The position numbers and the translations under genes are program-made. Source: Candidatus Dormiibacterota bacterium (lineage in GTDB: Bacteria; Vulcanimicrobiota; Vulcanimicrobiia; Vulcanimicrobiales; Vulcanimicrobiaceae). From it: DNA of 64,000 nt. This document shows, piece by piece, positions 1 through 64,000 of this stretch. Within the stretch, counting starts at the first letter, position 1. Every line of letters starts with the position of its first letter. The stretch covers positions 1-64,000 of the forward strand of contig DATKRS010000019.1 of the NCBI GenBank assembly GCA_035532035.1. The letters are read 5' to 3'. A model generated the notes under the pieces. It did not search any database and had not been told where the DNA came from. It saw nothing but the letters and a program-made list of their open reading frames with translations.

Positions 1-62
1 CCGCGCCCGGCGTTACCCTCTGCTTTTTTGCTTTGGGTTCGCTACCGCTTTGCAATAGGCGG
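1..62 (-). other. Candidate intron or insertion in tRNA-Cys (partial, runs off left edge)
   Basis: This stretch follows the tRNA-Cys 5' half at the point where the 3' side of the anticodon stem (TCTCG) should appear, and that pentamer does not occur in it. On the minus strand it can form a hairpin with arms ACCGC and GCGGT (its first base overlaps the tRNA half at position 63). A second nested stem has GCG-AA-CCC pairing with GGG-TAA-CGC. Base U33 of the tRNA could form a U-G wobble in a short helix (ACU with GGU), as in the first helix of group I introns. The core and 3' splice site lie outside the window, so the type of insertion cannot be decided. Confidence 0.4.
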
Positions 63-99
63 TGCAGTCTCGTGCCATTAACCACTCGGCCACCTACCC
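63..99 (-). tRNA. tRNA-Cys(GCA), 5' half only
   Basis: Read on the minus strand, this gives a seven-base acceptor strand GGGTAGG, then TG and a D-arm closed by GCCG and TGGC. The 5' anticodon-stem strand CGAGA follows, with loop start CTGCA carrying anticodon GCA. The body resembles bacterial tRNA-Cys, including the GCCGAGTGG D-arm start. The anticodon stem is not completed in the remaining bases to the window edge. The gene is therefore either split by an intron (see the adjoining feature) or a broken copy. A class II tRNA reading was tested and fails for the same missing stem. Confidence 0.7.
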
Positions 100-223
100 A
101 CGGGAGCGCGGAACGACTGCCAAGGGTAACGTCGCCCGGACCTGGCCGCCCTGCGAAGGCGGCGTGAGCTCTGCGGCGAAGGCTCCCGCCGACGAACGCG
201 TCGCCTGTTGGAGGGGCTCGCCG

Positions 224-634
224 TTGCATCGTTTGTTTGCCTGCGCGTTGCTAGTGCTCGCATGTACCTCGGGACTTCGCGCGCAGCCGCGCGCCGGGCC
301 GGCTCCCGCGGACGAGTACTTCGGCCGCATGAAGATGAGCGTTCTCGGTATCCGCAACGGACTCAACGACACTGCTCTACGCATCGCGTACGATCCGCGC
401 CATGCCGCTTCACGCTTAGCCGCTTGTCGCTGGCTCGAGAACGCAATAGAGGACTGGGGCGACAAATATCCCCGCGACGCGTGGCTGCCGGGAATGATCC
501 TCGCATTGGAGCACCTCTACATGCGCATTCACACTGCGGGCGCTCGCTCTTGGTCCGCGCATCTGCTCGCATGGGTGCACCGGCATTATCGCGGGTCGCA
601 CTTCGAACGCATCGCACGCATCGCAGCCCGCTAA
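224..634 (+). CDS. Small secreted protein of unknown function
   Basis: I do not recognise this 136-residue protein. The frame is open from position 62, but that upstream part lies antisense to the tRNA. A TTG at 224 has a strong ribosome site, GGAGGGG at 209-215, about eight bases upstream, and begins directly with a signal peptide. The hydrophobic stretch ACALLVLACTSGLRA is followed by a likely cleavage near AQP. The mature part is rich in Arg, Ala and aromatic residues (WLENAIEDW, YMRIH, HLLAWVHRHY) and looks helical. It has no membrane segment after the signal and no conserved catalytic motif that I can name. The next gene, tRNA-Thr, is on the other strand. Confidence 0.6.
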   Translation: MHRLFACALLVLACTSGLRAQPRAGPAPADEYFGRMKMSVLGIRNGLNDTALRIAYDPRHAASRLAACRWLENAIEDWGDKYPRDAWLPGMILALEHLYMRIHTAGARSWSAHLLAWVHRHYRGSHFERIARIAAR

Positions 635-654
635 AGACGCGCGAGTGCTGAAAA

Positions 655-728
655 AGCCGGCGGTGGGACTCGAACCCACGAAATGCCAGTTTACAAAACT
701 GGTGCTGTAGCCGCTGAGCCACGCCGGC
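655..728 (-). tRNA. tRNA-Thr(UGU)
   Basis: A complete cloverleaf reads on the minus strand. The acceptor GCCGGCG pairs with CGCCGGC, the anticodon stem is CCAGT/ACTGG around loop TTTGTAA (anticodon TGT), and the T-arm is GTGGG-TTCGAGT-CCCAC. CCA is not encoded: the discriminator T runs straight into further T residues, which may serve as the end of transcription. A promoter-like pair sits just upstream at 746-774. The open frames that cross this gene are not coding here. Confidence 0.95.
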
Positions 729-745
729 GTTTAGGCGCCAATCTT

Positions 746-774
746 CTGATAGCAGCCGCCCTCTCCCCGTTCAA
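746..774 (-). promoter_or_regulatory. Promoter of tRNA-Thr
   Basis: On the minus strand a -35 element TTGAAC (774-769) is separated by 17 bases from a -10 element TATCAG (751-746). An extended TG lies one base ahead of the -10. The -10 ends 18 bases upstream of the tRNA 5' end. The same kind of -10 (TATCAT) precedes rpmB further along. The assignment rests on spacing and consensus match only. Confidence 0.5.
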
Positions 775-808
775 TGATGCCGCCGCCCCGGCGGCGAACG
801 CCGCCTCC

Positions 809-1147
809 GTGAAGCCCGTAACGCCGCCGTGGGCCGAGTCGGGCGCCGTGCTCGTCTGCGAAAAATGCTATCGCGTCCGCATCCCCGAAGAGACGCCCGA
901 GATCGCCGAGCGCATCGGTGAATTTCAGCTCCGCGAGTGGCTCAAGGTTCGCTGCAGGGAGGCGGGATTCGGTAAACGCGTCCGCGTCATCGGTACGACG
1001 TGTCAAGACATTTGCTCGATCGGCCGCGTGACCGTGACGATTCTCCCTCTCGGAGCGCGCGGCGAACTCGAGACGTTCGCCCTCGATCCGTTGGGAGACC
1101 GCGAAGCGATCTTCCAACGGATCGTCGACAGGCTGAAGTCGCCCTAA
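809..1147 (+). CDS. Thioredoxin-like [2Fe-2S] ferredoxin domain protein
   Basis: A small soluble protein of about 112 residues with a CEKC motif near its start and a TTCQDIC motif further on. This CxxC...CxxxC arrangement is that of the thioredoxin-fold [2Fe-2S] ferredoxins, which pass electrons to partner enzymes. The partner cannot be told from the context. The open frame begins at 683 inside tRNA-Thr, so the start must be downstream. GTG at 809 is the first reasonable choice, but no strong ribosome site marks it. The gene ends nine bases before the convergent sigma-factor gene. Confidence 0.6.
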   Translation: MKPVTPPWAESGAVLVCEKCYRVRIPEETPEIAERIGEFQLREWLKVRCREAGFGKRVRVIGTTCQDICSIGRVTVTILPLGARGELETFALDPLGDREAIFQRIVDRLKSP

Positions 1148-1155
1148 ACTCGCAA

Positions 1156-1803
1156 TTACTGGAACTCGAACTCAGCGAGATTCTTCTCGATCTTCCGCTT
1201 CACGCGCTGCAGCGCGTTGTCGATCGACTTGACGTGACGCCCGAGATCGCGCGCCATCTCTTGATAGCTCTTGCCTTCGAGGTACGACTCGAGGACCTGA
1301 GACTCCAGCTCCGAGAGATTCTGGCGAATACGCTGACGGATGTCGTCTGAGACCTCTTGCGTCACGACCAACTCTTCCGGGTCGGACGTCTTCTGCGACG
1401 CCATGACGTCGAGCAGCGTCCGCTCGCTGTCTTCATCGTAGATCGGCTTGTTCAGTGAGATGTACTGATTGAGCGGGATATGCTTTTGCCGCGTTGCGGT
1501 CTTGATCGCCGTGATGATCTGACGCGTAATGCAGAGCTCGGCAAAGGCGCGAAAGCTCGAAAGCTTGTCGGCCTTGAAGTCGCGTACGGCCTTGTAGAGA
1601 CCGATCATCCCTTCTTGGATGATGTCTTCGCGATCGGCGCCGATGAGAAAGTAGCTCTTGGCCTTGATACGGACGAAGTTCTTATACTTGTTCAGCAGGT
1701 ATTCCATCGCCAGGTTGTCGCCGGTCTTTGCAATGGCGACAAGGTCCTCGTCGACTCTCTGCTGGTAGTCGAGTCCATCCGGCGCGGGATGGGTCATTGC
1801 CAT
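1156..1803 (-). CDS. sigH: RNA polymerase sigma factor, SigH (sigma-30) family
   Basis: A sigma-70 family factor of 215 residues. Region 2 (about residues 30-100) carries the NKYKNFVRIKAKSYF and DREDIIQEGMIGLYKAVRDF signatures of the SigH group. Region 4 (about 155-212) contains the helix-turn-helix KSYQEMARDLGRHVKSI. In Bacillus SigH drives early stationary-phase and sporulation genes; the targets here are unknown and no sporulation gene is in the window. I chose ATG 1803. A TTG at 1857 is also open but adds a low-complexity leader. It is last in the yacL-ispD-ispF-cysE-cysS-rlmB-sigH order, and a palindrome in the gap upstream may control it. Confidence 0.9.
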   Translation of the reverse strand: MAMTHPAPDGLDYQQRVDEDLVAIAKTGDNLAMEYLLNKYKNFVRIKAKSYFLIGADREDIIQEGMIGLYKAVRDFKADKLSSFRAFAELCITRQIITAIKTATRQKHIPLNQYISLNKPIYDEDSERTLLDVMASQKTSDPEELVVTQEVSDDIRQRIRQNLSELESQVLESYLEGKSYQEMARDLGRHVKSIDNALQRVKRKIEKNLAEFEFQ

Positions 1804-1870
1804 GGTTGTGTGTTGCCTCGTGGGAGGACTTGCCGCAAAAACCTCAGCCGAAGCCAAACGGACGCGGCAC

Positions 1871-1892
1871 GTCCTCCTCAGTATAGGAGGAC
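1871..1892 (-). promoter_or_regulatory. Perfect 8-bp inverted repeat in the sigH leader
   Basis: The sequence GTCCTCCT, six bases, AGGAGGAC forms a perfect hairpin arm pair between the rlmB stop and the sigH start. On the minus-strand RNA the right arm contains AGGAGG, a textbook ribosome-binding core, held in the stem. No T-run follows on either strand, so it is not a standard intrinsic terminator. It could be a protein operator or an RNA structure that affects sigH expression. Confidence 0.45.
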
Positions 1893-1929
1893 ACCCCTGC
1901 CGCCGTCAATCCTTCCTGCTTTCACAGAG

Positions 1930-2721
1930 TCAACGGGGAGAGCGCTGCCGGACCGCCTCGTAAAGGAGCACGGCCGCGGCAACCGATGCATTGAGCGAAG
2001 CAAGTGCGCCGAGCATCGGGATCTTCACGAGGGCGTCGCATTCACGCTTGACCAAGGGAGCTAGGCCGGCACCCTCGGCTCCGATGACGATGGCGACGTC
2101 GCCGGAGAGATCGGCTCTGCCCATCGCAAGCGCGTCCGGCCCGGCGTCCGCACCGAGCACGAGGACGCCCGCTTCTTTCAATCGCGCGATGGTGCGCGCG
2201 ACATTTGCAACGCGCGCAACCGGGATACGAGCCGCAGCTCCCGCAGCCGACTTGCGTACGGTTGCATTGACGCCGGCGGCGCGCCGTTCGGGAAGGATGA
2301 CGGCGCTCGCACCGGCGGCTTCTGCGGTTCGCAGAATCGCGCCTACGTTGTGTGGATCCGTGAGATGATCGAGAACGACGTACAACGCGGGTCCCCCGCG
2401 CGTCGCGTGTAGGACGTCTTCGAGAGCGGCATAGTCGAATGGCGGCGCGATGCCGACGACGCCTTGATGCGCTTTGAACGGCAGTTGTGCGAAGAACGCG
2501 CGATCCTCGAAGCGCACCTGCACGTTTCCTTCGCGCGCACGATCGAGCAATTTGCGCAGCGGCGGGTCCTTCTTGCGATCGCGTGCGACGTGGATCGTAC
2601 GCAGCCCTTCGCCGGCGGCGAGCGTTTCGTAGACGGTGTGAATACCGTAGACCACGTCGTCGAAATCGAGCTGCATCGATCGAGCGGGGCGATGCCCGCG
2701 GCGATTCAGGCGACGCTCCAC
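1930..2721 (-). CDS. rlmB: 23S rRNA 2'-O-methyltransferase, TrmH/RlmB family
   Basis: A SPOUT-fold RNA 2'-O-ribose methyltransferase of 263 residues, using SAM to modify 23S rRNA (G2251 in E. coli numbering). An N-terminal substrate-binding domain (about 20-95, YGIHTVYETLAAG) precedes the catalytic trefoil-knot domain. That domain has the three family motifs: DPHNVGAILRTAEA, VIGAEGAGL and SLNASVAAAVLLYE. The GTG start at 2721 has GGAAGG six bases upstream and overlaps the end of cysS by 16 bases, so the two are co-transcribed. The neighbourhood matches yacO in Bacillus. Confidence 0.92.
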   Translation of the reverse strand: MERRLNRRGHRPARSMQLDFDDVVYGIHTVYETLAAGEGLRTIHVARDRKKDPPLRKLLDRAREGNVQVRFEDRAFFAQLPFKAHQGVVGIAPPFDYAALEDVLHATRGGPALYVVLDHLTDPHNVGAILRTAEAAGASAVILPERRAAGVNATVRKSAAGAAARIPVARVANVARTIARLKEAGVLVLGADAGPDALAMGRADLSGDVAIVIGAEGAGLAPLVKRECDALVKIPMLGALASLNASVAAAVLLYEAVRQRSPR

Positions 2722-4136
2722 GTCGTTCCTTCCTTTGTGTCATGAAGGCGCACTCCGCACGCGGCGAGTGCGTCTCGGAGCCGATCCGATTTCATCCAGT
2801 CCCGCTGCTCGCGCGCTTGCCGGCGCGAAGCGATGATCCGCTCCACCGCTTGCTCGGGAGAAACGCCGTCGACCTCGATCTCGCCTGCGAGCAGCGTTGC
2901 CAGTCGACGAACGAAATCCTGAGGCAAGAGCGCCGGCGATTCGGCGAGCCACGTTTCATCGGGGGTGATGCCCAGAAGCGTGAGCGCTCGCTCGAAGGCA
3001 CCGAACGACGGCGATTCCGCGCGCAGTACTTCTGCGAGTGCAACCGCCGTATTCATGTCGTCGTTGAGTGCCGCCGCGACGCGATCGAACACGTCGCCAT
3101 TCGCTCCGGAGTCCAGCGCTCCGGCGATCTTCAGCGTCCGATACGTCTTCTTCAAGCGCTCCAGCACCACGCGCGCCGCCGACACCGATTCTTCCGTGAA
3201 GTTCATCACCTTGCGATATCCCGTTTGCAGGAAAAGCAGGCGAATCGCTTGCGGATCGTGACGTTCGAGCAAGGCGCTCAGCGGCTCGAAGTTTCCGAGC
3301 GACTTCGACATTTTGCGATTATCGAAGAGCAAGAGCCCGCCGTGCACCCAAAGGTTTGCCATGGGCGGATGCCGCATCAAGGGCTCGCTCTGCGCGATCT
3401 CGTTTTCATGATGCGGAAAGATGAGGTCCGCCCCGCCGCCGTGGATGTCGAACCCGTTCCCCGGCGGATCCAGCAGCTCGCGAGACATCGCCGAGCACTC
3501 GATGTGCCATCCCGGCCGGCCGGCGCCGTACGGATCGAACTTCCACGACGGCTCGCCCTCCTTGGCAAACTTCCACAGCGCGAAGTCGAGCGGGTCGCGC
3601 TTGAACTCGTCGATCTCGATGCGCGCACCCGCCTCCAGCTCTTCGAGATTTCTCCGGCTGAGCAAGCCGTATCCGGGAAACGACCGCACCGCGTAGTACA
3701 CGCCGTCGTCCACAGCGTACGCGTGACCTCTTTCGATCAGCGCGCGAATCATCGCTTGGATCTGCGGCACGAACTGCGTGGCACAGGGTTCGATGTCCGG
3801 TTCGCGCACACCGAGCTTGCGCATCGATTTCTTGAACGACGTGTAATGACGCTCGACGACGTCGCGATACGTCGTGCCTTCCTCGCGCGCCGTCGCGATG
3901 CTGCGGTCGTCGATGTCGGTGACGTTTTGCACGTACGTCACGCGGTATCCGCGATGCTCGAGATGACGGCGCAAAACGTCGAAAAAGAGAAACGACCGCG
4001 CGTGGCCAAGATGCGCCTCGCCTGACGGCGTCAAGCCGCATACGTAGACGCGAACCTCATCGTCGAGCAGCGGAGAGAACGCCTCGACGGCATGCGTTCT
4101 TGTATTGTAGAGCCTCAGCGGCGTTAGATCACCCAC
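2706..4136 (-). CDS. cysS: Cysteinyl-tRNA synthetase
   Basis: A class I aminoacyl-tRNA synthetase of 476 residues that charges tRNA-Cys. The HIGH signature is HLGH at 42-45, and KMSKSLGN is in the second half. Zinc-site residues include C33 in YVCGLT, the Cys of WHIECSAM and the His pair of FPHHENEIAQ. The length and the C-terminal tRNA-binding part (QRDWMKSDRLRDALAACGV) are those of CysS and not of MshC. The GTG start overlaps the last codons of cysE by 13 bases. The cysE-cysS pair couples cysteine synthesis to its use, as in Firmicutes. Confidence 0.95.
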   Translation of the reverse strand: MGDLTPLRLYNTRTHAVEAFSPLLDDEVRVYVCGLTPSGEAHLGHARSFLFFDVLRRHLEHRGYRVTYVQNVTDIDDRSIATAREEGTTYRDVVERHYTSFKKSMRKLGVREPDIEPCATQFVPQIQAMIRALIERGHAYAVDDGVYYAVRSFPGYGLLSRRNLEELEAGARIEIDEFKRDPLDFALWKFAKEGEPSWKFDPYGAGRPGWHIECSAMSRELLDPPGNGFDIHGGGADLIFPHHENEIAQSEPLMRHPPMANLWVHGGLLLFDNRKMSKSLGNFEPLSALLERHDPQAIRLLFLQTGYRKVMNFTEESVSAARVVLERLKKTYRTLKIAGALDSGANGDVFDRVAAALNDDMNTAVALAEVLRAESPSFGAFERALTLLGITPDETWLAESPALLPQDFVRRLATLLAGEIEVDGVSPEQAVERIIASRRQAREQRDWMKSDRLRDALAACGVRLHDTKEGTTWSVA

Positions 4137-4690
4137 GACCAGGCTTCGTCTTCGCCGCCATCTGCCTCCAACGCCTTGCCGTCCTGCATAACGATGCGCG
4201 CCGGAATGCCGACAACCGTCGCATTCTCCGGAACGTCCTTGACGACGACCGACCCTCCACCGATGCGAGCGCCGTCTCCAATGCGAATCGCGCCGAGCAC
4301 GGCGGCTCCAACGCCAACCGTGACGTTTCGCCCGAGCGTCGGATGACGCTTACCGCGCGTCAAGCTTCTTCCGCCGAGCGTCACGCCCTGATAGATCGTG
4401 CAGCCGTCGCCAACCTCGGCCGTCTCCCCGATCACGACGCCCATGCCGTGATCGATGAAGACGCCCTTGCCGATTCGGGCGGCGGGATGAATCTCGATTC
4501 CGGTCAAAAAGCGCATCCAGGTCGAGAGAAGCCGCGCTATGAGCCGCAGCCCGATTCGCTGCAGAGCATGAATGGCGCGATGGGCGACGAGCGCGTGGAA
4601 TCCCGGGTAGCAGAGAATGACCTCGAGCGCGTTGCGAGCCGCCGGGTCACGCTCCAAGGCTGCGCGAAGATCGGCGCGAAACATCGTCAT
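4124..4690 (-). CDS. cysE: Serine O-acetyltransferase
   Basis: Acetylates serine with acetyl-CoA, the first step of cysteine synthesis. The 188-residue protein has a short N-terminal helical part (CYPGFHALVAHRAIHAL) and a left-handed beta-helix of hexapeptide repeats. The family signature includes DHGMGVVIGETAEVG and GVTLGG, and the catalytic His is in GKRHPTLG. The start is the ATG of the TGATGACG overlap with the ispF stop at 4690. The open frame extends far upstream, but only antisense to or overlapping ispF and ispD. The form is the short type, lacking the long N-terminal domain of the E. coli enzyme. Confidence 0.94.
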   Translation of the reverse strand: MTMFRADLRAALERDPAARNALEVILCYPGFHALVAHRAIHALQRIGLRLIARLLSTWMRFLTGIEIHPAARIGKGVFIDHGMGVVIGETAEVGDGCTIYQGVTLGGRSLTRGKRHPTLGRNVTVGVGAAVLGAIRIGDGARIGGGSVVVKDVPENATVVGIPARIVMQDGKALEADGGEDEAWSWVI

Positions 4691-5175
4691 CACCGATGAG
4701 GCTCTGACTCCAGTAGCGCAACCGCGTAGGCAGCGACGCCGGTGCCGTCGCCGGTATAGCCCATCTCCTCGCTCGTCTTCGCCTTGATCGACACGCGGTC
4801 GAACGGAAGATCCAGCCGTTGCGCGACGTTGCGTCGCATGCGCTCGATATGCGGAGCGAGTCGCGGGCGCTGAAGCACGACGGTGACGTCGACGTTTGCA
4901 ATGCGATATCCCGCATCGCGTATCTCGCGCGCGCAGCGCTCGAGAAGCAGCATCGAGTCGGCATCTTTCCACCGCGCATCCGTGTCGGGAAAACGCCCTC
5001 CCAAATCGCCGAGTGCTGCGGCGCCGAGCATCGCGTCGGAGAGCGCGTGCGCGATCGCATCCGCGTCGGAGTGGCCGAGCGATCCTTTCTCGAAAGGTAT
5101 GGGGACGCCGCCGAGCACCAAGCGCCGACCTTCGACGAGACGATGTGCGTCGAAACCGTGCCCTATCCGCGTCAT
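4690..5175 (-). CDS. ispF: 2-C-methyl-D-erythritol 2,4-cyclodiphosphate synthase
   Basis: Fifth enzyme of the non-mevalonate (MEP) isoprenoid pathway, 161 residues, a trimeric lyase that makes MEcPP and releases CMP. Metal ligands D9 and H11 (GFDAH) and H43 (AIAHALSD) are present. So are LGHSDADA and the C-terminal signature KAKTSEEMGYTG. It overlaps ispD by four bases and cysE by one base, so the three are translationally coupled. Its substrate comes from IspD via IspE, and ispE is not in this window. Confidence 0.95.
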   Translation of the reverse strand: MTRIGHGFDAHRLVEGRRLVLGGVPIPFEKGSLGHSDADAIAHALSDAMLGAAALGDLGGRFPDTDARWKDADSMLLLERCAREIRDAGYRIANVDVTVVLQRPRLAPHIERMRRNVAQRLDLPFDRVSIKAKTSEEMGYTGDGTGVAAYAVALLESEPHR

Positions 5176-6098
5176 GGGAGGCCGCCGCTATTGTGTACCG
5201 TGATCGTGGCCGAGCCCTCAGCAAGCGGAACGAACGAGCTCTCGAAATCGTGCAGCCGGGCGGCATCGATGTAGGCGCGAACCACGGCCCCGCGCGGCAA
5301 ATCCCGCTCTATCGCATCGACGCGACCCGCATGCGCTTCGATTGCCCGGCAGATCGCATCGACGTGCTCCAAGCTCGCAAAGACCTCCACGAGAAGCGCC
5401 TCGTGCTCCGGCATGCCTTGCTGCAACCGCTCGCGCAAGATGACGTCCGCCGGCGCGACGTCTTCAGGGAGCGTCACCTTGAAGTTCGCATGCCGAGAGG
5501 GAACGACGACAACCTCTATGCCGACGTGTTCGAGCAGAGCGGTGTCGTCGGTCGCATGAATGTCGCCGGCGAACGCCGTGCGAAAATCTGCGAGCGTTGC
5601 GAGCTGCGGCGTCTGCGCCGCCCACAGATCCGAGCGTTCGAGGGTTTGGCGCACGCGCATCGTCGCGCGATCCACGACCTTGATCGTGTCCACGACGGGG
5701 GCGGCGATCACCGCGCCGCGACCGGGGCGGACCTCTCGCATTGCCGCCCGCACGTTCTGCGCGCGAACCAACGGACGCGCTCCGTCGTGAACCAATACCG
5801 CGTCGACACGCGCGCTCAACGCGGCGATGCCGTTTGCGACCGACTCCTGGCGCGTGTGTCCGCCCACGACGACGCGAGAGAGCATTTCCGGGGCAAGCTC
5901 CGCAAGCATCTCTTCGGCCCGATCGACGAGCCCTGCATCGATCGCGATGACGATCTCGGCGATCTCTTGCATCCCCGCGAACGTGCGGATCGACCAGCCC
6001 AGCATCGGCAGCCCGGCGATCTCGACGAACTGTTTCGGCTGTCCGAATCGCTCGCCTCGTCCTCCGGCCGCGACGACCGCTCCCCAACGCATAGCCAT
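5172..6098 (-). CDS. ispD: 2-C-methyl-D-erythritol 4-phosphate cytidylyltransferase with C-terminal extension
   Basis: Third enzyme of the MEP pathway, joining CTP and MEP. The nucleotidyltransferase signature AAGGRGERFGQPKQF, the metal-binding VLVHDGARPLV and the AAQTPQ motif are all in place within residues 1-225, the usual full length. Another 84 residues follow, including PEHEALLVEVFASLEHVD and GAVVRAYIDAARLHDF, ending at GGLP. I do not recognise this extension. It is in frame and ends in a normal four-base overlap with ispF, so it is not a read-through artefact. A start at either ATG of MAM is possible. Confidence 0.9.
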   Translation of the reverse strand: MAMRWGAVVAAGGRGERFGQPKQFVEIAGLPMLGWSIRTFAGMQEIAEIVIAIDAGLVDRAEEMLAELAPEMLSRVVVGGHTRQESVANGIAALSARVDAVLVHDGARPLVRAQNVRAAMREVRPGRGAVIAAPVVDTIKVVDRATMRVRQTLERSDLWAAQTPQLATLADFRTAFAGDIHATDDTALLEHVGIEVVVVPSRHANFKVTLPEDVAPADVILRERLQQGMPEHEALLVEVFASLEHVDAICRAIEAHAGRVDAIERDLPRGAVVRAYIDAARLHDFESSFVPLAEGSATITVHNSGGLP

Positions 6099-6102
6099 CG
6101 TC

Positions 6103-7209
6103 CTATTCCTTCTTCGGCCGCGCGAAGATCATGCGGCCGGCAACCGTTTGCAGCACCGAGGTTACGATGACGTTTACACTCTCCCCGAGCAGATGCCGGC
6201 CATGCTCCACCACGATCATCGTTCCATCGTCGAGATAGGCAACACCCTGGTGCGGCTCTTTCCCTTCTTTGATGACGGTCGCGCGCAGCTCCTCACCGGG
6301 GAGTACGGCGGCGCGGACGGCATTCGCCAGCTCGTTGACGTTGAGCACCGCAACCCCCTCGAGCTGGGCGACACGATTGAGATTGTAGTCGTTCGTTAGC
6401 AGGCGGGCGCCGATCTCGCGCGCGAACCGCACGAGCTTCGCATCGACGCTCCCCGGCGGCATGTCGTCGTAGTCCCGTTCCCCGATCTCGATTGCGGAAA
6501 GCTCTTGAAGGCGCCCCAGCACCTCGAGCCCGCGCCGTCCGCGCGTGCGCTTGAGCGGATCGTTCGAATCGGCGATCGCCTGCAGCTCTCGCAGCACGAA
6601 ACGGGGCACGATCAGCGTCCCTTCGAGAAATCCGCTACCCGCGATGTCGACGATTCGTCCGTCGACGATCACCGACGTGTCGACGACTTTGGCGAGGGGC
6701 GATCCCGTGGCGGCAGCGAGCGGTACGGGGAGTATCCGCATTTTCGCACCGACGCGCGCTCCCAGATACGACGTAAAGATCGCCACCAGCAGATACACCG
6801 CGATGGCGAGGTAGGTCCCCGTTCGTCCGCCGACCGTCACGAACTCGACGACGACGCTTTTGATGAGGAATGCGATCACCAGACCGGCGATCAAGCCGAT
6901 CGCGCCGCCTGCGATCTCCGACGGTGCGAGCCGCTCGATCGCCTCTTCGAACGCCGCTAGCTGCTCTTCGAAGAGGCTCTGCGCAAGCGGCGCGACGAGC
7001 ACGCCCACGACGGCGCCGGCGACGGGCGCGAGCACGAGCAGTGCGACCTGCGTCCATTGGCTCGTGAAGTGGATCGAGAAGACGTTGACGTACGCCTCGC
7101 GCCCGATGAGAAATCCTACGATGCCAAAGAGCAACCCGAAGACCGCGCGCAAGACCACGTGCGGGCGGTCGCCTATGCGGATGGCGGAACCTCTAAGAAC
7201 GCCGCGCAT
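6103..7209 (-). CDS. yacL: YacL-type membrane PIN/TRAM-domain protein
   Basis: An integral membrane protein of 368 residues. Four hydrophobic segments lie in the first 150 residues (for example AVFGLLFGIVGFLIG and VALLVLAPVAGAVVGV). A PIN nuclease-type domain beginning VVDTSVIVDGRIVDI follows, with acidic residues also in TNDYNLNR. A C-terminal TRAM-like RNA-binding part ends the protein. The Bacillus homologue YacL sits in the same place ahead of ispD; its target is not firmly established. The predicted ATG overlaps the end of hemW by 37 bases and lacks a clear ribosome site, so a start slightly further in is possible. Confidence 0.85.
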   Translation of the reverse strand: MRGVLRGSAIRIGDRPHVVLRAVFGLLFGIVGFLIGREAYVNVFSIHFTSQWTQVALLVLAPVAGAVVGVLVAPLAQSLFEEQLAAFEEAIERLAPSEIAGGAIGLIAGLVIAFLIKSVVVEFVTVGGRTGTYLAIAVYLLVAIFTSYLGARVGAKMRILPVPLAAATGSPLAKVVDTSVIVDGRIVDIAGSGFLEGTLIVPRFVLRELQAIADSNDPLKRTRGRRGLEVLGRLQELSAIEIGERDYDDMPPGSVDAKLVRFAREIGARLLTNDYNLNRVAQLEGVAVLNVNELANAVRAAVLPGEELRATVIKEGKEPHQGVAYLDDGTMIVVEHGRHLLGESVNVIVTSVLQTVAGRMIFARPKKE

Positions 7210-8309
7210 ACGTCATTTGCAAAAAGCCTTCCTCGGCGCGTCAGCCGCACGAAGTCGCCGTGCCGCTCGAGCAGGCCGGTAGACGTGTACTCTGCGATGG
7301 GGTTTGCGTACAGCGTAAGAACATCGATATCGTATCGTTCTTTGAACGCTCGAAGCCCGACCCCTTGCGCCGTTCGAAGCGCGAGCATCATCGCCTCCCC
7401 TGCCCGGCGCGTACCATCGAGGCGCTCGCTTTCCCCTGGAATCGGCACGTGCGCGAGCGCCGCATCCACGTAAGCGCTCAAGTTCCGCGCGTGTGTCGAA
7501 CGCACGCCGCCGACGTACGACGCCGCGCCCACACCCATCCCGACGTACTCACCGTTGGCCCAGTAGTTCTCGTTGTGTGCGCAGCGATGACCCGGGCGTG
7601 CAAAGTTGCTGATCTCGTACTGCTCGTATCCCGCCGTGCCTAGCTCGTCCATCGCGATCTCGTAGAGCTGGGCCTCGACGGCATCGTCGAGAAACCAGCC
7701 CGGGTCGCGCGCGCGTACGCTCGCATACGGCGTTCCTTCTTCGACCGTAAGGCCGTACGTCGAAATATGATCGACGCCGAGCGCAATCGCTCGCTGCAGC
7801 GAGGTGCGCCACGAATGCGGCGTCTGCCCGGGAACGGCGAAGATGAGGTCTACGCTCACCGAGGGAACCCGCGCCTTGCGGGCCCAGGCTACTGCGCGCT
7901 CGACGTCACGCAGCGAGTGTTTTCGGCCTAGGGTTCGCGCTTCGTCCGCGTCGAAGGACTGAACTCCAATCGAAAGACGCGTCACACCTGCGTCGCGATA
8001 CGCCGGGAAATCATCGGCGCGAACGAGCTCCGGATTTACCTCTACGGTGACCTCGTGCGAGATGTCGCTTGCAAAATGTGCGCGCACACGTGACACGAGG
8101 GCGGCGAGCGTCGTTGCGTCGTACGTATTCGGCGTTCCCCCGCCGATGAAGACCGTCGCCGCCGGGCGCTTCGGCACGGAGTCTAGCTCCTCTTCGAGCG
8201 CCTCCAAATAGCGCCTCGCCGCGCTCGCGCGATACGGCCATTTCGCGAAGTCGCAATACGGGCAGAGATACGGGCAGAAGGCAAGATGAACGTAGACGCC
8301 GAGCGGCAC
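7173..8309 (-). CDS. hemW: Radical SAM heme chaperone HemW
   Basis: A radical SAM protein of 378 residues. The cluster motif C12-x3-C16-x2-C19 (CPYLCPYCDF) is immediately after the start. The HNENYWANGEYVGMGVGA stretch separates HemW from the oxygen-independent coproporphyrinogen oxidase HemN. HemW proteins bind heme and are thought to insert it into respiratory enzymes. GTG 8309, nine bases after the degV stop, gives the family's usual N-terminus, whereas the longer open frame adds an Arg-rich unrelated leader. In Bacillus the equivalent gene sits near hrcA-dnaK; here it follows the fatty-acid activation genes. Confidence 0.9.
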   Translation of the reverse strand: MPLGVYVHLAFCPYLCPYCDFAKWPYRASAARRYLEALEEELDSVPKRPAATVFIGGGTPNTYDATTLAALVSRVRAHFASDISHEVTVEVNPELVRADDFPAYRDAGVTRLSIGVQSFDADEARTLGRKHSLRDVERAVAWARKARVPSVSVDLIFAVPGQTPHSWRTSLQRAIALGVDHISTYGLTVEEGTPYASVRARDPGWFLDDAVEAQLYEIAMDELGTAGYEQYEISNFARPGHRCAHNENYWANGEYVGMGVGAASYVGGVRSTHARNLSAYVDAALAHVPIPGESERLDGTRRAGEAMMLALRTAQGVGLRAFKERYDIDVLTLYANPIAEYTSTGLLERHGDFVRLTRRGRLFANDVCAAFLEVPPSA

Positions 8310-8317
8310 GATCGACG

Positions 8318-9157
8318 CTATCCGATGCAGATGCCCACGGCGCCCGGGCCTCCGTGGGTCGCGATGACGGGTCCGGCCTCCCAAATTTCCGCCGAGTGAG
8401 GCCGCGCGTTACCCAACCGCTGGAGCAGCAGCTGAAGGTTCGCGGCTGCGAGCTCCGGCGCGTTCGTGTGCATCACGACGAATCGCGCTTTTGCGACGTC
8501 CTCGACGTCGGCGAGCACGAGATCGAGCATCGCTTCCTGCGCGCGCGAGAACGTCCGAACCTGAGCCTTTGCGACGACCTGCCCGTTCTCGAACGACAGT
8601 ACGGGAACGATGCGCATCAACGTCCCGAGAGCGGCCTGCGCCCGACCGATCCGGCCGGTGCGCTGAAGATGCGAGAGGTCCGGGATACAGGCGTAGAGTC
8701 GTTGCGACGCGCGTTCTGCCTCCAACGCTGCGAGGATTTCGTCCAGGCTCGCGCCACGGCCGGCCATCTCACACGCGCGAAGGACCATGAGTCCCAACCC
8801 CGCCGACGCGCTCTGCGAATCGAAGATTTCGACGCGCCGGCCGATGAGACGATCGGCAGCGACTTGCGCGGAGTTGATCGTTCCCGAGAGATGCGAGGAG
8901 ATCGTAATGCAGAGCAGCTCCTCGGCGTGCTGCCGGGTAAACGCCTCTTCGAACATCGCCGCCGTCGGCTGGGACGTGGCGGGGAGCTCCCGCTCGGAGA
9001 GCAACTTGCTATAGAAATCCGCGCGCGAGAGATCGACGTAGTCGCGATAACTCCGGTCGCCGAAGGTAACGAACAGCGGAACGACGGTCACGCCGAGCCG
9101 GGCGGCTCGCGCGGGATCGATGTCCGAGGTACTGTCGGTGACCACGGCGACGGCCAC
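8318..9157 (-). CDS. DegV family fatty-acid-binding protein (FakB-like)
   Basis: A two-domain EDD-fold protein of 279 residues. It has AVVTDSTSDID at the start, the lipid-pocket motif ISSHLSGTINSAQ and LSHLQRTGRIG. DegV proteins bind a fatty acid and present it to the kinase FakA for phosphorylation. FakA and PlsX are the two genes directly upstream, which supports a FakB role. The GTG start at 9157 comes one base after the plsX stop (TGA-C-GTG). The earlier open frame overlaps plsX and is Arg/Ser-rich noise. Chain-length preference cannot be read from sequence. Confidence 0.88.
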   Translation of the reverse strand: MAVAVVTDSTSDIDPARAARLGVTVVPLFVTFGDRSYRDYVDLSRADFYSKLLSERELPATSQPTAAMFEEAFTRQHAEELLCITISSHLSGTINSAQVAADRLIGRRVEIFDSQSASAGLGLMVLRACEMAGRGASLDEILAALEAERASQRLYACIPDLSHLQRTGRIGRAQAALGTLMRIVPVLSFENGQVVAKAQVRTFSRAQEAMLDLVLADVEDVAKARFVVMHTNAPELAAANLQLLLQRLGNARPHSAEIWEAGPVIATHGGPGAVGICIG

Positions 9158-9158
9158 G

Positions 9159-10187
9159 TCAGTCGACGCTCGGTGCGTTCGCGTTGGGAGCGAGGAGGCC
9201 CGCAATCGTGCCGACGACGTCGTGGCGCACTTCCTGGATCGCCGCTGCGATCGCATGTTTGATCGCGTTGCGACTCGCTCGTCCGTGCGTGACCAAGCAG
9301 TTGCCGCGCAGGCCCAGCAGGGGCGCCGCGCCGTAGGTTTCGTAGTCGAAGCGGCGCCGCAGCCTGCGCAACTCCGGCGCGAGCATCATCGTGCCAAGCT
9401 TCGTCAAGAGGCTTCCGCCAAGCAGCGTCTCGCGCAGGACCCTGCCGAGATCGGAAGCGATACCTTCCCCAGCTTTCAGTACGACGTTGCCGACGAATCC
9501 GTCGGTGACGATGACGTCTGCGACGTTGTGAAAGAGGTCTTTTCCTTCGACATTTCCGATGAAATGCACCGGCGCGGCATCGAGCAGCTTGGCTGCCTCG
9601 AGCACCTGTTGGTTTCCTTTCGTGCGCTCCTCGCCGATGGAGATGATCGCGACGCGCGGCCGTTCGATGCCGAGCACTTCCTTTGCGTACGCAGAGCCCA
9701 TGATGCCGAACTGCATCAGCCACTCGGGTCGACAGTCGACGTTCGCCCCGGAGTCGAGCAGGACCGTCGGACCATTCAGCGCCGGCCACACCGTCGCAAT
9801 TGCCGGTCGCGCCACGCCTTCGATCGTACGTAGCTTGACGAGCGCAATCGCAAGAAACGCGCCGCTGTTTCCTGCCGAGATCACGGCGTCCGCCGTGCCA
9901 TCCTTGAGCATCGCAACGGCCGCACCGAGCGAGCTCCGATCGGCGGAGCGCAAGGCCTGGGACGCGTACTGATCCATCGGAACGGTTTCCGGAGCATGGC
10001 ACACCTGGATACGCCGTCCCGCCTCGCCGCGCAACAGCGGGCGCACCCGCGCCTCGTCACCCGTGAGAATGATCTCCGCGTCCGAATCGGCGGCGGCGAG
10101 CAGGACTCCGGCGACAATCTCCTCCGGAGCGTGATCGCCTCCCATCGCGTCGACGACGATGCGCGGCTTCGACGGCTCTTCAGGCAT
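9159..10187 (-). CDS. plsX: Phosphate acyltransferase PlsX
   Basis: Interconverts acyl-ACP and acyl-phosphate at the membrane surface, the entry to phospholipid synthesis through PlsX/PlsY. The 342-residue protein has the family's VVDAMGGDHAPEEIVAG N-terminus, SAGNSGAFLA and the YGAAPLLGLRG C-terminal signature. It overlaps the end of fakA by eight bases. With FakA and a DegV protein alongside, exogenous fatty acids activated by FakAB can feed into acyl-ACP through PlsX. plsY was not found in the window; plsC is at 18964-19572. Confidence 0.95.
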   Translation of the reverse strand: MPEEPSKPRIVVDAMGGDHAPEEIVAGVLLAAADSDAEIILTGDEARVRPLLRGEAGRRIQVCHAPETVPMDQYASQALRSADRSSLGAAVAMLKDGTADAVISAGNSGAFLAIALVKLRTIEGVARPAIATVWPALNGPTVLLDSGANVDCRPEWLMQFGIMGSAYAKEVLGIERPRVAIISIGEERTKGNQQVLEAAKLLDAAPVHFIGNVEGKDLFHNVADVIVTDGFVGNVVLKAGEGIASDLGRVLRETLLGGSLLTKLGTMMLAPELRRLRRRFDYETYGAAPLLGLRGNCLVTHGRASRNAIKHAIAAAIQEVRHDVVGTIAGLLAPNANAPSVD

Positions 10188-11763
10188 CGAACCCTACCCA
10201 ATACTCAGCGTTTTTCATTCCACCATAGTAGTATTCAATGTCGACTCCCGCATTCGCCGTCCGAAGCTCTTCGCCCAAGCGCTGCGCGTCCTTCTCGCGT
10301 TGCCCTCCGCCGTAGTAGAGTGTCACGAGGCCATCGCTACCCTCGCGCATTTCCCCGATGACCGCGCAAGCGACCTGCGCGAGCGTCTCGCCTGCGAAGA
10401 GCCTGCCGCGATAGATCGCCGCCGGCTTGCCGCGTGCCGGGGACGCGCCGTCGAGCACGATGTCGTTGTTCGCGACGAATAGCCGGGCGCTGCGCGTTTC
10501 CGAGACGGCGCGCTGCAGCGCCTTGGCACTCGGGTGCTCGCCGGCGCGCATCGCAATCAGCCCGTTGATGCCTTCAACCACGTTTGCCGTAGGGATGACC
10601 TCCACCGACTTCGTCGAGAGGGCGGCCGCCGCCGTTGCAGCGGGAACCGCATTCTCGTCGTTGGCAAACACGTAGACGCGCTCGCTCAAACACTTGTTGA
10701 ATGCGAGCAGCAGGTCGCGTACGCTCGGATTCACCATGCCCGCGACCGTAACTTCCGCGCCGAGCTCGCGCGCGATTTTTTCGAATCCAGGACCCGGGAC
10801 GACGGCGACGATCGAGCGCTCGACGTGCGGACGGTCGACGAGGAGCATCGTGTGCTGATGCTCCATATCGTCGACCTTGACCCGTGTCGGCGTACCATAT
10901 CGAGCCGCGACGGCTCTGACGCGCTCCGGCTCGTCCGTGTGCACGTGGACTTTGATCGTTGGCGGAGCGCCGACGACTAGCAGCGACTCGGCGCGAGGCT
11001 CGAGTGCCCGGCGCAGCTCGAAGACCGAGCACGTCGCATCCTCGAGAACGAGCTCGGTGCAGTAGCGCAGCTCCCCAACGTCCTGCCTCGCCGTAAACAC
11101 ATGCGCGCGCACGGGGCGGCGCGGGAACGCGGTTGCACGCACGCGCACCTCCGGCAGAAATGCCAGAGCACCTTCCAAGACGTACACGAATCCGGCGCCG
11201 CCCGCGTCCACCACGCCGGCCTCTTTGAGCGCGGGGAGCTGATCCGGCGTTCGCTCGAGCGCGTCGTTTGCCGCGCGCAGCACACCCGAGAGGAGCCGGA
11301 CGAGATCGCGTTCGTGCAACGCCAGACGATAGGCCGCATCCGCAGCGGCATCGGCAACCGAGACGATCGTGCCGTCCACCGGTTTGAGCAACGCTTGCCG
11401 CGCCGCAAGGGCTGCTTCGCGCAGAGCCATCGCCACGCCGAAGGCGTCGACCGCCTCGCGGTGCCGTACGTGGTGCGCGAAGCCGCGGAGCATCTGCGAG
11501 AGAATGACTCCGGAGTTGCCGCGCGCCCCCATGAGCGCACCCTGCGCAGCAGCAGCGGCGACCGACGAAACCGGGCCGGCCCCCGCTGCGTAGGCTTCCA
11601 GTGCCGCCGAGCGCAAAGTCAGATACATATTCGTTCCGGTGTCGCCGTCTGGCACCGGATAGACGTTGAGATCGTTGAGCACCAAACGGTACTTCCTTAA
11701 GAAGTAACTCCCGGCCGCGAGGAACCTGGCATATCCGCGACCATCCAGGGTGGTTACGTCCAC
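10180..11763 (-). CDS. fakA: Fatty acid kinase FakA (YloV/DhaL-DegV type)
   Basis: A 527-residue protein. Its N-terminal DhaL-like kinase domain holds nucleotide and Mg2+ through [15 protein letters not shown] and [15 protein letters not shown] middle linker and a C-terminal DegV-like domain ([16 protein letters not shown] region onwards) follow. It phosphorylates fatty acids carried by FakB/DegV partners. The start is GTG 11763. In Bacillus yloV lies next to rpmB and upstream of plsX; the same neighbours occur here, with rpmB divergent. The companion Asp23-family gene yloU is not present between them. Confidence 0.9.
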
Positions 11764-11800
11764 GGACGCCCGTCTTTGGGGGGAGGTAGGCGAATCCTGG

Positions 11801-11830
11801 TTGCGTGCCCGCGGCGGCCCGTGCTATCAT
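11801..11830 (+). promoter_or_regulatory. Promoter of rpmB
   Basis: TTGCGT at 11801-11806 and TATCAT at 11825-11830 are 18 bases apart, with an extended TG close to the -10. The pair lies between the divergent fakA start and rpmB. Initiation would fall near 11837, leaving a leader of about 80 bases whose first element is the hairpin at 11842-11859. Confidence 0.5.
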
Positions 11831-11841
11831 CCCGTCGTTGT

Positions 11842-11859
11842 CCGGCTCCGAGGAGCCGG
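11842..11859 (+). other. GC-rich hairpin at the 5' end of the rpmB leader
   Basis: CCGGCTC and GAGCCGG form a perfect 7-bp stem with a CGAG tetraloop, about five bases after the predicted transcription start. No T-run follows, so a terminator is unlikely. It could stabilise the mRNA 5' end or be a binding site for feedback control of ribosomal protein L28. Confidence 0.4.
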
Positions 11860-11917
11860 CCGACGCATTTATGGGGCTGGGCTCGGCGCGCAGCACCTCG
11901 TGAAGGGGAGGAGTCAC

Positions 11918-12109
11918 ATGGCGAAGTTTTGCGAGATCTGCGGCAAAGGCCCGAAAGCCGGCAATCGCGTCAGCCATGCCATGAACAAAACGAAACGGCG
12001 CTGGCTGCCCAACCTTCAGTCCGTGAAGATCGACGACCACGGAACCCACCGCACGGCGCGCGTTTGCACCGCCTGCCTGCGCTCGAAGCGCGTCACGCGC
12101 TCCGTCTAG
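11918..12109 (+). CDS. rpmB: 50S ribosomal protein L28, zinc-binding form
   Basis: Ribosomal large-subunit protein of 63 residues. C5 and C8 (CEIC) with C50 and C53 (CTAC) make the four-cysteine zinc ribbon of the C+ form. The conserved [18 protein letters not shown] stretch is diagnostic. AGGGGAGGAG lies about six bases before the ATG. The gene stands alone on the plus strand and its stop overlaps the convergent thiL stop by four bases, so no separate terminator is visible. Confidence 0.97.
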
Positions 12110-13107
12110 CTTTCGAAGTGCTCCCATCCCGTGCGAGGCACGGGCGTCTGTACGCCATTGCGCGACAGGACGACGCCTCGCTGCGGCCGCAGCGTACCGA
12201 GGTCGTGGAGAGTGCGCCCGAACCGCGCAGCGAACCGCGACGCGAGATGTGAGAAGGCGCGTCGCTCGATAGCGACGATCAACTCGTACTCCTCGCCTCC
12301 CGAGAGCGCGTACGTAAGGGGATCTTCCTCCAACGCACGAGCCGCCGCCAGCGCGCACGGAGCGACCGGCACGGCAGTGATCTGCGCTCCAACGCCGCTC
12401 GCATCGCAGAGTCGCGCGAGATCGATGGAGAGCCCGTCCGAACAATCCATCATCGCGCGCACGCTCGCGCTCGCGGCAAGCCATCGACCCTCGCGAACCC
12501 GCGCGCTGGGATGACGAAAAGCGAGAAGCGCTGCACGCTCGAGCTCCGCGTCGCCGAGCGAGACGGCACCGCGTGCGACGTCGAGGCCCGCGCGCGCCGC
12601 GCCGAGGTCACCCGTCACCGCAATGACGTTGCCGCTCCGGCCTCCGGAACGCGTCTTTGCGTGCGCGGGCCGAACCTCGCCTACCGCCGTCATCGTCAGT
12701 GAAAGTACCGGCGCGCGCGTAAGATCGCCTCCCACGATCGCGAGACGGTCGATTGCCGCGCATCGCGCGATCCCGCGATAGATCTCGAGCAGCTCCTCGA
12801 CGCCGGATTGCGGCGGCACCCCGAGCGCTATCGTCGCGAGAACGGGACGCGCTCCCATCGCCGCGAGATCGCTCAAGCTCGCGACCGCGGTGCGCCATCC
12901 GATGTCGGCCGGCGCCATAGTCTCGCGGGTGAAGTGCACTCCTTCCACGAGTTCGTCCGTCGTGATGACGCTTCGATGCGAGCGCGACGGCTGCCAGATC
13001 GCGGCATCGTCGCCTATTCCCAAACGCACGCGCGTCGTCAGCGTCGCGTCGACGATCGTACGAAACTCCGAAACGAGCGAGTCCTCGGAGAGCCGCGGGG
13101 ACGTCAC
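12106..13107 (-). CDS. thiL: Thiamine-monophosphate kinase
   Basis: ATP-dependent kinase that makes thiamine diphosphate from thiamine monophosphate, 333 residues, with a PurM/AIR-synthase-like fold. Signatures seen are [48 protein letters not shown] and [15 protein letters not shown]. It overlaps rpe by four bases (ATGA). In Bacillus the thiamine gene beside rpe and rpmB is the unrelated pyrophosphokinase thiN. Here ThiL takes that place; both yield the active cofactor, which transketolase at 28647 needs. Confidence 0.94.
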
Positions 13108-13754
13108 AGCAGGGCGCGCAAGCGCCGGAGCCTTTCGCCCGGGTCCCCGCCGTCGAAAACGGCAGTTCCCATCACGATGACGTCGGCACCGGCACCGACG
13201 ACGTCGCGCAGGTTCGCTTCCCCGACGCCGCCGTCGACCTCGAGCTCGCAGGCCGGGTTACGCCGGTCGATGAGCGCACGCGCCGAGCGCAGCTTCTCCA
13301 TGGCGTGCGCGATGAACCGCTGACCCCCCATGCCGGGATTCACGGACATGACGAGGACGAGATCGCAATCGTCGATGACGTCGTCGAGCATCTCTACCGG
13401 CGTCTGCGGGCAAATGGCCACGCCTGCTCGCGCTCCCGATGCGCGGATGTGCGTGAGAAGGCCTTGCGCATGCGGCGTTGCCTCCAAATGGAAGGTGATG
13501 AGGTCGGCACCCGCCTCTCGAAACGCATCGACGCTGCGTTGCGGCTGCGAAACCATCAAGTGACAATCGAAGGGCAACCGCGAGAGCCGCCGGAGATCCG
13601 CAACGATTTTCGGTCCCCAGGTGATGGCCGGAACGAAGTGTCCGTCCATGACGTCGACGTGGAGATAGTCCGCTCCCGCGCGCTCGACCTGCGCAATCTG
13701 CTCCCCGATGCGCGAAAAGTCGGCCGAGAGGATCGATGGCGCGAGCTTCGTCAT
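13104..13754 (-). CDS. rpe: Ribulose-phosphate 3-epimerase
   Basis: TIM-barrel epimerase of 216 residues interconverting ribulose 5-phosphate and xylulose 5-phosphate. LAPSILSADFSRIGEQI at the start, YLHVDVMDGHFVPAITWGP (metal-binding His and Asp), CHLMVSQP, MSVNPGMGGQ and LEVDGGVGEANL cover the active site. It is coupled by four-base overlaps both to the PASTA gene upstream and to thiL downstream. It supplies the one pentose-phosphate isomerisation missing from the operon at 28647-37608, apart from ribose-5-phosphate isomerase, which I did not find. Confidence 0.96.
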   Translation of the reverse strand: MTKLAPSILSADFSRIGEQIAQVERAGADYLHVDVMDGHFVPAITWGPKIVADLRRLSRLPFDCHLMVSQPQRSVDAFREAGADLITFHLEATPHAQGLLTHIRASGARAGVAICPQTPVEMLDDVIDDCDLVLVMSVNPGMGGQRFIAHAMEKLRSARALIDRRNPACELEVDGGVGEANLRDVVGAGADVIVMGTAVFDGGDPGERLRRLRALL

Positions 13755-14863
13755 TGCTTCGCACCCGGGATCGCGCGCGCGCGCGTGCCGTAGATGCCGG
13801 CGGGCTCGATGCCGAGACGCGTTTCGCCGACGAGCACGTTGTCCGCATACATGTCGACGAGGGACGTTCCGAGCGCCGTCACGGTGAAATCGAGCTTCTG
13901 CCCGGGTTGTGCGTAGGCGTCGTACAGGTCGTACGACCCCGTCGCGTCGTGCACGACGAGGCGTACGCGAATCTGCTGTCCCGGGCGAATCTGATCCGGA
14001 ACGGGAACGGAAGCGAGCACGTGAACCTGTCGGACGATGTATCCGGACTCGAACGGCCCGGCGCTCACCTGCAACGAGACGGGATCGAACGAAGCGATCT
14101 GGGATCCCGGATCGGGCTTCTGCCGCGCGACGACGCCATGTGCCGGGCCCGACGATCCAAGCGGCGTCCAGACGATCTGCCCGAGCTTGATACCGCTTCG
14201 GCTTGCTAGCGAGCGTGCGCCGTCGATCGTCATTCCAACGAAGTTCGGCACGCTCAACAGCGCGGCGCCGCCTCGGCTCACCACGACGTTGACGACCTCA
14301 CCTTCTTCGACGCTCGCGAGCGGATCCGGGCTCTGCGAGATGACGTGCCCCTCGGGAACGATATCGCTGCGCGCGTAGGTGATCTTACCGAGCTGCAAGT
14401 GCGTGCGAGAGAGATCGAGCCCGACCTCACGCATCGACTGATAGCGCAGATCCGGCATCGAACGCGCAACGATACCCGAGCTCACGACGAACGATATCTG
14501 CCGTCCCTGGCGCACCTGGGTTCCCGCCGCCGGCTGCTGGTTAATGATCGTGTCAGCCGAATAGCGATCGCTAGTCAGATGCTCGACCACCTGCACTGTG
14601 AGCCCGAGATGCGCGAGCGCCTCGCTCGCGTCCAACAGTGACGTGCCGACCATCGACGGCACGGTGACGGTCGTTGCCGGCGGCACGAGAAACTCGTGAA
14701 TCGCGTGACCGAACCAAACGACGACTCCGACGAAGCAGGACAGGACGATCGGAAAGATCCAGTCCCGCGGAAGATACGCTCTCAGCACCTCGCCCCACGT
14801 GCGGCGTCTCTCCTCTTCCTCGTAAGGAAGCGGCGCGAGCGGCCGCAGCTCGTCCGGATCCAC
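13751..14863 (-). CDS. Membrane-anchored PASTA-repeat protein without a kinase domain
   Basis: A 370-residue protein with a short cytoplasmic, acidic N-terminus (PYEEEERRRTWGEVL) and one membrane span (about 36-56, FPIVLSCFVGVVVWFG). Three external PASTA repeats follow (about 66-135, 136-205, 206-275), for example TVPSMVGTSLLDASEALAHL and VPNFVGMTIDGARSLA. A beta-rich tail ends the protein. PASTA repeats bind muropeptides or cell-wall precursors and usually hang from Ser/Thr kinases of the PrkC type. No kinase residues are present, and the frame starts cleanly. It occupies the prkC position next to rpe and rpmB. The start is GTG 14863, three bases after yebC. Confidence 0.82.
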   Translation of the reverse strand: MDPDELRPLAPLPYEEEERRRTWGEVLRAYLPRDWIFPIVLSCFVGVVVWFGHAIHEFLVPPATTVTVPSMVGTSLLDASEALAHLGLTVQVVEHLTSDRYSADTIINQQPAAGTQVRQGRQISFVVSSGIVARSMPDLRYQSMREVGLDLSRTHLQLGKITYARSDIVPEGHVISQSPDPLASVEEGEVVNVVVSRGGAALLSVPNFVGMTIDGARSLASRSGIKLGQIVWTPLGSSGPAHGVVARQKPDPGSQIASFDPVSLQVSAGPFESGYIVRQVHVLASVPVPDQIRPGQQIRVRLVVHDATGSYDLYDAYAQPGQKLDFTVTALGTSLVDMYADNVLVGETRLGIEPAGIYGTRARAIPGAKQ

Positions 14864-14865
14864 CG

Positions 14866-15615
14866 CTACGCCAGGGCCTCTGCAACGGCGGCATCGGAGA
14901 GGTCGAGATTGCTGAAGATCCGTTGGATGTCTTCATGATCGTCGAGCGCCTCCAAGAATGCGAGCGCCTGCGAGAGCGGCGCGCCGTGCAGCTCGAGCTT
15001 CGTACGGGGGCGCATACCAAGATATGCGTCGGTGACGGCAACGCCGCGAGCGCGCAGCGCATCCCGCACAGAGGCAAGCGCGGCGGGCCGCGTGTACACC
15101 GTCGATCCCGACGCGTCGAACTCGAGATCCTCAACGCCGTCGACGAGCACGTCCTCCGTAAGCTGCTCCTCCGAACGATCTTTCGAATCGACCTCCAGAA
15201 TACCCACCGGCTCGAACATCCATCCGACGCTCCCGGTTTCGCCGAGCGACCCGTCGTGCTTCGAAAACACGAAGCGCAGCTCGCCCGCGGTGCGATTGCG
15301 GTTGTCCGTCGCAACGTCGACGACGACCGCGAGCCCATGCGGGCCGTACCCTTCGTAGCGCAGCTCTTCGATCTGCGCCGCATCGGCTTGACCGGATGCA
15401 CGTGCGATCGCGCGCTTGATGTTTTCCTGCGGCATGTTGCTCTCGCGCGCTTTTTCGACCGCCACTTTCAGGCGGTAGTTTGCCTCGGGATCGGGCGAGC
15501 CCGAACGCACGGCAACGATGATTTCCTTGCTCAGCTTGGTGAACAACGCGCCGCGCTGTGCGTCGGCCTTTCCCTTGCGCAGCCGGATGTTGTGGAACTT
15601 CGAGTGCCCCGACAT
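14866..15615 (-). CDS. YebC/PmpR family DNA-binding or translation-associated protein
   Basis: A 249-residue member of the YebC family with the strongly conserved opening MSGHSKFHNIRLRKGKAD, followed by RGALFTKLSKEIIVAVRSG and the domain II segment YEGYGPHGLAVVVDVATDN. Family members have been described as transcriptional regulators, and recently as factors easing translation of proline stretches. Sequence alone does not separate these roles. It lies between the fused glycosyltransferase and the PASTA gene on the same strand, 34 bases after the former. Confidence 0.93.
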   Translation of the reverse strand: MSGHSKFHNIRLRKGKADAQRGALFTKLSKEIIVAVRSGSPDPEANYRLKVAVEKARESNMPQENIKRAIARASGQADAAQIEELRYEGYGPHGLAVVVDVATDNRNRTAGELRFVFSKHDGSLGETGSVGWMFEPVGILEVDSKDRSEEQLTEDVLVDGVEDLEFDASGSTVYTRPAALASVRDALRARGVAVTDAYLGMRPRTKLELHGAPLSQALAFLEALDDHEDIQRIFSNLDLSDAAVAEALA

Positions 15616-15649
15616 AGTGTCTAGCTTGGTTTCGCCTCACCGGCGCGCT

Positions 15650-18600
15650 TTACCCTGGGCCGATGATCCAGGTGGGAAACCACATGCGAGCGTGCCACGC
15701 GTCGTACGAGAGTGGCCACGCGGAAAGCACCGGTAAAAAGAAGACGAACGCCGCCGCGATAACGCCGAGAATGCCGAAGACGGCGACGCGCCCCACGATC
15801 AACGCCGAGCGCCGCTCGTCCGCGGTGCGTCCCTCTCGAGCATTGGCCCATCGCCAGATCCGCTGCAGCACGATTGCGTTGCAAAGGCAAATGAGCGGAA
15901 TGTCCACGTAGAAATGGTACTCCCACGCGAGGCGAGGCGATTTCGCCCAAGGCAACCATTGCAACAGATACGTGACGACGAGCAGCGCGTACCCTTTGTT
16001 GCGCTCGCGCCATGCGAGAATACCCACGAGAGGCACGCAGATCAAGCCGAACCAGAGATTGATCGGATTTGGCATAGAGGTGATTTCGGTGATGCAGCAC
16101 TGCTTGTTCGGATCGTGTTGCGTGCGGTCGAGACTGCGATGGTCCTCGTAGTAGTATGCCACGGGGACGTAATCGAACGGCCATTCGAACCACTTGGATG
16201 CGTACGGGTGCGTCGCTTTCAAGTGGTCGTGATAATCGAACATGGCGTACTGGCGCAGAACGACGTCGTTGATGTTGTGAATTTCATTCGGGTCCGGTGC
16301 CTGACGGATGAGGTCGGGCAACCAGACCATGCCGTAGACGGTCATGGCCACGAACGCGATCGTCACGAGCGCTCCGTCGAGGCGAAAGCCGTGCGGGTTA
16401 CCCCAGAGCGCGGGGCGCATCGGGCGCAAATACGGCTGCAACCAGATGAGGATGAGCAGCAGGAAGCTGACGCCGAAGCCCATGACGCCGTACCACTTCG
16501 AGCTGACGAGAGCGCCGAGCGCGAGCGTGAAGAGCAGCAGCCAGAGCTTGGCGGTGCGGCCGTCCTCCACGCGGTCGCCGGCGGTAATCCGCGCTTTCGC
16601 ATACGTTGCCGATCCTGCCGGCGTCTCATATGTGACTGCGTCGCGACGGTAGACGATCTCGACGTCGTCGTCGTCGTACACGAGCGTACCGCCCTTGCTC
16701 AGCGTGAGCTGCCCCCGACGCGCCGCACCCTTGCCCACGACGCCGCCGTCGACCGTACGCATTTCGCTCTCGCCCGCATCGTGCAGCGCGAGAGATCCTT
16801 CCGGGAATGTCAGCTCGCGCGCTCCCGAGGCGAAGTTCGCCGGAATGACGACGTAACGAAAGAGCAGATAGAAGCCGCACGCGAAGTAGGCCGCACACAC
16901 GTAGATCGCTCCGGGCCCCGACGTCTGCCCGGCGGTCATCCACGAAACGAACCATGGCCAGCCGAAGATCCAGTGCTGGGCACCGTCGAGAAGGAACATC
17001 GCGGCGACGCCGAGCCCGATCGACGCGACGACGGCCGCCGTCAGGAGCGGCCAGCCGACCGCGACGTGCGGTCGCTCTCCCGTCTGCGACGCGATCCAAA
17101 ATCGATAGAACGCGTACACCGCAGCGAGCGAAAAGAAGACGACGAATCCTTCCGGCGTCGCAATGCGCGATTGCACGTAGTGCATACCGTCGAGCATGAG
17201 AAGTCCGGCGGCGACTGCGGCCCAGGCGGTCGAGCGCGTGACCCGCTTCGCGAAGACGTAAAGCAGCATCACGACGAGCGCGCCGAAAACGACGTCGAGG
17301 AAGCGCCATCCCCACGAGTGGTCACCGTGCGGCAAGCCTCCGAACATCCACGTCGAGACCGTGACGAGCAGCTTCGTCAGGGGCGGATGGGTGTTCTCAT
17401 AGATCCGAAGATTTCTCAGATACTCCTCGGCGGCGCGCGCGAAGTAGACCTCGTCGAAGATCTTCTCCGTCGGCTTCCAGTACCACGTGGGAATCGCGAG
17501 CGAAAGCACGAAGGTGGCCGCGCCCAAGACCGCCATCACGATGTAGTCCAGAGGCTTGCGCATCGCGGCCAAGCCTTCGCCCGGATCGAACCAATTGCGA
17601 ACGCGCCCGAGGAAATCGCCGTGCGTCTGGGCCGGCATCGCTCCGCGTTCCTCCGCGGTACTCCCCAAGAACACGTATCCGAGGTAGAAGAACAGCACGA
17701 CGTTCGCAAGCGACAGGAACGTCGCCACCGGTCCCCACAGATTGTAGGCGCTGACGTTCGAGGGCGCATGCGAGGTCAGCAGGGCGATATACTGATACGA
17801 GTAGATAAGATTCGCCCAGAAGACGATCGACAATCCGATGCCGCACCAAAGATAGCGCCGCGCGAACGGGAGGCACGCGATGGTGAAAACGACGCCGTCG
17901 AAGACGTAACGCTCGTGCATGCGCGTCGCAAGCGTAAAGAAGCCGAGGAGTGAGATCGCTGCCGCTTCCAGCAACGCCTGCGACGTCTTCAGCTGGATGT
18001 AGCGCCAGACGAGGAGCGCGACCGCAGCGACGACGAGGATGATGCCCCACGCCGCCTGCGGCAGGAAGAGGATGCGCGCGCTATCCGGCTGCCAGAAGAC
18101 GCCGCCCGCGTTCCAGACGCGCAAAGCCCAGATATTGAACGCGTTGACCGAGTTGAACGGATAGACGTTCGTTCCGAAGCTGAGGCGCTCCAAGAGCCAC
18201 GCGATCGCGGCAACCGGATTCGAGGGATGGAACGGTTCGACGAGCACGATCGTGAGGATGACCGCGGCGACGATTCCGTACGCGGTTGCGCGCAAACGCA
18301 AATCTCGTCGCGTTTGGCTCGTGAAGGCGAAGGCAACGAAGAGCGGGAGCAGTACCGCCGCTTGCGGCTTCACGAGCAGCGAATATGCGAGCGAGAGCCA
18401 TCCGCACGCGATCCACGTCGTCGCACGCTGCGGCACGTCGAAATCATCGCTGCGCACGAGCGCGTAGACGCCGAGCAGCGCAAAGAAGCAGGCGATCGAA
18501 TCGACCTGCCCCCAGAGAGCCGAGACAAAGATAACCGCAGGATTGAATATGTAGAATGCCGCCGCGCCGAGCGCCACGGTCTGGGAGGCGAAACGCCGTA

Positions 18601-18967
18601 CGAGTGCATACAGCAGCGTGCCGAGCGCCAAGTCGAACGCGATCGCTGGAAGCTTGACGAGAACGGAGAGCACGCCGTATCCGGCGTCGTGCGCGCTGAA
18701 GAACTGCGACCAGAACGCTCCGACGACCCCGAGAATATAGAAATATCCCGGGGGGTAATCGAGGAAGCTCGTCGAGGCGTAGAAGCCGCCCGGTCCGTGC
18801 GCCACGAGCGCCATCGCCCATGCTTCGAAGCTCGCGACGTCGTTGGGAAAGCCTTGCGCGCGAAGATAGACGAGGCGCAGGACGAGGCCGAGGAAGAGTA
18901 TCGCCGGCAGCGCCCATGGGAGCGCGCGTTCGTAGACGGGCGTTTCGGAGCGCGTTGCGATCTTCAC
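15650..18967 (-). CDS. Fused double GT-C membrane glycosyltransferase
   Basis: A 1105-residue membrane protein made of two GT-C glycosyltransferase-like halves. The first (about 1-465) starts with a membrane span and an external loop with NDVASFEAWAM and DYPPGYFYILG, as in lipid-linked sugar transferases of the GT87/mannosyltransferase kind. The second (from about 468) resembles the protein O-mannosyltransferase family PMT. It has IFDEVYFARAAEEYL with the acidic pair near residue 503, THPPLTK, and a C-terminal HPYASKWFEWPF stretch. A soluble insert (about 710-790) sits within it. GTG 18967 overlaps the plsC stop (GTGA); the longer frame is antisense-type noise. The acceptor is unknown. Confidence 0.75.
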   Translation of the reverse strand: MKIATRSETPVYERALPWALPAILFLGLVLRLVYLRAQGFPNDVASFEAWAMALVAHGPGGFYASTSFLDYPPGYFYILGVVGAFWSQFFSAHDAGYGVLSVLVKLPAIAFDLALGTLLYALVRRFASQTVALGAAAFYIFNPAVIFVSALWGQVDSIACFFALLGVYALVRSDDFDVPQRATTWIACGWLSLAYSLLVKPQAAVLLPLFVAFAFTSQTRRDLRLRATAYGIVAAVILTIVLVEPFHPSNPVAAIAWLLERLSFGTNVYPFNSVNAFNIWALRVWNAGGVFWQPDSARILFLPQAAWGIILVVAAVALLVWRYIQLKTSQALLEAAAISLLGFFTLATRMHERYVFDGVVFTIACLPFARRYLWCGIGLSIVFWANLIYSYQYIALLTSHAPSNVSAYNLWGPVATFLSLANVVLFFYLGYVFLGSTAEERGAMPAQTHGDFLGRVRNWFDPGEGLAAMRKPLDYIVMAVLGAATFVLSLAIPTWYWKPTEKIFDEVYFARAAEEYLRNLRIYENTHPPLTKLLVTVSTWMFGGLPHGDHSWGWRFLDVVFGALVVMLLYVFAKRVTRSTAWAAVAAGLLMLDGMHYVQSRIATPEGFVVFFSLAAVYAFYRFWIASQTGERPHVAVGWPLLTAAVVASIGLGVAAMFLLDGAQHWIFGWPWFVSWMTAGQTSGPGAIYVCAAYFACGFYLLFRYVVIPANFASGARELTFPEGSLALHDAGESEMRTVDGGVVGKGAARRGQLTLSKGGTLVYDDDDVEIVYRRDAVTYETPAGSATYAKARITAGDRVEDGRTAKLWLLLFTLALGALVSSKWYGVMGFGVSFLLLILIWLQPYLRPMRPALWGNPHGFRLDGALVTIAFVAMTVYGMVWLPDLIRQAPDPNEIHNINDVVLRQYAMFDYHDHLKATHPYASKWFEWPFDYVPVAYYYEDHRSLDRTQHDPNKQCCITEITSMPNPINLWFGLICVPLVGILAWRERNKGYALLVVTYLLQWLPWAKSPRLAWEYHFYVDIPLICLCNAIVLQRIWRWANAREGRTADERRSALIVGRVAVFGILGVIAAAFVFFLPVLSAWPLSYDAWHARMWFPTWIIGPG

Positions 18968-19572
18968 GCGCGCGGCGTCTCCTCGCTGTTGACACGCTTT
19001 GCGAGCGCGCGGATCTCTCCCATGACGGTCGCCGTGAACTTCGCCAGTTCGTCGCGCGTTGCTTTCCGGCCGCCATCGAGCCGCAGCGCGGGCCCAAATA
19101 CGACTTTCATCGCATGAAGGCGGAGCGCCCGGTCGCTCCCGACGATTGCTGCGGGAACGACGGGCGCCTTTGCCAGCGATGCCAGCAGCGCCACTCCTTC
19201 GCGCGCGCGCGCCTCGCCGGTGGGATTGCGCCCGCCCTCGGGAAAGATTCCGATCGCTTCGCCGGCGCGCAACATCTCGATCGAGCGCTTGACGGCACCG
19301 AACGCACTGCCCTCCCTGTCGACGGGATATGCGCCTACCGCTCGAATCAACGGCCCGAACAGCGGGATCTCGAAGAGCTCCCGCTTCGTCATGTAGCGTA
19401 GCGGACGCGGGCAATACGCGCCGAGAATCGGCGGGTCGAGAAGCGACAGGTGGTTACAGGCGACGATCAACGGACCAACGGCGGGAACGTTCTGCGCGCC
19501 TTCGACGCGCACGCGCCACACCACGCGCGAGAACGCCCGGATGCCTACTTTGGCGCATCCGTAGAGCGTCAT
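18964..19572 (-). CDS. plsC: 1-acyl-sn-glycerol-3-phosphate acyltransferase
   Basis: Adds the second acyl chain in phosphatidic acid synthesis. The 202-residue protein has the catalytic H41-x4-D46 (NHLSLLDPP), the glycerophosphate-binding FPEGGRNPTGEA motif at about 107-118, and a conserved VPAAIVGSD near the end. A short hydrophobic N-terminus would hold it to the membrane. It overlaps cmk by four bases upstream and the glycosyltransferase by four bases downstream. The cmk-plsC pairing is widespread in bacteria. Confidence 0.94.
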   Translation of the reverse strand: MTLYGCAKVGIRAFSRVVWRVRVEGAQNVPAVGPLIVACNHLSLLDPPILGAYCPRPLRYMTKRELFEIPLFGPLIRAVGAYPVDREGSAFGAVKRSIEMLRAGEAIGIFPEGGRNPTGEARAREGVALLASLAKAPVVPAAIVGSDRALRLHAMKVVFGPALRLDGGRKATRDELAKFTATVMGEIRALAKRVNSEETPRA

Positions 19573-20264
19573 GCGGCGCGCGTACGATCGACAATCGCGA
19601 CGATCTCGTCGGCAACCTGCTCGGCCGACATCGCGCTCGAATCGAGGAGGTGCGCGTCCCGAGCCGGCTCGAGGGGCGAGGTCGCTCTCGTGCGATCGAG
19701 CCGGTCGCGTTCCACGATCTCGTCTTCGAGCCGATGTGCCCCCGCGTCGATGCCCGCGCTCGCAAGCTGGGCGCGACGGCGCGCGACCCGCGCATCGACT
19801 GACGCCGTCAGAAATATCTTCACTTGCGCGTCGGGCAGTACCACCGTTCCGATATCACGGCCGGCCATCACGACGGCACCGCGCGCGGCGGCCGCGCGCT
19901 GCGCGGCCACCATTGCGTCCCGCACGGCGGCATGCGCGGCGACCGTCGAGACGACGGCGTTGACCTCGTTCGATTGCAGCATCGCGTCGTTCATCTCCGT
20001 CTCTCCGGCGAAGACGCGAAAACCCATCGGCGCGGTACCATCCAGCTCGACGCGGATGCGTCCGGTCTCACAGAGGCGTCGCAGCGCTTCCGCGTTGTCC
20101 GCCTCGGTCTGCGTGCGCAGCGCCAGGTACGCCAGCGCGCGATACATGGCTCCGGTGTCCAAGTACAGAAGGTGCAACCGCTGCGCGACGAGCCGCGCGA
20201 CGGTCGTCTTTCCGCCCGCGGCGGGTCCGTCGATAGCGATATGGAGCGCTTGCGGCTCGGGCAT
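19569..20264 (-). CDS. cmk: Cytidylate kinase
   Basis: Phosphorylates CMP and dCMP, recycling nucleotides from lipid and RNA turnover. The 231-residue protein has the P-loop IDGPAAGGKTTVARLVAQRL near residue 10, LDTGAMYRALAYLAL, and the lid/base-binding MAGRDIGTVVLPDAQVKIFL. It is the first gene of the minus-strand cmk-plsC-glycosyltransferase group. About 75 bases separate it from divergent radA. It also handles CMP released by IspF and CDP-diacylglycerol-using enzymes. Confidence 0.95.
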   Translation of the reverse strand: MPEPQALHIAIDGPAAGGKTTVARLVAQRLHLLYLDTGAMYRALAYLALRTQTEADNAEALRRLCETGRIRVELDGTAPMGFRVFAGETEMNDAMLQSNEVNAVVSTVAAHAAVRDAMVAAQRAAAARGAVVMAGRDIGTVVLPDAQVKIFLTASVDARVARRRAQLASAGIDAGAHRLEDEIVERDRLDRTRATSPLEPARDAHLLDSSAMSAEQVADEIVAIVDRTRAA

Positions 20265-20340
20265 GCGATGCGCGGCATTCGCGCAATCGAACTGTCGGAA
20301 CCTCTAGGCGCCGGCAGTCGCGGTGGCAAAGGATGCGGCG

Positions 20341-21651
20341 ATGCCACGAACGCGCTCGATATACTTCTGCTCGGCCTGCGGTTTCGAATCGCCTCGCTGG
20401 CTCGGGCGCTGCCCGCAGTGCGAAGCGTGGAACTCCTTCGACGAGCGCCCCATGACCGTGGGCGCCGCACGGCCGGCGCGCTCGCCGCGCGGCGCCCAGG
20501 CACCGGTCCCGCTACGAGAGATCGACGAGAAAAGCGTCGAGCGCATCGAAACGGGCTTACACGAATTCGACCTCCTGCTCGGCGGCGGCATCGTTCCCGG
20601 GAGCCTGACGCTGCTCGGCGGCGCACCGGGAGCCGGGAAATCGACGCTCGCGCTGCAGATCGCTGCACGGCTGTGCTCCCGCGGCCCCGTCGTCTATCTC
20701 TGCGGCGAGGAATCCGCGGGACAGGTGAAGCTGCGAGCGCTCCGCCTCAACGTCGATGCCGACGTCCTCGTGGCAAACGAAACGAATCTGCGCAGCGTGC
20801 TCGACCAGCTCGAACGTACCGCTCCCATTGCCCTCGTCGTCGACTCCATTCAGACGGTTTGGCTTCCCGAGTCGGAGTCGTATGCCGGAAGCGTCACGCA
20901 GATTCGCGACTGCGCGCACGCGTTGATGGAGTTCTCCAAGCGCAGCGGCTGCGCTACCCTCGTGGTCGGGCACGTCACGAAGGACGGCGCGATCGCCGGG
21001 CCCAGGCTGCTCGAGCATCTCGTCGACACCGTGCTGTATTTCGAAGGCGAGGCGAGCGGCGAATACCGGATCCTGCGCGCGTACAAGAACCGTTTCGGCT
21101 CGATCGACGAGATTTGCGTCTTCGCCATGGGAGACGCGGGCCTTCGTGAGATCGGAAATCCTTCGGAGCTCTTCGTCGGACGTCGCGCGGAGCGTGCGAG
21201 CGGATCGTGCATCGTCGCCTCGATCCTCGGCTCGCGTCCGGTTCTCATCGAGGTGCAAGCGCTCGTCGGTGAGACGGCCTTCGGTACGCCTCGCCGGCTC
21301 GCGAACAACGTCGATCAGCAACGTCTGGCTATGATCATCGCGGTTCTCGAGCGGCGTACGGGCCTGCAGCTCGGCAGCCACGACGTGTACGTGTCCATAG
21401 CGGGTGGACTGCGCGTCGTCGAGCCCGCGGCAGACCTCGGCATCGCGCTCGCAATCGCATCGTCGTTTCGCAACGCCGCGCTCGGCGCGGATGCCGTCGC
21501 TTACGGCGAGCTCGGTCTTTCGGGCGAGCTTCGCGCGGTTAGTGCGGCCGCGCGACGCGAGTCCGAGGCGCGTAAGCTCGGGTACCGCACGCTCTGGTCG
21601 CCGCAGACGCTACGCGACATAGACGATGCGCTGCATCGTGCGTTCGCATGA
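20341..21651 (+). CDS. radA: DNA repair protein RadA
   Basis: A RecA-related protein of 436 residues that helps branch migration during recombinational repair. The zinc finger C10-C13 (CSAC) and C24-C27 (CPQC) comes first. The Walker A GGAPGAGKST, the RadA-specific YKNRFGS motif and a C-terminal Lon-protease-like domain (VYVSIAGGLRVVEPAADLGI) follow. I chose ATG 20341, with AAAGGA about nine bases upstream, over a GTG six codons earlier. In Bacillus radA neighbours the clpC and yacL genes; both occur in this window but are not adjacent. Confidence 0.94.
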   Translation: MPRTRSIYFCSACGFESPRWLGRCPQCEAWNSFDERPMTVGAARPARSPRGAQAPVPLREIDEKSVERIETGLHEFDLLLGGGIVPGSLTLLGGAPGAGKSTLALQIAARLCSRGPVVYLCGEESAGQVKLRALRLNVDADVLVANETNLRSVLDQLERTAPIALVVDSIQTVWLPESESYAGSVTQIRDCAHALMEFSKRSGCATLVVGHVTKDGAIAGPRLLEHLVDTVLYFEGEASGEYRILRAYKNRFGSIDEICVFAMGDAGLREIGNPSELFVGRRAERASGSCIVASILGSRPVLIEVQALVGETAFGTPRRLANNVDQQRLAMIIAVLERRTGLQLGSHDVYVSIAGGLRVVEPAADLGIALAIASSFRNAALGADAVAYGELGLSGELRAVSAAARRESEARKLGYRTLWSPQTLRDIDDALHRAFA

Positions 21652-21661
21652 GCGGCACAAA

Positions 21662-22489
21662 ATGAAGCGGCTCTTCGAGATCGTCCCGAATATTTCCGAA
21701 GGAAAGGACGCAGGCGTCGTCGATAGTGCCGTCGCGGCGATCGAGCGATGCGGAGCGGTCGTTCTCGATCGCACGAGCGACCCCGTCCACCATCGTAGCG
21801 TCATCACAGCGGCAGGGGACGCGCGCAGCGTCCTCGATGCCGGCGTCGCCGTCGCGGGCGTTGCGCTGCGACGAATCGACATACGAGCGCACAGCGGCGA
21901 ACACCCGCGTATGGGCGCGCTCGACGTTCTGCCGTTCGTTCCGCTGGGTGAGGCGACCATGGAAGAGGCCATCGCTCTCGCCCATGAAGCCGGCGAGCAG
22001 ATCTGGCAGCTCCATCACATTCCCTCCTTTTATTATGAGCAGGCGGCGATGCTGCCCGAGCGGCGCTTGCTCGCGAACGTGCGGCCTCATCCAACCGGCG
22101 CGCCCGATTCCGGCGAGCTGCCGTTTCATCCAACGGCGGGAGCGATCGCGATCGGCGCCCGCACGATCCTCATCGCGTTCAACATCGAGCTTGCGACCAG
22201 CGACCTTTCCGTCGCGCAGAGCATCGCCGCAGCAATACGCGAGCGCGACGGCGGCCTACGCACCCTTCGCGCACGCGCATTTCGACGCTCGGGCGGCGTC
22301 GTCCAGGTCTCGCTCAACGTCACGAACGAGCGAGCAACGCCGCTCTACCGCATCGTTCGGGTCGTCTCTGCGCTTGCGGCAGACCGGGGTGTCGAGATAC
22401 TGCGCAGCGAGCTCGTCGGCTGCATTCCAAGAAACGCGGTGGTATCGGCAGCCCTCTACGCCCTCGGCGTTGAAGACACGACGCTATGA
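21662..22489 (+). CDS. Glutamate formimidoyltransferase (FTCD N-domain type)
   Basis: A 275-residue protein matching the formiminotransferase half of FTCD, which moves the formimino group of N-formimino-glutamate to tetrahydrofolate. EIVPNISEGKDAGVVDSA opens the protein and HSGEHPRMGALDVLPFVPL carries the catalytic His. The cyclodeaminase half is absent, as in many bacteria. It sits away from the hut genes at 42-48 kb and is coupled by an ATGA overlap to an M16 peptidase gene. It offers a folate-linked alternative to the deiminase route encoded there. Confidence 0.85.
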   Translation: MKRLFEIVPNISEGKDAGVVDSAVAAIERCGAVVLDRTSDPVHHRSVITAAGDARSVLDAGVAVAGVALRRIDIRAHSGEHPRMGALDVLPFVPLGEATMEEAIALAHEAGEQIWQLHHIPSFYYEQAAMLPERRLLANVRPHPTGAPDSGELPFHPTAGAIAIGARTILIAFNIELATSDLSVAQSIAAAIRERDGGLRTLRARAFRRSGGVVQVSLNVTNERATPLYRIVRVVSALAADRGVEILRSELVGCIPRNAVVSAALYALGVEDTTL

Positions 22490-25185
22490 AGATCGCTCGC
22501 TCCGCGGCGTTCGCCGCTTGTCTGGCCTTGCTTGCGTTGCCGTTCTCGGGCGCACGCGCGCAACAGGGCGCCGCCGGCGGCGACCCGGGCGTCTACACGA
22601 CGCACTTGAGCAATGGCTTGCAGGTGATCGTCGTTGAAGATCATGCGGCTCCGGTCGTCGAGTGCGCCATGTGGTATCGTTTCGGGTCGCTCGACGAAAC
22701 GCCCGGTAAGACGGGGCTCGCCCACGCACTCGAGCACATGATGTTTCGCGGATCGGCACACATTTCGGCGGGCGGCCTCGACGATATTACGGAGCGGCTC
22801 GGCGCGCAGATGAACGGGCAGACGGATTACGACTACACGCAGTTCTACTTCGTCCTGCCGGCGGACAAGCTCGACGTGGCGCTCACGATAGAAGCGGATC
22901 GCATGCGGTATGCCCTCCTGCGTCAGTCCGATTGGAACATCGAGCGCGGCGCCGTGCTCTCGGAACTGGACAGCGATGCCGGTTCGCCGTTTTTCGACCT
23001 CCTCTCGCGGGTTCGCGCGGCCGCGTATCCGGACGAGCCGAACGGGCGCGTCCCGATCGGGATCCGCAGCGACGTCGTGCATGCAACCGCTGCCGATATC
23101 GCTCGCTACTACCGCGAATGGTACGCCCCGAACAACGCCGCGCTAGTCGTCGCGGGTGATGCCGATCATACTACGGTGTTTCACGAGGCGGAGCACTACT
23201 TCGGCGCAATCCCGGCGCGCCGGATTCCGGCACACCACTACGTCGATCCCCGGCCCGCCAAAGGCGCCGTCGTCGAGGCGGAGTTCCCCTTTCCGTTCGA
23301 AGTTCTCGACCTCGCGTACGCAGTTCCCGGCGATACCGAGCCTGGGGAGCCCGCGATCAGCACGCTCGCCACGTTGATCGCGAACGAGCGCTCACCATTT
23401 CATCGGGCTCTGGTCGATTCGAACGTCGCGCTCGCGATCGATGCCGAAAGCGACACGCAGCTGAAAGGTGGACTCCTCAACGTTTTCATCGTTCTGAATC
23501 CCGGTCACACGGGAGAGGAGGCGCAACAGATCTTCCAAACGACGATGGAGCGCGCCCTCGCGACCGGTTTCTCACCGAGTCTCGTCGAGCAGGCACGATC
23601 GGTGACGATTGCACAGCGCTTGTTCTCGGAAGACTCGATTCAGGGCTTCGGCGATCTCGCCGGCTACACGTATGGGATCGTCGGCGAGCATATTCGAGAC
23701 GAAGATGCGCGCTTGGCCGCGCTTACGCAGCAATCGTTGCTTGCGGCGGCACGCCGCTATCTGAGAACGCCGACGGTCGTCGGCCATCTTCGCCCGCACG
23801 CTTCCCCGCGCCGTTCGACCTCCAACACCTCGAGCACGGCGATCAACGACGATTTCTCTACGCGCGTTCCAAACGGCCCGATTATCGAACCGGCGTCAAT
23901 TCGGCGGGCACTTCGCACGCCGACCACGGCTCGCAGCCCCTTGTTCCCGACGACGTTCATGCTGCCAAACGGCTTGCGTGTCATCGTTCAGGAGAAGAGC
24001 GATCGCCCGACCTTCACGATGATCGGGCGCATCGCTTCGTCGCCTGCTTTCGAGCCGCCCGGAGAGGAAGGAATGGTCCGGCTCGTCTCCGATCTCGCGG
24101 ACTACGGCAGTGCAGCGTACCCCTACGATCAGCGCCTTCAGGCGATCGACGACATGGGCGCGCAGATCGATTTCGGCCAGAACTTCGACGCCAAAGGACT
24201 GGCGCGCGATTTCGACAAGGTCGTCGCGATCGTCGCAGACGGCGAGGAGCATCCGGCATTCCCTGAGCCGTGGTTCTCGCGCGATCGCGGCCAGATCGCC
24301 AACAGCGTAGCCGCGGAACAAGAGATCTCCGGACAGGCGATCGACCGTCTCTACAATCAGAATCTCCTCGCCCCCGACGACCCTGCCCTGCGCCGCGCGA
24401 GCGCGCAGACGATCGCGTCGATCACGCGTGACGATGCCCTTGCCTTCGCGACGCGTTATTGGCGGCCGGATTTGACGATCGTCGCCGTCGTCGGCGACGT
24501 TACGCCGGCACAAGTGCGCGCGGCCTTCGAGCGCAGCTTTGCCGGCTGGAAGCGCGACGGACCAACGCCCAACGTCCGCCAGGAGCCGCTTCCGGCCGCT
24601 CATGCGGCCGACGCATACATCGGCACCGAGGCGAACGAAGTTTACGTGCGCCTCGGCGAGCCGGCCGTTGCGCGCACGTCGCCGGACTACGACGCGTTTC
24701 TCGTGCTGAATCAGATTCTCGGTGCCTCCGGAGCATTCGAGTCGCGCCTGTGGCAAGAGTTGCGTCAGAAGCGCGGTCTCGTCTACGCCGCGAGCAGCAG
24801 ACTGCTCGCGGATCGATATCGTGGAAACTTTCAAGTCGAGCTCGAAGCGGCACCGCAGCACGTCGTGTCGGCGGTGGCCTTCGTTCGCGGCGAGTTGCGC
24901 CGCCTTCAGGAGCAACCGGTCACGGCGACGGAGCTTGCGGAGGCCAAGCTGCGCCTCGCCGGCGACGCGCTACTCGCCGAGAGCTCGGCCGATGGCCAGG
25001 CGCAGCAGCTTCTCGAGATCGCCGAGTACGGTCTCCCGCTCTCGTATTACCGCGACCGAAACGAGGAGCTCGCCCACATCACCGCGGCCGACGTCGAACG
25101 CGTAGCCCGGGAGTATCTGGATCCGGATCGCCTCATTCAAATCTACGCGGGCCCGTCCGGGCCGTGGGCGACGGAGGGTCGATAA
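22486..25185 (+). CDS. Secreted M16 metallopeptidase, fused double-domain form
   Basis: An exported zinc peptidase of 899 residues. A signal peptide (ACLALLALPFSGARAQ, about 1-26) precedes two M16 modules. The first (about 36-440) has the inverted zinc motif H80-ALE-H84 and a likely third ligand in GAVLSELDSD. The second (about 480-890) keeps the fold, for example LPNGLRVIVQEKSDRP and RQKRGLVYAASSRL, but has MVRLVSDLADYG where HxxEH should be, so it is non-catalytic. Active and inactive halves forming one clamshell chamber are typical of the family. The substrate is unknown. Confidence 0.9.
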   Translation: MKIARSAAFAACLALLALPFSGARAQQGAAGGDPGVYTTHLSNGLQVIVVEDHAAPVVECAMWYRFGSLDETPGKTGLAHALEHMMFRGSAHISAGGLDDITERLGAQMNGQTDYDYTQFYFVLPADKLDVALTIEADRMRYALLRQSDWNIERGAVLSELDSDAGSPFFDLLSRVRAAAYPDEPNGRVPIGIRSDVVHATAADIARYYREWYAPNNAALVVAGDADHTTVFHEAEHYFGAIPARRIPAHHYVDPRPAKGAVVEAEFPFPFEVLDLAYAVPGDTEPGEPAISTLATLIANERSPFHRALVDSNVALAIDAESDTQLKGGLLNVFIVLNPGHTGEEAQQIFQTTMERALATGFSPSLVEQARSVTIAQRLFSEDSIQGFGDLAGYTYGIVGEHIRDEDARLAALTQQSLLAAARRYLRTPTVVGHLRPHASPRRSTSNTSSTAINDDFSTRVPNGPIIEPASIRRALRTPTTARSPLFPTTFMLPNGLRVIVQEKSDRPTFTMIGRIASSPAFEPPGEEGMVRLVSDLADYGSAAYPYDQRLQAIDDMGAQIDFGQNFDAKGLARDFDKVVAIVADGEEHPAFPEPWFSRDRGQIANSVAAEQEISGQAIDRLYNQNLLAPDDPALRRASAQTIASITRDDALAFATRYWRPDLTIVAVVGDVTPAQVRAAFERSFAGWKRDGPTPNVRQEPLPAAHAADAYIGTEANEVYVRLGEPAVARTSPDYDAFLVLNQILGASGAFESRLWQELRQKRGLVYAASSRLLADRYRGNFQVELEAAPQHVVSAVAFVRGELRRLQEQPVTATELAEAKLRLAGDALLAESSADGQAQQLLEIAEYGLPLSYYRDRNEELAHITAADVERVAREYLDPDRLIQIYAGPSGPWATEGR

Positions 25186-25189
25186 GGCG

Positions 25190-26584
25190 ATGAAGGGTGC
25201 GGACTTCATCGAGACCGTCAACCCGGCGACGGGGGAGACGCTCGAACGCATTGCGTATGCGCACGCCTCCGACGTCGACGCCCGGCTGGACCGGGCGTGC
25301 GCGGTCCAGCGGTCGTGGGCCGCCGCGCCGGCCGAGGAGCGCGCCGCGACGTTGCGTCGCGTCGCACGACGCTTACGCGAGCGCCGCGATCGTCTCGCGG
25401 GCGTCGCCGTGCGCGAGATGGGCAAACCGATCGCGCAAGCGCGCGCCGAAGTCGAGAAGTGTGCGTTCGCCTGCGAGTACTTCGCGCAGCACGCCGCGGC
25501 GCTGCTGACCGACGAGCCCGCGCAGACGAATGCAACGCGCAGCTACGTCGCGTTTCGCGCGCTCGGCCCGCTGCTGGCGATCATGCCGTGGAACTTTCCG
25601 TACTGGCAGACCTTTCGCGCAGGTATTCCGGCCCTCGCAGCCGGCAACGTCCTTCTGCTCAAACACGCAGCGCGCACGACGCGCTGCGCGCTCGAAACCG
25701 AAGCGCTCTTCGACGGCGTCTTCGATGCCGGGCCACTGCTGCAGGCGCTGCTCGTCTCCGACGAGGAAGCGGATCGCCTCATCGGGGATCGACGCATCGC
25801 GGCCGTGACGTTGACCGGCAGCGAGCGCGCCGGCGTTGCCGTTGCGACTGCCGCCGGAAGAGCGCTCAAGAAGTGCGTGCTCGAACTGGGGGGTTCCGAC
25901 GCATTCATCGTTCTCGCCGATGCCGATATGGACGCCGCGGTCTCGACAGCGGTGACGGCGCGGTTTCAGAACAACGGCCAGAGCTGCATCGCCGCGAAGC
26001 GCTTCGTCGTGGAGGAACGCGTGCACGATGCCTTTCTCGATGCTTTTGCCTCGGCAGCGAAGGCGCTGCGGATCGGCGACCCCATCGACGAGGCAACGCA
26101 GCTCGGCCCATGCGCGCGCGCGGATCTGCGCGAGACGCTGCATCGGCAAGTGCACGACTCGCTCGGATGCGGCGCACGTCTGGTTTGCGGCGGCACGTTC
26201 GTCGAGCGCGCCGGCTTCTTCTACGAGCCGACCGTCGTGGCGGACGTCGCAGCGGGAATGCGGATGTTTGACGAAGAGACTTTCGGTCCGGCTGCGGCGG
26301 TCGTTCGAGCACAAAATGCGGACGACGCCGTGAGCATCGCAAACCACTCGCGGTACGGCCTCGGCTGCGACATCTGGACACGCGACGTCGATCGCGGGCA
26401 GCGGCTTGCGGAGCGCGTCGAAGCCGGCAACGTCTGGATCAACGGCATGGTCGCGAGCGACCCCCGTCTGCCGTTCGGCGGGGTAAAGCTCAGCGGCTTC
26501 GGGCGGGAGCTCTCCCACTTCGGCATTCATGAGTTCGTCAACGTGCAGAGCGTCTGGATCGGCCCCGCGCGTCAGGAAGGCTAA
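25190..26584 (+). CDS. Aldehyde dehydrogenase, succinate-semialdehyde dehydrogenase-like
   Basis: A 464-residue NAD(P)-dependent aldehyde dehydrogenase. The N-terminal [16 protein letters not shown] and the cofactor/active-site segments [34 protein letters not shown] (catalytic Glu) and [12 protein letters not shown] (catalytic Cys) are complete. So are EETFGPAA and the C-terminal [13 protein letters not shown]. The family resemblance is closest to short succinate-semialdehyde dehydrogenases. The exact aldehyde cannot be fixed, since no GABA or polyamine gene is adjacent. It follows the M16 gene by four bases. Confidence 0.82.
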
Positions 26585-26588
26585 CCGC

Positions 26589-27731
26589 TCAGCGAATGGT
26601 TCCTCCTGGTCCCGCGGACGTAACGCACCGCGCGCCGATGCGGCGCAGCCCTTCCTGCAGATCGTTCTCGGGCGCCACCCACGAAAGCCGCAGCCATCCT
26701 TCCAAGCACGCACCGAACGCTACCCCGGGAATGGTGACGACGTCATCCTCGTCGACGAGCGCGAGTGCGGTCTCGAGCGACGGTGCGCCGCCCGGCAGTT
26801 CCACGCAGGCGTAGAAGGCCCCGTCGGGCGCGATGAAGCGCAGGTCGCTCGCGCGTAGCGCCGCGACCGTCGGCACGAGGCGCGTCGCGTACCACGCTGC
26901 GTGCTCAGCGAGCGCGTTCGTCTGGAAGACGTGCAGCGCAACGCGCTGGGCGAACGCATCGGCACAGGAAGTAATCCAGGCATGGACCTTCACCGCCTGT
27001 TCGACGAACGCGGCGGGGGCGAGAATCCAGCCGAGACGCAAGCCCGTGAGGGCGTTGCTCTTCGAGAGGGAGCCGACCACGATCGTGTTGGCATAGAGTC
27101 GCGCGAAATCGACGCGCTCGACGAAGCATTGCTCGCGGTAGATCTCGTCGTGAATCAGCGCGATGCTTCCGCCTCGCCGCTCGAGCTCGCGCGCGAGGAG
27201 CGCCGCCTGCGCCGGTGAGATCGCGCGCCCCGTCGGGTTGCACGGTGAGCAGAGCACGACCGCGCGCGTACGCTCTCCCAGCGCTCGAACGATGCGCTCT
27301 GCGTCGAACGCGAAGTCGTCTCGCTCGGCCATTGCGACGGTGCGCACGGTAATGCCGTGGAGCGCGGCGATCTTCACGTACGAGGGAAAGGTCGGCTCGA
27401 TGACGAGGAGCTCGTCCGAGGCGGGATCGAGCAGCGTCGCAATCGTCACGTACATTGCTTCTTGCGACCCGACGGTAACGCACACGTTGCCCGCGTCGAG
27501 CAGGCCCGCGTAGGCGTAGTGCGCCGCAATCGCGGTCCGCAGCTCCGGATCGCCTGCGTTGGGCGTGTACCGGATGCCGTGCGCGCGCACGTACTCCATA
27601 GCGCCATCGAAGTGCGCGGGGTTCGGAGGCAGCGACGGCTCACCGAGACCGAGATCGATCGACGATGCGCGCTTACGTGAGGCAACGCAGCGAATCATCG
27701 AGCCGGAAATATCGAGGACGCGCGGGTTCAC
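26589..27731 (-). CDS. dapC: PLP-dependent aminotransferase, probable N-succinyldiaminopimelate aminotransferase
   Basis: A fold-type I aminotransferase of 380 residues. SPCNPTGRAIS, HDEIYREQCF and the Schiff-base Lys in GSLSKSNALTGLRLG are in place. The family alone covers several substrates. Pairing with dapD in a GTGA overlap (start GTG 27731) makes the succinylase branch of lysine/diaminopimelate synthesis the best assignment: this enzyme would transaminate N-succinyl-2-amino-6-ketopimelate. It converges on the aldehyde dehydrogenase gene with four bases between them. Confidence 0.78.
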   Translation of the reverse strand: MNPRVLDISGSMIRCVASRKRASSIDLGLGEPSLPPNPAHFDGAMEYVRAHGIRYTPNAGDPELRTAIAAHYAYAGLLDAGNVCVTVGSQEAMYVTIATLLDPASDELLVIEPTFPSYVKIAALHGITVRTVAMAERDDFAFDAERIVRALGERTRAVVLCSPCNPTGRAISPAQAALLARELERRGGSIALIHDEIYREQCFVERVDFARLYANTIVVGSLSKSNALTGLRLGWILAPAAFVEQAVKVHAWITSCADAFAQRVALHVFQTNALAEHAAWYATRLVPTVAALRASDLRFIAPDGAFYACVELPGGAPSLETALALVDEDDVVTIPGVAFGACLEGWLRLSWVAPENDLQEGLRRIGARCVTSAGPGGTIR

Positions 27732-28552
27732 ACGGCAACTCCATGGTCGCGCAACGCGCGCTCGAGCGAAACCTTCCGATCCGTCGTTTCGCTCCGCTCG
27801 CCGATGACGAGCGCGCAAGGGGTCGCGAACTCGCCTGCCGCAAAGCGCTTGGGCATCATTCCCGGAATCACGACTGCGCGCGCCGGAACGACGCCTTTTG
27901 TCGTTTGCGCTTGCGAGCCGCGGACGTCGACGATCGGCGTCGATGCCGTCAGCACCACGCCGGCGCCGAGGACCGCTTCGCGTCCGACGCGTACGCCTTC
28001 GACGACGATGCAGCGAGAGCCGATGAACGCCCCGTCCTCCACGATCACCGGAGCGGCCTGCGGCGGCTCGAGAACGCCGCCGATGCCCACGCCGCCGGAA
28101 AGATGCACGCCCTTACCGATCTGCGCGCACGACCCGACCGTCGCCCACGTGTCGACCATCGTGTCGTCGCCGACGTACGCTCCGATATTGACGTACGCAG
28201 GCATGAGCACGACCCCGTGCCCGAGGTAGCTGCCGTACCGCGCCACGCCCGGCGGCACGGCGCGCGCCCCCGTGACGTCGTAGTTCGTCTTCAGCGGAAG
28301 CTTGTCGTAAAACGAGAGTGCGTCGCCCGCGTGCATCCACTGCACGTCGCGACGACGAAAGTAGAGCAGGATCGCTTGCTTCACCCACGCGTTCACGTGC
28401 CATACGCCGCCGGCGTCGGGCTCGGCGACGCGAATGCGCCCTTCGTCGAGGGCCGCGATGACGTCGTCGATGACGCCCCCTTCTGGGCCGCGCGCGTCCC
28501 CCTCGCCCGCAGAGAGCCTCTCGATGGATTCACGGAGATGCCGATCGTTCAT
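27728..28552 (-). CDS. dapD: Tetrahydrodipicolinate N-succinyltransferase
   Basis: Succinylates tetrahydrodipicolinate with succinyl-CoA in the diaminopimelate pathway, feeding both lysine and peptidoglycan cross-bridges. The 274-residue protein has an N-terminal helical part and a left-handed beta-helix, with VNIGAYVGDDTMVDTWATVG, GKGVHLSGGVGIGG and EDGAFIGSRCIVVEGVRVG. The family is typical of organisms using the succinyl rather than the acetyl or direct aminotransferase route. It starts about 95 bases from the divergent transketolase gene. Confidence 0.94.
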   Translation of the reverse strand: MNDRHLRESIERLSAGEGDARGPEGGVIDDVIAALDEGRIRVAEPDAGGVWHVNAWVKQAILLYFRRRDVQWMHAGDALSFYDKLPLKTNYDVTGARAVPPGVARYGSYLGHGVVLMPAYVNIGAYVGDDTMVDTWATVGSCAQIGKGVHLSGGVGIGGVLEPPQAAPVIVEDGAFIGSRCIVVEGVRVGREAVLGAGVVLTASTPIVDVRGSQAQTTKGVVPARAVVIPGMMPKRFAAGEFATPCALVIGERSETTDRKVSLERALRDHGVAV

Positions 28553-28646
28553 CGAAGGCTGGTACGGCTGCCGGGCGGGAGGCCCCTACGTCAAAAGCGG
28601 GTAGATATCCCAAGGGCGTTTACCATTATCGAAGAGGAGATCCCAC

Positions 28647-30650
28647 GTGCCGAACTCGCGGGCTGACGAGCTACGCATTAACACGATTCGCTTTCTCGCC
28701 GTCGACGCCGTGCAGAAGGCAAACTCCGGGCATCCCGGCATGCCGCTTGGCGCCGCGGCGTTCGCGTATGCCCTCTGGTCGCGTACGCTGCGCTTCGACC
28801 CCGCCGATCCCCATTGGCCCGATCGCGACCGCTTCGTGCTGTCGGCCGGTCACGGCTCGATGCTCCTCTACGCGCTACTCTACCTCACGGGCTATCCCAT
28901 GTCGCTCGACGATCTGAAAAACTTTCGTCAGCTCCACAGCAAGACGCCGGGACATCCCGAAGCGACGCACGCGCTGGGTATCGAAGCGACGACCGGCCCG
29001 CTTGGGCAAGGCGTCGGGAACGCCGTCGGCTTCGCGATCGCGGAAGCGCACCTCGCGGCGGTCTACAATCGTCCCGGTCACGAGATCGTCGACCACCGCA
29101 CGTACTGCGTCGCGGGCGACGGCGATCTCATGGAAGGCATCAGTCAAGAGGCGATCTCCCTTGCAGGGCATCTCCGGTTGGGCAAGCTCACGGTTCTCTA
29201 CGACGCCAATCAAACGACACTCGCCGGACCTACCGACGTCACGTTCACCGACGATCAGATCGCGCGCTTCGACGCCTGCGGTTGGCACACGCAGTTCGTC
29301 GACGCCGCGCATGGTAATGACGTCGAGGCCGTGGACGAAGCGCTCACGATCGCGCAGAATGCCGCCGACCGGCCGTCCTTCATCCTGATTCGCACCCACA
29401 TCGGTTTCGGGTCGCCGCGGCAAGACACGTTCCAGGCGCACGGCGAGCCGCTCGGCCCGGAGAACGTTCGGAAGACGAAAGAACGCCTCGGCTGGCCTCT
29501 CGAGCCCGATTTCCTGGTGCCGGATGAGGTGCTCGCGTACTTTCGCGATCTCGGGAAGAAGGGTGGCGAGAAGCACGCGGTATGGCAGAGCCGTTACGAT
29601 GCGTGGAAGGCGGCATTCCCGGATCTGGCGGCACAGTACGAGCGCGTCGATCGTAAAGCGCTGCCGGCAACGATTCCGTGGCCTGCGTTCGACGCGCACA
29701 ATGGCTCGGTCGCGACGCGCGACGCGGGCGGCACGGTGATGAACGCGGTGGCTGCCGCACTGCCCGAGCTCGTTGGCGGGTCCGCCGATCTCGACCCTTC
29801 GACGAAGACCTACCTCAAGGGTTTCGGCGATTTCGAACCGGGCAACTACGCCGGCCGCAACGTGCATTACGGCGTTCGCGAGCACGCAATGGCCGCGATC
29901 TCGAACGGGCTCGCACTGCACGGCGGCGTCATGCCGTATTGCTCGACCTTCTTCAACTTTCTCGATTACCTGAAGCCGGCGCTGCGTCTCTCCGCGCTGA
30001 CGAACCTCCACGTCATCTACGTCTTCACGCACGATTCGATCTTTCTCGGTGAGGACGGGCCGACGCATCAGCCGGTCGAGCATCTGGCGCACCTGCGCGC
30101 AACCCCGAACGTCATCGTCGTGCGCCCTGCGGACGCGCTCGAAGCTCTGGAGGCGTGGAAGCTCTGCGTCGATCCAGCGACCGGACCGTGGGCGCTCGTC
30201 CTCTCTCGTCAAAAACTGCCGTTTCTCGGCGCGCGCGAAGCGCCCGTGGTGCGAGGAGCCTACATTCTCTCCGACGCCGACGGCACGCCGGAGATTCTCC
30301 TCATCGCGACCGGCTCGGAAGTAGCGCTTGCCGTCGAAGCGAAAAAGCTCTTGGAGGCCCAAGGCGTGAAGACGAGGGTCGTCTCGATGCCGTCTTGGGA
30401 GCTCTTCGAACGCCAGCCGGACGAGTACAAAGAGCGCGTACTGCCGCGCGACGTGTCCGCACGCATGTCGATCGAAGCCGGCGCGACGCTCGGGTGGGAG
30501 CGGTACGTCGGAGACCGAGGGTACGCATTGGGCGTCGACCGCTTCGGAACGTCGGCACCTGCAGCGGCGATCGCGCAAGCGTACGGATTCACCGCCGAGA
30601 ACGTCGCGCGCATCGCGCTCGAGCGCGTGCTGCCGGTTCGCCGCTCGTAA
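28647..30650 (+). CDS. tkt: Transketolase
   Basis: Thiamine-diphosphate enzyme of 667 residues that moves two-carbon units between sugar phosphates. NSGHPGMPLGAAAFAYALW, AGHGSMLLYALLYL, GPLGQGVGNAVGFAIAE and the cofactor motif GDGDLMEGISQEA...NQTT lie in the first half. The second half has GPTHQPVEHLAHLR and the C-terminal domain. The GTG start has AGGAGA eight bases ahead. It leads an operon of six genes covering the whole oxidative branch and most of the non-oxidative branch of the pentose-phosphate pathway. Confidence 0.96.
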   Translation: MPNSRADELRINTIRFLAVDAVQKANSGHPGMPLGAAAFAYALWSRTLRFDPADPHWPDRDRFVLSAGHGSMLLYALLYLTGYPMSLDDLKNFRQLHSKTPGHPEATHALGIEATTGPLGQGVGNAVGFAIAEAHLAAVYNRPGHEIVDHRTYCVAGDGDLMEGISQEAISLAGHLRLGKLTVLYDANQTTLAGPTDVTFTDDQIARFDACGWHTQFVDAAHGNDVEAVDEALTIAQNAADRPSFILIRTHIGFGSPRQDTFQAHGEPLGPENVRKTKERLGWPLEPDFLVPDEVLAYFRDLGKKGGEKHAVWQSRYDAWKAAFPDLAAQYERVDRKALPATIPWPAFDAHNGSVATRDAGGTVMNAVAAALPELVGGSADLDPSTKTYLKGFGDFEPGNYAGRNVHYGVREHAMAAISNGLALHGGVMPYCSTFFNFLDYLKPALRLSALTNLHVIYVFTHDSIFLGEDGPTHQPVEHLAHLRATPNVIVVRPADALEALEAWKLCVDPATGPWALVLSRQKLPFLGAREAPVVRGAYILSDADGTPEILLIATGSEVALAVEAKKLLEAQGVKTRVVSMPSWELFERQPDEYKERVLPRDVSARMSIEAGATLGWERYVGDRGYALGVDRFGTSAPAAAIAQAYGFTAENVARIALERVLPVRRS

Positions 30651-30665
30651 AGGAAAGGGAGAATC

Positions 30666-33488
30666 GTGAAGAATCAGCTGCAACAGCTCGCCGATGCCGG
30701 CCAGAGCGTCTGGATCGACAACCTCCGGCGCAGCATGTTCGCTTCGGGTGAGCTCGACCGCTTGATCGGGATGGGTCTGCGAGGCATGACGAGCAACCCC
30801 TCGATCTTCGAAAAGGCGATCGGAACCGGCAGCGACTACGACGAGCAGCTGCGTTCGCTGATCGGCAGCGAGCGCAATGCCGAAGCGATCTTCTGGGACC
30901 TCGCCGTGGAAGATATTCGCAGTGCGTGCGACGCCTTCACTCCGGTCTTCATGGCACAGGGAGGCCACGACGGCTTCGTCAGCCTCGAGGTTTCCCCGCT
31001 GCTGGCGCACGACACGTCGGGCACGATCGCGATGGCGAAGGAGCTGTGGGCTCGCGTCGACCGTCCGAACCTAATGGTGAAGATTCCCGGTACCGCAGAA
31101 GGGATTCCGGCAATCGAAGAGGCCACGTATGCCGGCCTCAACATCAACGTCACGCTGGTCTTCTCGGTCGAGATGTACGAGAAAGCCGCCTATGCGTATA
31201 TCCGCGGTCTCGAGCGGCGCATTGCAGAGAAGTTACCGGTCGATCGCATCGCTTCGGTCAACTCCGTCTTCGTCTCGCGCATCGACACGGCGGTCGACAA
31301 GCTTCTCCAAGCGCGCATCGACAAAGGCGAGAAGAACCTCGAGCCGCTGCTTGGAAAGGCCGGAATCGCAGGGCTCAAGATTACCTACGAGCGCTTCCGT
31401 GCAATCTTCGAGGGCGCAGCGTTCACCGCGTGCCGGAAGGCAGGCGCGGCCGCCCAGCGGCCGCTCTGGGCGTCGACCTCGACGAAGAACCCCAACTACG
31501 ACGATCTCATGTACGTCGAGGAAGTCGTCGCGCCGCAGACCGTGAACACGATGCCCGAGAACACGCTCTCCGCGCTGCTCGACCATGGCACCATCACCCC
31601 CAACACGATCTCGCGAGATCTCGATGGTGCGCGGGCGATGCTGCGCGCCTTGCACGACGCGCACGTTTCGCTCTTCGACGTAACGCGGCAGCTGCAAATC
31701 GACGGCGTGAAGCTTTTCTCCGATGCGTACGGCGCGCTGCTCGGCGCGATCGTCTACAAGCAAAAGCAGCTCGCGTCCGGCGCAGAACGCGTCGCTCTCT
31801 CGCTCGGCTCGGCACAGCAGCATTACGACAACGCGCTCTCGGAGCTCGCATCGAAGGACTTTCTCAAGCGAATGTGGGCCAAGGACGCGACGCTCTGGAC
31901 CGATGAGCCGGCGGCTGCCGCGATCATCACGCACGCCCTCGGATGGCTGGACATTCCGCAGCGATCGCTCGAAAGCGTGGCCGAGCTGAAGTCTTGCGCA
32001 CAAGACGTGCGCGCGGATTTTGACGATGTGGTCGTTTGCGGAATGGGCGGCAGCTCGCTCGCGCCGGACGTCTTGTCGCAGACGTTCGGAAAGACGGATC
32101 GCTTTGCGCGGTTGCTCGTCCTCGATTCGACGGATCCCCAACAGATCGAGGATCTCGAGTCGTCCATCGATCTGCCGCGAACGCTCTTCTGCATCTCGAG
32201 CAAGAGCGGTACGACGACCGAGCCGAACGCCTTCTACGCCTATTTCCATGCCAAGATGGTCAAGGCAGTCGGCGCAGCAAATGCCGGCAAACACTTCATC
32301 GCCATCACCGATCCCGGCACGCCGTTACTCGAAGAGGCGCGCCGCAACGCGTTTCGCACGTGCTTCCCGTGCGACCCGAACATCGGCGGCCGCTACTCTG
32401 CGCTCTCCTTCTTCGGCATGGTACCAGCCGCGCTCGCCGGTTACGATGTCAACCTGCTACTCGACCGCGGGCTCGGCGCGATGCACGCGAACGACAAAAA
32501 TGTCGACGTGCGCAACGTCCCCGGCGCTCGCCTCGGCGCTGCCATCGGCGGCCTCGCGCGCAACGGCCGAGATAAACTCACGATCGTCACGCATCCGGCG
32601 GTACGGGCATTCGGCGCGTGGGTCGAACAGCTCGTTGCCGAGTCGACCGGCAAGCTGGGCAAAGGCGTCGTGCCGGTCGAGGGCGAGCGGCTCGGCTCGC
32701 CGCAGGAGTACGGCGATGACCGCCTCTTCGTCTACGTCGGCGCGACCCTTGCGAATCCCGATCGCGAACTCGAGAGCCGTCTGAGCGCGCTCGAAGCGGC
32801 GGGGTACCCGGTCATGCGGCTCGCGATGAACGACGCGTACGACCTCGGCGAGCAGTTTTACCTGTGGGAGGTTGCCATTGCTGCCGCCGGCGTGCTCCTC
32901 CACATCGATGCCTTCGACCAGCCGAACGTCCAAGAGTCGAAAGACAACACCAAGGCTCTCCTCGAGCAATACTTACGCACCGGAGAGATCGACGAGCCGG
33001 CGCCATCCGTCTCGCTGAGCGAACTCGAGCTGACCCCACTCTCCGGAAGTGCTGGTGCGACGAGCCTGCGTGACGTGCTCGCCCAGGTGCGCCCGGGAGA
33101 TTACGTCGCGATCACGGCGTACGTCGCGCGCAACGAGGAGCACGCACGAGTTCTCGGTGAGGTGCGCGAGACGATACGCAAGGCGCTGTGCGTCGCGACG
33201 ACCGTCGGTTTCGGGCCTCGTTTTCTGCACTCCACGGGTCAGCTACACAAGGGCGGTCCGCCGAGCGTCGTGCTGCTGCAGATCGTCGCAGACGAGCCGA
33301 GCGATCCGGCGATTCCGGGGATGAACGTCGGCTTTCGCACGCTGCTCGCAGCGCAAGCGCTCGGCGACCTCCAGGCGCTGGACAAGCGCGCGCGACGCGG
33401 AACCCGCGTCCATCTCAAGGGCGAGATCGAACGAGGGCTGCAGTCTCTCAAGGCTGCCGTCGACGACGCACTCGCGGTCAGGACCTAA
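30666..33488 (+). CDS. tal-pgi: Bifunctional transaldolase / glucose-6-phosphate isomerase
   Basis: A natural fusion of 940 residues. Residues 1 to about 365 are a transaldolase (GMTSNPSIFEKAIG; Schiff-base K139 in LMVKIPGTAEG; LWASTSTKNPNYDDLMYVEE). From about 385 onward is a phosphoglucose isomerase with ISSKSGTTTEPNAF, GGRYSALSFFGMVP and a C-terminal catalytic region. The fusion is known from actinobacteria and several other phyla, and links glycolysis to the pentose-phosphate pool. GTG start, 15 bases after tkt and six before gnd. Confidence 0.95.
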   Translation: MKNQLQQLADAGQSVWIDNLRRSMFASGELDRLIGMGLRGMTSNPSIFEKAIGTGSDYDEQLRSLIGSERNAEAIFWDLAVEDIRSACDAFTPVFMAQGGHDGFVSLEVSPLLAHDTSGTIAMAKELWARVDRPNLMVKIPGTAEGIPAIEEATYAGLNINVTLVFSVEMYEKAAYAYIRGLERRIAEKLPVDRIASVNSVFVSRIDTAVDKLLQARIDKGEKNLEPLLGKAGIAGLKITYERFRAIFEGAAFTACRKAGAAAQRPLWASTSTKNPNYDDLMYVEEVVAPQTVNTMPENTLSALLDHGTITPNTISRDLDGARAMLRALHDAHVSLFDVTRQLQIDGVKLFSDAYGALLGAIVYKQKQLASGAERVALSLGSAQQHYDNALSELASKDFLKRMWAKDATLWTDEPAAAAIITHALGWLDIPQRSLESVAELKSCAQDVRADFDDVVVCGMGGSSLAPDVLSQTFGKTDRFARLLVLDSTDPQQIEDLESSIDLPRTLFCISSKSGTTTEPNAFYAYFHAKMVKAVGAANAGKHFIAITDPGTPLLEEARRNAFRTCFPCDPNIGGRYSALSFFGMVPAALAGYDVNLLLDRGLGAMHANDKNVDVRNVPGARLGAAIGGLARNGRDKLTIVTHPAVRAFGAWVEQLVAESTGKLGKGVVPVEGERLGSPQEYGDDRLFVYVGATLANPDRELESRLSALEAAGYPVMRLAMNDAYDLGEQFYLWEVAIAAAGVLLHIDAFDQPNVQESKDNTKALLEQYLRTGEIDEPAPSVSLSELELTPLSGSAGATSLRDVLAQVRPGDYVAITAYVARNEEHARVLGEVRETIRKALCVATTVGFGPRFLHSTGQLHKGGPPSVVLLQIVADEPSDPAIPGMNVGFRTLLAAQALGDLQALDKRARRGTRVHLKGEIERGLQSLKAAVDDALAVRT

Positions 33489-33494
33489 AGGACG

Positions 33495-34406
33495 ATGCGA
33501 CTTGGAATGATCGGTCTCGGCCGCATGGGCGGCAACATGGTAACGCGCCTTCTTGGTGGCGGGCACGAAGTGGTCGTCTACGCGCGTACCGCTCAATCCG
33601 TGCAGCAGGCCGCGGCTGGGGGCGCGCTCGCGTCTACCGGCCTGCCGGATCTCGTATCGCAGCTCTCACCTCCGCGCGTCGTTTGGGTGATGGTGCCGGC
33701 CGGAAAGCCGACGGACGACACGATCGATACGCTCGCTGCACTGCTCTCCCCTGGCGACGTCGTGATCGACGGCGGCAACACCAACTACAAGGAAGGCTTG
33801 CTCGCGTACGAACGCTGCAAGCAGCACGGCATCGCTCTGGTCGACGCCGGCACGAGCGGCGGCATCTGGGGATTACGGGAAGGCTACTGCCTGATGGTCG
33901 GCGGCGACGATGCCGCCGTAAAGGCGTGCGAGCCGATATTCAAAACGCTCGCGCCCGAGCAAGGATACGCTCACGTCGGCGGCCCGGGCGCCGGCCACTT
34001 CTCGAAGATGGTGCATAACGGCGTGGAGTATGGCATGCTTCAGGCCTACGGCGAGGGCTTCGAGATTCTTGCGCGCTCGTCGTTCGATTACGACCTGCGG
34101 CAGGTCGCGGAGGTCTGGCGGCACGGAAGCGTCGTGCGTTCGTGGTTGCTCGATCTCGCGGTTCTCGCGTTCGACGAGGACCCCAAACTCGAAAAGATCG
34201 CCGGGTACGTCGACGACACCGGCGAAGGACGTTGGACGGTACAAGCGGCAATCGACGAGAACGTCCCGTCGCCGGTGATCACGCTCGCACTGCTCGCACG
34301 CCTCGCGTCGCGTCAGGACGAATCCTTCAGCGCCAAAGTCATCGCGGCGCTCCGCAACCAGTTCGGCGGCCACGCCGTGAAGTCGGAGCCTCGAAGCGGT
34401 GCTTGA
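33495..34406 (+). CDS. gnd: 6-phosphogluconate dehydrogenase, decarboxylating, short form
   Basis: Oxidatively decarboxylates 6-phosphogluconate to ribulose 5-phosphate. At 303 residues it is the short type, often NAD-linked, and not the ~470-residue dimeric type. Signatures are MIGLGRMGGNMVTRLLGGGH (dinucleotide fold, an Asp-less YAR stretch after strand 2), VIDGGNTNYKE, DAGTSGGIWGLREGYCLMVG and GPGAGHFSKMVHNGVEYG. The YARTAQ sequence after strand 2 may favour NADP, so cofactor choice is open. It overlaps zwf by eight bases. Confidence 0.93.
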   Translation: MRLGMIGLGRMGGNMVTRLLGGGHEVVVYARTAQSVQQAAAGGALASTGLPDLVSQLSPPRVVWVMVPAGKPTDDTIDTLAALLSPGDVVIDGGNTNYKEGLLAYERCKQHGIALVDAGTSGGIWGLREGYCLMVGGDDAAVKACEPIFKTLAPEQGYAHVGGPGAGHFSKMVHNGVEYGMLQAYGEGFEILARSSFDYDLRQVAEVWRHGSVVRSWLLDLAVLAFDEDPKLEKIAGYVDDTGEGRWTVQAAIDENVPSPVITLALLARLASRQDESFSAKVIAALRNQFGGHAVKSEPRSGA

Positions 34407-35958
34407 TACGTCGCTCTCGCCTGCGTCCGGCGATGGCGAGCGCACGAACCCCCTGCGCGCCGGCATCGAGAGCGACCGCATCTCCGATCCCTGCAGCGTC
34501 GTGCTCTTCGGCGCGAGCGGCGATCTTTTCAAGCGCATGTTGCTTCCCGCGATCTGGGCGTTGCGGCTGCGGGGCATCCTTCCCAGCGGATTCGCGCTGA
34601 TTGGATTCGCGCGAACGAAATACAGCGACCAAGAGTTTCGCGATTATTGCCGCGAGCAGATCGACGCGTTCGCGCCGGATGGATCGAAACCGCAGGGCGA
34701 GCTCTGGGAGAGTTTCGCACAGTGTTTGAGCTACGTCACCGCGGATTTCAAGCAGGTCGCGCACTTTCAGGAACTGCGCAAGCGTTTGGACGACAACGAC
34801 AAACGGCTTGGAACCGGCGGCAACCGCCTCTTCTATCTCGCGACCCCGCCGTCGGTCTTTCCGGGGATCATCGAGATGCTTCGGCGCGCAAACCTGGACC
34901 CTCGCAACAACGAGCGTGGCTGGACGCGCATCGTCATCGAGAAGCCGTTTGGCACCGACCTCGCTTCCGCACGAGCCCTCCAGAAGATCGTGGATCGCGT
35001 CTTCGGCGAGCACGACGTCTATCGCATAGACCACTATCTGGGCAAAGAGCCGGTGCAGGATATCATGGCCCTGCGCTTTGCGAACACGATTTTCGAGCCG
35101 ATATGGAATCGCAACTACGTGCAATCGGTGCAGATCACGTCGGCGGAATCTATCGGCATCGAAGACCGCGGCAGCTACTATGAAAATGCCGGCGCCTTGC
35201 GCGACATGATCCAGAACCACGTGCTCAACCTGCTCGCCCTCGTGGCCATGGAGCCGCCGGCGAGCTCGGAAGCCGACGCGATCCGCAACGAAAAGCTCAA
35301 CGTCTTCTCGGCGATCGCACCGCCGCACCACGAAGACGTGATGAGCATGGCGACACGCGGGCAATACGGCGCGGGCATCGTCGACGGCGCGAAGGTGCCC
35401 GGATACCGCGACGAACCCGGCGTTGCACCGAACTCGAACACTGAGACGTTCGCAGCGCTGCGCGTGAGCATCGACAACTGGCGCTGGGCCGGCGTTCCGT
35501 TCTACCTGCGCTCGGGAAAGCGCCTCGCGCGAAAGATATCCGAGATCGTCGTCACGTTCAAGCCGATTCCGCATCGGCTCTACGGCGAGTCGACGGACGC
35601 AATCGAACCAAACATACTCGTCATCAAGATTGAGCCCGACGAAGGAGTGGCGCTGCGCTTCGAGGCGAAGGTTCCCGGTCCGAAGAGCCACATTCGTAGC
35701 GTATTCATGGATTTCAACTACGGAACGGGCTTTGGATTTCACTCGCCGCCTGCGTACGAGCGCCTTCTCGCCGACGCGATGCGCGGAGATCAGACGCTGT
35801 TCACGCGTTGGGATGCGGTGGAGCTTGCCTGGGAGATTATCACGCCGGTTCTCGACGTGTGGCAGAACACGAAAGACTTCACCTTCCCCAACTATGCTGC
35901 CGGAAGCCAGGGCCCGGATTCGGCCTCTCGCCTCCTTCCAGAGTGGCGGCGATTATGA
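34399..35958 (+). CDS. zwf: Glucose-6-phosphate 1-dehydrogenase
   Basis: First step of the oxidative pentose-phosphate pathway, producing NADPH and 6-phosphogluconolactone. The 519-residue protein has the nucleotide-binding FGASGDLFKRMLLPA at about 38-52, IEKPFGTDLASA and the active-site RIDHYLGKEPVQDIMALRFAN. It starts at GTG 34399 inside the end of gnd and ends in an ATGA overlap with opcA. Coupling to opcA suggests the enzyme depends on that factor for assembly or activation. Confidence 0.96.
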   Translation: MLDTSLSPASGDGERTNPLRAGIESDRISDPCSVVLFGASGDLFKRMLLPAIWALRLRGILPSGFALIGFARTKYSDQEFRDYCREQIDAFAPDGSKPQGELWESFAQCLSYVTADFKQVAHFQELRKRLDDNDKRLGTGGNRLFYLATPPSVFPGIIEMLRRANLDPRNNERGWTRIVIEKPFGTDLASARALQKIVDRVFGEHDVYRIDHYLGKEPVQDIMALRFANTIFEPIWNRNYVQSVQITSAESIGIEDRGSYYENAGALRDMIQNHVLNLLALVAMEPPASSEADAIRNEKLNVFSAIAPPHHEDVMSMATRGQYGAGIVDGAKVPGYRDEPGVAPNSNTETFAALRVSIDNWRWAGVPFYLRSGKRLARKISEIVVTFKPIPHRLYGESTDAIEPNILVIKIEPDEGVALRFEAKVPGPKSHIRSVFMDFNYGTGFGFHSPPAYERLLADAMRGDQTLFTRWDAVELAWEIITPVLDVWQNTKDFTFPNYAAGSQGPDSASRLLPEWRRL

Positions 35959-36875
35959 GCGTCAACGCGCGCATCGCGACGATGACGCTGCTCGTCTTCG
36001 TCGAAGATCCACAGCTGGTGCCGTGGGTGCGCGAGCGCGCACAGCGGCTGGCCCGGCGGCATGCGTCGCGCGTCGTCCTCCTGAATGCCGGCCTTGCGCA
36101 GAGCCATCCGCAGCAGACGGACGGCGCGGAATGGACCGAAGTGGGCGTGCAAGGAGCGTCGGCGGAGAATATCCACGTGCTTGCGTCGCGCCTCTTGCCG
36201 CCTGCGGTGCCCCGCATTCTTCTCTGGGCGGCGCCGCAAACCGCAAGCGACGAACGCTTCGTGCGCCTCGCACCGGAGATGCGCACGACGCTCCTCGACA
36301 GCTCGCGCGCGCGCGACGACGATGCCGCGCTTCGCGATCTCGTCGCGTTCTGCGGCGAGAACTGCGGCGCTGAATCGATTCACGATCTCGCCTATCTCCG
36401 GCTAGCGCCTTGGCAAGAGGTCGTTGCGGATTTTTTCGACGAGCGCGCTTTCGTCGAGGATCTGTTCGACCTTCGCCGCGTCACGATTGCGAGCGGTTCA
36501 GACGCCGAAGGCTACTACCTGCTCGGGTGGCTCGCGAGCCGGCTCTCGTGGACGCCCGACGGCAATCGCACCTTCCGGCAGAAGCGCCGCGCGCGAGGGA
36601 TCGCCTACGCAATCGTGCGTGAGGGCCAACCACGCCGGGTGAAGCGCATCACCCTAGAATCGGGAACAACGCGCTTTCAAGCGCAGCTCTGCGATACCGA
36701 TGCCGTCTCGCTCGAGGTCAGCGGGACCAAGCAGCGCCCCCCGCGCGTCGCGCCCCTGCACGGCGTGGACGTCGCCTCGCTCATCGAGCGCGCGATCTTG
36801 CACGAGCAGCGCGATCCCGTTTTCCGCGAGTCGCTCGACGTCGCGGGGCATCTTCTCGCGGCCGATGGCGGCTAG
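35955..36875 (+). CDS. opcA: Glucose-6-phosphate dehydrogenase assembly protein OpcA
   Basis: A 306-residue soluble protein of the OpcA family, first described in cyanobacteria as needed for full activity of Zwf and also found next to zwf in actinobacteria. Features seen are TLLVFVEDPQLVPWV near the start, HDLAYLRLAPWQEVVADFFDE in the middle and YYLLGWLASRLSW after it. The ATG at 35955 overlaps the zwf stop. The earlier open frame lies within zwf and is discarded. In cyanobacteria OpcA is a redox-responsive activator; whether that holds here is not visible. Confidence 0.9.
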   Translation: MSVNARIATMTLLVFVEDPQLVPWVRERAQRLARRHASRVVLLNAGLAQSHPQQTDGAEWTEVGVQGASAENIHVLASRLLPPAVPRILLWAAPQTASDERFVRLAPEMRTTLLDSSRARDDDAALRDLVAFCGENCGAESIHDLAYLRLAPWQEVVADFFDERAFVEDLFDLRRVTIASGSDAEGYYLLGWLASRLSWTPDGNRTFRQKRRARGIAYAIVREGQPRRVKRITLESGTTRFQAQLCDTDAVSLEVSGTKQRPPRVAPLHGVDVASLIERAILHEQRDPVFRESLDVAGHLLAADGG

Positions 36876-37608
36876 GAGTTTGTCGGACGTACCTCACCTT
36901 CACGTCTTCCGGACGCCCGAGCTGTTCGCGCGCGGGCTGGCCGACGCGTTCGTCGCTTCCGCGCGCGATGCGATCGCGACGCGGGGCCGCTTCACGGTCG
37001 CTTTAGCAGGCGGAACGACGCCGCGCGGTGCCTACGCGCTCTTGGCCCAGGATCCGCGGCGATCGCTCGTCGCGTGGAACGCGGTCCATGTGTACTTTGG
37101 AGACGAGCGCTGCGTGCCGCCCGACGACCCCGCCTCGAACTATCACACGGCAAAGGAAACGCTGCTCGACGACGTTGCGATTCCGGCGGCGCAGGTTCAC
37201 CGCATGCGCGGCGAGATCGACCCGCAGCAAGCGGCGCTCGAGTACGCGCTCGTGCTGCGCAACACGATCGGCGAGCGTCCGGTGCTCGATCTCGTGATGC
37301 TTGGTATCGGCGCCGACGGTCACACCGCATCGCTCTTCCCAGGCGAGAACCCGCTCGCCGACGACGATGCGCTCGTGCGCGCGGTCTACGCGCAATCTGT
37401 TCGAATGTGGCGCCTGACGATCACGCCGGACGTCATCAACGCCTCCCACGAAGTGCTCTTCGGCGTCAGCGGCGCCGAAAAAGCTGCCGCGCTAAAAGCG
37501 ATTCGCGAAGGGCCGTACGATCCATGGCGTTATCCCGCGCAGATCGTCAAACCGCATAGCGGCCGCCTTCTCTGGTACGCCGACGCAGCAGCGGCTGCGG
37601 CCGGTTAG
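36865..37608 (+). CDS. pgl: 6-phosphogluconolactonase
   Basis: Hydrolyses 6-phosphogluconolactone between Zwf and Gnd. The 247-residue protein of the NagB/DevB type has VALAGGTTPRGAYALLA, HVYFGDERCVPPDDPASNY, MLGIGADGHTASLFPG and RLTITPDVINASHEVLF. ATG 36865 overlaps opcA by 11 bases. A TTG at 36880 is a possible alternative, but its AGGAG would lie too close. Its last four bases overlap the convergent tolC stop. Confidence 0.93.
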   Translation: MAARSLSDVPHLHVFRTPELFARGLADAFVASARDAIATRGRFTVALAGGTTPRGAYALLAQDPRRSLVAWNAVHVYFGDERCVPPDDPASNYHTAKETLLDDVAIPAAQVHRMRGEIDPQQAALEYALVLRNTIGERPVLDLVMLGIGADGHTASLFPGENPLADDDALVRAVYAQSVRMWRLTITPDVINASHEVLFGVSGAEKAAALKAIREGPYDPWRYPAQIVKPHSGRLLWYADAAAAAAG

Positions 37609-39359
37609 GGCACTGCGGGCAGGGCGCGAGAACCTAAGGTCTCCACGTTCACGCCGTTGGCGGTGAGGATCGCCCCACTCACGCGTTGCAGTTCGACGAC
37701 GGCTTTGTTCAGGTCGGTCTGCGCTTGGAGCTCCAAGCCGCGGTACTGTGCCAGCTGGACCTGCCGCGCAAGGACCAGAAACGTCGTCGAGGTGCCATTG
37801 TGGAACTTGCGCAGCTCGCTCGCATACACGACCTCGCTCGCGTGTCGTGCGGCGCGCGCGGCCGCAAGCCGCGACAGAGCGGATTCGTAGGTTTGCAGCG
37901 CGTTGCGCGCCTCGACCACGACGCGCTCCTCGGTGGCCTGCAGTGCGATCTGAGCGTCGCGCTGCTGCTCGAGCGCTTGCTCGAGCTGCGCGCGGGCCGT
38001 GCGATTGCCCAGCGGCAGGGAATAGACGAGGCCGGCGTTCCAATACGGGTAACGCTGCTGCAGCAGCGTGTTGTACGACTGGCCGAAGCCGCCGACGAGT
38101 GGGGGCGGTACGGCGAAGGAGCACGGCGACGTGGGGCAGACGAAGGCGTAGAGCGGATTGCTCGGCGTCAGCGGCAGCAGCGTTCCAGCGTAACCGTTCG
38201 TCGTATAGCCCAGCTTCAGATCGACCTGGGGGCGAAGTTGATTGCGCGCGTACGCAACGTCGACGTCGGCCTGAAGCTCAGCGTCGAGCGTCTGGCGGAT
38301 CTCCGGCCGGTTCTGCATCGCCTCTTGGACGAGCCGCGCAAACGCCGGAGCCGGCGGTACCTGTAGCACCGGCGATGTCGGAACCAAGTTCGCCGTCCAC
38401 ACCGGATCGGACGGCCCGGCCGCGATTTCGCTCTTGAGTTGGTTTTGCACCGTCGCGACGCTCTGCAAGGCCGACGCGACTGCGGCTTCGTCGGCGTCGA
38501 CTTGTGCGCCTGATTCGACCGCATCCACTGGAGCGCCGGCGCCGTGACGCGCGAGCCGGATCGTGCTGCGCTGCTGGGCAACCGCCTCGCGCATCGCTTC
38601 TTCTTGAATCGCGACGTTGCGCCACGCCGAAACGAGGTCCCAATACGCGTCCTCGACGGCGCCGATCGTGTCCGAAACGGTCGCCAGCGTCTGTTCTTGC
38701 GTCTGATTCGCGTTGATGACGGAGAGCTCCACGGCACGCTTAGGCGCGTTCATCCCGGCATCGCGCAACAACGGCTGCGTCAGCACGAAGGAGAGGGCGG
38801 TCAAATACGTCGGGTTGAGGAGATTGACGATCTCGTTGTTCGTCGCTCTCGTCTGCGAAAGGCTAACGCTGTACGACTGTCCATTCGGAAGGACGCCGGA
38901 GACGCTTCCCGACACGGACGAATTTCCCGTGACGACCGGACCGTAGCTCGGCCCCGCGAAGAAGGGATTCTGCGGCGCCGCGATCGAGCGCTGGATCTCC
39001 GGCTCGAGTTGAAATCGTACGTCAAATGCACCTTTTGCCGCCTCGATGCCGTAAAACGCGATGCGGCGATTTCCGGCGGCGATCGCGAGATTCGGATTTT
39101 TCAGCAGCGCCATCGCGATCGCGTCGCCGAGCACGATGCCGACGACGGGCTCGCCAGCGGTACCGACGATACGCGGAGTGCCCGCGTGCACGCTCGGTGC
39201 GCTGTAGCCGGGAGCAACGCTCGGTACCGGCGGCAAAACCGGCAGTGGCGGCGGCGACGGGATCGTCGCCCGCGCCGGAAGACGTTCGCTCTGCTGCGCT
39301 CCGGCAGCAAAGGGAAGAGCCGCAAGGGCAGCGGTCGCGACGAACGTGACGAGACGCAT
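37605..39359 (-). CDS. TolC-family outer-membrane efflux channel
   Basis: A 584-residue outer-membrane protein with a signal peptide (VATAALAALPFAAGA, cleaved near QQ). A Pro-rich linker (PSPPPLPVLPPVP) and two repeated coiled-coil/beta domains of the TolC type follow, for example GDAIAMALLKNPNLAIAAGN, VEDAYWDLVSAWRN and QNRPEIRQTLDAELQ. TolC trimers form the exit duct for tripartite exporters. It is the last gene of the STAS-TetR-adaptor operon, 10 bases after the adaptor. Its presence shows that the cell has an outer membrane. Confidence 0.9.
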   Translation of the reverse strand: MRLVTFVATAALAALPFAAGAQQSERLPARATIPSPPPLPVLPPVPSVAPGYSAPSVHAGTPRIVGTAGEPVVGIVLGDAIAMALLKNPNLAIAAGNRRIAFYGIEAAKGAFDVRFQLEPEIQRSIAAPQNPFFAGPSYGPVVTGNSSVSGSVSGVLPNGQSYSVSLSQTRATNNEIVNLLNPTYLTALSFVLTQPLLRDAGMNAPKRAVELSVINANQTQEQTLATVSDTIGAVEDAYWDLVSAWRNVAIQEEAMREAVAQQRSTIRLARHGAGAPVDAVESGAQVDADEAAVASALQSVATVQNQLKSEIAAGPSDPVWTANLVPTSPVLQVPPAPAFARLVQEAMQNRPEIRQTLDAELQADVDVAYARNQLRPQVDLKLGYTTNGYAGTLLPLTPSNPLYAFVCPTSPCSFAVPPPLVGGFGQSYNTLLQQRYPYWNAGLVYSLPLGNRTARAQLEQALEQQRDAQIALQATEERVVVEARNALQTYESALSRLAAARAARHASEVVYASELRKFHNGTSTTFLVLARQVQLAQYRGLELQAQTDLNKAVVELQRVSGAILTANGVNVETLGSRALPAVP

Positions 39360-39369
39360 CCGCGATTCC

Positions 39370-40530
39370 CTAACGCACTTTCACGTAGGTCTCGACGCTC
39401 ATCCCTGGACGCAAAGGCATATCGGGACGCGGGTCGTCGATCGAAATGCGCACGGGGATGCGCTGGGTCACCTTCACGAAGTTGCCTGTAGCGTTTTGCG
39501 ACGGAACCAGCGCATAAGTGTTTTCGGACGCCGGGTTGATCGAGACGACGTGGCCGTGAAAGGTCACTCCGCGATAGGCGTCCAGGTGGATGTCGACGGG
39601 TTGACCGACGCGCATGTTGCCCATCTGCGTTTCCTTATAGTTCGCGGTGACGAAGATGTCTCGGCTCGGCACGAGCGTCATCAGGACCTCGCCGGCCGAG
39701 ACGGTCTGGCCGATTTCGGCGCTCTTCTCCCCGACGAACGCGTCGATCGGCGAGACAATGTGCGTGTAGCGCAGGTTGCGGAGCGCCAAATCGAGCTGTG
39801 CTTTCGCCGCCTGCGCCTGGCTCGAGTCGGAGGCCTGAGCGAGACGGCCCTGGGCAGTCGTGACGCCGCCCCCTGTGGCCCCCTCCTGCGCGCGCGCCGC
39901 CACCACCGCGTTCTCCGCGGCGTGCAGTTGCGACGAGGCGGCGGCTGCCTCCGCTCGTGCAGCGTCGAGCTGCTCGCGCGGGACGTCGCCCGTCGCGACG
40001 AGCGATGCCGCGCGCGAGAGATCGGCTTCGGCCTTATCATAATTCTGCTGCGCTCCGGGGAGCTGCGAGAGCGCGATGTCGACTTGCGCCGCTGCCTGCG
40101 CTTGTTGCCCGCGCGCTTGCGCAACGCCGCCCTGACCCTGCTGCATCGTCGTTCGCTGGTCCGCGAGCGCGAGGTCGTATTGCGCTTTTGCCTGCTGGAG
40201 ACGCGCAAGCTCGTCACGATCGTCGAGAACGATCAGCAGCTGACCCCGCGTCACGTGCTGGTTCGTCGCGACGAGGATGTCGCCGATGCGCTCGGGGATC
40301 TTGCTCGTGATCTGCACGATGTCGGCGTCCACGTGTGCGTCGTCCGTGCCCTCGTGCGCAAGCATGTAGCGCAGCCATGGCACACCGAAGACGAGCGCGA
40401 CGATCAGGACCACGATGCCGAGGCCGATGAAGAGCCAACGCTTGCGGAACTGCCTCGCGGGCTCCTCTACCGTTGCCGGCGCGGCGGCACCATCGTGCTC
40501 GCGCAGTTGCTCCTTCTCTCGCGTCTCCAT
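39370..40530 (-). CDS. EmrA/HlyD-type membrane fusion protein
   Basis: Periplasmic adaptor of 386 residues that connects an inner-membrane pump to TolC. A cytoplasmic start is followed by one membrane span (about 32-51, WLFIGLGIVVLIVALVFGV). The biotinyl-lipoyl-like half TDDAHVDADIVQITSKIPERI comes next, then a long Ala/Gln-rich coiled coil (about 100-230), then the returning beta domain (TANYKETQMGNMRVGQPV). The layout is that of EmrA, which pairs with an MFS pump of the EmrB type. No such pump is encoded in this operon or elsewhere in the window. Confidence 0.9.
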   Translation of the reverse strand: METREKEQLREHDGAAAPATVEEPARQFRKRWLFIGLGIVVLIVALVFGVPWLRYMLAHEGTDDAHVDADIVQITSKIPERIGDILVATNQHVTRGQLLIVLDDRDELARLQQAKAQYDLALADQRTTMQQGQGGVAQARGQQAQAAAQVDIALSQLPGAQQNYDKAEADLSRAASLVATGDVPREQLDAARAEAAAASSQLHAAENAVVAARAQEGATGGGVTTAQGRLAQASDSSQAQAAKAQLDLALRNLRYTHIVSPIDAFVGEKSAEIGQTVSAGEVLMTLVPSRDIFVTANYKETQMGNMRVGQPVDIHLDAYRGVTFHGHVVSINPASENTYALVPSQNATGNFVKVTQRIPVRISIDDPRPDMPLRPGMSVETYVKVR

Positions 40531-40532
40531 CG

Positions 40533-41156
40533 TTAGGGAAGCTCGGCCTGCTCGGTGCGACTCGCCCGAACGCCGTTCAAAAAGACGTCGATGTAGAATC
40601 GGAGCGCGCGCTCCGCGTCATCGTGAAAGTCGGAATCGGGAAACTTCTCTCGAGCGATCACGTGCACGAACACGATTCCCATGAAGAGCGCTGCAAGCCC
40701 CTTGGGGTCGCCGTGCAGCTCGCCTCGCGCGACGTAGCGCTCCATGAGCTCGACCATCATGTCGTGGATGACGAGCTGCGGACGCCACGCCGTCGACGAA
40801 AACACGTCCTTGTCGTACTCCGCCTCGACAAGGGACCAGCGGATGATGTCCTTCTGCGCCTCCATCCGCTCGAGCATGGTGCGGCCCACCGCGAGCAGGT
40901 CTCCTTCGACGGGGCCGCGCAGCTGGGCGACGACGTCCCGCAGCTCGACGACGCCGCAAACGTGCTGAACGACCGCCACGATGAGCGCGCTCTTGCTGCC
41001 GAAGTGCCGGAATAGCGTTCCTTCGTTCACTCCTGCAACCTCCGCGATCTCGCGCGTCGTCGCACCGCGCTTTCCTTTGCGAGCGATGACCTCGCGGGCG
41101 GCGCATAGTATCCGGCCGCGCGTCTCCTCCGGCGATGCTGGTTTCGCTGCGATCAC
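40533..41156 (-). CDS. TetR-family transcriptional regulator
   Basis: A 207-residue repressor-type protein. The N-terminal helix-turn-helix TTREIAEVAGVNEGTLFRHF follows an RGRILCAAREVIARKG helix. The C-terminal ligand-binding part (MEAQKDIIRWSLVEAEYDKD and MELMERYVARGELHGD) is helical. GTG 41156 overlaps the stop of the preceding gene (GTGA); the longer frame adds an Arg-rich artefact. As a member of the efflux operon it most likely represses it. A near-palindrome over the operon promoter at 42179-42198 is the obvious site. Confidence 0.9.
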   Translation of the reverse strand: MIAAKPASPEETRGRILCAAREVIARKGKRGATTREIAEVAGVNEGTLFRHFGSKSALIVAVVQHVCGVVELRDVVAQLRGPVEGDLLAVGRTMLERMEAQKDIIRWSLVEAEYDKDVFSSTAWRPQLVIHDMMVELMERYVARGELHGDPKGLAALFMGIVFVHVIAREKFPDSDFHDDAERALRFYIDVFLNGVRASRTEQAELP

Positions 41157-41806
41157 GGGTGTTTGCTGAATATCCCGTCGTCGACGACGACGTTGACCTG
41201 ATAGCTGCCGTAGACGGCGTCGCCTACCGCGTGCACGTGCGGAATGTCGATCGTCGCGTGCTGCTCGAATGGGACCACGAATCCCGACTGCAGGCGATAC
41301 GACTGCGTCATGACGATCGTTCCGCCGCTGCGATAGTGCCATACCATGCGCAGCAACTCGTACGAGCGCGGATCGACGTACGCATCCGTGTAACCGAGAA
41401 TGTCGCTATGAATCTTCTTCGTCATGCGCAATACGAGTAGCGGCCGACCGCCCACGCTGCGTGTGCCCAAGAGTGCAACATTTGAATCGCGCTGCCAAAC
41501 GGCCGCATCGCCCATGTCCGCAAAGAGCCGCGAGAAGCCCTTCATGTAGAACGGCACGCTGTCGAAGACGACCTCGAAGTTGCCGGGGCGCTTGTAGTAC
41601 GTCGTTCCGTCCAGCACGGGGCTGAGATACGGAAAGTTCAGCATGTGAACGCCGACGTGCACGCGCGCACGATACGTGATGAGTGCGGGGTTGCTCGCGA
41701 GCATTTGCGCGATGACGGCGCTCGCGTCGCTCGGCGGCTGCGGGGCCGCGGCGAAGGCGGGAACGGCGAATGCGAGCACCGCCGCGAGGGCAGCGGAGAT
41801 CCTCAC
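41153..41806 (-). CDS. Exported LolA-like / outer-membrane lipoprotein-carrier-like protein
   Basis: A 217-residue exported protein with signal peptide AALAAVLAFAVPAFA. The mature part is beta-rich (ITYRARVHVGVHML, GTTYYKRPGNFEVVF, GTRSVGGRPLLVLRMTKK, LGYTDAYVDPRSYELLRMVW). It has the feel of LolA/RseB-like half-barrels that carry lipids or lipoproteins, but the match is by pattern only. In an operon with an adaptor and TolC it may ferry a lipidic substrate to or from the outer membrane. It is coupled by four-base overlaps on both sides. Confidence 0.6.
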   Translation of the reverse strand: MRISAALAAVLAFAVPAFAAAPQPPSDASAVIAQMLASNPALITYRARVHVGVHMLNFPYLSPVLDGTTYYKRPGNFEVVFDSVPFYMKGFSRLFADMGDAAVWQRDSNVALLGTRSVGGRPLLVLRMTKKIHSDILGYTDAYVDPRSYELLRMVWHYRSGGTIVMTQSYRLQSGFVVPFEQHATIDIPHVHAVGDAVYGSYQVNVVVDDGIFSKHP

Positions 41807-42114
41807 GCTGCCTCCTGACGGTTGACGTGGAAGAGCCGATCGAGCGCGGTCACCGCGAGCGAGCGCCGAATCTGCGGACTCGAGGTACGCAGAGCGAGCT
41901 CGCCGCCTACGGCCCTGGCGCTGCGCAGCAGCACGATGAGGCCGCGCACGCCGGCGATATCGAGCGTCTCGAGGTGATCGAGGGTGAGAACGATCTGCCG
42001 TCTCCCACTTTCGATCGTGGCACGGACCTCCCGTTGCATACCTTTTGGATCCTCCGGGCGATAATCGAGCGCAACCTGCGCCGGCTTGCTCTTCCGCTCG
42101 AGCCTATTCCTCAT
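41803..42114 (-). CDS. STAS-domain protein
   Basis: A single STAS domain of about 103 residues. The segment LDIAGVRGLIVLLRSARAVG matches the loop where anti-sigma-factor antagonists such as SpoIIAA carry a phosphorylatable Ser. Here the Ser is replaced by Ala, so classical phospho-switching is unlikely. It could instead work like MlaB, a STAS protein of lipid transport systems. I chose ATG 42114, with GGAAGG seven bases upstream; the upstream Met codons lie in or before the predicted promoter. It is the first gene of the efflux operon. Confidence 0.75.
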   Translation of the reverse strand: MRNRLERKSKPAQVALDYRPEDPKGMQREVRATIESGRRQIVLTLDHLETLDIAGVRGLIVLLRSARAVGGELALRTSSPQIRRSLAVTALDRLFHVNRQEAA

Positions 42115-42155
42115 TCGTGTGCCTTCCATAGCTTTCGTACCTATTTCGCACGCGA

Positions 42156-42184
42156 ACCATACCATAGGCTAACGACCAATGCAA
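42156..42184 (-). promoter_or_regulatory. Promoter of the STAS-TetR-efflux operon
   Basis: On the minus strand TTGCAT (42184-42179) and TATGGT (42161-42156) are separated by 17 bases. Transcription would begin near 42149, after the first open ATG at 42165, which rules that start out and supports the ATG at 42114. The -35 hexamer lies inside a near-palindrome. Confidence 0.5.
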
Positions 42185-42198
42185 GTACTTACATGCAT
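42179..42198. promoter_or_regulatory. Probable TetR operator
   Basis: ATGCAAGTACTTACATGCAT is a 20-base imperfect palindrome: eight of ten base pairs match around the centre. It covers the -35 element of the efflux operon promoter. TetR-family repressors bind palindromes of this size, and a TetR gene is the third gene of the operon, so negative autoregulation is expected. The fit is by position and symmetry only. Confidence 0.5.
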
Positions 42199-42199
42199 A

Positions 42200-43513
42200 C
42201 TATACGGAGAGCAACCGCCGCCCGATCGCAGCAACCTCGAGCCTCGCTTCCTGCGCGAGCGGGGAGGCCTCGCCGGTGTAGACGCGGCGTCCTTCTACGA
42301 AGCAGGCTTGCACCCAGGCGTCCTCCCCGCGATAGACCAGCGCGTTGACCGGCGGCGACCACGGGTCGATCAACGAAGCATCGAGCACGACGAAATCGGC
42401 CGCCTGACCCGCCGCCAGGTCCCCCGCCGTGACGCCGATGGCGCGAGCACCCTCTGAGGTGGCGAGCGCGAAGGCGGTGCCGGCTCCAAGCGCGCTTCCG
42501 TCCAGCGTGGTGGCTTTCTGCTCGTACGCCGCGGCACGCATCTCGTCGATCGCGGACGGCTTGACGTTTGCGTCGCTTCCAAGACCGACGCAGACGCCGC
42601 GTGACCGCAATCCTACGATGTCGCCGAGTCCATCGCCGAGGTAGAGATTCGTGGTCGGATTGCGCACCACGCGCACGCGACGTTCGGCGAGCAGTTCCTT
42701 CTCGCTTTCCGTTACGTGGATGGCGTGAACCACCACGCTGCGCTCGCTCAGCGCACCGAAGCGATCCAGAACCACGACCGGCTCTGCGCCGTAGCGCTCG
42801 CGCGAAAGGGCGACCTCCGATGAGGTCTCCGCGACGTGTATGTGGAGATCGCACCCTTCTTCGCGCGCGAACTCCGCAGCGCAACGAATCATCGCCTCCG
42901 ACGCACCGTGCAGAGAATGCGGCGCGACGCAGACCCGCGCGTGCGGAAAGGCGTCGCGAAGCTCGCGCGTGCGCTCCGCCGCTTCCTCGAGGGTCTCCCG
43001 AAACGCCGGCGGTGCCTGCGGCGCGTCCATCCACGTACGCGCCATGACCAGACGGATGCCGGTTCGTTGCGCCGCGCGAATCGCTGCCTCTGCGTGCCGA
43101 TTCCCCCGCCCGTTGAGATAGAAGAACTCCGCCACCGTCGTGATACCGGCGGCCAGCATCTCCGAAAAGGCTGCGACGAAAACCCAGTAGACGTCTTCCG
43201 GCTCGAGCTGCGGGATCACCCGATAGAGCGCGTCATCGCGCCAGCGCTGGAACGGTAGATCGTCGGCCCATCCGCGTAAGAGTATCTGGTACGCGTGGCT
43301 GTGCCCGTTGATGAAGCCGGGGACGACCAGCCGGTCGACCGGAAAGGCGCGCACGGATGCTCCGGGATGGCGCGCTCGCACCGAGGCGAAGTCGCCGGCA
43401 TCCGCAATCGCGCCCCCATCGACGACGAAACCGAAGTCTTCGCGCAGCGCACCGCCGGCGACGGCCCGCGCGCAGCGGATGATCTCACGCAATGCCCGCC
43501 ACCACCGCGCCAC
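42200..43513 (-). CDS. hutF: Formimidoylglutamate deiminase (HutF-like amidohydrolase)
   Basis: A metal-dependent amidohydrolase of up to 437 residues. Metal and active-site motifs are INGHSHAYQ (HxH), LHIHVAETSSEV, VVHAIHVTESE and GLGSDANVKPS. Segments EMLAAGITTVAEFFYLNG and TTNLYLGDG resemble HutF, which turns N-formimino-glutamate into N-formyl-glutamate and ammonia. The place directly after hutI supports this over a generic cytosine-deaminase-like enzyme. The start is uncertain: GTG 43513 overlaps hutI by 29 bases, and an in-frame TTG at 43492 is an alternative. HutG, needed for the next step, is not in the window. Confidence 0.72.
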   Translation of the reverse strand: MARWWRALREIIRCARAVAGGALREDFGFVVDGGAIADAGDFASVRARHPGASVRAFPVDRLVVPGFINGHSHAYQILLRGWADDLPFQRWRDDALYRVIPQLEPEDVYWVFVAAFSEMLAAGITTVAEFFYLNGRGNRHAEAAIRAAQRTGIRLVMARTWMDAPQAPPAFRETLEEAAERTRELRDAFPHARVCVAPHSLHGASEAMIRCAAEFAREEGCDLHIHVAETSSEVALSRERYGAEPVVVLDRFGALSERSVVVHAIHVTESEKELLAERRVRVVRNPTTNLYLGDGLGDIVGLRSRGVCVGLGSDANVKPSAIDEMRAAAYEQKATTLDGSALGAGTAFALATSEGARAIGVTAGDLAAGQAADFVVLDASLIDPWSPPVNALVYRGEDAWVQACFVEGRRVYTGEASPLAQEARLEVAAIGRRLLSV

Positions 43514-44717
43514 CTTTCACGACGAACTTCGCCAGATTCCCACCGAACTGCCAGCCGAACTCGCGCGGATCGTCGATACGCAACGCGACGAAATCCGCCG
43601 GGCCGCCTTCGTAAATGATGCCGGCCTCCCTTCGCAGCGAGTGCGCGGCGGCACGCGTCACGCCGTAGAGCGCCTCTGCCGCGCTCATGCCGAAGAGACT
43701 GCGGCCGTAATACGCAACGGTTTGGAGATTGAAACACGGCGACGTTCCCGGATTGAAGTCGCTCGCCAGTGCGACGCGCCCGCCGCGTTCCAGGATGGCA
43801 CGCACGGGCGCGTGCCGCTCGATACCCAAGAATGCAATCGTCGCGGGACACGCGACCAGCACGGTGTCGCTGCTGACGATCGCCGCGACCGCGGCATCGT
43901 CAATGTAGTTACAATGATCGACGGCGTCGACTCCCAACTTCACGGCCATCTGTACCGCTCCGCCATCGGCCATCTCGTCGCAATGAATCCGCAAGCGAAG
44001 GCCTCGCTCCCTTGCAACCTGGAGATACCGGCGCGCATCCGCGACCGAAAAGTAGCCCGGTTCGCAGAACGCGTCGGCGTATTCGGCCCCGTGCTCTTTG
44101 GCCCACGGAACGCAATCGCGAAGGAGATAGTCGACGTACGCACCCGCGGAATCAAACTCGGGTGGTACCGCGTGCGCTCCAAGAAAGGTCGAGACGAGCC
44201 ACGGCACGTCGTTGTCGTGGCGATGCTCTGCGATGAGATCGAGCAACGCGAACTCGCCGCCCTTCGTGAGTGCATACCCAGTCTTCGTCTCGAGCGTCGT
44301 CGTTCCGTGCGCCAGCATGGCATGCAAACGCGGTCGAAGGGCGCACGCGTAGAATGCTGCGGGGTCGGCGAGCGCCGCGCGCGTCTGCTCCACGGTATGG
44401 AGCATCCCTTGCCGCGCCTTCGCACCGCGCACGCGCGCCGCAAAATCCGGTTCGCGATCTCCGGCGAAGAGCGGGTGCGCGTGCGCGTCCACGAGTCCCG
44501 GCACGATCGTGCAATCGCAAGCGTCTATCTCGACGGCGTCGCGCGGGGCGCGCGCGACGACGTCGCGTTCGCGTCCGACCGCCGCAATCGCCCCACCCTC
44601 GACGAGCATCGCTGCATTGGCAATGAGCCCGAGGTCCTCGAAGCGGATGTCGCCCTGAGACGCGGTCGTATCACACGTGACGACGTCGCGTGCGCGGATG
44701 AGGAGCGCGCCGCTCAA
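43485..44717 (-). CDS. hutI: Imidazolonepropionase
   Basis: Third enzyme of histidine breakdown, a zinc/iron amidohydrolase of 410 residues opening the imidazolone ring. [74 protein letters not shown] and [16 protein letters not shown] cover all the family's signatures. It is coupled by a four-base overlap to hutU. The gene order H-U-I-F follows the pathway order. Confidence 0.95.
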
Positions 44718-46375
44718 AGGCGCCAGTCGATCCCTTTTTCGTCCGCGGTCTCGGCGGCGAGTTCATAGCCGGCATCGGCGTGGCGAACCACGCCCAAGCC
44801 GGGATCGGTCGTGAGCACGCACTCGAGACGTTCGCGCGCGTCCTCGGAGCCGTCCGCAACTACGACCATCCCGGCGTGCAGGCTGTAGCCGATACCGACG
44901 CCGCCGCCGTGATGGAAGCTCACCCAGTGCGCTCCCGCGGCGGTGTTGAGCAGGGCATTGAGGATCGGCCAATCGGCGATCGCATCGCTTCCGTCCTTCA
45001 TGCCCTCGGTCTCGCGGAACGGCGAGGCGACGCTGCCGGTATCGAGGTGATCGCGTCCGATGACGATCGGCGCCGCAACCGCTCCGGACCGGACGAGCGC
45101 GTTGAACGCGACGCCGGCCTTCGCGCGGTCGCCGTACCCGAGCCAACAGATGCGCGCGGGCAAGCCCTGAAAAGCGATGCGCTCGCGTGCGAGTGCGATC
45201 CACCGCTGCAGTGCGGCGTCGTGAGGGAAGAGGCGCACGAGCTCTTCGTCGAGACGCGCGATGTCTGCCGGATCGCCCGAGAGTGCTGCGAAACGGAACG
45301 GTCCCGAACCGCGGCAGAAAAGTGGGCGAATGAAAGCGGGGACGAAGCCGGGGAATGCGAACGCGCGCGCATAGCCGCCCCGCTCGGCTTGCGCGCGGAT
45401 GTTGTTGCCGTAGTCGAAAACGACGGCACCCGCTTCTTTGAAATTCACCATCGCCTCGACGTGCCGCGTAACGCTTTCGAGGCCGCGCCGCTCGTACTCG
45501 GCAGGGGAGCGCTTACGAAGTGCGGCCGCCTCTTCCAACGTGAGGCCGGCGGGAACGTATCCGTCGAGCATATCGTGGGCCGAGGTCTGATCGGTAACCA
45601 CGTCGGGCCGAAAACCGAGCTCGTAGAGCGCGGGGAACTCCACTGCGGCATTGCCTTCGTATCCGACCGAAAGAGCGATGCCATCCCGCTTCGCGCGCTC
45701 GATCTCGCGCAACGCCTCCTCTCGCGTTGCAGCGACGCGATCGAGATAGCGCAGCTCGCAGCGGCGCCGCAAGCGCGCCGGATCCACATCGACCAGCAGC
45801 GCGACGCCTCCGTTCATCGTGATAGCAAGTGGCTGCGCGCCACCCATTCCACCGACGCCGGCACTCAGGCAGACCCGGCCGCGCAGCGTCCCGCTGAAAT
45901 GCTGACGCGCGAGCTCGGCGAACGTCTCGTACGTTCCCTGCACGATACCCTGCGTTCCGATGTAGATCCACGATCCGGCAGTCATCTGACCGAACATCGT
46001 CAAGCCCTGGCCCTCGAGCTCGCGAAACGTCGCGTAGTCGGCCCATTTCGGCACGAGATTCGCGTTTGCGATCAAGACGCGCGGCGCGCGTGCATGCGTC
46101 CGGAAGACGCCGACGGGTTTTCCGCTCTGCACGACGAGCGTCTCGTCGTTCGCTAGGCGCCGTAGCGTCCGCACGATAGCATCGAAGGCGTCCCAGGAGC
46201 GCGCCGCACGACCGTTGCCGCCGTATACGACGAGGTCTTGCGGCCGCTCCGCCACCTCGGGGTCGAGATTGTTCATGAGCATGCGAAGTGCCGCTTCCTG
46301 CGGCCAGGCCGGGCAGGATATTTGGCTGCCCCGCGGTGCCCGAATCGTGCGACTACCCGAGATGGTCGTGCTCAT
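44714..46375 (-). CDS. hutU: Urocanate hydratase
   Basis: NAD-dependent hydratase, second step of histidine breakdown, 553 residues from ATG 46375. [38 protein letters not shown], the NAD-binding [14 protein letters not shown], the active-site [10 protein letters not shown] (conserved Cys) and [15 protein letters not shown] are all present. A GTG at 46417 is also open and would add 14 residues; neither start has a strong ribosome site. About 60 bases separate it from the hutH stop. Confidence 0.95.
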
Positions 46376-46435
46376 GACATCCGAGGTTAGCGTGGGACCT
46401 GCCCTTCCCCTCGACACGTAGAGCCATAGCGGCCG

Positions 46436-47980
46436 CTAAAGCTGCGTTTCCCCGAGGGCACCCTGAGCGGCGCCGGTGAGCGCACCGCTTGCGATGAGCT
46501 CGCGAGCACGCTCGATGTCCGGCGCGGGCACGCGATCGTCGCCCCAGGCTGCGATTCGCTCTCGCGCGACATCATACGCGGCCTGCGTTCCAAGGCCCGA
46601 ACGCAACGGACGGCGGAAGTCCGTCGCGGCGAGCGCGCCGAGCAGTTCGCACGCGAGCGCGCCCTCCACGTTGTCGAGCACGCGCGGTAACGCGTTCGCG
46701 GAGGTCATCCCCATGCTGACGTGGTCCTCCTGTCCAGCCGACGTCGGAATCGAGTCGACGCTCGAGGGCCACGAAAGGCCCTTGTTCTCGTTGACGAGCG
46801 CGGCGGCCGTATACTGTACGATCATCAGCCCTGATTGGATACCCGAGCGGCCGGTTAGGAAGAGCGGCAGGCCTCGTTCCTCGCCGTTGAGCAGCAAGTA
46901 GAGCCGGCGCTCCGAGATCGATGCGAGCTCCGAGATCGCGAACTTCAGGAAATCGAGCGCGAGCGCTACAGGCTCGCCGTGAAAGTTGCCTCCCGAGAGA
47001 AACTCTTCGTCGTCGGGGAAGACCAACGGATTGTCGGTAACGGAGTTCGCCTCCGTCTCGACGATGCCGCGGGCGTATGCGACCGCGTCGCGCACCGCGC
47101 CGTGAACGACGGGGATGCAGCGAAACGAATACGGGTCCTGTACGCGCCCGCATTCGCGGTGCGATTCCACGATCCCAGAGTGCGCGAGCAAGGCGCGCAA
47201 GTTCTCAGCCACACGCATCTGCCCGGCGTGCGGCCGGAGCGCGTTGATGCGCCGGTCGAAGACGCGGTCAGTACCGAGGAAAGCCTCCAGCGACATCGCG
47301 CCGATGACGTCTGCTGCCGCAGCCAGGCGCTCCGCACGCAGAACGCCGAGCGCCGCGAGCGCGGTCATCACCTGCGTGCCGTTGACCAGCGCAAGGCCTT
47401 CTTTGACGCCCAGGCGGATCGGGTGCAGCCCGGCGCGCTCGAGCGCGACGGCACTCTGCATGCGCTCGCCGCCGTGAACTGCTTCGCCTTCGCCGATCAG
47501 CGTCAGCGTCATGTGCGCAAGGGGAGCGAGATCGCCGCTCGCGCCGACCGAGCCTTGCGACGGAACGTACGGCGTCACGCCGCAATTGAGCAGTCCGACC
47601 AGAAGGTCGAGGGTCTCCAGCCGCACGCCGGAATGGCCGGCTGCCAGCGCATTGACGCGCAGCGCGCCGGCAGCGCGCACGGCACGGACCTCGAGCGGCG
47701 GCCCGGTTCCAGCGGCGTGGCTGCGAACGAGATTGAGCTGCAAGCGTTCGGCGTCGGAAGCGTCGACCGGAACGTTTGCGAGCCGCCCGAAACCGGTGGT
47801 GACGCCATAAATCGCTTCCCCGTCGCTGAAGCGTCGCTCGACGAAGGCGCGCGCCTTCGCGACGCGCTCGCGAGCGGCCGCGCAGACCCGCACGGGCGCG
47901 CCGTCCGCGATCGCCTCGACGCACTCCAGCGTCAGGTGTTGGCCGTCGATTTCGACTTCCGGTGCAGTGACAGCACGCAT
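46436..47980 (-). CDS. hutH: Histidine ammonia-lyase
   Basis: Removes ammonia from histidine to give urocanate. The 514-residue protein has the A147-S148-G149 triad in SQGSVGASGDLAPLAHM, which cyclises into the MIO cofactor. Further signatures are YGVTTGFGRLANVPV, QDPYSFRCIPVVHGA-like RVQDPYSFRC, FHGEPVALALD and SAGQEDHVSMG. It follows the conserved anchored protein by four bases, so that gene is transcribed with the hut genes. Confidence 0.96.
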   Translation of the reverse strand: MRAVTAPEVEIDGQHLTLECVEAIADGAPVRVCAAARERVAKARAFVERRFSDGEAIYGVTTGFGRLANVPVDASDAERLQLNLVRSHAAGTGPPLEVRAVRAAGALRVNALAAGHSGVRLETLDLLVGLLNCGVTPYVPSQGSVGASGDLAPLAHMTLTLIGEGEAVHGGERMQSAVALERAGLHPIRLGVKEGLALVNGTQVMTALAALGVLRAERLAAAADVIGAMSLEAFLGTDRVFDRRINALRPHAGQMRVAENLRALLAHSGIVESHRECGRVQDPYSFRCIPVVHGAVRDAVAYARGIVETEANSVTDNPLVFPDDEEFLSGGNFHGEPVALALDFLKFAISELASISERRLYLLLNGEERGLPLFLTGRSGIQSGLMIVQYTAAALVNENKGLSWPSSVDSIPTSAGQEDHVSMGMTSANALPRVLDNVEGALACELLGALAATDFRRPLRSGLGTQAAYDVARERIAAWGDDRVPAPDIERARELIASGALTGAAQGALGETQL

Positions 47981-47984
47981 GAGG

Positions 47985-48479
47985 TCAGAGGTTCGACCAC
48001 GCTGCCGGCCTTGGCCTCGCGAAGGGAGGCCCGGCCTGAATCACGATCTCTTCGTGGTCGCGCAACGGTATCGCGCGTGAGTCGCCGTTCCATCGTACGC
48101 CGTTGACGGTTACCCGAAGCTCGCGGCCGCGTACGGCCGCGAGCGGGCCGGCGTGGCGCGCGTTCAGGTCCATGCCCCAGACGTCGAAAAACGCCCCCAG
48201 GGTGAAGGTGCGCCGCACCGGCGATTCGATGTGAATGATTCCGTCCGGCGCGTGCGTGTGCAGCCAGTACAGACAACCGCGGTCGACCGGGATGCCGATA
48301 CCCGCCGGGATCTCGACCGCACGTCCGCGCTCGAAAAGCTGCAGATGAACGTGCACGTGTTCGACCGCGCCTTCTGCGGTGTCACAGCTAATGCCGTCGA
48401 TCGGCAAGCTGCCGAAGAACGACTGCGCGACGACGATCAGCGCAGCGAAAAGTGGATAACCGGAAAGTACGCCGTGCAT
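47985..48479 (-). CDS. Conserved membrane-anchored His-rich protein ahead of hutH
   Basis: A 164-residue protein with one N-terminal hydrophobic segment (YPLFAALIVVAQSFFG) that would anchor it outside the cytoplasm. The soluble part has clustered His: VEHVHVHLQLFERG, YWLHTHAPDGIIHIESP and the motif TFTLGAFFDVWG. I recall this pattern from uncharacterised proteins of several phyla, but know no function. The regular His pairs suggest metal binding. ATG 48479 is preceded by AGGA about ten bases away. It is probably the first gene of the hut transcript. Confidence 0.65.
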   Translation of the reverse strand: MHGVLSGYPLFAALIVVAQSFFGSLPIDGISCDTAEGAVEHVHVHLQLFERGRAVEIPAGIGIPVDRGCLYWLHTHAPDGIIHIESPVRRTFTLGAFFDVWGMDLNARHAGPLAAVRGRELRVTVNGVRWNGDSRAIPLRDHEEIVIQAGPPFARPRPAAWSNL

Positions 48480-48560
48480 AAATAAAAAATCCTGTGGAGA
48501 GCTTGTGGGTAGGCGCATCGAGCTCTTGCATGGTTGTTTTCGACCTGTTAGGATGCATCT

Positions 48561-48578
48561 ACTTCGGTAAAACGAAGT
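48561..48578. promoter_or_regulatory. Interrupted palindrome upstream of the hut operon, candidate operator
   Basis: ACTTCG, six bases, CGAAGT is a perfect 6-bp inverted repeat, about 80 bases before the first gene of the hut group. It differs from the HutC (GntR) consensus known in proteobacteria. The neighbouring WYL regulator, or a regulator elsewhere, could use it. The evidence is symmetry and position only. Confidence 0.35.
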
Positions 48579-48684
48579 GCGACGAGCGTATCAGTCGCGG
48601 CCGAGAGGCCAAACCGCCGGAGCGGCGCTGTGGGGTCTTCCACCCGGGGGCCAAACGAGCGAGCACCGGTGAGCGAATACGTCG

Positions 48685-48715
48685 AGAGCCGTGGAGGCTT
48701 CGCCTCTGCGGCTCT
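48685..48715 (+). other. Long interrupted hairpin between WYL regulator and hut genes
   Basis: AGAGCCG and GAGGC pair with GCCTC and CGGCTCT across a TTC loop and a symmetric TG/TG internal loop, giving 12 base pairs in all. On the plus strand TGCTTTT follows, as in a weak intrinsic terminator, but no plus-strand gene feeds into it. On the minus strand it lies about 30 bases after the WYL stop and could end that transcript or be a leader structure for the hut genes. Confidence 0.4.
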
Positions 48716-48742
48716 TGCTTTTACCCTCTCTCGAGCTTTAGC

Positions 48743-49723
48743 CTATCGATACTTTTGAGCTATCGAGACGACGAGGGATGCGACGCGATCTCTGACGTTC
48801 GCGGGTCCCACGACCTCAGCTTGATCGCCCCAGCCGAGCACCCAGCGGACGAGTTCGTCTACGTCGTCGACGTGGAAGACGATCTCTGCAGATCCGTCGT
48901 CGCAGCGCCGCACGTCGCGTTCGGCGACGACACGCGCTGCGACCGCCGCCTTGGCGACGCGCGGCGCAAAGCGCACGCAGACCTGCGCCGGCGAGGTACC
49001 GTGCAGCACGCCGCTGATCGACGACGCCGCCCACGTTTCAATGTCGAAGTCCGCCGGTTTCACGAACGTCTGCCCGAGCGTCTCGACGACCGAAATGCTA
49101 TCGACGGCGAAACTGCGCCGGTCGTTGCGGCCGTGATCGAAGGCCACGCAGTAGACTCTGCCGGAGCTGACGACGAAGCCGTAGGGATCGACGGTGCGCG
49201 TGCTGCGTTTTTCCTCTTTGTCGACGTAGGTGAAGCGCACGCTACGCAGATGCCGTTGCGCATTGGAGAGCAGCGCGAAAGCACGTTCGCCTTGTTCGTC
49301 GAGGCGGATCTCCGAGAGCCGAAAGGCCACGGTAGGGTGCCCGTTCGCGTGCATGCTCCCGTTTCCGGTGGCTCCTGCAAGCTTCTTCGTTACCTCACCG
49401 ATCGACGCGCCGATCGTGCCCCCAATCGAATGCGCGACGGAGCGCAGCGCCACGAGCCCGAAGAGTTCGCCGCTCGAAAGATGCAGACGCTTGAGGCTAT
49501 AGCCTTCGGCGAACCGATACGTGTTCGTGGTCCGGTCGAAGTACCACGGGAACTCCGCAGCGGCCAGAATAGCCAGATACCGTCGCAGGCTCCGCGTGCT
49601 CGGCCGCCGGTCCCCCCCGTCGGAGACGCGGTCCTTGAGCGCCTCGAAGCTGTACCGCCCTTCGTCGATGGCGTTCAGCAAGCGAACAAGCAGGATGATC
49701 TTCGGTTCGGTCGTGCGCTCCAT
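48743..49723 (-). CDS. WYL-domain transcriptional regulator
   Basis: A 326-residue regulator. The N-terminal part (PKIILLVRLLNAIDEGRYSF and PSTRSLRRYLAILAAAEF) is a winged helix-turn-helix. The middle and C-terminal part is a WYL domain (RTVDPYGFVVSSGRVYCVAF), which in related proteins senses small ligands or nucleic acid. ATG 49723 has GGGGAGAG six bases upstream; the longer frame from 49783 does not. It lies just upstream of the hut group on the same strand, so control of histidine use is possible but unproven. Confidence 0.85.
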   Translation of the reverse strand: MERTTEPKIILLVRLLNAIDEGRYSFEALKDRVSDGGDRRPSTRSLRRYLAILAAAEFPWYFDRTTNTYRFAEGYSLKRLHLSSGELFGLVALRSVAHSIGGTIGASIGEVTKKLAGATGNGSMHANGHPTVAFRLSEIRLDEQGERAFALLSNAQRHLRSVRFTYVDKEEKRSTRTVDPYGFVVSSGRVYCVAFDHGRNDRRSFAVDSISVVETLGQTFVKPADFDIETWAASSISGVLHGTSPAQVCVRFAPRVAKAAVAARVVAERDVRRCDDGSAEIVFHVDDVDELVRWVLGWGDQAEVVGPANVRDRVASLVVSIAQKYR

Positions 49724-49971
49724 AGCTCTCCCCCCAACGTATGCCGCAAAAATACTGCCGCAGCTACGGGGACCCTGTGCCAAATGTCGCGCACACCCTC
49801 AAACTTTTATCAATTTGGCGGAAGCAGCCGTAGAGGCCGCCGACGCTGGCGCCTGGGGAGCGGGGAGGAGCCTACCACGAGCGCCGATCGGAGATCCGTC
49901 GGCGCGGGTCGACTGGCTACACCGATGCTGCGAGCACGAGAGACGCTCGGAGCGGCCTGGCTCAGGGAGCC
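49724..49971. other. 248-base intergenic region between clpC and the WYL gene
   Basis: No credible open frame is seen here. The stretch contains the hairpin at 49881-49905. Near the WYL start are two close copies of TGCGGCA on the minus strand (within 49740-49765), next to an A/T-rich patch that may belong to the WYL promoter. I cannot place -35 and -10 boxes with confidence. Confidence 0.5.
49881..49905 (-). other. Stable hairpin downstream of clpC
   Basis: GCGCCGA-T-CGG pairs with CCG-TCGGCGC around an AGAT loop, giving ten base pairs with one bulged T, about 70 bases after the clpC stop. No T-run follows on the minus strand. It may act as a T-less transcription terminator or an mRNA 3'-end protector for clpC. 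Confidence 0.4.
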
Positions 49972-52464
49972 TTAGGTTACGGCAGGCTCCGGGGCTTGCG
50001 GCGCCTCGATCGACGGGATCTTCGTGAACTTCAGCTTCTCCGGATCGCCGGAATCGACGTCGGCGAGAATGTGATCGCCGCTCTGGAACTTACCTTTGAG
50101 CATCTCTTCCGCGATCTCGTCCTCCACGTTGCGTTGAATTGCGCGCCGCAGGGGGCGCGCGCCGAACTGCGGGTCCCACCCTTTACGGGCGAGCAGCGCC
50201 TTCGCGGCCTCGGTAACCTTCAACTCCATCTCCTGCGCGCGCACCTCGCGCATCACTTTTTCGAGCTCGAGCCCGACGATCTCCTCGATCTGCTCGTGCG
50301 TGAGCTGGTGGAAGACGACCACTTCGTCCACGCGGTTGATGAACTCGGGCCGGAACGTCGTCTTGACCTCCTCGAGGATTTTGTTCTTCATACGCTCGTA
50401 CGCGCGCTGCTCGTCTTCACCACTTTGCTTCTGTAGCCGGAAGCCGATGTCGCTCGTCGTCTGCATGCCAGTCGCGCCGATGTTCGACGTCATGATGATG
50501 ACGCAGTTCTTGAAATCGACTTGGCGACCCTGAGAATCGGTGAGGCGGCCATCATCCAAAACCTGCAGGAGCAAGTTGAAGACGTCGGGATGCGCTTTCT
50601 CGATCTCGTCGAGTAAGACGACGGAGTACGGTCTGCGGCGCACGGCCTCCGTGAGCTGGCCCCCCTCCTCATAACCGACGTATCCAGGCGGCGCTCCGAC
50701 GAGACGGCTCACGGCATACTTCTCCATGTACTCCGACATGTCGATGCGTACCATCGACTCCTCGTCGTCAAAGAGAAACGCTGCGACGCTGCGAGCGACC
50801 TCGGTCTTGCCGACGCCGGTGGGGCCGAGGAAGATGAACGAGCCGATCGGGCGACTCGGATTCTTCAAGCCGGCCCGCGAGCGACGGATCGCGCGCGTGA
50901 CGACTTCGATTGCCTCATCTTGCCCAACGACGCGCGTATGGAGCTCTTCCTTCATGTTGAGAAGCTTCTCGGTCTCCGCTTGAGCGAGGCGCCTGACCGG
51001 AATCTTCGTCCACGACGCAACGATCTCGGCAATGTGATCGGCCGTAACTTTCAGGACGCGATCGCCGCCGGCACGCTTCTCCTTCCACTCTTGGTCGAAA
51101 CGAGCGCGCTCGAGCCGCAGCTTCTCTTCCCGCTCCCGAATCGCTGCCGCCCGGTCGAACTCTTGATTGTTGACGACCGTCTCTCTCTCGGCGACGACCG
51201 CACGCAGCTGTGCGTCGATCTCGCGAATCTCCGGAGGCGGGAGCGTTGCCTGTAGCCGCACGCGGGAACTGGCTTCGTCGATCAAGTCGACGGCCTTATC
51301 CGGAAGGAAGCGATCGGTGATGTAACGGTCGCCGAGACGCGCGGCGGCTGCGAGCGCCTCGTCGGTGATTTGAACCTTGTGATGGGCTTCATACCGGTCG
51401 CGCAGACCCTTGAGAATCTCGATCGTCTCCTCGACCGTCGGCTCGCCGACCATGACCGGCTGGAAACGCCGCTCGAGCGCAGCGTCCTTCTCGATGTGCT
51501 TGCGAAATTCGTTGAGCGTCGTCGCGCCTATGCACTGCAGCTCGCCGCGCGCAAGGGCCGGTTTGATGATGTTGCTCGCGTCGATCGCGCCTTCGGCCGC
51601 GCCCGCTCCGACGAGCGTGTGCAGCTCGTCGATGAAAAGGATGATCTCGCCCGCAGCGTTGCGGATCTCGTCCATGACGCGCTTCATGCGCTCTTCGAAC
51701 TCGCCCCGATACTTCGTCCCGGCGACGAGGCCGGCGAGGTCGAGCGTGATGACGCGGCGGTCCCGCAGCGGCTCCGGAATGTCGCCCTTGATGACGCGCT
51801 GCGCCAACCCTTCGGCGATCGCCGTCTTCCCGACCCCGGGCTCGCCGATCAATGCCGGATTGTTCTTCGTGCGGCGCGAGAGAATCTGAATGACGCGCTC
51901 GATCTCGAGGTTCCGGCCGATGACCGGATCGAGCTTTCCGTCGCGAGCCAGCTGCGTGAGGTCGCGGCCGTACGCATCGAGCGTCGGCGTCTTGCCCTTG
52001 CCCTTCGGAGCCGGCGGTTGCCCTTCGGCGCCGAGCAGCGACGTCGTCTGCACGCGCACCTTCGCAGGGTCGACGCCGAGATTCGTGAGCACGCGCGCGG
52101 CAACGCCCTCGCCTTCGCGGATCAATCCGAGCAACAAGTGCTCGGTTCCGATGTAATTGTGGTTCAGCTGACGGGCTTCTTCGAACGCAAGCTCGATGAC
52201 GCGCTTTGCGCGCGGCGTGAAGACCATCTCTTGCTGCACGGTCTGACCGCCGCGTCCGACGATCGCTTCGACCTCTTGCCGTACCTTCGCCAAGTTGACG
52301 CCGAGCGACTCGAGGACTTTTGCGGCAAGGCTCTCTCCCTCGGAGATGATGCCGAGCAGTATGTGCTCCGTGCCGATATAGTTATTGCCGAGACGCTGCG
52401 CCTCTTCTTGCGCGAGCACGATACTGCGTCGCGCACGCTCGGTGAAGGGTTCCCACATTGACAT
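49972..52464 (-). CDS. clpC: ATP-dependent Clp protease ATP-binding subunit ClpC
   Basis: An AAA+ unfoldase of 830 residues that feeds proteins to ClpP. Two N-terminal Clp repeats (about 1-70 and 78-145, [13 protein letters not shown] and [13 protein letters not shown]) come first. The first AAA+ domain has [18 protein letters not shown] middle domain with the UVR-like [17 protein letters not shown] marks ClpC and not ClpA or ClpB. The second AAA+ domain has [15 protein letters not shown]. In Bacillus clpC follows ctsR-mcsA-mcsB; none of these is here. A TGGTAGACT extended -10-like element lies just upstream of the ATG. Confidence 0.96.
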
Positions 52465-52514
52465 AGCTGTAGTCTACCAGACCCTGCGCGAGGGGGTGTG
52501 GGTTTCCGGCGCGC

Positions 52515-52976
52515 TCACAAGCTGAACCGGAAGCCGAGAAAGCCTGCGGTCGTGCCGCCGGTCTGCAAGCCTTGATAGAGCCGCAGCTCGATGGAGGCGT
52601 GCGGCGCGATCCCTTTCCCGCCGAAGATCGTCACGACGGGGCCGGTCGTTCGGCCGATGGAGAGATTCCCGATTCCCGCTCCCGCGCCGACGTAGGCTCC
52701 GCCGAATCCGCCACCGGAGAGCCCCCGGATCTCACCGGTGACGGCATAACCCCCTTGGCCGGTTACGGGAACGAGCAGCGTCGCCTGAAGGCCGACCGGG
52801 ACGACCGGAATCGACGATGCAGTGCTCAGCATGATCGCTCCACCGCTCTGGCCTGGAGAGGTGCCGACCCAGCCCCCGGCAGCGATCGAAACGTCGGCCG
52901 GCGCGGGAGCGGTGCAAGCGAGCGCGGCGAGGAGCATGGGTACGATCGCAATCGTCTTCCGCATGCCCCACCACAT
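52515..52976 (-). CDS. Exported Gly-rich small beta-barrel-like protein
   Basis: About 153 residues. A signal peptide (TIAIVPMLLAALACTAPAPA) is followed by a Gly/Ser/Thr-rich mature part with alternating hydrophobic residues (GLQATLLVPVTGQGG, GGFGGAYVGAGAGIGNLSIG) and a final ELRLYQGLQTGGTTAGFLGFRFSL-type strand ending in Phe-Ser-Leu. A terminal aromatic strand and a Gly-rich barrel pattern are typical of small outer-membrane proteins. The start is ambiguous between ATG 52976 and ATG 52964, neither with a clear ribosome site. I do not recognise the family. Confidence 0.6.
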   Translation of the reverse strand: MWWGMRKTIAIVPMLLAALACTAPAPADVSIAAGGWVGTSPGQSGGAIMLSTASSIPVVPVGLQATLLVPVTGQGGYAVTGEIRGLSGGGFGGAYVGAGAGIGNLSIGRTTGPVVTIFGGKGIAPHASIELRLYQGLQTGGTTAGFLGFRFSL

Positions 52977-53022
52977 TAGGTCACGGGGAATCGGGACCCT
53001 CCGGCTCCAAGAGTGAGGTGGC

Positions 53023-53334
53023 ATGCCAACACCGCAAGAGGTCCGCAACGCGCTCGTCGACGTGAAGGACCCCGAGCTGAACCTCGGGATCCTCGATCTC
53101 GGCTTGGTCTATGACGTCGTCGTGGAAGGCGAGAACGGCGAGAACGTGACCGTCGTCATGACGCTCACCTCGCCGATGTGTCCCGTCGGTCCGATGTTCA
53201 AAAAATCCGTCGAGGATCACGTGCTATCGATAGAAGGCGTGAAGACGGCGAAGGCCGAGATCACCTTCACGCCGCCGTGGGACCCGGCCACGATGGCGAG
53301 CGACGACGTGAAGGCGATGCTCGGAATCTGGTAG
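53023..53334 (+). CDS. DUF59/MIP18-type metal-sulfur cluster assembly factor
   Basis: A 103-residue protein of the DUF59 (MIP18, PaaD, SufT) family. The core DPELNLGILDLGLVYDV and the Cys-containing TSPMCPVGPMF are the conserved segments. Members help mature Fe-S proteins or assemble multi-subunit oxygenases. No suf or paa gene is next to it, so a general SufT-like role is the most careful reading. GAGGTGGC lies directly before the ATG. It is isolated on the plus strand between two minus-strand surface-protein genes. Confidence 0.88.
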   Translation: MPTPQEVRNALVDVKDPELNLGILDLGLVYDVVVEGENGENVTVVMTLTSPMCPVGPMFKKSVEDHVLSIEGVKTAKAEITFTPPWDPATMASDDVKAMLGIW

Positions 53335-53347
53335 TTTCTGCCGCCTT

Positions 53348-54004
53348 TCAGAGACGGAAGTTCAGCGCCGCCCGATACGTGTTCGACTGTATGTTCGTGA
53401 AAGAACGGTGCGAGAAAAACGTATCGCTCGGAACGAACGTCGTGTTGCCGTAATGGTCGTAGAGGTACTCGACGCGAGCGATGACGTGAGGCGAGAATGC
53501 GTACTCGAGTCCGCCGCCCGCGTTGTAGCCGCCGAGCGTGTGCGTCTGATCCGACGAATGGCCGGCGAACGGCGCCTGGCCCTGGAGCTGCAACCGGGTG
53601 CTGGTCTGGCTCCAGCCGCCGGCAACGAAGAACATCCACGATCCATCGCTGACGCCGAAGCGCGCGCGCACGCGCAAGTTCGTGCCGTCGGAGACGGTAT
53701 TGATCACCGGATCGGGTGCGTGCGTCAGCGTCGATGACGGCGAGCCGTTCCAGACGCCCGCGTATTCGGCTTCCAGCCCGATGACGGTGGTACCGTGCTG
53801 CCAGTTGACGCCGCCCAAGACGCCGCCGACCGAGCCGGATGGGGCCGGATTGAAGCTTACGCCCGAACCGATGATCGAAACGTTTGCGGTCGTCGGCGTA
53901 CTGCCGACCTGGAGCCCGATATAGGGGCCAGACCAATCCTGAGCAAAGGCGACGCTCGTCGTCATTGCGACGAGAGCAGCGGTTGCGAGCGACCATCGAA
54001 ACAC
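53348..54004 (-). CDS. Outer-membrane beta-barrel protein (OmpA/Omp25-like)
   Basis: A 218-residue porin-like protein. After a signal peptide (SLATAALVAMTTSVAFA) the chain reads DWSGPYIGLQVGS, then strands such as VGGVLGGVNWQHGTTVIGLEAEYAG, and ends TYRAALNFRL. The GPYIG opening and aromatic C-terminus are usual for the eight-stranded barrels of the Omp25/OmpW-like group. GTG 54004 has AGGAG seven bases ahead. This is direct evidence for an outer membrane. Confidence 0.85.
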   Translation of the reverse strand: MFRWSLATAALVAMTTSVAFAQDWSGPYIGLQVGSTPTTANVSIIGSGVSFNPAPSGSVGGVLGGVNWQHGTTVIGLEAEYAGVWNGSPSSTLTHAPDPVINTVSDGTNLRVRARFGVSDGSWMFFVAGGWSQTSTRLQLQGQAPFAGHSSDQTHTLGGYNAGGGLEYAFSPHVIARVEYLYDHYGNTTFVPSDTFFSHRSFTNIQSNTYRAALNFRL

Positions 54005-54024
54005 GAAAGGCTCCTTTCTTTGAA

Positions 54025-54053
54025 GAAGTACCCTTTCGTGGTTCTTCCGGCAA
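54025..54053 (-). promoter_or_regulatory. Possible promoter of the outer-membrane protein gene
   Basis: On the minus strand TTGCCG (54053-54048) and TACTTC (54030-54025) are 17 bases apart. Initiation would be near 54018, just ahead of the AGGAG ribosome site, leaving a very short leader. The match to consensus is moderate. Confidence 0.3.
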
Positions 54054-54122
54054 GCTGCCGCTCCTTCACTTCCACGCGTAGGCAGGGGAGGAGCGGCTGC
54101 ACGGCGAGGCTTCTTCCTTGGG

Positions 54123-55676
54123 ATGAAGACGCGCGCGCAGCGGTATGCGGAGCTTGCGACAAAGCGAAAGCAGGCCGAAACGCCCGCCGGAGCCGAGGCG
54201 GTAGAACGGCAGCACGCGCGCGGTAAGAGAACGGCACGCGAGCGCGTCGAGATGCTCGTCGATCCGGGCTCGTTCACCGAGCTCGACCGGTTCGTCGTCC
54301 ATCGCACCAGTGCGTTCGGTCTCGACGAAAAGGAGTTTCTCGGCGACGGCGTCGTGACCGGTCACGCGACGATCGCGGGCCGCCGCATCTTCCTCTTCTC
54401 GCAGGACTTCACCGTCCTCGGCGGTTCGCTCGGAGAAGCGTTCGCCGAGAAGATCTGTAAAGTCATGGACCTGGCCGTGCGCAGCGGCGCACCGATGATC
54501 GGAATCAACGACTCCGGCGGCGCGCGAATTCAAGAAGGCGTCGTTTCGCTCGGAGGCTACGCGGAGATCTTCTGGCGCAACGTCCAGGCGAGCGGCGTGA
54601 TCCCACAGATCAGCCTCGTCGCCGGGCCCTGCGCAGGGGGTGCGGTCTACTCGCCGGCGATCACCGACTTCATCATCATGACCGAAGCCATCTCACAGAT
54701 GTTCATCACTGGACCGGACGTCATCAAGACGGTGACGGGGGAGGACGTCAGCTTCGAGCAGCTCGGCGGCGCGACGACCCACGCGACGAAGAGTGGCGTC
54801 GCGCATCTCGTCGCAGCCGATGAAGCCGATCTCATGCACCAGGCCAGGCTCTTGCTCTCCTTTCTCCCGCAAAACAACCTCGACGATCCGCCGGTCTACG
54901 CCGCCGACGACGACCCGGACCGCGAGGCGCCGGAGCTCGACGAGCTCGTTCCCGACGCGCCGAACAAGCCGTACGACATCCATCGTGCGATCTCGGCGGT
55001 GCTCGACGACGGTAACTTCTTCGAAATCGCCCCGCTCTACGCACAGAACATCGTGTGCGGCTTCGGCCGCATCGAGGGACGCAGCGTCGGCGTGGTAGCC
55101 AATCAGCCGGACGTGCTCGCAGGCGTGCTCGACATCGCCTCGTCGATCAAAGCGGCGCGCTTCGTGCGATTCTGCGACGCCTTCAACATTCCGCTGCTGA
55201 CGTTCGTGGACGTACCGGGGTTTCTGCCGGGGGCGGATCAAGAATACGGCGGCATTATCCTTCACGGCGCGAAGCTCTTGTACGCGTTTGCCGAGGCGAC
55301 GGTGCCGAAGGTTACCGTCATCACGCGCAAAGCGTACGGGGGCGCCTACGACGTCATGGCGAGCAAGCACATCAGGGCAGACGTGAACCTCGCTTGGCCG
55401 ACCGCCGAGATCGCCGTCATGGGCGCCGAGGGCGCGGTCAAGACCATCTTTCGGCGCGAGATCGCAGCCGCAAAGGACTCGCAGGCGAAAACGCGGGAAC
55501 TCATCGACGAGTACACGGAGCGCTTCGCAAATCCGTATATTGCCGCGCAGCGAGGCTATGTCGACGACGTCATCGAGGCGCGGCGGACGCGGCCGCTCGT
55601 CGCGCGCGCATTGCGCATGCTTGAGAACAAACGCGTGGAACGGCCGAAGCGCAAGCACGGAAACATTCCTCTCTAG
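54123..55676 (+). CDS. pccB: Acyl-CoA (propionyl-CoA) carboxylase carboxyltransferase subunit
   Basis: Biotin-dependent carboxyltransferase of 517 residues with two crotonase-like halves. The first (about 1-260) has [31 protein letters not shown] and [16 protein letters not shown]. The second has [17 protein letters not shown] and [15 protein letters not shown]. The length and layout are those of PccB/AccD5-type beta subunits, and not of the split AccA/AccD enzymes. Methylmalonyl-CoA mutase and epimerase downstream favour propionyl-CoA as substrate, though acetyl-CoA is not excluded. It opens the plus-strand group ending at 61572. Confidence 0.93.
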
Positions 55677-55687
55677 GAGCAGTGACC

Positions 55688-56383
55688 ATGACCCTCAGCA
55701 GAAAGCAACTTCTCGCCGCCGGCGCCGGCGTCGCGCTCGCCCCCGTGATGGCGGGGTGCGCCGCCGCACCACGCGCGCGTGCGGCCGGCGACCCGCACTT
55801 TCAATTCGACGAAGAGCGCTTTGCGGCAATCCTTGCGAAGCCGGCGCAGCATCGGCAGGCGTTCGCCGCGACGGCGCTCGCCAAAGCCACCGTCCTCAAC
55901 GAGATGGTCGCTTCGATGTACGCGTACGAGATCACGCTCGCGCAGGGCGCAGGAGCGCTCCATGCGGTTGCCGTTTTCTATCACGGCGCGTCGATCGCGC
56001 TCGCCGCGAGCGATCGCGTCTGGAACGAGCTGTTGATCCCGGCGCTGCCGCATTTGCCGTCATCGTGGAGAGCCGAATTCGACGAGGCGGGCGCTCGGGC
56101 GGGGCGCGGCAATCCGTACCTGCACCGCCGCCGGTCGATGGCGATCCAGGACGATGCGTCGATCGAAGCGCTGACATCGCGCGGATGTACGTTCTTCGTC
56201 TGCAACAACGCGCTCTCGGGTACGGCCGATACCATTGCAGAAGGGTTGCATCTGCGGCCGGCTGACGTCTACGGGCGTCTTCTGCACGGTCTCGTTCCAG
56301 CAGCGTTGGCGGTGCCCGCCGGCGTCATGGCGATCAACGCCTGCCAAGAGGCGCACTTCACGTATTTGCAGGCCTCGCTGTGA
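55688..56383 (+). CDS. DsrE-like putative lipoprotein
   Basis: A 231-residue protein. MTLSRKQLLAAGAGVALAP leads to a lipobox-like VMAGC with Cys at 24, so it is probably exported and lipid-anchored. The rest (ALHAVAVFYHGASIALA, LTSRGCTFFVCNNALSG, NACQEAHFTYLQ) follows the DsrE/DsrF-like alpha/beta pattern, in which a Cys near FxVC handles sulfur. ATG 55688 with AGGAG seven bases upstream is preferred to a GTG six bases earlier. It overlaps fabI by four bases. A link to carboxylase or lipid genes is not obvious. Confidence 0.7.
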   Translation: MTLSRKQLLAAGAGVALAPVMAGCAAAPRARAAGDPHFQFDEERFAAILAKPAQHRQAFAATALAKATVLNEMVASMYAYEITLAQGAGALHAVAVFYHGASIALAASDRVWNELLIPALPHLPSSWRAEFDEAGARAGRGNPYLHRRRSMAIQDDASIEALTSRGCTFFVCNNALSGTADTIAEGLHLRPADVYGRLLHGLVPAALAVPAGVMAINACQEAHFTYLQASL

Positions 56384-57147
56384 GCCTGCTCCAAGGAAAG
56401 CGCGCGCTCGTCACCGGTGTCGCCAACCGCTGGTCGATTGCGACCGGCGTCGCGCGAGCGCTGCACGAGCACGGAGCGCAGCTCGCACTCACCTATCAGG
56501 GCGAGCGCGTGCGCGATGAAGTCGAAAAACTCGCATCCGAGCTCGGCGCCGCACCGACCTTCCCGTGCGACGTCGCGAGCGACGAATCGCTGCAAGGCCT
56601 CGCCGCCTCTCTCGGTACCATCGACGTGCTCGTTCACTGCATCGCCTATGCGAACAAAGAAGATCTCGCCGGCAAGGTGTACGATACCTCGCGGGCGGGG
56701 TACGCGCTCGCGCTCGACGTCTCGGCATATTCGTTGATCGCGCTCGTTTCGGCGCTGCGCTCCCGACTCGCTGACGGCGCGAGCATCATGGCGCTCACCT
56801 ATCTCGGCGCAACGAGCATCGTTCCGAACTACAACCTGATGGGCGTCGCGAAAGCGGCACTCGAGGCGGAGGTGCGCTATCTGGCCTACGATCTCGGCGA
56901 GCGCGGCATTCGCGTGAACGGGATCTCCGCGGGACCGATCAAGACCGCGAGCATGCGGCAAGTCGGAGGCGCGACCAAGATGCTCGACGTGGTCCCGAAG
57001 ATCGCGCCGTTGCACCGTAACGTAACCGCCGAAGACGTCGGGAAGACCGCGGTGTACTTGGCGTCGGACCTTTCCAGCGCGGTCACGGCCGACGTGCACT
57101 TCGTCGACGCGGGATTCCATGCGATGGGGATGTACCCGCCGGAGTGA
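56380..57147 (+). CDS. fabI: Enoyl-[acyl-carrier-protein] reductase, FabI type
   Basis: A short-chain dehydrogenase of 255 residues that completes each cycle of fatty-acid elongation. KRALVTGVANRWSIATGVA holds the FabI-specific N-x2-SIA, HCIAYANKEDLAGKVYDTS is typical, and the active site includes NYNLMGVAKAALE (Tyr-x6-Lys). The GTG start overlaps the DsrE-like gene (GTGA). Its stop overlaps the ATG of the small gene that follows (TGATG). FabI is the target of triclosan-type inhibitors. Confidence 0.94.
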   Translation: MSLLQGKRALVTGVANRWSIATGVARALHEHGAQLALTYQGERVRDEVEKLASELGAAPTFPCDVASDESLQGLAASLGTIDVLVHCIAYANKEDLAGKVYDTSRAGYALALDVSAYSLIALVSALRSRLADGASIMALTYLGATSIVPNYNLMGVAKAALEAEVRYLAYDLGERGIRVNGISAGPIKTASMRQVGGATKMLDVVPKIAPLHRNVTAEDVGKTAVYLASDLSSAVTADVHFVDAGFHAMGMYPPE

Positions 57148-57392
57148 TGCCCCCTGAAGCGCTGGTCTTCGAAGGTCCGCAGCCCAGCCGGGAGGAGGCA
57201 GTAGCAATCGCTGTTGCCATCGGCGCGCTCATCGTGCCTGGACGGGACGGGCGCTCCGGAGCCGAGCGTACGCATGTTCAGCGAGGCGCAGGAGCGTCCG
57301 CCCCGTCAAGGCACGGTGAGAGTGCGTGGCGCCGGGCGATGCTCGACAGCATCCTCGACTGCCACCGAGTTCCGTGTTTCGACGAGTTCTGA
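57147..57392 (+). CDS. Small protein, candidate acyl-CoA carboxylase accessory (epsilon-like) subunit
   Basis: An 81-residue protein not listed in any named family that I can assert. It has one amphipathic helix PSREEAVAIAVAIGALI, an Arg/Ala linker and ESAWRRAMLDSILDC. The pattern of an E-x-A-x-x helix, a flexible linker and a short S-x-WR-x-A segment recurs in tiny subunits encoded beside biotin-dependent carboxylases, such as the actinobacterial epsilon subunit. The ATG overlaps the fabI stop and its end overlaps the biotin carboxylase start by about 19 bases, so it is translated with them. Confidence 0.55.
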   Translation: MPPEALVFEGPQPSREEAVAIAVAIGALIVPGRDGRSGAERTHVQRGAGASAPSRHGESAWRRAMLDSILDCHRVPCFDEF

Positions 57393-59131
57393 TCGCGAAT
57401 CGCGGCGAGATCGCGGTTCGCGTCATTCGGACGGCCCGAGAGATGGGCATCGCCTGCGTCGCAGTCTATTCGGAGGCCGATCGGGACGCGATGCACGTGC
57501 GCATGGCAGACGAATCCTACCTGCTGGGACCGGCCACCCCGGAGCAGAGCTATCTCGACGTCGACCGGCTCATCGAGGTTGCGCGGCGCGCATGCGCGGA
57601 CGCCGTCCATCCCGGGTACGGATTCCTCGCGGAGAATGCCCACTTCGCGCGCCGCGTCGTCGCCGAGGGTTTGACGTGGATCGGTCCGCATCCCGATGCG
57701 ATCGACGCAATGGGCGACAAACTGCGCGCGCGCCGCGCGATGGAAACCGCCGGCGTTCCCTTCGTGCCGGGGGGCGTCGAGCCGCTCGCCGATGCTGCCG
57801 CGGCACGAGAGGCCGCCGAGCGCTACGGATTGCCGCTGGCACTCAAGGCTTCGGGCGGCGGCGGCGGCAAAGGGTTGAAAGTCGCGCGAACGTTCGACGA
57901 CATCGACGCAGCGTTCTCCACTGCAACGCGCGAGGCGCAGGCGTACTTCAAGAATCCGACGGTATATGCAGAGCGCTACCTCGAGAACCCCAAGCACGTA
58001 GAGCTGCAAATCCTCGCCGATAAGCACGGCACGACGCTCCACGTGGGAGAGCGCGACTGCTCCTTGCAACGCCGCCACCAGAAACTCTGGGAAGAGGCGC
58101 CGGCCGACGTCTGCGAGAGCGTGCGCTCCGGCATCCGCGATGCCGGGCTTCGCGCGGCCCGCGCGATCGCGTATGACTCGGTCGGAACGATTGAGTTTCT
58201 CGTCGACGGTGACGCGTTCTATTTTCTCGAGATGAACACGCGCATTCAGGTCGAGCACACGGTAACCGAGATGATCAGCGGGCTCGATCTCGTTCGCGAG
58301 CAGATTCGCGTCGCCGCGGGCGAGCCGCTCGGATACGCTCAGGATGCCGTCCGTTTCTTCGGCTGGGCGATCGAGGGGCGCGTCAATGCCGAGGACCCAT
58401 ATGAGGACTTTCGCCCGGCTCCGGGCACGATTCTCGCCTATCGCGAGCCCGGTGGGCCCGGCGTCCGCGTCGACTCCGCAGCCTTCGCCGGCTTGCGCAT
58501 CACGCCGGAGTACGATTCGCTGATCGCAAAGCTCGTCGTGTGGGCGCCGTCGCGCAGCGAAGCGATCGCGCGCCTGAGGCGCGCGATCGGCGAATATCGT
58601 ATCGAAGGGGTCCCGACGACGCTACCGATCCTGCGCGCGCTCTGCGAACACGAGGCCGTGCGCGACGCAACCTACGGCACGGCAACGCTCGAGGCATTCG
58701 CCCAGGCGCTTCGCTTGCAGCGTGCAGCCGCGCCGCACGGCGAGGCCGCGACTCCCACGTTCGCGATGCCCGCGAGCGTTCACGAGGAGGACGACACGAT
58801 TGCCGTGGAAGTCGACGACAAGCTCTACCGCGTGCGTCTTCCGTCTCTCGGGCGGCCCGCGGGCCTACCGAAGGCGCCGCGTGTGGATACGAGCACGAGC
58901 ACCGCGAAGGCTGCGACCGGCGACGAGATTCGCTCGCCCATGCACGGCGTCGTCGTCGAGATCTCCGTGTCGCGAGGAGAGCGCGTCGCAGTAGGGCAGG
59001 TCGTCGCAGTGATCGAGGCGATGAAAATGATGAACGAGATACGCGCGCATCGCGCGGGAACTGTGAAGGCGGCACATACCGCCCCCGGCGCGACGGTCGA
59101 GTCGAACGCGCCTCTGCTGACGATCGAGTGA
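57374..59131 (+). CDS. pccA: Acyl-CoA carboxylase alpha subunit: biotin carboxylase plus BCCP
   Basis: A 585-residue fusion. Biotin carboxylase (about 1-445) has RVLIANRGEIAVRVIRTARE, the ATP-binding KASGGGGGKGLKVA, GERDCSLQRRHQKL and FLEMNTRIQVEHTVTEMISG. A linker leads to a biotinyl domain (about 515-585) with EAMKM, the biotinylated Lys being about residue 551. This is the alpha-subunit layout of propionyl-/acetyl-CoA carboxylases and partners the beta subunit at 54123. GTG 57374 gives the family start; GTG 57326 is a less likely alternative. Confidence 0.93.
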   Translation: MFRRVLIANRGEIAVRVIRTAREMGIACVAVYSEADRDAMHVRMADESYLLGPATPEQSYLDVDRLIEVARRACADAVHPGYGFLAENAHFARRVVAEGLTWIGPHPDAIDAMGDKLRARRAMETAGVPFVPGGVEPLADAAAAREAAERYGLPLALKASGGGGGKGLKVARTFDDIDAAFSTATREAQAYFKNPTVYAERYLENPKHVELQILADKHGTTLHVGERDCSLQRRHQKLWEEAPADVCESVRSGIRDAGLRAARAIAYDSVGTIEFLVDGDAFYFLEMNTRIQVEHTVTEMISGLDLVREQIRVAAGEPLGYAQDAVRFFGWAIEGRVNAEDPYEDFRPAPGTILAYREPGGPGVRVDSAAFAGLRITPEYDSLIAKLVVWAPSRSEAIARLRRAIGEYRIEGVPTTLPILRALCEHEAVRDATYGTATLEAFAQALRLQRAAAPHGEAATPTFAMPASVHEEDDTIAVEVDDKLYRVRLPSLGRPAGLPKAPRVDTSTSTAKAATGDEIRSPMHGVVVEISVSRGERVAVGQVVAVIEAMKMMNEIRAHRAGTVKAAHTAPGATVESNAPLLTIE

Positions 59132-59132
59132 G

Positions 59133-59519
59133 CTACCGAATCAGCACGATGCGATCGGCGACGAAGGCTGGCGCAGTCCAGTTCCTGCGCACCCAGTAGC
59201 CGTCGATGGCGACGCGCATTCCCGCAACGAGCGTCAGACCCGTCGGTAGGATCACCGTCCCATCGTGCAGATGCACGGAAATCCGATTGCCGCGAGCGTC
59301 GAGCACGAGAAAGTAGGGAACCGAGTACGAGACGACGCCGCGAAGATGAAAACCAGTTACCGGCGGCGCGACCTGCGGTCCTCGATGCTGCCCCGGAGCA
59401 GGCGGCGGTTGCTGCTGCCCGCCGACGTCGGGCGGAGCGGGCGGATACTGCTGCGCGAGCGCCGGAGATCCGACGACGAGTACCGCGAGAAGCGCGACGG
59501 GCACGAACTTCGAGATCAT
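59133..59519 (-). CDS. Exported Pro-rich protein with small beta domain
   Basis: A 128-residue protein from ATG 59519: signal peptide [16 protein letters not shown], a Pro/Gln-rich linker ([17 protein letters not shown]), then about 75 residues of beta-rich sequence. The latter includes [34 protein letters not shown] and [10 protein letters not shown], suggesting a small OB- or SH3-like barrel. I do not recognise the function. It is inserted on the opposite strand between the carboxylase and mutase genes. Its stop lies right after the carboxylase stop. Confidence 0.65.
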
Positions 59520-59569
59520 CGAGGAGTCTTCGGCGAGGCCTTCGCACAGCCTCGCGGAACCAACCGGCC

Positions 59570-61168
59570 ATGGCCGACATGCCCGAGCCGCGTCGAGTGC
59601 GGGAGAGCAACGGATCCAGCATCCCTCTGCATGCCGTCTACGATGCAGTCGACGAACCGCGCGACCTGGGCGAGCCCGGCGAGTTTCCGTTTGCGCGCGG
59701 CATCTATCCGACGATGTACCGGGGTCGCCTGTGGACGATGCGCCAGTACGCGGGTTTCGCAACTGCGGCTGAGTCGAACGCGCGCTATCGCTACCTGCTT
59801 GAGCGCGGACAGACCGGGCTCTCGGTTGCCTTCGACCTTCCGACACAGCTTGGCTACGACTCCGATGCACCGCAGGCGCGCGGAGAAGTCGGAAAGGTGG
59901 GCGTCGCCATCGACTCGATCGCCGACATGGAGACGCTGCTCGACGGCATTCCCTTGGATCGCGTCACGATCTCGATGACCATCAACGCCCCGGCGACGAT
60001 TCTGCTGGCACTGCTTCTCGCCGTCGCGCGGCGCCGCGGCATCCCCTATCGCGCGCTCGGCGGAACGATCCAGAACGACGTCCTCAAAGAATATGTCGCG
60101 CGCGGAACGTATATCTATCCTCCGGTGCCGTCGCTTCGTCTCGTGACGGACGCCATGAGTTATTGCGCGCGCGAAGTACCGCAATGGAACCCGATATCGA
60201 TCTCGGGATATCACATTCGCGAGGCCGGCTCGACGGCGGTCGAAGAGATCGCTTTCACGCTCTCCAACGGCAAGGCGTACCTGCAGGCGGCGCGCGAGGC
60301 GGGCATCGCGCTCGAATCGGTCGCTCCCCGCATCTCCTTTTTCTGGAACGCGCACAACGACTTCTTCGAGGAAGTCGCAAAGTTCCGCGCAGCGCGGTAT
60401 CTTTGGGCCTACATCGTCCGCGACGAGTTCGGCTGCGCGGACGCTGCATCGCAGCGCCTGCGCTTCCACACGCAGACGGGCGGGTCGACGCTCACGGCGC
60501 AGGAACCCGACAACAACGTCGTGCGGGTAGCGCTCCAGGCGCTCGCCGCGGTTCTTGGCGGTACGCAATCGCTGCATACCAATGGGAAAGACGAGGCCTT
60601 CGCGCTCCCGACACAGGAGAGTGCGAAGGTGGCGCTCAGAACGCAGCAGATCATCGCCTACGAGAGCGGCGTCGCCGACGTCGTCGACCCGCTGGCCGGC
60701 TCCTACTACGTCGAATCGCTCACCAGCGCATTGATCGAGAAAGCGCGGGCCCTCGTCGCTGAGGTCGACGCTCTCGGCGGCGCGGTCGCCGCGATCGAGA
60801 GCGGCTGGATGCAGCGCCGCATCGCCGATTCCGCCTACGCCGCGCAGCAGGCGATCGAGCGCGGTGACGCGCGCGTCGTAGGCGTGAACCTCTTTGCCGA
60901 AGACGCGTCGTCGCCGCCTCCGCCCCTGCAACGCATCGACGAACGCGTCGAACGAGAGCAGATCGAGCGTTTGCGCGCCTTCCGGGCATCGCGCGACGCG
61001 ACGCAGGTTCGAGCACGCCTCGAAGAGCTGCGGCGCGCCGCAGGCGTACGCGAAAACCTCATGCCGCACTTCGTGGAGGCAGTGGATGCGGGCGCGACGC
61101 TCGGCGAGATCAGCAACGAGCTGCGTGACGTCTTCGGCACGTATCGCTCCAACGAGGGTTTCGGGTGA
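59570..61168 (+). CDS. Methylmalonyl-CoA mutase large subunit, catalytic domain only
   Basis: A 532-residue TIM-barrel catalytic subunit. [54 protein letters not shown] and [18 protein letters not shown] followed by [15 protein letters not shown] are characteristic. The C-terminal cobalamin-binding domain is missing, so a separate B12 subunit is needed, as in archaeal-type enzymes. None is in the window. Together with the epimerase and carboxylase it turns propionyl-CoA into succinyl-CoA. It overlaps the epimerase gene by four bases. Confidence 0.92.
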
Positions 61169-61572
61169 CGGGCTCGTGGCCGATCGACCATATCGCAATC
61201 GTCGCGGACGACCTCGACGCAACGATCGCACTCTACACCAAGCGCCTCGGCTTTCGGCAGCTCTACCGGGAGATCGTCGCTGATCAAGGCGTCGAAGCTG
61301 CGGGCTTGCAAGCCGGTGAGTCGGTCATCGAGTTACTGCGCGCGCTCGACGAACACTCGGCCATTGCGCGCTACCGCGGCGACGCGCCGACAAAACTGCA
61401 CCACGTCGCCTACCGCGTCGAGAACCTCGAAAGCACGCTCGCCGAACTGAAAGCGAACGGCATTCGCCTCATCGACGAATCGCCGAGGCGCGGCGCTCAA
61501 GGAAAGCGCATCGCCTTCCTCCACCCAGCATCGACGGCCGGCGTGTTGATCGAGCTCTGCGAGCCCGAATGA
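61165..61572 (+). CDS. mce: Methylmalonyl-CoA epimerase
   Basis: A glyoxalase/VOC-fold protein of 135 residues interconverting the two methylmalonyl-CoA epimers. [20 protein letters not shown] at the start gives the first metal His, [15 protein letters not shown] the second, and VLIELCEP ends with the Glu ligand. [10 protein letters not shown] is the usual fourth-strand segment. The GTG start overlaps the mutase stop. It ends the plus-strand group; the desaturase gene converges 49 bases on. Confidence 0.92.
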
Positions 61573-61621
61573 GTTTGAGGCTGCCCGAATGACGGCGGGC
61601 GACTGACCCTTCTTCAGTTCC

Positions 61622-62512
61622 TCAGCGAATCGAGCGAACGGTGCGCCGCACGAATACGGGCTGGAACGCAAAGCGCTCCATCATCGCTTTGGTGGGAACG
61701 CGTACGCGATCCGCCAGCCGCAACATCTGCAAGACCTTGATATGCCACCAGGTCATGTCGATCTCGAACCACGCAAGCCCATGGCGCGCGGAGAACGGGA
61801 ACGCATGATGGTTGTTGTGCCAGCCTTCCCCGAACGAGACCAAGGCGACCCACCAGGAGTTCGTCGACCGGTCATCGGTCTTGTAGGTCCGATAGCCTGC
61901 CCAGTGCGACGCGCTGTTCACGAACCACGTCGTGTGATACGTGTACACCAGGCGTACGAAGACGCCCCAGAATACCCACGACCATCCCCCGATCGCGAGC
62001 AACACGAGCGCGAGGGCCACTTGCAGCGGAACCGACAGGTACGAAAGCGCTCGGTAGTATGGATCGGCGACCAAATCGGGACAATGGCGCGCGCGCTCCT
62101 CTTTCGACGGAACGTAACGGTTCTTCACGATGAGCCACTTGATGTGCGCCCACGTGAACCCGCGACGCGTCGTATGCGGATCGCCCGCGTGATCGGAGTG
62201 GGCGTGATGGACGCGATGCGTCGCCACCCACTCGATGGGCGCTCCTTGCATCGCGAGCGTCCCGACGGTCGCGACGATATGTTCCAGAGGCCATCGCAAG
62301 CGTAAGCTGCGATGGGTGAGCGTTCGATGGTAGCCGAGCGTCACGCCGATCGCGCCGGTCACATACGCGAGGACGGCGGCGGCGGCGACCGCCTGCCACG
62401 AGAAGAATGCCGGAATGACGGCCAGGAGCGCGCAGACGTGAATTGCCGCAAGCGCTACGCCGTTCGTCCAGTTGGGCCTGCGAGCCCAGAGGCGTCGCTT
62501 TGCAAGTTGCAT
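61622..62512 (-). CDS. Acyl-CoA/acyl-lipid delta-9-type desaturase
   Basis: A di-iron membrane desaturase of 296 residues. The three His boxes are HRTLTH (H-x4-H), HRVHH and HNNHH. Four membrane segments surround them (for example LAAIHVCALLAVIPAFF and VALALVLLAIGGWSWVFWG). The GYHRTLTHRS and GEGWHNNHHAFP forms are those of the delta-9 acyl-CoA desaturase group that makes mono-unsaturated chains. The redox partner is not fused. It is placed beside other lipid genes but forms its own transcription unit. Confidence 0.92.
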   Translation of the reverse strand: MQLAKRRLWARRPNWTNGVALAAIHVCALLAVIPAFFSWQAVAAAAVLAYVTGAIGVTLGYHRTLTHRSLRLRWPLEHIVATVGTLAMQGAPIEWVATHRVHHAHSDHAGDPHTTRRGFTWAHIKWLIVKNRYVPSKEERARHCPDLVADPYYRALSYLSVPLQVALALVLLAIGGWSWVFWGVFVRLVYTYHTTWFVNSASHWAGYRTYKTDDRSTNSWWVALVSFGEGWHNNHHAFPFSARHGLAWFEIDMTWWHIKVLQMLRLADRVRVPTKAMMERFAFQPVFVRRTVRSIR

Positions 62513-62548
62513 GGAGATTTATGGTCTATTCCCCGAAAGAAGCGGAAA

Positions 62549-64000
62549 TCATCTCCCCACGACGTCGGGAGCGAGGCCAACCTCGATTTTCGTCTCGAAG
62601 GTACGGTCCCACGGCAGCGTGATGCGCATGGCCGCTATATGATATCCGGGATATAATTGCGTTAAGATTCCTTGCGCGTCATTCCAGAGCAAGGCCCGAT
62701 TCTCTTGGGCGACGGCTGCAGCGCTCGGCGGCAAGAGCAGCATACGGTCGATATTCTGCGCTTTGAGCTGCGCATTCAATAGAGGCCGCACCTCGACGTG
62801 ATAGGCGTAATCGTCGGTAAACCGCATGAAGGTGAACTCCTTGTGCGCCAAGGCATCGTACCTTCCCGAGCGCCGGCCGACGCCTGCGGCGACCGCCTCG
62901 GCAAGCGCCGTTCCTACCGTATTGGCATTGGTGTTCCAAGAGGCATACGCGTCGAGCCGCCTGGCGACGCCATCGGCGAGAATGCGCCGGGCGAAGGCGC
63001 CCTGATCGGCATATCCAGGGTTCCCTCCGCCCTCCAGAAACGTGATGTCTGCGAGTGCGACGGAACGCCCTGCCGTTTCGTCGGCACGCATCGCGCTCAC
63101 GAAAGCATCGTCCTGCACCGCCGAGGTCGCGGGAACGCGCACGTAAAGCACGATCTCGGGGTTTTCGTCGGTCTCGACGCCTCCGCAAAGCGCGATGAGC
63201 CGTGCGATCGCCACGGAAACGGGAGCATACTCGAGCGGGTCCTGAGCGAGCGCTCCTCCGGGCGTGGAGTAACGCACCGCAACACGCGGCTGCCAGTGGA
63301 CGCTGCGCGCCAGGGCGTGCGCGACGAGGGCCATTCCCAGCTCGTCGGCGCCGGGCTCGATCGCGACCCGCTGCGCAGCGTTGTCGGAGGCGATGTCGCC
63401 TTCAAGCGCTACACGATCCGGGACGTCGATGCCGATCGGTCCGGCATCGTCCTGACCGAGCACGAGCAGATCGAGCGCCGAAGAAGGCGCAGCAGCCTTC
63501 GCCACCCACAATCGGTCAACGGCGAGATCGCGCGCGCGATCCGCCACGTACTCGTCGAATGCAGAGCCGGCTAGCGCGCGGAGCTGCTCGGCACGCGCCT
63601 GCTCGTCGGGCAAGAGCGGATCGTGGAGCTTGGCGTACTTCCACAAGTACTGCCACGTCGCACCCGATGCAAAATACGGCTGCCCGGGCCCGATTGCCGG
63701 TATTCCCGTCGGCGCGAGCCGCATGATGGTGCCGAAGGCGGCAAACCACGCTTTGGGCCGACGATCGCGCAGCCGTATGACGTCGCGCACGCGATAGTAG
63801 GCGTCGTCGTAGGTCGTGCCGGGAACCCGCGATGCGAGAAGCCCTCCGTAGACGAGCATGTCGGTAGAGAGCACGTACGCGCTCGCGTTGCGCGGCGCGC
63901 GCGCGTTCAGCCAAGCGACGATTGCGTCCGGGGAGCCTGGCTCCAAGTAATGGCCGAGCAGCGCATGCGGCGGCGTGACGACGCTGCGCCCGGCGATGCG
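62549..64000 (-). CDS. DUF4127-family protein (partial, 5' end beyond the window)
   Basis: The last 483 or so residues of a protein matching the DUF4127 family, whose function is unknown. Recognisable segments are LSTDMLVYGGLLASRVPGT, LVLGQDDAGPIGI, EPGADELGMALVA, DITFLEGGGNPGYAD and YASWNTNANTVGTALAEAV. The frame stays open past the TTG at 63946 to the window edge (TPPHALLGHY just before it), so the gene starts outside. The stop is 37 bases from the desaturase start on the same strand. Acidic/His clusters hint at a metal-dependent enzyme, but nothing firm can be said. Confidence 0.8.
   Translation of the reverse strand, partial: RIAGRSVVTPPHALLGHYLEPGSPDAIVAWLNARAPRNASAYVLSTDMLVYGGLLASRVPGTTYDDAYYRVRDVIRLRDRRPKAWFAAFGTIMRLAPTGIPAIGPGQPYFASGATWQYLWKYAKLHDPLLPDEQARAEQLRALAGSAFDEYVADRARDLAVDRLWVAKAAAPSSALDLLVLGQDDAGPIGIDVPDRVALEGDIASDNAAQRVAIEPGADELGMALVAHALARSVHWQPRVAVRYSTPGGALAQDPLEYAPVSVAIARLIALCGGVETDENPEIVLYVRVPATSAVQDDAFVSAMRADETAGRSVALADITFLEGGGNPGYADQGAFARRILADGVARRLDAYASWNTNANTVGTALAEAVAAGVGRRSGRYDALAHKEFTFMRFTDDYAYHVEVRPLLNAQLKAQNIDRMLLLPPSAAAVAQENRALLWNDAQGILTQLYPGYHIAAMRITLPWDRTFETKIEVGLAPDVVGR

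Follow-up and report, generated by a model that had tools for sequence, protein, structure and literature searches.

The stretch of DNA analysed here (64,000 nucleotides of contig DATKRS010000019.1, assembly GCA_035532035.1, hereafter the window) carries at 15650..18967 (-) a gene which, stop codon included, encodes a protein of 1105 residues. The ORF reading showed an open frame without internal stop over the whole of 15650-18967 (-), with a GTG start at 18967 preceded by an SD-like GAGGAG at 18984-18979. The start shares 4 bases with the stop of a plsC-like acyltransferase gene (18964..19572, -), which is a neighbour not thought to be part of the function, and on the other side lies a yebC-family gene (14866..15615, -), conserved downstream in 44 of 53 relatives. 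Beyond the fusion and yebC, on the downstream side, follows another conserved gene, at 13751-14863 of the window, for a membrane protein that has a PASTA domain but no kinase domain. Three Pfam models matched the 1105-residue protein, namely PMT_2 (residues 102-240), PMT (486-654) and PMT_4TMC (901-1100). An earlier note on this DNA had described a single 1105-residue protein with these coordinates and with the acidic pair and THPPL motif discussed below, and the ORF and Pfam readings bear this out. The same note had proposed that two GT-C glycosyltransferase modules, each with its own active site, are joined in one polypeptide; indeed, the catalytic residues of both modules are intact, being invariant in 44 aligned fusions, so that the loss of the catalytic acids in one module, which was specifically checked, did not occur.

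It might be argued that the joined frame is an artefact of sequencing or assembly, or that a stop between two genes was missed. No point in support of this was found, and 106 genes in 102 of the 117 genomes of the window's class (counted by joining N-module matches with PMT_4TMC matches across these genomes) have both modules in one frame. A missed stop was looked for: independent genomes, among them that of a 90%-identical relative (L004), have no stop between the modules; the artefact is ruled out by these genomes, and we regard it as virtually impossible. In most of the 15 class cases without the joined frame, the genome is incomplete or a contig ends within the gene. An internal duplication of one GT-C gene was also considered and rejected: when the N- and C-terminal profiles were compared, the hhalign probability was only 8%, and therefore neither half is a recent copy of the other.

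A scan of GTDB genome contigs gave 17 fusion loci that were 41-90% identical, 13 of them from Candidatus Eremiobacterota or UBP12. Of the 149 genomes of the phylum that were searched, almost all those belonging to the window's class had the fusion, as a rule at full length and in one frame. Genomes from outside the class usually encode PMT as a separate protein of 400-600 residues, which agrees with the earlier view that the modules are normally separate enzymes. A divergent fusion (L052/P0002, 1-3369) occurs in genome G011, from another class of the phylum; its N half is devoid of the DYPPGY, WGQVD and MHERY motifs, its C half retains D-E and HPP, and it may have been fused independently or have decayed. 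Stand-alone relatives of the N module were also observed, namely a protein with a C-terminal NPCBM carbohydrate-binding domain (L051:994-2736) in a genome outside the class (G014), and paralogues of 450-500 residues in varied neighbourhoods (L128-L135; genomes G117, G123, G107, G061, G094 and G130). The scan of viral contigs and the viral fold search gave no match; the plasmid search gave PMT-type matches in Actinobacteria only, none of them spanning 80% of the query, and no plasmid relative of the N half. Spread of the fusion by viruses or plasmids was thus discarded. The genome search covered the window's phylum, and the two-module fusion may occur in other phyla.

The C-terminal module (residues 473-1105; 15653..17551, -) matched PMT (PF02366, 77.6 bits) and PMT_4TMC (PF16192, 68.7 bits), both over cut-off. 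The profile search with the C half retrieved Pmt4 at 8.7e-25 and also Pmt1/Pmt2, Foldseek with the fusion model returned Pmt4 at 6.4e-10, and the AlphaFold model is predicted to recover the 11-helix PMT fold in this half, with two extra helices. As judged from Pfam, the PDB profile and the predicted fold, the C half is a putative protein O-mannosyltransferase (GT39). The acidic pair and the THPPL motif that had been noted in it are present as described. The pair, D505-E506 (17450..17455, -), lies in the first periplasmic loop, corresponds to D74-E75 of MtPMT, and is the predicted catalytic base; it was found in 44/44 fusions. The THPPL motif (526-530) includes the invariant T526-H527-P528-P529 (17381..17392, -). 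The further residues of the C half kept in the 44 fusions are R601, K824-W825, H913, H920, W929-P930 and R1012. The acceptor-side loop EL4 (residues 899-966; 16070..16273, -) has a conserved HPY..WxWP..P..Y pattern, and R1012, also present in 44/44 fusions and followed by F or W at 1015, belongs to an R1012-x2-aromatic-x-Y element (15917..15934, -) which is the predicted donor phosphate/acceptor pocket and is equivalent to MtPMT R441-Y444. Both equivalences with MtPMT were drawn by comparison with its published mutants (PMC12331936).

It should be noted that the R601-x4-E606 element (17150..17167, -) has Glu in place of the catalytic-pocket Asp of other PMTs (D176 in MtPMT). This site is Glu in 53 of 54 in-class proteins, as against Asp in all 10 out-of-class stand-alone PMTs. 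Because the D176E mutant of MtPMT is barely active (PMC12331936), the class-specific E606 calls for caution with respect to the PMT reading. The NCBIfam PMT equivalog (NF058602), in addition, scored 76.1 bits, far from its 800-bit cut-off.

The N-terminal GT-C module (residues 11-435; 17663..18937, -) has about 12 predicted membrane helices, and its assignment is based on the AlphaFold model, the PMT_2 match and a profile match to GPI mannosyltransferase 1 (1.2e-5, search with the N half). The earlier note had called this half GT87/mannosyltransferase-like. Of this description, what stands is that the half belongs to the GT-C enzymes and is of ALG6/GPI-MT-I/GT87 type; the Pfam GT87 model (PF09594) gave no match to the window's N half, its gathering score not being reached. 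When 38 N halves were compared with Pfam, PMT_2 was matched by 17, GT87 by 12 (weakly, best 1.9e-6) and Alg6_Alg8 by 10. These sequence comparisons put the N half among the GT-C enzymes, in the ALG6/GPI-MT-I/GT87 neighbourhood but outside Pfam GT87. Five other Pfam GT87 matches are present in the window's genome.

As in enzymes of the ALG6/GPI-MT-I type, the loop following TM1 of the N half contains an acidic residue, D43 (18839..18841, -), which is invariant in the 44 fusions and is the predicted catalytic base. A catalytic Asp in the loop after TM1 is known from PimE (D58) and ALG6 (D69) (PMC12041525, PMC12653191), and D43 is predicted to occupy the same position. Kept in the 44 fusions are also K105 and D112, D70-Y71-P72 and G74-Y75 of the DYPPGY motif (residues 70-75, invariant or nearly so; 18743..18760, -), W152-G153-Q154-x-D156 of the WGQVD motif (152-156; 18500..18514, -), K200-P201 (K200 at 18368..18370, -), and T348-R349-x-H351-E352-R353-Y354 of the TRMHERY motif (348-354; 17906..17926, -). 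By analogy of position, K200, a probable donor-phosphate contact, is likely to correspond to PimE K195, and H351 to PimE H322 (PMC12041525).

Structure prediction had been proposed as the way to count the membrane spans and to place both catalytic sites. The AlphaFold model of the fusion (mean pLDDT 84.6) has a pTM of 0.67, which leaves the relative placement of the two modules uncertain; the topology read from it comprises about 25 membrane spans. With these 25 helices, the Lys+Arg fraction (mean of 44 sequences) is 0.151 in cytoplasmic and 0.062 in periplasmic loops. The catalytic residues of both modules are accordingly predicted to be periplasmic, and the linker and a small beta-domain cytoplasmic. 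The linker (436-472; 17552..17662, -) has low pLDDT at 438-453, and its cytoplasmic location is predicted from the positive-inside count. The second half had been credited with an atypical soluble insert. The insert is unusual indeed, but is more precisely made of an extra transmembrane hairpin (639-712, with helices 639-668 and 686-712; 16832..17053, -) and a beta-domain (713-802; 16562..16831, -), both lying between PMT TM4 and TM5 in the model. The hairpin is absent from four relatives (L076-L079). The beta-domain, with about ten strands modelled at pLDDT ~90, is predicted to be cytoplasmic and has a Y-P-D-G-S signature; the domain, with a signature of this kind, is present in 44/44 fusions. 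Two weak and separate signals, i.e. Pfam Tcp10_C (10 of 36 members, best 0.0024) and Foldseek 4bxr (E about 1), suggest a resemblance to the TCP10/CPAP-like beta-sheet (G-box domain), to be taken as a lead only. DUF7289 was discarded as the identity of the domain, its score being below cut-off.

In the tree of the C module, a single clade (100/99) unites the fusions with the stand-alone PMTs of the class and leaves out the PMTs from outside it. Because the in-class stand-alone PMTs are nested among the fusions, with at least four changes required, they most likely arose by loss of the N half. The beta-domain is also gone in 9 of 10 of them; the tenth, a tandem copy beside a fusion, has retained it. 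This joint loss with the N half suggests a function of the beta-domain in the fused state.

As far as the gene neighbourhood is concerned, it had been suggested that the coupling to plsC points to a role related to membrane lipids. Upstream sequence is available for 53 relatives. Among these, a prenyl-diphosphate synthase is the closest gene upstream of the fusion in 41, and this place is taken by ispH in three and by plsC in nine; five of the nine also have a prenyl synthase, and were probably mis-sorted through overlapping ORF frames. In most relatives, ispH and the prenyl-diphosphate synthase stand between plsC and the fusion, and the direct adjacency seen in the window is confined to its close relatives. 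The link with plsC is therefore secondary, and the older link is with isoprenoid synthesis, a prenyl synthase or ispH being nearest upstream in 44 of the 53; a plsC-linked lipid function was consequently set aside as the main clue. Isoprenoid neighbours suit enzymes that consume polyprenyl-phosphate sugars. The window's genome differs from most relatives in that its two prenyl-diphosphate synthases are located elsewhere (L108 and L109; G000 contigs C32 and C4). One of these homologues (L109:1231-2373), and also the prenyl-diphosphate synthase which adjoins the fusion in a relative (L012:2879-3922), had as their best NCBIfam model the family 2 encapsulin cargo polyprenyl transferase, below cut-off. 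A homologue of dolichol-phosphate-mannose (DPM) synthase of about 240 residues (L096; G000 contig C19, 137754-138251; 8e-52 to 5mlz) is encoded outside the window, on the same contig as the fusion and about 119 kb away from it.

The two halves can be compared with enzymes from several known systems. The bacterial PMTs of family GT39 (MtPMT Rv1002c, ScoPMT and CgPMT) share with the C half the PMT and PMT_4TMC core, the D-E pair, HPP, R-x2-aromatic and the EL4 loop, but in the fusion this core sits behind a second GT-C enzyme, carries E rather than D as its second acidic residue, and contains the predicted cytoplasmic beta-domain and the transmembrane hairpin between TM4 and TM5. Yeast and Chaetomium Pmt4 and Pmt1/Pmt2 match the C half best, by structure as well as by profile; they have, however, a lumenal MIR domain where the fusion has a predicted cytoplasmic beta-domain, and they are dimers, whereas here a second GT-C enzyme is fused. 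PimE (GT87), an alpha-1,2-mannosyltransferase which elongates mannoproteins and PIMs, is similar to the N half in its GT-C-type architecture and in the catalytic Asp after TM1; a polyprenyl-phosphate-mannose donor is assumed, and the elongator role proposed, for the N half. PimE is, on the other hand, a separate protein, and the N half is under the Pfam GT87 threshold. ALG6 and GPI mannosyltransferase I (PIG-M/Gpi14) were among the Foldseek matches of the whole fusion model (6snh, 9wno), the latter also being found with the N-half profile; unlike the fusion, these are eukaryotic ER enzymes with lipid-linked acceptors, and are not joined to a PMT.

In actinobacteria, PMT puts the first mannose on exported proteins using polyprenyl-phosphate mannose as donor, and PimE or another GT87 enzyme of mycobacteria and actinobacteria extends the PMT-started mannose with the same donor (PMC12757957). 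Since the fusion combines one enzyme of the PMT type with one of the elongator type of this precedent, we propose, with about an even chance of being right, that it is a polyprenyl-phosphate-sugar-dependent enzyme, the C half of which initiates, and the N half extends, O-linked glycans on exported proteins. Both halves would be GT-C enzymes with periplasm-facing active sites and a polyprenyl-phosphate-linked hexose as donor; the hexose is probably mannose, and the making of the donor would fall to the DPM-synthase homologue, a separate protein. The C half would transfer the first sugar onto Ser/Thr of exported proteins, as bacterial PMTs do, and the N half the next sugar onto the first, as PimE-like GT-C enzymes do on mannoproteins. 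The fusion would hold initiator and elongator together in a 1:1 ratio, and the cytoplasmic beta-domain would probably help to join the two halves. What the computation shows is the fusion itself, its conservation, two intact sets of catalytic residues, a predicted topology and the neighbouring genes; the donor, the protein acceptor, the order of the steps and the role of the beta-domain are inferred. Of the options raised earlier, action on one acceptor twice thus appears, by this analogy, to be the best reading; the alternative, that a lipid-linked sugar is made and transferred within one protein, is unlikely, considering that both modules are predicted to be periplasmic consumers of lipid-phosphate sugars and that the making of the donor is assigned to the DPM-synthase homologue.

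Against the two-step reading stand E606 in place of Asp, the position of the N half under the GT87 cut-off, the motif loss in the N half of L052, and the score for NF058602; moreover, the acceptor of the N half could be a lipid or a polysaccharide. Accordingly, one may think of two active GT-C enzymes with different acceptors, i.e. proteins for the C half and a glycolipid or an envelope polysaccharide for the N half, fused only for co-expression or for a shared supply of polyprenyl-phosphate sugar. The solved relatives of the N half (ALG6, GPI-MT-I and ALG3) use lipid-linked acceptors, stand-alone paralogues of the N module exist at other loci of the class, and isoprenoid genes adjoin the fusion. 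Yet a class-wide covalent fusion suggests a closer cooperation than shared supply, and so does not favour this possibility, nor does the loss of the N half and the beta-domain together in stand-alone PMTs; we consider separate acceptors possible, though on the whole unlikely.

A rather more doubtful alternative is that the C half, despite its PMT-like fold, has changed its specificity towards another sugar or another acceptor, and makes no mannoproteins. While the class-wide D-to-E change at 606 and the divergence from the NCBIfam PMT model would be in line with this, D505-E506, HPP, R1012-x2-aromatic and the acceptor motif of EL4 are all retained, and a DPM-synthase homologue is present in the genome. 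Eukaryotic PMTs dimerise, and PIGU serves in GPI transamidase, and in a similar way the N half might be a non-catalytic intramolecular partner of the PMT half. GT-C folds can indeed become non-catalytic subunits, PIGU is among the Foldseek matches, and the out-of-class L052/P0002 has a degenerate N half. In contrast, the base, DYPPGY, WGQxD, Lys and HERY of the N half are invariant in the 44 in-class fusions, and a scaffold would not need them, so that we find a non-catalytic N half quite improbable.

Each module on its own is of a known kind. In the open literature, we found no description of a GT-C/PMT fusion, or of a PMT in Eremiobacterota/WPS-2; nor did we come across any account there of the covalent pair, its class-wide retention, the Glu specific to the class or the cytoplasmic beta-domain. 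To the best of our knowledge, bacterial protein O-mannosylation has been studied almost only in actinobacteria, where initiator and elongator are separate enzymes. A bolder version of the two-step reading, which we put forward tentatively, is a class-defining machine for protein glycosylation made of a single polypeptide: the PMT initiator and the ALG6/GPI-MT-like elongator would be an intramolecular GT-C pair, held together by a cytoplasmic TCP10-like beta-domain proper to the fused form, and the product would be handed from one active site to the other. The two-step reading predicts that a mutant in the active site of the C half makes no glycan, and that a mutant in that of the N half makes a one-sugar glycan. 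Kept by almost all members of a class of uncultured soil bacteria, a covalent pair would represent a second solution to the same task. If true, this would provide a compact tool with which to glycosylate proteins in two steps, and would suggest that Eremiobacterota have a general system of surface glycoproteins.
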